The notes under the pieces: generated by a model | What the model saw: the letters and a program-made list of their open reading frames with translations, nothing else | Database searches by the model: none | Told to the model about the DNA's origin: nothing | Source of the DNA: a virus | Length of the DNA stretch: 28,824 bases | Strand: one strand, 5' to 3' | Virus record (IMG/VR): IMGVR_UViG_3300029922_000249 | Span: 1 to 28,824 of that record | Shown: positions 1 through 28,824 of the stretch, in pieces | How the letters are laid out: the number at the start of each line of letters is the position of its first letter | Position numbering within the stretch: position 1 is the stretch's first letter | Program-made: the position numbers and the translations under genes

Positions 1-1441
1 GGAAATCAGTGAAAGCAACACAGCGACCATCTGTGAACTTGACAACATATTCGTCTTTCTCGTTTGAATAAAGAGCCATGTCGTCACTTACGGTTGCGAC
101 CGGGGTATACTTTTCATCACCCACAAAGATACTTTTGGGGATGCCCTCAGCGTTGGTCATTTTCATCTCAATGTCATTGTCGAATTTTACGGTAGGAGTG
201 AACTCGACTGACGCCTTCTTATACACCTGATTCAGCAGTTGATTCTTAAAGTTCGGCCCGAAGGGGATTGTCCCTCTTGCCCTGCCCATCGAATCGTACA
301 CAATAATGTACAAGGGACTAGGTTGGGATTTAAGGCTACGGTTACGGAAGTTTTTAATGACTGTGCGTGCCTCGTTGACGGTTGTCTTTGATGGCTTCTC
401 GTAAGTGAGTTCCAGATGACGATGGACTGGTGGTCGCTTGATGTTCTTTCCAGCGGCGGTAACTACCTTGTCGTAGGTCTCATTGACAAACTCCATGGGC
501 AGCTTGAACGTGCCTTCGAAGGTCTTCACTGTCGGGTCTTTGCTGATAGCCGACTGGGACTTGCTGGAGTCAGCTTCGCCGGTCATGCCTTTGAAGCAAG
601 TTAGGACGGTGGCGTAGATATGCACAATGATTTTCTCTTCAAAGCCAAGGGAAAGCATGAAAGCTGACATCTCATCCAACAACACATGAACCCCTTCAGC
701 AACAAGTTCACTCATCGTGGCTGGCTTATCTTCCACAAGGGGAAACTTCAAAGAAAACACAGTAAAATTGGGAATTCCGAGGTCTAGGGAAATGGTTGCA
801 TAGGGGCGTGAATCTCGGATAACCGAAATGTCCAGTGTTCCCGTAGCGGGAGATAGGTATGCAGTCTTATTGTTGGCGGTAACCATCTTAGCAATAGGTG
901 TCCACTCTTTCGTACTTTTGCTACGGTAGGCTACAAGCTCCATTGGGGCGTCGAACTTAAGTCGAACTTCGTTTTCAACCTCGCCTATACCTCTATCCAA
1001 ATTCAACTTCAATGTCTCATGCCAGTCCACCGATTCGTAAGGTACGCTGGCCTTCAACATGAATCGCCCATGATTACCGGGAAGGAACTCCTCGGCTGAG
1101 TGCTCATCCCACGTCCATGATTCTCCGATGTTTTCCATACGAAGAGCTTCTATCTTGGATAGAGCGACAACACGATAAAGGGTTGCGGGAAAAGCCATAC
1201 CCTCATAAAAATCCACCAGTTGGTCGTAATAGTCCTGTACCTTAGCTGAAACAAGGCCGGTGACCGCCTTATACTTCTCATCGGGTGTCATCTCATTAAA
1301 CCCGTCAACAAAATCCTCGGCATCATTAGCATACCAATCGTAGTCCTCACTGAGGTTGAGTACGTCGTACGCAGCCGAAAACTCATCGAATGCAGGAAAG
1401 TCCGAGGTAATAGCGGAGGATTTGTGGAAGTGCTTGCTCAT
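1..1441 (-). CDS. Phage protein with ADP-ribosyltransferase-like motifs near its N-terminus (3' end missing)
   Basis: I translated the reverse strand by hand from the ATG at 1441. The frame stays open for 480 codons to the window edge, so the C-terminus is missing. The N-terminus is MSKHFHKSSAITSDF. Residues 80-172 carry three spaced motifs like those of R-S-E ADP-ribosyltransferases: an arginine in LYR (R90), an aromatic Ser/Thr strand followed by acidic/Ala/Phe residues (ESWTWDEHSAEEF, about 107-119), and an E-x-E ahead of EVRL (E156, E158). Some phage proteins of this fold keep the same pattern. Residues 180-480 are not recognised. The start lies 8 bp after the stop of the DUF723 endonuclease gene, with only a weak purine-rich site upstream, so it is probably the last visible gene of the tail operon. 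It could be a virion-packaged host-modifying enzyme or an unrelated structural protein. The coding region is firm; the enzyme call is tentative. Confidence 0.85.
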   Translation of the reverse strand, partial: MSKHFHKSSAITSDFPAFDEFSAAYDVLNLSEDYDWYANDAEDFVDGFNEMTPDEKYKAVTGLVSAKVQDYYDQLVDFYEGMAFPATLYRVVALSKIEALRMENIGESWTWDEHSAEEFLPGNHGRFMLKASVPYESVDWHETLKLNLDRGIGEVENEVRLKFDAPMELVAYRSKSTKEWTPIAKMVTANNKTAYLSPATGTLDISVIRDSRPYATISLDLGIPNFTVFSLKFPLVEDKPATMSELVAEGVHVLLDEMSAFMLSLGFEEKIIVHIYATVLTCFKGMTGEADSSKSQSAISKDPTVKTFEGTFKLPMEFVNETYDKVVTAAGKNIKRPPVHRHLELTYEKPSKTTVNEARTVIKNFRNRSLKSQPSPLYIIVYDSMGRARGTIPFGPNFKNQLLNQVYKKASVEFTPTVKFDNDIEMKMTNAEGIPKSIFVGDEKYTPVATVSDDMALYSNEKDEYVVKFTDGRCVAFTDF

Positions 1442-1449
1442 AATGTTCT

Positions 1450-2628
1450 CTACTTAGATTCCGCTAGGCAAAAACTACAGGATTGGTTGACAAAACGGAC
1501 CACCCTTGACTTAATGGTGGCGAATTCCCAGTGAGGTACGACCAGCAGCGGAATACCTTTGTCTGCGGTGAATCGTTCTTTTATGTAGTCTCTCTTTTGA
1601 ACGCCTCCGAAAGCTATTGCAGCCCTTTCTTTCGATATTCCGAAAAATCGGACTGGTGTGTAATGTTGCTGCCCATGATACTCAATCAACCCCACCACAA
1701 CCCCTGACTTCATTAATGCAAAATCAAAAGGTAAGGGATGTCTATCTCTACACTCTAAAAACTTGTATTGCGGCTGATAACAAGCTGTAATCGAATCCAG
1801 AACATTACGAATGGAACGCTCCCCTCTGGACTCTTTACACTTCGGGCAACCTTGACCTCTCATGTGTTTATCCGGGCTCTGCTTGTAATCCCCGTGGGTT
1901 GGACATGTGATAGATAGTTTTATTAGAGCCCCCGTGTATACCGAGTTCTGATACGTGTACCTTCCTTTGTGTTCTCGATTGGCCTGTCTAATAAACTCTT
2001 CCAAGTTTAAACGACGTGATTCTTCGGCTTTACCCCTCCCACACTTAGGACATCCCTGCCCTTTAAGGTGGTTATTTGGGGTCTGCTCAAAGTCACCATG
2101 TTCGGGGCATGTGATGAAAACTTTGGTGCAGTCGTTGATATAGATAGCATTTGAATAAGAGTATATACACCCATGTGCTATCGTAGCTCTCTGTATGAAA
2201 CTCTCTAAGGTGGCACTTCTGGCTTTAGAAGATGCATCATGACCACATTGGGGGCACCCAGAACCTTGAAGGTGACTATGGGGTGTTTGCTCGAAATCTC
2301 CATGAACTCTACACGTTATTGAAACCCTAGTCAGAGCCGACAAATATCTAGTTTTAGTGTAGGAGTATGCATTACCATGCCGCTCTTTAGCTTTTTCAAT
2401 GAAATTGGATTGAGTGGTGGACGAGGCTGAAATACTACAGTGTCTGCACCCCCTTCCATCAAGATGGTGATTTGCTCTCTGTATAAAATCTCCATGCTTA
2501 AAACACGTAATTATGACTCGGGTTTTACCGTTCACATACTGCGTGTTTCCATAAGCGTACTTGAACCCATGTTTTAGCTGAGCCCTTTTAATGAACTCCT
2601 CTCTCGTAAGTTTTACTCCTTTCGGCAC
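1450..2628 (-). CDS. Free-standing homing-type endonuclease: four DUF723 zinc modules plus a PD-(D/E)XK-like nuclease domain
   Basis: The 392-aa protein has four tandem modules (about residues 10-64, 75-128, 141-196 and 210-264). Each follows F-I-x-x-A...HG-x-Y-x-Y...ITC-x-x-HGD-F-x-Q...H-L-x-G-x-GC-x-x-C, the DUF723 pattern, with paired cysteines likely binding zinc and helping DNA recognition. The last 120 residues look like a Vsr/PD-(D/E)XK-type nuclease: PFDF with D302, IEYHGQQHY with E316, then D347-x-x-K350 and a hydrophobic GIPLLVVPHW strand. I chose the GTG at 2628 because AGGAG lies 5 bp upstream. The ATG at 2688 would overlap the preceding tail gene by 52 bp and has no comparable site. 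The gene sits between the I-like tail gene and the ART-like gene, where mobile endonucleases commonly insert. The likely role is selfish spread by cutting phages that lack it. Cleavage specificity cannot be inferred. Confidence 0.88.
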   Translation of the reverse strand: MPKGVKLTREEFIKRAQLKHGFKYAYGNTQYVNGKTRVIITCFKHGDFIQRANHHLDGRGCRHCSISASSTTQSNFIEKAKERHGNAYSYTKTRYLSALTRVSITCRVHGDFEQTPHSHLQGSGCPQCGHDASSKARSATLESFIQRATIAHGCIYSYSNAIYINDCTKVFITCPEHGDFEQTPNNHLKGQGCPKCGRGKAEESRRLNLEEFIRQANREHKGRYTYQNSVYTGALIKLSITCPTHGDYKQSPDKHMRGQGCPKCKESRGERSIRNVLDSITACYQPQYKFLECRDRHPLPFDFALMKSGVVVGLIEYHGQQHYTPVRFFGISKERAAIAFGGVQKRDYIKERFTADKGIPLLVVPHWEFATIKSRVVRFVNQSCSFCLAESK

Positions 2629-2636
2629 TATCTCTC

Positions 2637-5255
2637 CTATTCGTACGTATATGACTGGAAAAAATCCCCCCCACTGATTTCCCAACAAAGGTCAGTTCTG
2701 GGTGAGAGTAACCCCATGGGGTGATTTACATCCCAATTAGAGACTTCGGAAGTCGGATTATTGGTAGAATCAACCACCTGAATCCACTTGGCTGGGGTGT
2801 TGAGGTAGTTGGAGCCAAGGTATTCCCACAGAACCGTTCCATCATAGGTTGGTACACTTGTTGACGTGCTGAACCCGACACGGATAGAGGCGTTGCTTTC
2901 GTTCTGCAAATCAGAGTTGTAGTTTGCATGAGTGTAAGTCAATGAAACAGTGTTTGGACTGGATGTTGTGTTAATCGCAACAACTGGCAATGTCAAACCG
3001 TTCAGAAAAGTCGCGAATGAAAAGTTGTAGATGGTCAGACTGCTGACCCCGGCTACAAGCCCCATACTGGCTAACCCACTCGACAGCATTAAAGTAAGGA
3101 CGTTGCCTGAAATCACCACTGCGTTCGGGGCGTTCGCCACATTGACTGTTGGAGAGGTGGTTCCCCCGACGACAGCAAGCTCCAGATTGCCGCTGTTATC
3201 AATAGCGTACTGCCCCGTATAAAACGAAGTCGTTGGGTTCCACGGTTGAATACCCGCCACATACTGACCATTTGCTGCCTGATAGTACGCTTGATATACA
3301 GAAGGGGCAAACTGTCCCTCGATACCAACCAAGGGAGCCCAGTCGGTTGTTTGTGTTAATGGGTTGTTATTCTCATTGCTTTTCAAAGCACGATATAACT
3401 GCCACCCGCCCGGTGTCCATACACCATCACTAAAACTACCGGAGGTTGAGACACTCACAGCACGCACAAGCGCACCCTTGGGGTATGTGATCGAACTATC
3501 CCACACCTGTGGACTGCCCTGTAACGTCTGCCAATTTGTTTGGCTCAACGGAGTGAACATCTGACGCCCATAAGAAGCGAGTGTAGTGTTCGGGTTGCCA
3601 ACGACGACGATAGGCGCTTGATACAACATAGGGTTGTATGGTGGCTCTTCATATTGCTGGATAATTATTCGAAGTGTGTCATTGATGCCCGAACCCACGC
3701 AATTTACATCTTGATAGTACCCTTGATAATAGGGTTTTTGTGAAGATGACAAGGCAGTGTATGCTGTCGTTGTAATTTGCGGAGTGCCGATGTTGATCCA
3801 CGTCACTCCACCATCTGTGACAGTTCCCTGAAGACTTGAGTTCCAGCTTGGTGTAGAGGAGCCAGAGACCCCTCCCGTTGTCGCGAGTTGGATGTTTCCA
3901 TTACTGTCCTGAAGAAGGCTACCTGCAACGTAGTTAGTGTCTGCTATCCATGCAATTACAGGGGTTCCTATATTTGTCCAAACCACCTGACCGTCTGAAG
4001 TAACGGCGTCGAGAACGGTCGTCCATCCCGGTGCCACTGAATCAGAAGTTCCAGCGGTCGTGACTTTTTGAAGGTACCCATTGGAGTCCTGAATAATGGT
4101 GTTCAAAGCATAATGGGTGTCAGGAGACCACGCAAGTGGGGCTGAAACATACGCTATGAGGCTGTAGTATTGCTGTTGACTTTCGGCCACCACATTTAGT
4201 TGAGCCTGTGTCAGGTATCGAGGGCTGATAAAACAATCAATGTTTTCATCCGCCCCAAAAATGGTGGCGAACTCGACGCCAACATGGGCTGGTTTAGCGA
4301 GGTCAACTGCACCATACAGGGAATTTGTAATCTGTTGTAACTCTTGTAGACTCTCTACATCAGTGAAGGGATCATCGCCTCCAACATTGACACTTACGGT
4401 CACCGTGTTTCGATAACTCTGATCGTAAAACCCATTTCCAATCTGCTTGTAGAGTTCCTCTACTATAATGTCTTTCCCCGTGTAAGCATAAATGACATCC
4501 TGAATGGATTTAACCGTGGCACCTTCCTGATAGGCCGCGAGAAGGTCGATGAGCATATCACGATACCCGTTTGGGTATGCAAGCGTGCTGGGTGCGACGC
4601 CACCGCTCGTCCATACTACGGAGCCATCCGTCGTAGTACCGCCTGTGGTGACCGCCCACAGGGGCTCAGTTAACCCTGTCTGACCGGGGGTGGTCGCTAT
4701 TTGAACATTCCCATTACTATCGAGGATTGCCTCGTTTAGAATAACCCCTCTATCCGACACCCATTGACCGAATGAGGAACCAAACGCCCCCGAATCAAAC
4801 TGAGACAACTGCTGAAAATTACCTGTTACAAACAGGGGGTTAGCATACTCACGTTTGATGTCCGGAGGGGTTAAATATTTGGGGTTTTTTGTAACCACAT
4901 CGTACGAGTACATATACTCAATACGAGCCAACTCCATGGAAACTGCGCGTAAGAACGACCCCCAAACACTCTGGTCATTACGTGTAGTATAGTAGTTCGC
5001 CATCGCGTTGATTAGGGATTGATACCGGGCGTCCTCGTATTGTAAGAGGTCTTCCCTGCTCTTCAAATAGTATTGGTCTTCTTGGGTTACCTCTGGCATT
5101 TGAACCCATACTGACGGCGACAGGGAAGGTTCCTGATTTAGAGAACCCGAAGCGGTGCAAATGTAACTAGACCTACCATAGGTTACCGCATCTAGGTAGT
5201 TATACTGAGTCGTGGATACCCATGCCCCCTGCGAATTGTATAGAGGTGAAGCCAT
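2637..5255 (-). CDS. Large tail/baseplate protein, gpI-like, with carbohydrate-binding-like repeats
   Basis: The 872-aa protein begins with a CBM5/12-like stretch (residues 9-52: W-x5-Y...Y, then W). A helical part follows (about 56-150: SREDLLQYEDARYQSL, then ARIEYMYSYDV). Residues 230-275 (YRDMLIDLLAAYQEGATVKS) resemble the core of gpI-type proteins, which join baseplate wedge to tail fibre. Three related modules (163-217, 372-432, 435-492) share W-x5-Y, a D-S-N-G-x-x-Q strand, a TT-G stretch and DG-x-V-x-W. Another CBM5/12-like unit lies at about 583-642 (W-D-x-S-x-x-YP-x-G, YRAL-x-S-N-E-N-N). P2 gpI is about 180 residues, so most of this chain is added decoration. The start has AAGGA 5 bp upstream, and the preceding J-like gene's stop lies in that site, suggesting coupled translation. 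Position right after the J-like gene supports the call; the exact family is uncertain. Confidence 0.75.
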   Translation of the reverse strand: MASPLYNSQGAWVSTTQYNYLDAVTYGRSSYICTASGSLNQEPSLSPSVWVQMPEVTQEDQYYLKSREDLLQYEDARYQSLINAMANYYTTRNDQSVWGSFLRAVSMELARIEYMYSYDVVTKNPKYLTPPDIKREYANPLFVTGNFQQLSQFDSGAFGSSFGQWVSDRGVILNEAILDSNGNVQIATTPGQTGLTEPLWAVTTGGTTTDGSVVWTSGGVAPSTLAYPNGYRDMLIDLLAAYQEGATVKSIQDVIYAYTGKDIIVEELYKQIGNGFYDQSYRNTVTVSVNVGGDDPFTDVESLQELQQITNSLYGAVDLAKPAHVGVEFATIFGADENIDCFISPRYLTQAQLNVVAESQQQYYSLIAYVSAPLAWSPDTHYALNTIIQDSNGYLQKVTTAGTSDSVAPGWTTVLDAVTSDGQVVWTNIGTPVIAWIADTNYVAGSLLQDSNGNIQLATTGGVSGSSTPSWNSSLQGTVTDGGVTWINIGTPQITTTAYTALSSSQKPYYQGYYQDVNCVGSGINDTLRIIIQQYEEPPYNPMLYQAPIVVVGNPNTTLASYGRQMFTPLSQTNWQTLQGSPQVWDSSITYPKGALVRAVSVSTSGSFSDGVWTPGGWQLYRALKSNENNNPLTQTTDWAPLVGIEGQFAPSVYQAYYQAANGQYVAGIQPWNPTTSFYTGQYAIDNSGNLELAVVGGTTSPTVNVANAPNAVVISGNVLTLMLSSGLASMGLVAGVSSLTIYNFSFATFLNGLTLPVVAINTTSSPNTVSLTYTHANYNSDLQNESNASIRVGFSTSTSVPTYDGTVLWEYLGSNYLNTPAKWIQVVDSTNNPTSEVSNWDVNHPMGLLSPRTDLCWEISGGDFFQSYTYE
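3780..4142 (-). repeat. Two tandem carbohydrate-binding-like modules in the I-like protein
   Basis: Residues 372-432 and 435-492 of the 872-aa protein are two adjacent copies: AW-x-x-D-T-x-Y, L/I-x-Q-DSNG-x-x-Q, TT-x-G-x-S, a W, then DG-x-V-x-W-x-NIGTP. A third, looser copy lies at residues 163-217 (4605-4769), and a fourth is in the J-like protein (8985-9161). Confidence 0.8.
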
Positions 5256-5264
5256 TTACATCCT

Positions 5265-8200
5265 TTAGTTACCGTTAGTTATATACGAGATTGTGACGTT
5301 TCCGGGGGTGACGTACTCGGTGCTAGATAAAATAATGTCACTAGCCCCGCCTGCTCCGTAAACTTGGTAGGTCACGAAAAATGAGAGAAGGGAAGGATTC
5401 TTTACAGTAGCCGGAACCGTGACAATGACTTTTTGGTTATACGCCGAACTCAAAGCTGTCGTCGCATTGATTCGGTCATTGGTTCCGATAATGTAAAAAG
5501 AACCGGCTGAGGACAACGTCGCCGGAGTTGCAGCCGTGGTAAGGAACTGTTGAATCGAATTTGTACGAGTGTATGCCTGACCCTGATATAGGAGGCCAAC
5601 AAAGGCTTCAGGTGTACCACCCGAGGGCATTGTGCTATCTGGAAGAACTGGCTTCTGTGTAATGAAACTATTGGCTGGCGTTGTGCTTCCCGCGAACGCC
5701 GGGTCTGAAGACAATGGAATCCACGTGGTTCCAGTCGGAATAACCACACCAATGTCGTAGGAGCCATCACTCTTGGCACACTTAGTCAGAGGAAGATTGA
5801 CCGTCTGTACTCCGGTTACTCCCATGACCTGCTGAACAATTTCTGACTGATAAAGAGAGGCATTCGCATTATCCAATACGAGGTCTATGGTACTGCGGAT
5901 AATGGGATCGACAACATCCGCCGAAGCATTCGCCTGTAAAGTCACTGTCATAGAAACATCGACCGGGTTGGCCACCATTGCTTTCACAAGAACATCTGCT
6001 GCTGCGTGCTTAGTGGTTGCAATCTGATTAGCGAGGATTTCCACAAAGGCTGGATATTCAGTAGCAAATGTGAACGCCTCAGTAATGAAGTAAGACACGC
6101 TTACAGCCGCCCCATCAGGAATACGGGTAGTGCCGATGTTTGCAGCCGACCGAGCAATGGCTGCTGTGCCAGAAACTGCGGCTACAACAAGAACATAGTC
6201 TTGATTTTCTACCATCACAGTGCCGTTATATGTCACCTTGATGTAACGATTATCATGTGGGATCAGCGCCCCTACAAGCCCAGTGGATAGTGATAGGTTC
6301 ACCGTTCCATCTGAATTTAACGTTGCCCCATCCAACGTAAGGGTGGTGTTCCCGTAACTCTCAGGGAGCCACGTGTTATACACAAATCCTTGGTTGTTCA
6401 ACGTAGAGAATGCCGTGCCTGATAGAGTCTGAGACTCTCCCGATACAAACGTCAAATTTTCAGCAACTTCAAACTTGTTGTAAGTAACTAGAATTTGCTG
6501 GTTGTTCTGAATTGTACTTCCTGCAACTGTGCCGGTTGTTGCAATCGGGGTTGTGTTCAAACTTGATGTGAACGTTACTGTGAAAGACGAACCATTTGAA
6601 GAAGTCACCGTCAAAACGGTGGAGGAGGGGAACAGGGTCGCCAATTCAGGTGTGGTTAAATTGTTAACAGTGACAGTAGCTCCGACCCCGAACAAGTTAT
6701 TGCATGTAAAAACTGCCTGACTTGATGTCCCTAGAATCTGAATCGCTGTGACCTGCACAGTAACTTGAAGTGGTTTAATGCCATAGGTGTGGTAGGCTCC
6801 TATAGAAGCAAGAGCGTAGTCTGTACCAAAGCCATATAAGGTGGATTGGTCACTAGAAAGAACTGAAACCACGTTACCAAGATTCCCGTTAATGTCCACT
6901 GTTAGACTCATACCTGAATCAATCGTTACAAAACTACCACTGACTGCGGTTATTGTCTTTGTAGTCGAAGCAGTGGCGGTGGTTGATACATTGACAAAAT
7001 CTCCAGCCTGATTAGACCCACCATTCAACAAGAAATCAGAGGTGTGGATTAAGTCGATGAGATTAGACGCCACTGTACCTGTTTGACTGGCCTGACCAAT
7101 AACAGAGTTCACCGCAACCACTGGTTGAAACGCTGGGGCGTCAGTGAGAGGAGATTGGTATCTTGCCAACAATTGGTAGGTCGTGCTTCCTGATTGGGTA
7201 GATAGATTGGAAATAGCCGCCCTATTTGTCGCGGGTGCTCCATTGAGTACCAAAGGAATAGAAATCTGAGATAGTGGGTCGCCGACAATTTGGTAGGCCA
7301 GATCGTTCGGATTCAATATAATATAGCCCCCCACATTATCGAATTGAGCATTCTCTAGGCCAAGATAAAAACTCCCATTTGATCCGGTGACAAGAAGCTG
7401 CACTCCTTGGTACAGGGGGTATAGAAGAGAGGCAAAATTTGGAATCTGAGCACTTAGCGTGTTCCTATTAAACGAGTTTAGTGTGATGTACGTTGTAGGA
7501 GTCCCAAACGTGCCAGTGTTCTTATATTGAAACCCAACCACTTCATCCTGCTCAGAGAAGCTGATACCTCTCGTATAAATATCCACACAACCATACACAT
7601 GCTTTTGACGAATTGAATCCCAGTCACGGAGCATCTCAGTCGCCCCCGCCGCAACCACAACTGCGGAGGTTATTCCGGGGGTTTCAAGTGCTGTGGTAAG
7701 GTATCCGTTACGTGTACCTGAATCCACCCCTGTTACCGACCGGGTTATGATACGAGAGGCAAAGCTGGAGTTAATTTCTCTATCCTGTCCGAATGCCGCT
7801 GCCACCAAATTTGTGCAGTACCATCCTGAAGGGGCTCCAGAGCCAAGATTATTGATTGTTCCAGACCCTACGTTTGTGTTACTTCCTGCGGATTGGCAAG
7901 AGGCTGGTACGCTTAGTGCCCACCAACCATTGACCGGGTTGTAATACGTGTTAGTAGAGCTTGTCGCTATACTGGCGGAGCCGGTTGTCACAAAATTTAA
8001 AGCTGAAGTCTGTGCGTCAGCTATTGTAGAAACAATGAGGCCGGTAGGAAACACCACCGAAGAAGTTGGTTTGACGTATGTGTAGAACGTGATGGTTACA
8101 ACCGAAGAAGTTGCACCAAGGCGGCTGAGACCAGCACGCTCACCAAGTACATCAAACTGACTGTCAATAAATGTTTGAGTGTCGGTGGGGTTTAATCCAT

Positions 8201-9452
8201 ACGCACGAGAAATTTGCTGCTTCACAGGAGACGAGTTGAATGGGTCGCTGATGCCGTTACCGCTGGCATTATCAATTTGAGCAAGACCCGAAACGGATCG
8301 ACTAACCCGCGAGAACCACTCTCGAACACTCATATTAGAGAGTTCAATCGCTACTGGATCAACCATAAGATCACGAAGCTCTGAGCGTGGGGACAGGTCT
8401 AAATTAGGGTAATTGCGATTGACCTGCGTAATCATCCTTCCGGCTATGTCTTCTTTACGTTGTAGTGCAAGGAAATCGGTAAGCTGTACAAGTTTGAGGT
8501 TTACATAACCACATGTAACCGGGCCGTTCTGTTGTGATTCAAAGATAGCTTGTGTGCTGGGGTCTTGAATAACCGTGGAAAGCATCGCATAGAAGATGTC
8601 CGCGCCACCAACATCTGTTTGTGGAACATCCACGTAGTTATAGTTGTTCTGCTGAACTGTATTGACCGTCGTTATGGTTTGAGTTCCCGCCGTGCCGTCA
8701 TAAGCAGTTGCTGACTGAGTAGCCAACACTGACGTATCTGATCTACTTAGTTGCGAAGGTGGCACAATCCCCCCATACTGGGTGTAAATGGGATTGATGC
8801 CATTTGGATCAGTGGACAACATGACGCGAGTTCCGATAGTTCCGGGATAGGTCGGTTCCAACCATTCAACACGACAGATATTTTGTGCCATGTAAGAACG
8901 TACAGCCGAAGGAGGGCCAATAAGAGCCCCTGAGCCACTGACGTACGGGAGTAGGAGAAACTTCAGGGTAGGGGTGATGGAGATGTAACCAAGGTTCTCC
9001 CACACTACGCCATTGTCAGTTGTAGAGTCACCAACTGTTGTGTTGAAACTTGGAATTGTTGACCCCGAAACTCCCGCTGTAGTAACAACCTGAACATAAC
9101 CATTAGGGTCAACCAATCGAAAATTGAGAGCGTAGGTTGTCGCCGCCGCCCAAGAAGGGGCGGTTGGGTCGTAGTTTCTACCGAGAATCTGAACGGTGAA
9201 GTCACCTTGTGTGGGATTGATGGTTATGGTGCCACCAAATTGGTTCTGTCCATTCACCAAAAGAGGGTCTTTGTTATAGGTGGTCTGGTTGTATGCGAGG
9301 ACTTCAACCTGACTTGTATTTGCATCCGCGTAGATGATGTATGGCAGAGCCGTTGTATCGACAGAGATAGAGCTTGTCTGCCCCTGCGTCGGTGTGGGCA
9401 GAACAGGGGTCACTGATGTAAGAGCCGTTAATGTGACATTAGGTGTTGGCAT
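5265..9452 (-). CDS. Baseplate J-like (gpJ/gp6 family) protein, greatly enlarged
   Basis: The 1395-aa protein contains the baseplate-J core at about residues 330-640. It has an N-terminal helical part (DLSPRSELRDLMVDPVAIEL), a middle A-A-A-F-G-Q-D-R-E-I segment, then GVDSGTRNGYLTTALETPGI leading to VVVAAG and a VDIYTRG strand. This matches family members, in which a GT-x-x-G-Y segment precedes a V-G-V-x-x-x-x-V strand. The C-terminal family domain is at about 1130-1225 (EILANQIA, AADVLVKAMVANPVDVSM, SEIVQQVMGVTGVQTVNLPL). Between them are about 490 residues of beta-rich, Ser/Thr-rich sequence, and residues 98-156 hold a repeat shared with the next gene. T4 gp6 is 660 and P2 gpJ about 300 residues, so this one is very long. 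In the virion it should form the baseplate wedge ring. The ATG follows directly on the stop of the W-like gene. Confidence 0.9.
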   Translation of the reverse strand: MPTPNVTLTALTSVTPVLPTPTQGQTSSISVDTTALPYIIYADANTSQVEVLAYNQTTYNKDPLLVNGQNQFGGTITINPTQGDFTVQILGRNYDPTAPSWAAATTYALNFRLVDPNGYVQVVTTAGVSGSTIPSFNTTVGDSTTDNGVVWENLGYISITPTLKFLLLPYVSGSGALIGPPSAVRSYMAQNICRVEWLEPTYPGTIGTRVMLSTDPNGINPIYTQYGGIVPPSQLSRSDTSVLATQSATAYDGTAGTQTITTVNTVQQNNYNYVDVPQTDVGGADIFYAMLSTVIQDPSTQAIFESQQNGPVTCGYVNLKLVQLTDFLALQRKEDIAGRMITQVNRNYPNLDLSPRSELRDLMVDPVAIELSNMSVREWFSRVSRSVSGLAQIDNASGNGISDPFNSSPVKQQISRAYGLNPTDTQTFIDSQFDVLGERAGLSRLGATSSVVTITFYTYVKPTSSVVFPTGLIVSTIADAQTSALNFVTTGSASIATSSTNTYYNPVNGWWALSVPASCQSAGSNTNVGSGTINNLGSGAPSGWYCTNLVAAAFGQDREINSSFASRIITRSVTGVDSGTRNGYLTTALETPGITSAVVVAAGATEMLRDWDSIRQKHVYGCVDIYTRGISFSEQDEVVGFQYKNTGTFGTPTTYITLNSFNRNTLSAQIPNFASLLYPLYQGVQLLVTGSNGSFYLGLENAQFDNVGGYIILNPNDLAYQIVGDPLSQISIPLVLNGAPATNRAAISNLSTQSGSTTYQLLARYQSPLTDAPAFQPVVAVNSVIGQASQTGTVASNLIDLIHTSDFLLNGGSNQAGDFVNVSTTATASTTKTITAVSGSFVTIDSGMSLTVDINGNLGNVVSVLSSDQSTLYGFGTDYALASIGAYHTYGIKPLQVTVQVTAIQILGTSSQAVFTCNNLFGVGATVTVNNLTTPELATLFPSSTVLTVTSSNGSSFTVTFTSSLNTTPIATTGTVAGSTIQNNQQILVTYNKFEVAENLTFVSGESQTLSGTAFSTLNNQGFVYNTWLPESYGNTTLTLDGATLNSDGTVNLSLSTGLVGALIPHDNRYIKVTYNGTVMVENQDYVLVVAAVSGTAAIARSAANIGTTRIPDGAAVSVSYFITEAFTFATEYPAFVEILANQIATTKHAAADVLVKAMVANPVDVSMTVTLQANASADVVDPIIRSTIDLVLDNANASLYQSEIVQQVMGVTGVQTVNLPLTKCAKSDGSYDIGVVIPTGTTWIPLSSDPAFAGSTTPANSFITQKPVLPDSTMPSGGTPEAFVGLLYQGQAYTRTNSIQQFLTTAATPATLSSAGSFYIIGTNDRINATTALSSAYNQKVIVTVPATVKNPSLLSFFVTYQVYGAGGASDIILSSTEYVTPGNVTISYITNGN
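8985..9161 (-). repeat. Copy of the same module in the J-like baseplate protein
   Basis: Residues about 98-156 of the 1395-aa protein read PSW-x5-YALN, VDPNGYVQVVTTAGVSGST, then TTDNGVVWENLG. This is the same module as in the neighbouring 872-aa protein, so it occurs in two adjacent genes. Confidence 0.75.
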
Positions 9453-10229
9453 TTATTGACCTACTAACTGGGATGACGTGGTTAAGGCAAAGCTCACGGA
9501 GGTCGCATTTGGCGTACCATAAGAGGTTAAGTCTGCCGCAATGGAAATAGAAGTCGGATCAACTGTAGTAGTTTGCAGGTTTTGTATATCTTTTAACATC
9601 TCTTGCGGGTCGAGATGCTGCACAGTCCTTTGAGCCGATTGAATACTTTTCAGATTCTGAAGAGCCGTCATAACTTGATTCGAAACGTCCGCATCTGTGA
9701 TTGTCACCCCAAATCTTTTACCCACATAACTCTTAATTGGACAGGTGAATTGGGGGTAGAACCCACACTGAGAGGTTAGTACCATCTTCAACACCCGTTG
9801 AACCATTTTATCGGTGCCGACCGTATGGATAACCGACCCATTGCTGGCTGGCTTAATATCATTCAACTGCCCTGCTGTCCCACATTTCAAACAAAAGTTC
9901 TTGACCGTGATGTAAGAAACCTCAATAAGAGGCACATACCAACGAATCGGTTTGTTAAACATGATTTTGTAGAACTGGTTAGGGTTGTCGGTCTGGACCC
10001 GGTTAATGTCAGGGGTGATTTTGTACCCATAGGTTAGATCATTCGGTTGAATGAGTTGGCCTCCGATATACACCTCGACCTGATTGACGCCGTTAATTGG
10101 GGCACGCATGTTCATGACCACATTACTAGCAACATGCAGCGTCATAAAATCTTCCCAATCAATAACATATCTCTCAAATGACTGTTGATGGTCACATGGA
10201 GCCAACCGAATGTTGAAATCATAACTCAT
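9453..10229 (-). CDS. Baseplate wedge protein, gp25/W-like, with an N-terminal beta domain and a CxxC site
   Basis: The 258-aa protein looks bipartite. Residues 1-110 are beta-rich and end in FCLKCGTAGQLNDI, a CxxC pair that could bind metal. Residues about 135-245 resemble gp25/XkdS-type wedge proteins: a TDKMVQRVLKMVLTSQCG helix, a short P-x-x-x-Y-x-G-x-x-x-G segment, helices with TALQNLKSIQSAQ and DPQEMLKDIQNL, then a beta strand. In P2, W (about 115 aa) lies just before J and I, and here the same order is kept. These proteins are central baseplate components that start tail sheath assembly. The ATG overlaps the preceding stop by 1 bp (TAATG), which points to translational coupling. The family call rests on this partial pattern plus gene order, without an alignment. 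Confidence 0.65.
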   Translation of the reverse strand: MSYDFNIRLAPCDHQQSFERYVIDWEDFMTLHVASNVVMNMRAPINGVNQVEVYIGGQLIQPNDLTYGYKITPDINRVQTDNPNQFYKIMFNKPIRWYVPLIEVSYITVKNFCLKCGTAGQLNDIKPASNGSVIHTVGTDKMVQRVLKMVLTSQCGFYPQFTCPIKSYVGKRFGVTITDADVSNQVMTALQNLKSIQSAQRTVQHLDPQEMLKDIQNLQTTTVDPTSISIAADLTSYGTPNATSVSFALTTSSQLVGQ

Positions 10230-10924
10230 TAAGTTTCGACGGCTCCTTGTTCCTTGATATTGATTGGCATTCCCAATGAGGGGTCAGTATGCATCATCTG
10301 TTCTAACTCCCAAGTAGTTGGGGTATCGGCTTGATGGACACGGAAATACGGTTGACCCTTGTACAAACTGTTAATGTCATCTACTAGAACGGCTACGTAC
10401 TCAGGTTTCGAGAAATAACTGTTGATTTTTGCCAACAGAGGCTGAAGTGTCTCAGGAGAATCATTATTCGAGGTCGAGTTCGCCGGTTGGATGAAATCAT
10501 GAGCGTGCTGAGCCATATCCTCATTCTTCTCGATTAGACACCGCACCTGATTCATGTGAAACACAGCCTCTTCATCCCGTTGAAGCATGTCCTTGAATCT
10601 GGTCTTAACCTTACTCATCATCACCATGGGAAGATGGTCGTTATCATAGGGGTAAGCGAAGTGGCCGTATTGCCCCGGCTTCCAAAGAGTTTTGGAAAAG
10701 GTAGGTGCAAGGTGTTGATCGTTCAACGTGTTGTAATACTGTTCCAACACTCCCGCAGTTTTTCTAAGCTGTTGGGCTCGAATCTGATAGAACTGGGAGA
10801 TGGGTGCGAAGTTATTTTGACGATCAGACACCCAAGACTGAAAGGCACTCCACTGACTAGCTGAGAAGTGCCCTAAAAAATTGAACGGTGGGTGTGCGTA
10901 CGCATACACGAAACTATCGGACAT
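10229..10924 (-). CDS. Conserved-looking phage protein of unknown function in the baseplate module
   Basis: I do not recognise this 231-aa protein. It is rich in aromatic residues at the N-terminus (MSDSFVYAYAHPPFNFLGHF), appears mainly helical through the middle (SDRQNNFAPISQFYQIRAQQ and MSKVKTRFKDMLQRDEEAVF), and is acidic and polar towards the end. It has no signal peptide, membrane segment or clear enzyme motif. Its stop shares one base with the start of the W-like gene, so the two are probably made together. The context suggests a baseplate or tail assembly component acting just upstream of the wedge proteins. An AGGAG site lies 12 bp before the ATG, which is rather far, but no better start is visible. 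The gene itself is well supported by position, length and the tight packing. Confidence 0.8.
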   Translation of the reverse strand: MSDSFVYAYAHPPFNFLGHFSASQWSAFQSWVSDRQNNFAPISQFYQIRAQQLRKTAGVLEQYYNTLNDQHLAPTFSKTLWKPGQYGHFAYPYDNDHLPMVMMSKVKTRFKDMLQRDEEAVFHMNQVRCLIEKNEDMAQHAHDFIQPANSTSNNDSPETLQPLLAKINSYFSKPEYVAVLVDDINSLYKGQPYFRVHQADTPTTWELEQMMHTDPSLGMPINIKEQGAVET

Positions 10925-10943
10925 ACTGTCGTATTTCTCCTAA

Positions 10944-13163
10944 TTAAGGATGTGTTACGGTGTATACCGTAGTCGAAGTGTAGCTACAAGTTAGACCACT
11001 TACGTTGTCAGTCGCGGTAAACCCAAGATAGTTACCTGCTGGGTCGCCAAGAAACGAATTAGGGTTGAATGTAAAGGTGAATGTTTGCAGATAACCAGCA
11101 GTAGAACCTATAGTGGCTGGAATGGAGGATGTTTGACTTCCCGTTCCGATAGTCCCTGAACCCGAGGCTCCAACTGGTTGGTATTTGAAAATACAAGTCA
11201 CTGAATCATTTGTGGCTACTGTAAACACAGTTGCGGTTGCAGTAACTGACGTAGTGGTATATGGATAGGTAGGGCCAGATGGCGAGACAGAAAAACTCTG
11301 AGCACTAGGAGGCAAATACGTGGAACCATTTGCTGTTATAGTCCCAACATTCCCACTAATATAAGTGATAGTGTTAGTCACAAACGTGTCGCCACTAAGG
11401 TAAGTGAGAGTCCCCGACACAGTGAGGCTAACAGTCAAGGTCTGATTTGATGTGGCTAAGGGGGCAGTAAAGGGTACGTTCCACCCTGTAAGCCACCCAC
11501 CGGAATCTAAGTTAGGAGAAGGGCTTCCGGTTGAGGTAGCGCCGGTAATCGAGCAACTACAATTGACTGTGTTTCCTGTACCAAACGCTCCCTGCTGCTG
11601 AGGTGAAAACGCCTTACTCAGTGAGATAACTAACGTATAGCTATTCCCATTGGCTGTAATTGTAGTAGGTGAGATGGATGCCACTGAAGGATTGTTCATA
11701 TAATCCACCTCGAAATTAAAGGTGTTCCCCCCCGTTGAACCCGCTGGAACAAAGAGGTCGAAAGAGTTGTTCGAGTTGTTGAACCAAGCAACATCATCCG
11801 CCGTGACGATCAAGCTAGTGGAAAGCACGCGGGATGCACTAGTTGAGTTGGCCGTAGTCCCATTGTAATTCAACGAGAAGTCAGAGCCGTTATACGACAC
11901 ACCAAATAATCCCTGATAGGCATTGTTATCCGCCGAGGATAGCTGGAATCCGACCGGGGCATACGCTGTTTTATTAACCGAGTTTCCATTATAGGTCTGA
12001 AATGTGTAAGTGCTGCTGGATGCGCTGTTGTACAAAAGCAAATTACCACTGGTTCCTTCAAGCACAGGGCAGTATGATTTCGAGGTATACGTAACCCCTG
12101 ATATGTTAACCGTCAGAGTGATTGGGCTTCCCGTAAACTGGAAGTTGGTAACTCCACCAGCCGGGGTGATTGTAAGAACACCAGAAGGGGTGCTGGCAGG
12201 AGGAGGAGTGACAACACTGGTGGTTACCGGGTAGTTGGTGGGTACACTATTACCCCCGAATGATGTGGTCGCGTTGTCAAAACTGAGGCACATAGTACGT
12301 CCGCTGTGGTACCAGTAGTCATAATCAACTTCCATCGGATAGATACCCGCTGAAGGGAAGTTGACGCTAATTGAAGTAACAGGTTCCGGATAGGAGATGT
12401 TGTTGTATGGAAACCATGGCAAAAGCGGGAAGCCGCTATATGCGGTCATTGTCTGACCTGCGGGTGGGATGTTACTCCCTGTGGAATAAAACGGAGCCGA
12501 AGCAAAGGGCGTGCCGCCGAATAGTCCACCAATACCCACTAACACTTGGTGCTTGTTTTGCACGTTAATAGTGTGTGTTCCAGCGGTCGGAACAATTATG
12601 TTGCACAAAAACACCGCATTAAAGTTAGTGCTTACAGAAGGGAAAGGGCTGGTCGATCCTACAATACCACCAGTGGCAGTCAGAGTCTCCCAAGTGAGGG
12701 GGTTACTATTACCAATCCCTCCCGCGTCAAGGACCAAGGAGTTACCTACCGCTGAGCCAACATACCCATAGCTGGTAGAAAGAACCGCCAACCCGTTGCC
12801 ATTACTGGAGGCTAAGCCTGATTGGATGCCCAAAGATGTGACTGCCGGGTCAGCCGGGTTGAACTTAGGGTAGTTCTGAATAGCGGTGACCGTATTTGAG
12901 TCATTCCACATATAGGCCGTGACCGGGCCAATTTGAATCTGTCCATTTGTGCCCTGCCAACTCACCTCAGCCGAGTTCGAGGTATAGGCAGTTCCTGCGA
13001 TGGTCCCACTTCCACTAAGAGTGTCAGTACCCCCGTGAGCCCCAGTGTAGGAGAACGTGGCTGATCCAGTGCCTGTGGAAGTATTTACCGGCACCGATAC
13101 AGTGATAGTTTGTGGGTTAACCCCTCCTACCGTGACTGTGACTGTTTCGTATTGAGTACCCAT
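10944..13163 (-). CDS. Beta-sandwich tail-associated protein with a PA14-like domain
   Basis: The 739-aa protein is low in charge and rich in Gly, Ser, Thr and Asn, as surface-exposed phage proteins often are. Residues 1-70 look like a bacterial Ig-type sandwich (TFSYTGAHGGTDTLSGS, ending SAEVSW). Residues about 175-300 fit a PA14-like pattern: a first strand NAVFLCNIIVPTAGTHTINV, a later SVNFPSAGIYPMEVDYDYWY strand, and a closing LSFDN. PA14 domains often bind sugars. The remaining 440 residues are repeated beta strands without a clear family match. No signal peptide is present, so it is presumably assembled in the cytoplasm as part of the virion. AGAGG lies about 10 bp upstream of the ATG, and the stop of the 2158-aa gene is 14 bp before the start. 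A tail-decoration or receptor-binding role is inferred from context. Confidence 0.75.
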   Translation of the reverse strand: MGTQYETVTVTVGGVNPQTITVSVPVNTSTGTGSATFSYTGAHGGTDTLSGSGTIAGTAYTSNSAEVSWQGTNGQIQIGPVTAYMWNDSNTVTAIQNYPKFNPADPAVTSLGIQSGLASSNGNGLAVLSTSYGYVGSAVGNSLVLDAGGIGNSNPLTWETLTATGGIVGSTSPFPSVSTNFNAVFLCNIIVPTAGTHTINVQNKHQVLVGIGGLFGGTPFASAPFYSTGSNIPPAGQTMTAYSGFPLLPWFPYNNISYPEPVTSISVNFPSAGIYPMEVDYDYWYHSGRTMCLSFDNATTSFGGNSVPTNYPVTTSVVTPPPASTPSGVLTITPAGGVTNFQFTGSPITLTVNISGVTYTSKSYCPVLEGTSGNLLLYNSASSSTYTFQTYNGNSVNKTAYAPVGFQLSSADNNAYQGLFGVSYNGSDFSLNYNGTTANSTSASRVLSTSLIVTADDVAWFNNSNNSFDLFVPAGSTGGNTFNFEVDYMNNPSVASISPTTITANGNSYTLVISLSKAFSPQQQGAFGTGNTVNCSCSITGATSTGSPSPNLDSGGWLTGWNVPFTAPLATSNQTLTVSLTVSGTLTYLSGDTFVTNTITYISGNVGTITANGSTYLPPSAQSFSVSPSGPTYPYTTTSVTATATVFTVATNDSVTCIFKYQPVGASGSGTIGTGSQTSSIPATIGSTAGYLQTFTFTFNPNSFLGDPAGNYLGFTATDNVSGLTCSYTSTTVYTVTHP
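12264..12641 (-). other. PA14-like domain inside the 739-aa protein
   Basis: This covers residues about 175-300 of the 739-aa protein. The support is the pairing of an early strand with a VPTAGTHT turn and a later strand with an FPSAGIYPMEV turn, followed by aromatic residues and a final beta strand. This resembles the PA14 arrangement, in which two 'aG-x-Y' strands frame a ligand-binding loop. The call comes from motif reading only. Confidence 0.45.
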
Positions 13164-13177
13164 TTTTAATATACCTC

Positions 13178-16100
13178 TTAACTAGTAAGTTGCGTCGGGA
13201 ATGTGTTGGTCGCGGCGGCACGCAGAGTCCCATCGCTATATACCATCCACTTAAAGGTTCCAGTAACTGTTACACCAGAATCCACTACCGTAATTCCAAA
13301 TGAGTTATCTCCAGTAGCTCCCGAAGAGAAAGGGCCAGAGATGCTGATATAAGCAACACCACCCGTCAGCGACACCACCGTGGCTGTAAACCCGGAGTTG
13401 CTGATCGAGATACCCCCTTGCAAAGCTGACATACTCGTTGTGATTACCCCTGTTGCCACCACATAAAACGAGTAGTTAGGACGAGGGTTGACAGATGCGG
13501 TGTTGCCGGTATCAATAAACCCAAGATAGTTAGTTGATAGACTATCTGTGTAATCAATTCCCGTATACAGTGTAAGACCACTGATGAAAGTCAACGACAA
13601 AGCTTTATCTACATAAGACCCAATACTGTCAGTTACGCGGAAAGTGATAACCTTTGTGCCAACTTGACTTGTAGCCCCAGAAATTATCCCGGTGCTTGTT
13701 GCCAGACTCAACCCTGATGGAAGCGAGTTGGCTGATACTGGGGAGACCGCCCACGTGTAGGATGGAACCCCACCTGTTGCCGCCAAAGGTGCAGTGTATG
13801 AGACTCCTGCTGTCCCCTGAGCTAACGGAGAGTTAGTTGTGATTTGTAGAGTAGACGCCGAGACAATGAGGCCAAGGGTAACTTGGTCTATATCAGTGGG
13901 GCTTAAACTATCTGCCACTTGGAAAACGACGCTGCCATTAAACGCTGAACCGCTGGTGCCAGAGATTGCCCCTGAGGAGGATAACGTATAAGGGAATGAA
14001 GTTGGCGTGCTCGATATGACGCTCCAAGTAAATGGTGTGTTATATCCTGCGGCAGTCAACTGGTACGGTGTTCCCCCGTTATAGCTCAATGACACAACAC
14101 CTTGTGGTAAAGAGGTTGTGGTTATGTGAAGGGTAGACGCTGTGTTAAGAGAAAGCGTTATCGAGGCTGGATTTCCAATAGCGTCAGTCGCAGAGATAAT
14201 CACAGGGTAAGAGGTTAATACAGAGGTGGTCGAACCTGAGATAATAGCTGTCACCCCTTGGTCAGCCGAATTGGCCTGTAACGTGAGGCCAGTCGGGAGG
14301 GGGTTTGGGCTGCTCAAATCAACACGCCACGACACAGGAAGATAGGGGACAGGTGCGGTGCCCACTGCCCTCAAATTCCCTTGATAAGGAGCGCCACGGT
14401 CGATTACACCAACACCTGATGCATCAATGGACATACCACCCTGAGCCCCTGTCTGAAGTGCGAAAGGCTTTGAAGCGGTGCCTAGACTACTGTCCTGAAC
14501 TACGACGGTGATGGACGTAACAGTAATAATGCTTGAGGTTGTACCCGAAATGACCCCGGTGGACGCATTGATAGAAATACCGGAAAGGGGAAGCTGAGCG
14601 CATGTCCAGTTATATGGCGTTGTGCCGCCGACTGCGACAACCTGAAAAGAATAAGGAACACCTATCTGAATTGTAGGCAACACTGTTGTTTGAATGGTAA
14701 CAGCGTTGACGATGGTGAAGGGTATAGAGCGTGATGCCGTTACACCTCTTGAATCAGTGACAGTGAAACCAAGGGTTGTAGTGGAAGCCCCGCCCGTGGG
14801 GGTTCCAGACAGCGTACCTGTGCTGGTACTGAATGACATACCTGCGGGTGTGGATGTAATCGACCATGTGTACGGCTGAGCCGGGGGAGAGAAGGGAATA
14901 CCCCCAAAGCCTTGAAGCTGGAACGATCCCCCATCGTACGGCTGACCTGTAACTGCCGTTGGCAATGATGAAGTCAGAATGACCAGTGGGTTAATGTAAT
15001 CGACAAAGAGGCGATGATATAAGGTGGCCGACTTACCACTAGATGTGGTGAGGCGGAACCAAATATCGAAGTACCCCGCCTCAGTGGGCGTTCCCACAAT
15101 TGAAACAAAGTTACCTGAAGGATCAACCAATAAAGAGAGTCCAATAGGTAGACGGCCACGATAGACAGTGCATACAGTAACAGGGGTAGAGGTAGAGATG
15201 GTGCTTGCCCCCGCCGTGATAGCTGTCTGCGTTTGTCCATCCACAATGTTGTCGGTGAGTTGAAAAGCATTGTTTTGAGTGTCCCATACAATGGTCACTG
15301 TGCCTTGAATAACACTGTTAATGTCAATGTACTCAATGATGCTCTGGCCGGTGGCTATCGCGCCGAGGACACCATAGATCAACATGGTGTTGGAATCAAA
15401 CGAAAGACCCGTGGGCAGTGATGAGCCAAGTTGAACACGGGCTGTGAGACCCGCGAGATTAACTGTTGGAGAGTTGAACCAAGGCTTGAGTGGATTCAAT
15501 CCCACAAAACCCCCAACAATATACGGACGGGTGTTGCATTGTACCGTCCCAATGCTGCTTGTTCCACTATGCGACAGCAGAGTGTATTCACGAGTGACGG
15601 TTGCCACCTGACTGCTACCCTGAAGGATTGGAAGCTGAACAGGTACCTGAATGTTTAGAGACGACGTAGGCGGACCGGAGACTGTTGCAGCCGGTGAGCC
15701 CGAGCCAGTGATAGTTAGTGTTAAGCCATCACTTAAAGTCGTAGTGCTTGGTTGAATTGAGAATCCGGACAGACTGCCGATGACATCATGAGTTATAGAT
15801 GTGGTGTCTCCTGAACCCCAAAAATTATCAAAAAACGCTTGAGGAATATACACCGCACTAACCGGGGTTTTCACTCGGTACTGAACAGGCCCGTGGGCAA
15901 CAGGAGCGGGAATAGTCCCGCTGCTATCAAGCACTGTGGCATTGAACGAGGCCAGTGTACCAACAGCCGAGGTTGTGGGGCTAACGATGAATTCGACCTG
16001 ACCATTAACAAGAGTGACCCCGGAGTCTGTGGGGGAGCTTAGTGTGTATGGATAGTGACCTCCATACACCGGAACAGCCAACTTGTACTGCTCACTCGCA

Positions 16101-19100
16101 GAGATGACTGGCTGGTCAACCGGACCGAAAGCAAGAGCGGCAGGAGCTAGACTCATGCTGAAGTTACTCGATGCCTTCGCGCTAATGGCATCCGTAACCT
16201 GCACAACGAAATTATAAGTCTCGGTGTATCCTGATTCAGGAAACTCTGAGGTATAAGTGCAGGGGACGCCCCCTAACACCCCCAAATTAGGGTCGATGGT
16301 CATGCCAACCGGAAGAGCCCCCGCCACAATCTCCCAAGTGTAAGGGGCCAACCCACCAGTATTTGAAATTTGAGTGAGAGTGCCGGGATACCTTGTCCCC
16401 ACAACCGCAGTGGGGAGAGGAAGGTTAGCAACAATAAGCAAATCGGTTGGAATTGTAAATGTCAGAGTGGTTTCTGCAATATACGCAGGGCTGCTACTAT
16501 CCATGCAAGCGAAGGTGACAGGGAACGCACCGAGTGCTGTCGGGGTTCCACTAATCGTACCATCCACATTCATCTTGAGCCCCGGAGGCAAACCAGTAGC
16601 AAACCAACTGTAACCTAAGGTGCCACCAGATGCTTGCATTTTAAACTCTTGCATCGGCTTACCAACATAAGAGGTTGATGGCAAGGTGATTGTAGTGATA
16701 GCCACAGGAGAGGATGAAGTGGCTGAGTTAACCTCAAGAACGTAAATAGGGTCGATCAATTCCTTGGCATGTGGACGACCCATCATCGGGAACACATCAA
16801 TCGCCATGGTGTTGAGCAACGAACTGGCATTAGAGAATCGTGACGTGGCAACCATCAGTTTGAGTTCATTAGTGACTGTATCGCGAGCGATAGAACGAAC
16901 GATCACCTCATACGGCTGGGGCGTAGCTAAGCCGCCTGAGGCATTTACAATTTCAAAACCATTGCTACCGCCGATACCAAGCGTGCCGGTTAAATTGTTC
17001 TGCGTAGTGGCACCGGGGTTGTACTGTTGGTCAACCACATAAATCTGCTGTGTAAACTGCCGACGTAGCTTTACCGGAGGGTTTGCTGTACTAAAATCAT
17101 TTTGAGTTTGAACCACAACGTCCAAAGCGCCGGAGATATTGAATGACTTCGCAACAGAACGTGTGCTAAGTGGCAACCACCCGGTCGAAGTGTTATCAGG
17201 GAACAAAACTTGCCACGAACCCGCGACATCGTAGTTTGGGTTTAGCGTGATGGTCAGAGTCTGTCCAAGCAGCAGATTTGTACTGCTAAGCGTGAGGTTT
17301 GCGGCTTGTATAGAAGCAGGGAATACATGACTTGAGTCCCATGGGTTTGAGTTGAGCGCGATGGAAGAGTTGGCGGTCAGAGCCGTCATATTCATGGCAT
17401 AGTCACCAACCCCTAACCCCTCTTCAAACACACGAGCGGATGCTGTGCCACCATTTTCAAGGCCGGTGTTGAATACCGTAATCAAAGTACCAACAGACGG
17501 TGGAGTTTGTAGCGTTATGTTCCACCCTGAATATGCGGTGTACGCTCCATTTACCGTGTAGGGTTGCCAGTTTGCCGTAAGCTCATAGTTCTCGTCAATA
17601 ACAGCGATGGTCGGGGCTGGTAGAAGGTTTGTTGCCTGAGCGATGGAACTGGAAATAACAGCCAAAGGCACCGAGTAAGAGGTACCGTAATAGCTCGTTC
17701 CATAGACACTGTACACAGATGATCCCACCTGTTGAACAACAGCGGAAGTGTCGCTAGTCACCGTGACTATCGAGGTGGATGTGGGAAACCCCTTTGCGAG
17801 ATATAGGGCCGATGGAGTCCCTGTTGTCCCCCAAGAAATCGTAAATGTGGTATTGTCCTGAACCGAACCGACCGATGATGTGGGGTTCGTAATCTGGAGT
17901 TGAGAAGCCACTTGAGTGACTGTCATGGTAACGACATTACTATAACTACGCTGATAACCTGCTGCTGTCGCCGCTACAACAAACTTGTAAACACCGGGGG
18001 TGAGGGCGTTACCCGCAATCTGATTCGAAGTGTTGATGTACAAACCATCAGGTGCCCCGAGAACACCAGTACCAAACTCCGAGCCACCAATTAACTCGTA
18101 CGTGGCTGCAACTGTGGCACTAGTTAAAGCGTTTGTTGCCGACAATTGAATTGGAGAAATGTTAGTGCCAGTGGATGTGTTGAGCGTAGAAGATACCCCG
18201 CCGACCACCAAGGGGGTGTTACCCAAGCATTCAAACAAGACCTGAGTATACCCTTGACGAGTGGGTGATCCTGATGGCACATTCGAGGCAGAAATCTGCA
18301 ACGCCCATTTGTTGCCAATAGCGGTGCCAGAGGGGAACTGGAAAGATACTGTAGTGGTAGGTACACCTGAATCAATGGACAGGCCCGTGTTTGTAATGGT
18401 TGGGCTGGCAAGCGCCGTTTCTATCGAGGACTGCCCTCCTGCACTAACTGTAAAGTACAAAGTCTCTGAAGAATTGAAGCCATCAGGAGAGGCCAAAGTG
18501 ATGGTTAAAGTCTGACCCGCGTATCCAACCACCTTACTTGGCGTTGACCCAAACGGAGGTGTGACTCCCACTTTTATAGCAGCCGTGGTGAGCCAACTGG
18601 AACTCATCCCACTCGGTCCAAGTTCATTGAAGTTTACAGTCTTAAGCCCACTCGTGACAGGTGCTCCGTGGGCATCCAGAATTTGAAGATGAACTGCCCC
18701 GGTAGAGGTGGTCGATGCGATGCTATAGGTGGCTGATGTGCTGGATAGAGTACCCCCTCCGCTAAGTACAATAGTCCCGTCGCCTGTTGTCCACTGATAC
18801 TGCAAAGGGGTAGCAACTGGTGTCCCTGACGCTTGCAGATTGCCGAGAAGCACAGCAACATCAGCATCCACCTCAAGGAGCCCTGAAGTTGTGTTGAAGT
18901 ATGCTCCAAGGCCAAAATCCAGCGTACCTGCTTTTTGCGTTTGAGACTGAACCGAGAGGTTAAGCTGATATGCACGATCAGGTTCATCATAAAATGAACC
19001 GGGTTGATACGCATAAAGAATTAGAGGAACTGTGACCGGAGAGGATGTATCAAGTTGCAACCCCCCAATCAGGTCAGTGGCCGCAAAGGGGGAATTACCG

Positions 19101-19654
19101 AAGTGGGGTTCAGAAACGCGAAGTACCAGTTGATCCTCGTTCGAGGTGACAAAATTCAACCCCGTGGGGAGGGTGGGAAGAATAAAACTACATTCAGATT
19201 GCACTGACTGAGATGGGCCATAACCCAAAATTTCAATGTCGCCCACTGTGCTATCGTACGATGGGATCGTCAGTGTTGTTCCACTAACTATAGAACTGGC
19301 AACCGGAGCAATCGAGAATGGGTTCTTAATCTCTAGGAAGATTGGGAAAGAGACCGCTGGGTTGACCCCATCAGTACAGGAAACAAAGAACTCGTAAGGA
19401 TTAGATTGATACTGGGCTCCCGTAAAAGATAACGTGCAGACTGTACCTGCGGTGTTAACCGCAAGAGTAAACCAAGAGGGGGTAGCCTCACTCAATGTCC
19501 ATGTGGCCGTGCCTTGAAGGCCCGTCACGGTAAGCGTGCCAAGGGTTCCTGAGCCCAAGGACACGACACGAACCGCCAGCCCACTGTTGTTCGAGGCTAG
19601 TGGAAGAACCAAATTGGCTTGTGCCGCAAAATTTGCTGTTAATGTAAGGCTCAT
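13178..19654 (-). CDS. Giant multi-Ig tail protein with He_PIG-type domains
   Basis: At 2158 aa this is the largest gene in the window. Residues 1-980 are beta-rich and contain divergent Ig-like units. Residues about 984-2025 hold a series of putative-Ig (He_PIG, PF05345-like) domains, recognised by a repeated order: a T-x-x-L-P-x-x-x-x-G-x-x-Y strand, G-G-x-x-P-Y-x-W, L-P-x-G-L, then G-x-I-S-G-T and a closing V-T-D-S strand. Clear copies begin near 984, 1072, 1556, 1651, 1740, 1840 and 1935, with weaker ones near 1180, 1410 and 1495. Such domains form elongated rods that hold adhesive tips away from a surface. There is no signal peptide, as expected for a virion protein. A tail fibre, whisker or baseplate appendage is the likely role. 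AGG lies 6 bp before the ATG. Low charge and few cysteines are typical of such fibres. Confidence 0.85.
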   Translation of the reverse strand: MSLTLTANFAAQANLVLPLASNNSGLAVRVVSLGSGTLGTLTVTGLQGTATWTLSEATPSWFTLAVNTAGTVCTLSFTGAQYQSNPYEFFVSCTDGVNPAVSFPIFLEIKNPFSIAPVASSIVSGTTLTIPSYDSTVGDIEILGYGPSQSVQSECSFILPTLPTGLNFVTSNEDQLVLRVSEPHFGNSPFAATDLIGGLQLDTSSPVTVPLILYAYQPGSFYDEPDRAYQLNLSVQSQTQKAGTLDFGLGAYFNTTSGLLEVDADVAVLLGNLQASGTPVATPLQYQWTTGDGTIVLSGGGTLSSTSATYSIASTTSTGAVHLQILDAHGAPVTSGLKTVNFNELGPSGMSSSWLTTAAIKVGVTPPFGSTPSKVVGYAGQTLTITLASPDGFNSSETLYFTVSAGGQSSIETALASPTITNTGLSIDSGVPTTTVSFQFPSGTAIGNKWALQISASNVPSGSPTRQGYTQVLFECLGNTPLVVGGVSSTLNTSTGTNISPIQLSATNALTSATVAATYELIGGSEFGTGVLGAPDGLYINTSNQIAGNALTPGVYKFVVAATAAGYQRSYSNVVTMTVTQVASQLQITNPTSSVGSVQDNTTFTISWGTTGTPSALYLAKGFPTSTSIVTVTSDTSAVVQQVGSSVYSVYGTSYYGTSYSVPLAVISSSIAQATNLLPAPTIAVIDENYELTANWQPYTVNGAYTAYSGWNITLQTPPSVGTLITVFNTGLENGGTASARVFEEGLGVGDYAMNMTALTANSSIALNSNPWDSSHVFPASIQAANLTLSSTNLLLGQTLTITLNPNYDVAGSWQVLFPDNTSTGWLPLSTRSVAKSFNISGALDVVVQTQNDFSTANPPVKLRRQFTQQIYVVDQQYNPGATTQNNLTGTLGIGGSNGFEIVNASGGLATPQPYEVIVRSIARDTVTNELKLMVATSRFSNASSLLNTMAIDVFPMMGRPHAKELIDPIYVLEVNSATSSSPVAITTITLPSTSYVGKPMQEFKMQASGGTLGYSWFATGLPPGLKMNVDGTISGTPTALGAFPVTFACMDSSSPAYIAETTLTFTIPTDLLIVANLPLPTAVVGTRYPGTLTQISNTGGLAPYTWEIVAGALPVGMTIDPNLGVLGGVPCTYTSEFPESGYTETYNFVVQVTDAISAKASSNFSMSLAPAALAFGPVDQPVISASEQYKLAVPVYGGHYPYTLSSPTDSGVTLVNGQVEFIVSPTTSAVGTLASFNATVLDSSGTIPAPVAHGPVQYRVKTPVSAVYIPQAFFDNFWGSGDTTSITHDVIGSLSGFSIQPSTTTLSDGLTLTITGSGSPAATVSGPPTSSLNIQVPVQLPILQGSSQVATVTREYTLLSHSGTSSIGTVQCNTRPYIVGGFVGLNPLKPWFNSPTVNLAGLTARVQLGSSLPTGLSFDSNTMLIYGVLGAIATGQSIIEYIDINSVIQGTVTIVWDTQNNAFQLTDNIVDGQTQTAITAGASTISTSTPVTVCTVYRGRLPIGLSLLVDPSGNFVSIVGTPTEAGYFDIWFRLTTSSGKSATLYHRLFVDYINPLVILTSSLPTAVTGQPYDGGSFQLQGFGGIPFSPPAQPYTWSITSTPAGMSFSTSTGTLSGTPTGGASTTTLGFTVTDSRGVTASRSIPFTIVNAVTIQTTVLPTIQIGVPYSFQVVAVGGTTPYNWTCAQLPLSGISINASTGVISGTTSSIITVTSITVVVQDSSLGTASKPFALQTGAQGGMSIDASGVGVIDRGAPYQGNLRAVGTAPVPYLPVSWRVDLSSPNPLPTGLTLQANSADQGVTAIISGSTTSVLTSYPVIISATDAIGNPASITLSLNTASTLHITTTSLPQGVVSLSYNGGTPYQLTAAGYNTPFTWSVISSTPTSFPYTLSSSGAISGTSGSAFNGSVVFQVADSLSPTDIDQVTLGLIVSASTLQITTNSPLAQGTAGVSYTAPLAATGGVPSYTWAVSPVSANSLPSGLSLATSTGIISGATSQVGTKVITFRVTDSIGSYVDKALSLTFISGLTLYTGIDYTDSLSTNYLGFIDTGNTASVNPRPNYSFYVVATGVITTSMSALQGGISISNSGFTATVVSLTGGVAYISISGPFSSGATGDNSFGITVVDSGVTVTGTFKWMVYSDGTLRAAATNTFPTQLTS
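13580..16705 (-). repeat. Run of putative-Ig (He_PIG-like) domain repeats
   Basis: This block encodes residues about 984-2025 of the 2158-aa protein and has at least seven clear repeat units of roughly 80-100 residues. The units share the PYTW-like and ISGT-like landmarks but have diverged enough that no long identical DNA stretch is visible. They therefore look like old duplications or repeated domain capture, not recent tandem expansion. Confidence 0.8.
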
Positions 19655-19684
19655 TTTTTACCTATCTTTGCTTTATGTCGTCTA

Positions 19685-22600
19685 TTACCCTAATTGAGTT
19701 ACAACATTAGAAGAGGTATCGACTACTACCCCTCCATTAAAGGGGTTGATGGTTACTGTTCTTGATAAAACCGAATTTGCTGAAAGCAAAGCGCTCCCAC
19801 TAGTTTGAAAATCTGAAGTAACAACTATGCTGGAGTTGAATTCAACCTGAGCAACCACCGTCGCGCTAACAACATTTGTCTCTGCCCCAACCGCGTGTGT
19901 TTGAAGATTGAGGGTTGAATTACGTTCCCCAACAAAGAAAGAACCGGGAGATGTCGAAACATCTACTGCTAAACTCACATTAGAAACTGTAATCTCCGAT
20001 GAGCTTGCTACCATACCCGTTCCACCATCTGGAAGTGTAATACTGCCTCCATCAAGAATGACGTTGCAGCCTTGAGAGAATGCCCCGGCTTGAATGTTGT
20101 CTTCGAACACACAATCTACAAGATCAACATCTGAGTCGATGGCATAAATGGCCGGGTTGGTGAACCCTTTGAATGTAAGCCCATTGAAAATAACACGGGT
20201 GTTATCCACAAAGAAAGCCGAAGTAGGACCATTACCGAAGCCAGTGAATCCTGTGGCATCTATCACAACTGGATTGGTCGCCCCAGCTACTGCTGTAATT
20301 ACCAAGCGCCCTACTTCTTGAATTGTAAAAGCAAGGTTACCCAACGCATAATAAACTGCGGAACGGATGTCGCCATCCCCCAAAGCAATTTCTTGGAGGC
20401 TTCCCTGAATATCTGAAATCGAGAAAGGTGAATTTGTATCCACAAGCTGGATAGAGCACGGGTCACGGAGGACCGGAGGCAGCACATCCAACGCTGCTGT
20501 GATAGTCAACTTCGGGGTCGCCAAACTTAAACCATCGTTGTTGTCGTTACCTGTAGCATTGTTGACGTATAAAACAATCGGGGCTGTGGTTGCTTGAAGA
20601 TTCTGCCCTAACACAGTACGGGCTACTGGAGGGGTGATAGCAAACCCCACATGAGGTAGTGCTTGGAAAAACCCACGACCGCCCCCACCAGAAATGAATT
20701 GAATGTCCTTACGAAAATCCTTATTCATAGGCAGGATGAAATCGTTGGTGTGAAGAGGGACTTCGAAGGTGTGCTCCACATTATCCTGACGCATTGCCAC
20801 ATAGTTAGAGTCAAATAATGAGGCCAACGGAGTGTTTACTAGCGTAGCATCCGGCCAGTTCACCAAAGCTGGAAGCGTGGTAGAGATAGGGATTTCTCGA
20901 TTGTATGGATACACATCTTCGAGACCAATAAGTGGTGCGGCTCCCGTTCCGTTAGTGGTAACCAACGCATTGTCGTCGTTATGGATCACTTCATAATTAC
21001 GATTCAACACACCTTCACCTTGATAAGGGATGTAACGCTCGACTATCGTCATGCTAGATGATGGGTTGAAGGCGGGGAGAATCGACCCGCAGAAAAGGAA
21101 GGTAGAAGCAGAATAATCTCCAATGAGGATGACTGTGGCGTATGCCCCATTGAAATTCACAGTGGAACATATCGTTGAATTCAAATTACCGTACTGATCG
21201 AGAACCCACATGAGTCGATTGGAATCATCACCGGAGATTCCTTTGATGATGCAGTTGTTCGCGGCCAGCACAATCGTTGTCAACGTACCGTTAAATTGAT
21301 TTGACTCTACGATCACACGACTATCCATGGGGAAGTTTGAATCTCCCACATAATTGCCAAACAGCACTGTTTCTTCAATCTCAGTAACCCCCTTAACCGG
21401 GGCGTTGTACACAAGCTGGGCTGTGTCTTGTGCAAGGAAAGTCATGATGAGATTGGAATCGCTTGGTACTGCCTGATTGAGAATAGCTACACAGTTTGTC
21501 CCCTTCATTGAAAGAGAAGAGACTGTATAGGGGGTTCCTGTTGTCTTATCAACGATACTGATGGGATATAGCCCATTTACACCAGAGTTCAAGCCTAAAC
21601 GACTAAGAAGAAAAGTCGTCGTGCTGTTCACTACTGTTCCAGAAGATGCTGGAACAACGATTCCAATTCTTGTGCCAAACACAAGATTGGAATACTCAGG
21701 GTTATACGTCAGAACACCATACGCCTTAGTCGTCAATGGGGTAGAAAATATCTCATATTCGGAGACCCCATATATGGGAAGATTCTTACTCAAATCTGAG
21801 AGTGTCCCCCCATCCACTGCAATTGGGATTTCCCGCAAATCAGAACCAGAGTTAGCTGGGTACTGAACTCCGAGCGTGCAATAGATATTCTGAGCGCCGG
21901 GGTCAAATGGTGTACCTTGCAAATTCTTGGTAAAGGTCACAGAAACAGCCGAGGTGCCAAGTCCTGTAATTTGTAGTTGCCCTGACAAGAGGTTAATGGT
22001 GGTCTTCACATTGTTAGACACGTTAAACCCTTGCACTATAAGCGACTGAATTATGGCTGGGGATGAGGATGAAGGAAGTGAGACGGTGAAGATGTCCCCC
22101 TGCATCCATGGGCCACTCTGAGAACTCGATGGAGACCAGTAAGATTTCATGCTGGTTGTAATTTGTTTGGACACATAAAAGGTGCGTAAGTCTGAACTGA
22201 ACCCATTCGCAAACCCATCCCAGTTTTTTGATAGGGTATTAGTGTTCGGTATTGCTGTGGGGCTGACCGAGATGTAGTAGTCCAACGCTGACCCTAAAGC
22301 CTCAGCCTTAAGACCGTAACCATCCCCACGTCCAATCGCAATCCTAGAGTTACCTGTGATTAGGTCTACGAACCCCTCCCGCATAATCTTGTCCAAATCC
22401 CATGCATCAAGAGTCACAGTTTGACGAGTGTCCACCACATCATCAGGGAAGATTTGATCGGCGAGTTTGGAATCAAAACGACCTGAAATACCAGAAGAAA
22501 GAAGCCCTGTCACTCCTGATACTGAAGCATCGCCACAACCGAAGATGTTACCCGAAAGGCTAAATGGCCCTGAGTTGCGCTGGAACATCACAGCTATAGG

Positions 22601-23470
22601 CATAGCGTAGGTGTACCCATCCATGGTACCTAATGCGTTGGTAACATTACCATCCCCCGCTTGCCAAACCCCCGTATCACCGTTGATGCTTCCCATGTTG
22701 GTGAATTGGTATATTGTGTCAACAAATGGGGCTGTGTTAGAAGCGGTTCCTTGCCCATACACAATCTCAGAGGGGATAGCACCGGGATCGAGACCAAACT
22801 GATACTTCGTAAAATCATAAGTAAGAGCCACACGTTGGATATTGAAACGCCATTGGATTTGAGCACGTTCAGTGGTCAAGAGGCCAGTTCCTGCGGTTGT
22901 CGTCGCAAAAATATCAACAGAGTCATCTGGCATAATCTCTGCATTTGACGGGTCTGGAGATGTGCAACCATACGGGTAGAAGTATCGAAGCTTACCTACC
23001 GGGTCAAGGTAGTATCCAGTAGGCTGTATTGGGTCGAGGGCTTGATACCAAATCTCAAGGAAAATAACATAGATACGGGCGTCCTCATTAGCATAACCAT
23101 TTGCCCAATACACTGGCTGCTGAGAAGGCGCAAGCGTAATGCGATTTTGTGTGAGGTCGGCGGAGTTGAACCCACAAATTGAAATCACTTCCCCATTGAA
23201 CAAAACATCAAAAGCTGGGATTACAAACGTATTGGGGATGAAAGGAGTAAAGTTCATCGAGGTGTAAGTCAAGCACCCAGATGTTGCTGATTTATCCGCG
23301 AGAAGGAGGTGCCGTTTGTAGTCCTGAAGTGTTTGTATAAGATTGACATCAGCATCGCTGATTTGGTGGTCATGTAACCCCACCACACAGAGAAGGCTCT
23401 TTCCCGCAGCATCAAGGGTTCTTGACACAACAGAGGGGAATTGAAACGAAGGGTTGTCTATGTTTGTCAC
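19685..23470 (-). CDS. Large tail protein with a C-terminal parallel beta-helix (tailspike-like)
   Basis: The 1261-aa protein starts at a GTG that follows directly on the stop of the zinc-ribbon gene, with AGAGGA 7 bp upstream. Residues 30-145 (GLHDHQISDADVNLIQTLQD, then TFVIPAFDVLFNGEVISI) look like the baseplate-attachment part of phage tail proteins, in which a helix precedes a 'G-x-x-x-x-x-dG' beta region. This part is remembered as DUF4815-like, without verification. Residues about 965-1255 resemble a pectin-lyase-type beta-helix: YVNNATGNDNNDGLS followed by TPKLTITAALDVL (the usual entry to such helices), then short repeated strands such as VIFNGLTFKGF, DLVDCVFEDN and NVILDGGSI. Phage spikes with this fold often bind or cut surface polysaccharide, but no catalytic residues can be named here. 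The middle 800 residues are not assigned. Confidence 0.8.
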   Translation of the reverse strand: MTNIDNPSFQFPSVVSRTLDAAGKSLLCVVGLHDHQISDADVNLIQTLQDYKRHLLLADKSATSGCLTYTSMNFTPFIPNTFVIPAFDVLFNGEVISICGFNSADLTQNRITLAPSQQPVYWANGYANEDARIYVIFLEIWYQALDPIQPTGYYLDPVGKLRYFYPYGCTSPDPSNAEIMPDDSVDIFATTTAGTGLLTTERAQIQWRFNIQRVALTYDFTKYQFGLDPGAIPSEIVYGQGTASNTAPFVDTIYQFTNMGSINGDTGVWQAGDGNVTNALGTMDGYTYAMPIAVMFQRNSGPFSLSGNIFGCGDASVSGVTGLLSSGISGRFDSKLADQIFPDDVVDTRQTVTLDAWDLDKIMREGFVDLITGNSRIAIGRGDGYGLKAEALGSALDYYISVSPTAIPNTNTLSKNWDGFANGFSSDLRTFYVSKQITTSMKSYWSPSSSQSGPWMQGDIFTVSLPSSSSPAIIQSLIVQGFNVSNNVKTTINLLSGQLQITGLGTSAVSVTFTKNLQGTPFDPGAQNIYCTLGVQYPANSGSDLREIPIAVDGGTLSDLSKNLPIYGVSEYEIFSTPLTTKAYGVLTYNPEYSNLVFGTRIGIVVPASSGTVVNSTTTFLLSRLGLNSGVNGLYPISIVDKTTGTPYTVSSLSMKGTNCVAILNQAVPSDSNLIMTFLAQDTAQLVYNAPVKGVTEIEETVLFGNYVGDSNFPMDSRVIVESNQFNGTLTTIVLAANNCIIKGISGDDSNRLMWVLDQYGNLNSTICSTVNFNGAYATVILIGDYSASTFLFCGSILPAFNPSSSMTIVERYIPYQGEGVLNRNYEVIHNDDNALVTTNGTGAAPLIGLEDVYPYNREIPISTTLPALVNWPDATLVNTPLASLFDSNYVAMRQDNVEHTFEVPLHTNDFILPMNKDFRKDIQFISGGGGRGFFQALPHVGFAITPPVARTVLGQNLQATTAPIVLYVNNATGNDNNDGLSLATPKLTITAALDVLPPVLRDPCSIQLVDTNSPFSISDIQGSLQEIALGDGDIRSAVYYALGNLAFTIQEVGRLVITAVAGATNPVVIDATGFTGFGNGPTSAFFVDNTRVIFNGLTFKGFTNPAIYAIDSDVDLVDCVFEDNIQAGAFSQGCNVILDGGSITLPDGGTGMVASSSEITVSNVSLAVDVSTSPGSFFVGERNSTLNLQTHAVGAETNVVSATVVAQVEFNSSIVVTSDFQTSGSALLSANSVLSRTVTINPFNGGVVVDTSSNVVTQLG
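19706..20578 (-). other. Predicted right-handed beta-helix region of the 1261-aa protein
   Basis: This encodes residues about 965-1255. The N-D-N-N-D-G-L-S entry motif is followed by a T-I-x-x-A-L helix, as in the DUF1565/pectate-lyase-like group. The region then shows regularly spaced short hydrophobic strands ending in N, D or G turns. No tailspike active site is identifiable by eye. Confidence 0.65.
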
Positions 23471-23863
23471 TTATTTATCCTCTTCAAAAATATGATTCCC
23501 ACAATCTTTTATCTTTTCAAGTCGAAGGTTAGTTCCAGCGACACTAACCATGTTCCCACAGACGCAGCGGCAGTCCCACATCATCGCCCGTCCCTTCTTT
23601 GTTCTACTTTTCCAAAGTACCAGAAGACAACCAAACCTCCGATTCACTAAACTGTATTTTCTTTCAGCCTTAGCTTTTTTTAGTTGTAGTCGAGCGCAAC
23701 CACAGCTTTTAGTTTTCCCTGTTAGTAAATCTTCTTGTCGAATCAGCTTACGCTTTCCACAGCGGCATTGGCATACCCATTTAGAGCGCCCTCTATCCAT
23801 TTCACGATAAAGTGCGACCAAGACCCCAAACTGTTTGCTTGTTAAATCCTTAGCTTCTCGCAT
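23471..23863 (-). CDS. Small zinc-ribbon protein related to the HNH neighbour but lacking the nuclease domain
   Basis: The 130-aa basic protein holds two modules of the type found at the front of many phage HNH endonucleases. Module one is at residues 5-56 (DLTSKQFGVLVAL, W-V-C-Q-C-R-C-G, KTKSCGC). Module two is at 70-122 (SLVNRRFGCLLVLWKS, W-D-C-R-C-V-C-G). In module two the usual closing SCGC is reduced to DCGN (C121 only), so its metal site may be incomplete. No HNH, GIY-YIG or AP2 domain follows. The gene starts 6 bp after the stop of the HNH gene and ends directly against the GTG of the 1261-aa tail gene. It may be a degenerate endonuclease, a split-off DNA-binding half, or a small regulator. 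The reading frame is intact and closely packed, so it is probably expressed. Confidence 0.75.
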   Translation of the reverse strand: MREAKDLTSKQFGVLVALYREMDRGRSKWVCQCRCGKRKLIRQEDLLTGKTKSCGCARLQLKKAKAERKYSLVNRRFGCLLVLWKSRTKKGRAMMWDCRCVCGNMVSVAGTNLRLEKIKDCGNHIFEEDK

Positions 23864-23869
23864 CTCTAC

Positions 23870-24607
23870 CTAGAAGACAATAGTCGGCAAACTGTTTTGG
23901 TGTTGGTGAATTTTTCCAACGTGGGCTAAGAACTTTTCTTTACTAACGTTTCGTTTCATCCAATTACATTCCCAACAACAAGAAACCACGTTACTTGAGA
24001 TATACCCCCGCTCATTATCTAGTCGGTCGATACCACTATATGTAAAATCACCATAGTTAAGAGGCTTAGAGTGACAATTAGAAGGAGCTTCACCACAATA
24101 AAAACAGGAGCCAAGGAACAGCCTGTCTACTTCGGCCTCTGTCAGCCCCCATTCTAACCCTCGTTTTTTAGCTTTTTGTTTGTAGCAACCTACAACCGAA
24201 TTCCTCGATGACACACCATAGGAAAGTCGAACCGCAGCCGCAGCTTTTCTTTGACTGACAGCCCGTAAACACCCACAGCTTTGAGTACCCCCACTACTAA
24301 GTTGGTGCCCAATAACAATAGGGGTGTTTCCACAATCGCAAAGACATTCCCATTTAGAGTTTCCCGTCGTATTAGTAGAGTGCCATCTTATAACTATCAG
24401 CTTACCAAAGCGCTGACCTACTAAGTCTACGCGACGATGTAAACACCCGCAACTTTTGGTAGCGTACAATTCCGTCCTTCTTATCACTTTCTCAACCCCG
24501 CAATCACAATGAACCAACCATGTAGGAATGCCGCTGAGGGTACCCACCCTTTTCAAAACTACTAACTTACCGAAACGCTGTCCACTTATATCTATAAACT
24601 TACCCAT
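23870..24607 (-). CDS. HNH homing-type endonuclease with two N-terminal zinc-ribbon modules
   Basis: The 245-aa protein has two zinc-ribbon modules: residues 5-55 (DISGQRFGKLVVL, H-C-D-C-G, KSCGC) and 60-113 (DLVGQRFGKLIVI, W-E-C-L-C-D-C-G, QSCGC). An HNH domain follows at about 165-220: CFYCG (C168, C171), SGIDRLDNERGYISSNVVSC with D194, then C211-x-x-CN (C214, N215) and MK. This arrangement is typical of free-standing phage homing endonucleases that nick or cut a sequence near their insertion site. I chose the ATG at 24607 because GGAG lies 9 bp upstream and the first zinc module begins at once. A TTG or ATG near 24664 would add 19 unrelated residues and cover the divergent intergenic region. 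It is the first gene of the leftward block. Confidence 0.9.
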   Translation of the reverse strand: MGKFIDISGQRFGKLVVLKRVGTLSGIPTWLVHCDCGVEKVIRRTELYATKSCGCLHRRVDLVGQRFGKLIVIRWHSTNTTGNSKWECLCDCGNTPIVIGHQLSSGGTQSCGCLRAVSQRKAAAAVRLSYGVSSRNSVVGCYKQKAKKRGLEWGLTEAEVDRLFLGSCFYCGEAPSNCHSKPLNYGDFTYSGIDRLDNERGYISSNVVSCCWECNWMKRNVSKEKFLAHVGKIHQHQNSLPTIVF

Positions 24608-24702
24608 CGTCTTACTCTCCTTACTTATATATTGAGCAGTTGGTAAATCGGTGGTCGTGAACAAATACTATGACTTTCAATCTCATTAAGTGAGAGGATT
24701 TG
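24608..24702. promoter_or_regulatory. Divergent intergenic region between the leftward tail block and the rightward fibre block
   Basis: These 95 bp are the only place where two transcription units diverge, so both blocks may be started here. A/T-rich hexamers occur in both directions: TACTAT at 24666-24671 for the rightward genes, and a TATATA-type stretch at 24626-24632 for the leftward genes. Neither has a convincing -35 at 16-18 bp, so a phage-specific promoter or a start elsewhere is possible. Confidence 0.4.
24681..24695 (+). promoter_or_regulatory. Short inverted repeat overlapping the ribosome binding site of the 198-aa gene
   Basis: TCTCA and TGAGA form 5-bp arms around a 5-base loop. 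The right arm overlaps the GAGAGG ribosome binding site that lies 5 bp before the ATG at 24703. In RNA this could form a weak hairpin masking the site; in DNA it could be a small operator. It is short enough to arise by chance. Confidence 0.25.
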
Positions 24703-25299
24703 ATGGCGACCATACCTTACAATTACATCAATCAGTCCATGGTGGCTTCGTGTTTAATCCAACCCAAAGACATCGACTCTTTTTATTTCCCAACTAGTCA
24801 ATCCCACACAGGGTATGCATGGGATGGCACCTTATACTCCGCTGGAGTACAACAGGCTGGGCCAGTGTATGCTTCGTGGTACTCAGAGGGACAAGGGACA
24901 TATCGTGGTGTTCTCAAAACTTTTCCACAATCCGGGTTGGTGCTTCTCTCTAAGGTAGCTCTAACTATTCTCGATGGAAGTAGTTTGCCTATAAATCTGT
25001 GGATGCTTTTCCTGCTTCAAAATACGTTGGTAGACCCAACTTCCGCAAGCCCCACAGGGTTTGCCCTCGTGGATAACTTCAATAGCGAACTCAATGGGTG
25101 GTCCCCTTCCGGGTTAGCCTACGCCGATGGTGTTCTATCAGCCATCTTCACCCCGGATTACGGTAATAAAAGTTTGGTTTCCTCTGATAGCACCAGCTTT
25201 AACGTCAACTCCATTATGGTCATCAACATCGACTTCTCTCAAGACAGAGTGTATCTCGATGTCGCGGTGGACACAAGTGGCGGGTTGCCAACTTTGTAA
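24703..25299 (+). CDS. Phage structural protein of unknown function, first gene of the rightward block
   Basis: The 198-aa protein is not recognised as a named family. I place the start at the ATG (24703), which has GAGAGG 5 bp upstream; an in-frame TTG at 24700 is too close to that site. Residues 1-30 (MATIPYNYINQSMVASCLIQ) and the aromatic-rich middle (YASWYSEGQGTYRGV) look like a virion protein. The part from about 115 (PTGFALVDNFNSELNGWSPS, then GVLSAIFTPDYG) resembles segments seen in tail or baseplate accessory proteins, a recollection without search support. No signal peptide or membrane segment is seen, although residues 75-108 are hydrophobic. It sits 9 bp ahead of the 452-aa gene and probably shares its transcript. 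Confidence 0.75.
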   Translation: MATIPYNYINQSMVASCLIQPKDIDSFYFPTSQSHTGYAWDGTLYSAGVQQAGPVYASWYSEGQGTYRGVLKTFPQSGLVLLSKVALTILDGSSLPINLWMLFLLQNTLVDPTSASPTGFALVDNFNSELNGWSPSGLAYADGVLSAIFTPDYGNKSLVSSDSTSFNVNSIMVINIDFSQDRVYLDVAVDTSGGLPTL

Positions 25300-25308
25300 A
25301 GGCGTCCA

Positions 25309-26667
25309 ATGTCAGTTAACTTAGTACAAACCGCATCAATCACTAAAAACACATCCACGAGTGTGGTGCTCAATTTCCCGTCCGTAACCAAGGCCGGGAA
25401 TTTGTTAGTTATGATTGCGACTACGTATTCGATGCCCGGTGGCATGTCACAATATGTTACTGGGGTGTCTGACTCAGGATATAACAACTGGAATGCCGTC
25501 CAACAGCAATTTGCTAAAGACACCCACTCTCCAAGTGGCACCGGAAGTATCTGTTTGTGGGCTGTTGGAAACGCAAACCCAGTCTCAAGCATCGTCGTAA
25601 ACACTATACCAACCTCATTACTCCAATCTGTTTTTATCTATGAGTTTAGCGGCATTCAACCCACCCCTCTTCCTATTGACATTTCCACCATTGGTGCCAA
25701 CTCCTTAGGCGCTAAAATTCACACCACTGACGTTGGTCGGTTAATTTTGGGTGGTGCGCTTGCTACTTATAGTGGAATCATCTCAGGAGCACAATCACCA
25801 GCTACAGGTATGCACGTAGGTGTGGCGGGTTCCTACACACTAAAAGGAACTAATTACCATAATTATGTTGGGGATGGGTACTATCAGTCGGGCACCAGCG
25901 GCGATAACCTTCTCTACTTTTCAGGTGTATCAGGGACAAACCCAGCCTCTATCCAATCAATTGTAGTTGCATTCATTCAACAAAATGAGGGTGTGGAGGT
26001 TCTAACTCTGGCTGAGATATTGACGGTGACTTCCCCCAACCCCGGTAACTTCAGCACCGCGCATGGACTTAACACCACCCCTGCCCTAATCGAAGTCATC
26101 CCCACATCATCCGGAGCGTTTTGGGCTCAAAACCCAGCGTATGATGGAACTAATATCAACCTCGTAGCATCGGACGAGGGATTGACCGCCCTTGTTGCCG
26201 TGTATGTGTCTTCATTTAGCTCTGATGTAACTGTCCCCATCACTTCTCTCTCTGTCACCTCCCCTGATCCGGGTAACTTCACAGTGGCACACAATCTTGG
26301 AGTTACTCCATCCTTAATTGAAATTCTTCCCACGTCAAGTGGGGCTATTTGGGCACAAACACAGGTTTATGACGACACACTTATTTATCTTTCAGCCTCT
26401 GATATAGGGGTGACCGCAGAGGTTTCTGTCTTCCCGCCAGCTTCACCTTTGAATATTGCGATTCCAGCTACGACATTATTTGTGGACTCACCGGCAGGGG
26501 GTAATTTCACTGTGACACATGGGCTTGGCAATGTTCCCTCAAGAATCGAAATCCTCTCCACTTCAAACGGGGCGATGTGGGCTCAGACACCAGCTTTCGA
26601 TGGAACCTATATATACCTTGTGGCTTCGGATGAAGCTGTGACTGCACAAATTTCTGTTTACGCTTAG
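25309..26667 (+). CDS. Tail-fibre-like protein with three C-terminal repeats
   Basis: The 452-aa protein has an N-terminal beta-sandwich-like half (residues 1-225). It contains VVLNFPSVTKAGNLLVMIA and a VSDSGYNNW turn, a pattern I associate with phage and bacterial surface proteins in which 'a-G-N-L-L-V' precedes a 'v-s-D-s-x-G-N' strand. The C-terminal half holds three closely related modules at about 236-299, 313-375 and 389-452. Each runs from V-x-S-P-x-x-G-N-F-T, through A-H-G-L-G...P-S-x-I-E-I and T-S-S-G-A-x-W-A-Q, to L-V-A-S-D-x-x-V-T-A. No signal peptide is present, in contrast to the next two genes. AAAGG lies just upstream of the ATG. A repeated receptor-contact or stalk unit of a fibre is the likely role. 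Confidence 0.75.
   Translation: MSVNLVQTASITKNTSTSVVLNFPSVTKAGNLLVMIATTYSMPGGMSQYVTGVSDSGYNNWNAVQQQFAKDTHSPSGTGSICLWAVGNANPVSSIVVNTIPTSLLQSVFIYEFSGIQPTPLPIDISTIGANSLGAKIHTTDVGRLILGGALATYSGIISGAQSPATGMHVGVAGSYTLKGTNYHNYVGDGYYQSGTSGDNLLYFSGVSGTNPASIQSIVVAFIQQNEGVEVLTLAEILTVTSPNPGNFSTAHGLNTTPALIEVIPTSSGAFWAQNPAYDGTNINLVASDEGLTALVAVYVSSFSSDVTVPITSLSVTSPDPGNFTVAHNLGVTPSLIEILPTSSGAIWAQTQVYDDTLIYLSASDIGVTAEVSVFPPASPLNIAIPATTLFVDSPAGGNFTVTHGLGNVPSRIEILSTSNGAMWAQTPAFDGTYIYLVASDEAVTAQISVYA
26014..26664 (+). repeat. Three tandem protein modules (about 64 aa, spaced 76-77 aa)
   Basis: The modules lie at about 26014-26205, 26245-26433 and 26473-26664. The landmarks GNF(S/T), (A/T)H-x-L, TS(S/N)GA-x-WAQ and ASD recur at equal spacing in all three. 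The DNA is clearly related but not identical, so the duplication has had time to diverge. Confidence 0.85.
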
Positions 26668-26677
26668 GGAGAATTGA

Positions 26678-27760
26678 ATGAAAACACTCACCGTTTGGAT
26701 TGGACTGCTGCTTAGCTCATTTTGTGCTGCGGCTCAACAGCCGCAATCTCCGACAACCCCTATTTACAAAGTTAACGCAGAGACCGCCAATGGGGTGGCT
26801 CCCGGTTATGCTCCCTGTGCTGATGCCTCCATATCATGCTCTAGCACAACCGGCCTAAACTTATACCTCGGTCCGGGAACAGTGAACTGCAACGGTGTGA
26901 TGGTCAGTTATGCTGGGGGAACTCTTGCATTAAACGCAAGTACAACCAACTACATTTATTTAAACACAGCAAGTAGCTGTGTCCCGGCCAACAAAACGAC
27001 AGTGTTCACTACCAGTGATATTCCCCTTGCTGTTGTGGTAACAAATGGTAGTCAGGTTACTGCCACCTGTGGCTCTGGAAGCCAACCTTGTATTACTGAT
27101 GACCGAACCATATTTACTTACATTCAACCCTCGACCTCATTCGTAATCAACTCCTTTACAGGGTGTAGTGGCACCCTCGAAATTGGTGCAACAGCAACTA
27201 ACCCAACGTGCTCTGCTACCTACTCTTCCACACCAACAAGTGCAAGCATTACGAACACCGACAGTGTCGATTCTCCTCTAGTGTTGACCACCCCATTTAC
27301 CAGTGGCACCATTGTTGGAAGTTTCCACCACACAGCAGCGGCGACGACTACAATCACCCTCACCGCAATCAGTGGAGTAACAACAAAAACCGCTACCCTA
27401 ACTTACACTTGGAACCCTCGCATTTTTGCTGGCATCGGTTCTGCGGGGGCGAGTTCTTCAGTTACAGCATCAGGAACAACTGCGGTTCTTAGTACATCTG
27501 ATGTTTTATCAAGCGCAGGTTTAGGCACAGAAGTTGTAGGTGAGACGTTTTCAGCCCTTCAGCCAAGTGGACAGTCTATATATTTACTTCTTACAGGAAA
27601 CACCCATACTTTTGTTGACGTTGGAACAGGGTTTCCTTTAGTGTTTAACGCTCCGACCACTGTAACTTTCGTTAATCAAAACGGTTCCACTGTAACCATG
27701 TACCTTTACCAGAGCACTAATCTGCTCTATGGAACTTATACCCCTAAGGTGACCAGCTAA
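26678..27760 (+). CDS. Secreted fibre-like protein with a Sec signal peptide and phage-type Ig domain
   Basis: The 360-aa protein starts with a textbook signal peptide: MK, a hydrophobic core (LTVWIGLLLSSF) and an A-A-A cut site before QQ near residue 19/20. The mature part has eight cysteines (47, 54, 71, 101, 131, 138, 163, 178), an even number mostly in close pairs, as expected for disulfides outside the cytoplasm. Residues about 155-345 resemble an Ig-like module common in phage tail fibres: EIGATATNPTCSATYSSTPT, then TLTYTWNPRIFAGIG and a late IYLLL strand. GGGAG lies 6 bp before the ATG. Its stop overlaps the next start by 1 bp. A signal peptide is odd for a virion protein. It might be exported to the cell surface, or the element may be a prophage whose fibre genes have been taken over by the host. 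Confidence 0.82.
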   Translation: MKTLTVWIGLLLSSFCAAAQQPQSPTTPIYKVNAETANGVAPGYAPCADASISCSSTTGLNLYLGPGTVNCNGVMVSYAGGTLALNASTTNYIYLNTASSCVPANKTTVFTTSDIPLAVVVTNGSQVTATCGSGSQPCITDDRTIFTYIQPSTSFVINSFTGCSGTLEIGATATNPTCSATYSSTPTSASITNTDSVDSPLVLTTPFTSGTIVGSFHHTAAATTTITLTAISGVTTKTATLTYTWNPRIFAGIGSAGASSSVTASGTTAVLSTSDVLSSAGLGTEVVGETFSALQPSGQSIYLLLTGNTHTFVDVGTGFPLVFNAPTTVTFVNQNGSTVTMYLYQSTNLLYGTYTPKVTS

Positions 27761-28824
27761 TGAAAAAACTTGCCTCTATCTTTGTTGCCCTTGTTCTTTC
27801 GCTCCTCGGAGTTGTTGTAGTAGGGGCACAGGTATCTGCTCCCCAAATCCCTGTTTCAGGAAATCTAGGCTCTGGCGGCGTGTTTCCGCTGTTCAATTCT
27901 GGCACTATCTCATTCACTGATGCCAGCCACACCATGACTTACCCTGAGACAAGCGCAAGTTTCATCAAATTGACTAGCTCAGTCACCTTGACCGCCACCC
28001 GCAATCTAGTTGCTCCCCTAACCCGTGGGTTTACTTTCACTATTGAGAACAACACAACCGGAGGTCAGTCAATTCTAGTCACCGGATCATCGGGGTCAGG
28101 GGTGACTATTCCCAACGGGCAGACTGTCGTGGTTGTTTGCGACGGGACAAATTACGTGCAAGCCGGAGCAAGTGGCGGCGGTAGCGGCATCACACAACTA
28201 ACTGGTGATGTAACTGCTGGACCGGGCTCAGGATCACAAGCTGCAACGTTACCAACAGTTAACAGTAACGTTGGAACGTGTGGTGACGCGACTCATGTTG
28301 GTCAGGTCACTCTCAATGCAAAAGGACTTGCAACTGCTTGCACTCCCGTGTCCATTACGGCAGGTACTCCTGTCAAGGTTAATGGTACTAATGTTGGAGG
28401 TTCAGCTTCCAACTTCAACAACACCACGCCATCCGCACCGGGTGGTGATGTGCCTGTAATTTTTCAAACCGATGGCTCGGGTAATGCTAGTGGATATGTC
28501 CCCGCCAGTGCGGTCGGGTTGTCTCTTCCAGCCAACACAAATTTTCTTAGTGCAGGCGATTCGAGAAACCTAATCTCGTCATCCTGCATCACTTCGACTG
28601 TAGACCGAGGCTCTATTACTTCAGGATCGGTCACAAGTGGAATCGCAACATTTCAGACTATCAACGGATACGGCTTCGCCAGTGGACCGTCAGGATATGT
28701 CGGAAGCATCTTAAGGCTGTCTGGATTCACAGGTTCCTACACCGCGTTGAATGGTCAGTTATTCCAGTTCACATCGGCCAATGGAACAACGCTGGTTGGC
28801 CCAGTGACGGGAGTTCCTGATGGT
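27760..28824 (+). CDS. Fibre-like protein with a Sec signal peptide (3' end missing)
   Basis: The frame opens at an ATG that overlaps the previous stop by one base (TAATG) and stays open for 355 codons to the window edge; I checked each codon. The first residues (MKKLASIFVALVLSLLGVVV) form a clear Sec signal peptide with a likely cut after VGA or VSA. Residues about 146-200 contain the phrase LTGDVTAGPGSGSQAATLP, then VGTCGDATHVGQVTLNAKGL and ATAC, which I know from many phage tail-fibre and host-surface proteins ('V-G-T-x-G-x-A-T-x-V-x-Q-x-T-V-D-A-K-G'). The rest is Gly/Ser/Thr-rich beta sequence. Its length is unknown because the end is outside the window. Coupled translation with the 360-aa gene suggests that both act in the same surface structure. 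Confidence 0.85.
   Translation, partial: MKKLASIFVALVLSLLGVVVVGAQVSAPQIPVSGNLGSGGVFPLFNSGTISFTDASHTMTYPETSASFIKLTSSVTLTATRNLVAPLTRGFTFTIENNTTGGQSILVTGSSGSGVTIPNGQTVVVVCDGTNYVQAGASGGGSGITQLTGDVTAGPGSGSQAATLPTVNSNVGTCGDATHVGQVTLNAKGLATACTPVSITAGTPVKVNGTNVGGSASNFNNTTPSAPGGDVPVIFQTDGSGNASGYVPASAVGLSLPANTNFLSAGDSRNLISSSCITSTVDRGSITSGSVTSGIATFQTINGYGFASGPSGYVGSILRLSGFTGSYTALNGQLFQFTSANGTTLVGPVTGVPDG

Follow-up and report, generated by a model that had tools for sequence, protein, structure and literature searches.

Tailed-phage virions are taken to assemble in the reducing cytoplasm of the host, and the T7 gp17-type tail fibre (PHROGs 1640 and 5510) is a leaderless protein that follows this route of cytoplasmic assembly. 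The coat proteins of filamentous phages are virion proteins exported via a cleaved leader, but these are extruding ssDNA phages and their coat proteins are not tailed-phage fibres. The phage tail proteins PblA and PblB of Streptococcus mitis phage SM1 are reported on the host cell surface, although they are not known to carry a signal peptide and leave the cell by way of lysis. Lambda Lom, like other exported moron proteins, is encoded by a leadered gene in the tail-fibre region, but it is an outer-membrane protein and not a fibre. In the open-licence literature that we searched, we found no account of tailed-phage fibres that carry signal peptides.

Here we describe two adjacent genes, P0001 and P0002, at the right end of a 28.8-kb virus record (IMG/VR record IMGVR_UViG_3300029922_000249, positions 1 to 28,824; this whole stretch of DNA is hereafter the window). 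They recall Lom in combining a leader with a place in the tail-fibre region, PblA and PblB in that phage tail proteins would be found outside the cytoplasm, filamentous coat proteins in the predicted cleavage of a leader, and the gp17-type fibre in lying, in related contigs, after internal virion genes. We conclude with high confidence that both genes encode phage fibre proteins that would be exported and disulfide-bonded.

Similar proteins are encoded by the cultured Tunturi phages. Tunturi_1 gp12, gp13, gp14 and gp17, and Tunturi_4 gp111, gp113 and gp114, are tail-region proteins of Acidobacteriota phages which resemble P0001 and P0002 in having leaders and numerous cysteines in even number (8 to 32 in the mature proteins, all even), but they are mostly unrelated to them in sequence, a short stretch of P0002 alone matching Tunturi_4. 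The small Tunturi_1 gp16 has one cysteine, and the fibres of Tunturi_3 have no leader and few cysteines. Those relatives of Tunturi_1 gp17 that are readable to their start (L111, L112, L117/L118, L119 and L120) all combine a leader with an even cysteine count, and a viral-contig scan with Tunturi_4 gp114 produced no new locus. Leaders did not come up in a term search of the main text of the Tunturi paper. The annotated start of Tunturi_4 gp111 lies at 80433, and translation from an in-frame TTG 357 bases further upstream yields a protein with a leader (L016 16288-19383, corresponding to PP885687 80076-83171); the start chosen in the deposited record probably cuts the leader off.

Two leadered genes at the right end of the window

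The window is 99.997% identical to positions 625-29448 of the 73.7-kb IMG/VR contig G001, and its right end carries four plus-strand genes in the order P0004, P0003, P0001 and P0002. P0004 (24700-25299, 199 aa) and P0003 (25309-26667, 452 aa, one cysteine) are leaderless; P0003 found no match in the phage records searched with it, and its C-terminus consists of three repeats of ~76 aa (SPDPGNFTVAHNLG...LVASDE, window 26041-26664). Two neighbouring minus-strand ORFs at 23471-24664 match the same profile region of HNH family phrog_374, and are perhaps a homing endonuclease and its duplicated or broken copy.

P0001 (26678-27760, plus strand) encodes a leadered fibre-like protein of 360 aa, and is preceded by a putative ribosome-binding site, GGGAGAA. 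Its stop overlaps the ATG of P0002 (TAATG), the second leadered fibre-like gene (27760-28824, plus strand), which runs off the contig end with the 5' 355 of its 957 codons inside the window and has its full length of 957 aa in G001. An ORF check showed that a preliminary description, made from the letters of this DNA, had placed both genes correctly in coordinates, frame and strand.

That description had read strong signal peptides at the start of both genes and proposed that they be checked with a predictor. Both leaders are called by our score, a home-made heuristic built on n-region charge, h-region hydropathy and the -3/-1 rule, by which 12 of 12 classical E. coli leaders reach at least 6.8; P0001 scores 7.16 and P0002 9.07. 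Judged by heuristic, shuffles and controls, each protein opens with a tripartite leader that ends in a -3/-1 cleavage motif. The predicted Sec/SPase-I-type leader of P0001, also seen in its homologues, has 19 residues (MKTLTVWIGLLLSSFCAAA, followed by QQ; 26678-26734, plus strand) with the predicted cut between AAA and QQ, and that of P0002, of the same type and conserved in position, has 23 (MKKLASIFVALVLSLLGVVVVGA, followed by QV; 27760-27828, plus strand), cut between VGA and QV. Shuffled versions of the first 40 residues matched the real score in 4 of 2000 trials for P0001 and 1 of 2000 for P0002, and convincing leaders occur in the 73.7 kb of G001 on these two proteins only.

Among 175 ORFs of at least 150 aa from a small set of five control phages (T7, P22, Mu, lambda and crAss001), five exceed the cut-off of 6.3. 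Their position and annotation identify them as lambda Lom and Rz, a Mu SAR endolysin, and crAss001 lysis-region and band-7 proteins; no tail fibre or spike is among them, and those tail fibres and spikes of the five phages that were checked show no leader. Chance was rejected as the source of the leaders on scores, shuffles and control phages. Neither a lipobox nor a twin arginine was seen by eye in P0001 or P0002, and a lipoprotein leader and a Tat leader were rejected on these grounds.

Fibre modules, leaders and cysteines among homologues

The earlier view that the bodies of these proteins look like tail-fibre modules is supported for the C-terminal 210 residues of P0001 and the N-terminal domain of P0002. 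The P0001 module (residues 151-360; 27128-27757, plus strand), delimited by homologue alignment, is all-beta, its AF2 model has pLDDT > 90 over most of its length, and its Foldseek matches in BFVD include a phage tail fibre (E 2e-9), a tail protein and a baseplate wedge. In the leaderless homologue of G009 (locus L054) the module is preceded by the N-terminus of phrog_1640 tail proteins, a tail-fibre anchor, at a locus equivalent to that of the leadered genes. Here the T7 gp17-type N-terminal domain is joined to the P0001 module, whereas P0001 and other relatives have a leader and cysteines in its stead; this virion-attachment N-terminus was found in 1 of 19 records, and is absent from the window's phage.

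The N-terminal fibre domain of P0002 (27829-28170, plus strand), defined by homologue alignment, is common to Roseobacter phage tail fibres. Tail fibre gp50 of Roseobacter phage CRP-902 matches it at 37% identity over residues 45-151 but, unlike P0002, has no leader. The AF2 model of P0002 is poor (mean pLDDT 39.8) except at about residues 50-137. A GDS motif at 28555-28563 (plus strand; a motif without Pfam match) is followed by HLTDQG at residue 532 of the full-length protein (L003 6083-8953), which points to a possible SGNH-type hydrolase-like domain. Searches of PHROGs and Pfam with P0001 and P0002 returned nothing useful, and sequence and fold searches of the PDB gave only weak or generic Ig-like matches.

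Homologues of P0001 were sought with its C-terminal 210 residues, the leader being left out, and the search recovered 17 distinct homologues on 19 contigs. A leader is present in 14 of the 17 and absent from L054, L056 and L061, which have plausible ribosome-binding sites. A hidden leader upstream of these three starts was considered and rejected, none being found in any frame; the N-terminal domains of L061 and L056 matched no phage record. With the P0002 N-terminal domain as query, 21 loci were found, and in nearly all the homologues the leader stops directly before the conserved QIPAPQIPLTGN domain start. L076-L079 miss the heuristic's cleavage rule yet start with a leader-like MKRILGFFLMMSGVMQG, and the 233-aa ORF of L070 begins within the P0002-type domain and looks like a broken frame. 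The preliminary description had named absence of the leader from all related phages as the result that would count against it; both families are instead predominantly leadered, and the leaders appear in homologues recovered by leader-free searches. They diverge more than the domains behind them (median identity 33% versus 60%), as expected if their physical character and not their sequence is under selection. The P0001-family tree requires three changes of leader state, well-supported branches making at least two of these unavoidable, and leaderless forms appear to have arisen two or three times, at least twice. At L007 506-5618, several leadered genes stand in a row upstream of a P0002-like gene, with the P0001 homologue last, which indicates that a leadered cassette can expand.

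Mature P0001 contains exactly eight cysteines (47, 54, 71, 101, 131, 138, 163 and 178), the number given by the preliminary description, and a ninth, Cys16, sits in the leader. The pair Cys163 and Cys178 (27164-27211, plus strand) is found in most leadered homologues, whereas the leaderless ones have G and F at these positions. In all 14 leadered homologues the mature cysteines are even in number, from 4 to 10; L054, L056 and L061 together have none in 1,125 residues, with ~20 expected at the leadered density. Leaderless L056, with no cysteines, and leadered L059, with four, can be aligned over most of their length, and L061 and L063 present a like contrast. Across all phage loci fetched, counts are even in 41 of 45 leadered proteins with cysteines (binomial p 9e-9) and in 134 of 294 leaderless proteins, such parity p-values being guides only because the proteins are related and not independent samples. 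Four leadered proteins have odd counts; two look like false leader calls, while P0002, with 17, truly departs from the rule.

Exported bacterial proteins are known to favour even numbers of cysteines (PMC7678975). The even counts, together with the lack of cysteines where the leader is absent, agree with the earlier suggestion that P0001 is adapted to an oxidising compartment. Leader and cysteines seem to be linked in evolution, gained or lost together, and this linkage argues strongly for export with disulfide formation, which we consider very probable.

Probable hosts and chromosomal copies

The virus group consists of soil phages that probably infect Acidobacteria/Acidobacteriota. For the window's own virus we infer an Acidobacteriota host from four lines, namely the short match to Tunturi_4, an Edaphobacter MAG locus, a prophage remnant in the Acidobacteriota genome G261 and a stand-alone gene in G301. 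The Edaphobacter MAG was the single match of a GTDB scan with the P0002 domain, and its locus has integrase, small terminase and tRNA-Glu genes; a GTDB scan with the P0001 module gave no match. The G261 remnant holds a small terminase, three leadered genes that include both families, and an endolysin. Its P0001 homologue (L102 644-2014, corresponding to G261:C1:5999644-6001014) is leadered and lacks the module pair; its two mature cysteines again fit the even-number rule.

The Acidobacteriota chromosome G301 carries a stand-alone leadered P0002-like gene (L103 6305-10030, corresponding to G301:C28:949307-953029), encoding 1241 aa with 26 cysteines and having no recognisable phage genes beside it. 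The protein is 49% identical to that of the G261 prophage remnant, and the gene is possibly domesticated. Exchange between phage fibres and host proteins, which the preliminary description had raised, gains limited support from this one gene.

Fate of the exported proteins

We propose that P0001 and P0002, as fibre proteins of receptor-binding or depolymerase type, would be exported by the host Sec machinery, that signal peptidase I would cut off the leader, and that folding and disulfide formation of the mature proteins would follow in the periplasm. Inspection of both by eye showed no lipobox, sortase motif, C-terminal barrel, transmembrane segment or other anchor, so the default fate after Sec would be soluble and periplasmic, and the cell-surface structure suggested earlier gains no support from the sequences. 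The proteins would wait there in soluble form until lysis breaks the envelope, whereupon they would meet the particles and complete the tail, a late assembly outside the cytoplasm. We assign this whole chain, from export through to the joining of virions at lysis, a probability of about 0.5, and put forward its virion step tentatively.

A phage needs receptor-binding proteins, and the leadered genes are the sole visible long fibre candidates in G008, where PHROGs identify terminase and portal, and in G012, judged by gene order, which speaks for their joining virions once exported. The contigs are incomplete and many of their structural genes lack a family match, so that another, leaderless receptor-binding protein may be hidden among them; P0003 and P0004 could be fibres of the window's own phage.

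A less probable reading, which we nonetheless take seriously, is that the proteins are exported but never enter virions, being depolymerases or esterases secreted to remove the host's exopolysaccharide ahead of release, or decoys that occupy receptors for superinfection exclusion or to keep progeny off debris. The absence of any other long fibre or spike gene in G008 and G012 argues against such a role, as do the leaderless homologues at an equivalent locus, one with a virion anchor, and the annotation of several Tunturi homologues as tail or virion proteins. It does accord with the leaders and even cysteines, with the GDS and HLTDQG motifs of P0002, with the beta-helix, chitobiase C-terminal and Fn3-associated domains of Tunturi_1 gp17, with the stand-alone gene of G301, and with most leadered P0001 forms having no recognised virion anchor. 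It is improbable that the genes serve lysogenic conversion, modifying the lysogen's surface or adhesion and simply travelling beside tail genes as Lom does, since they belong to a rightward late-type run in which leaderless fibre-like genes immediately precede them, and their bodies are fibre modules, not barrels, with no anchor seen by eye, even though remnant cassettes occur in Acidobacteriota chromosomes and Lom matches in position and leader. Leaders that go unused, as hydrophobic N-terminal segments for virion attachment or as products of chance, are most unlikely, for although the calls come from the heuristic, cleavage-site position is conserved while sequence is not, the even-cysteine bias is confined to leadered proteins, and cysteines are absent where the leader is.

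Export followed by attachment at lysis is our preferred reading, and we rate it as slightly short of an even prospect that there is a class of tailed phages, probably with Acidobacteriota as hosts, whose receptor-binding fibres are exported by Sec, acquire periplasmic disulfides and attach only at lysis. For annotation, Tunturi_4 gp111 is a warning that the choice of start site can strip the leader from a tail gene. That leader and cysteines are gained or lost jointly amounts to a natural experiment, and with the Tunturi phages in culture the question of export can be tested now. Should export and oxidation of the fibres come first, phages of this kind would have a second assembly compartment, their fibres could use disulfide-stabilised folds, and the Sec machinery and disulfide-forming enzymes of the host would become phage host factors.
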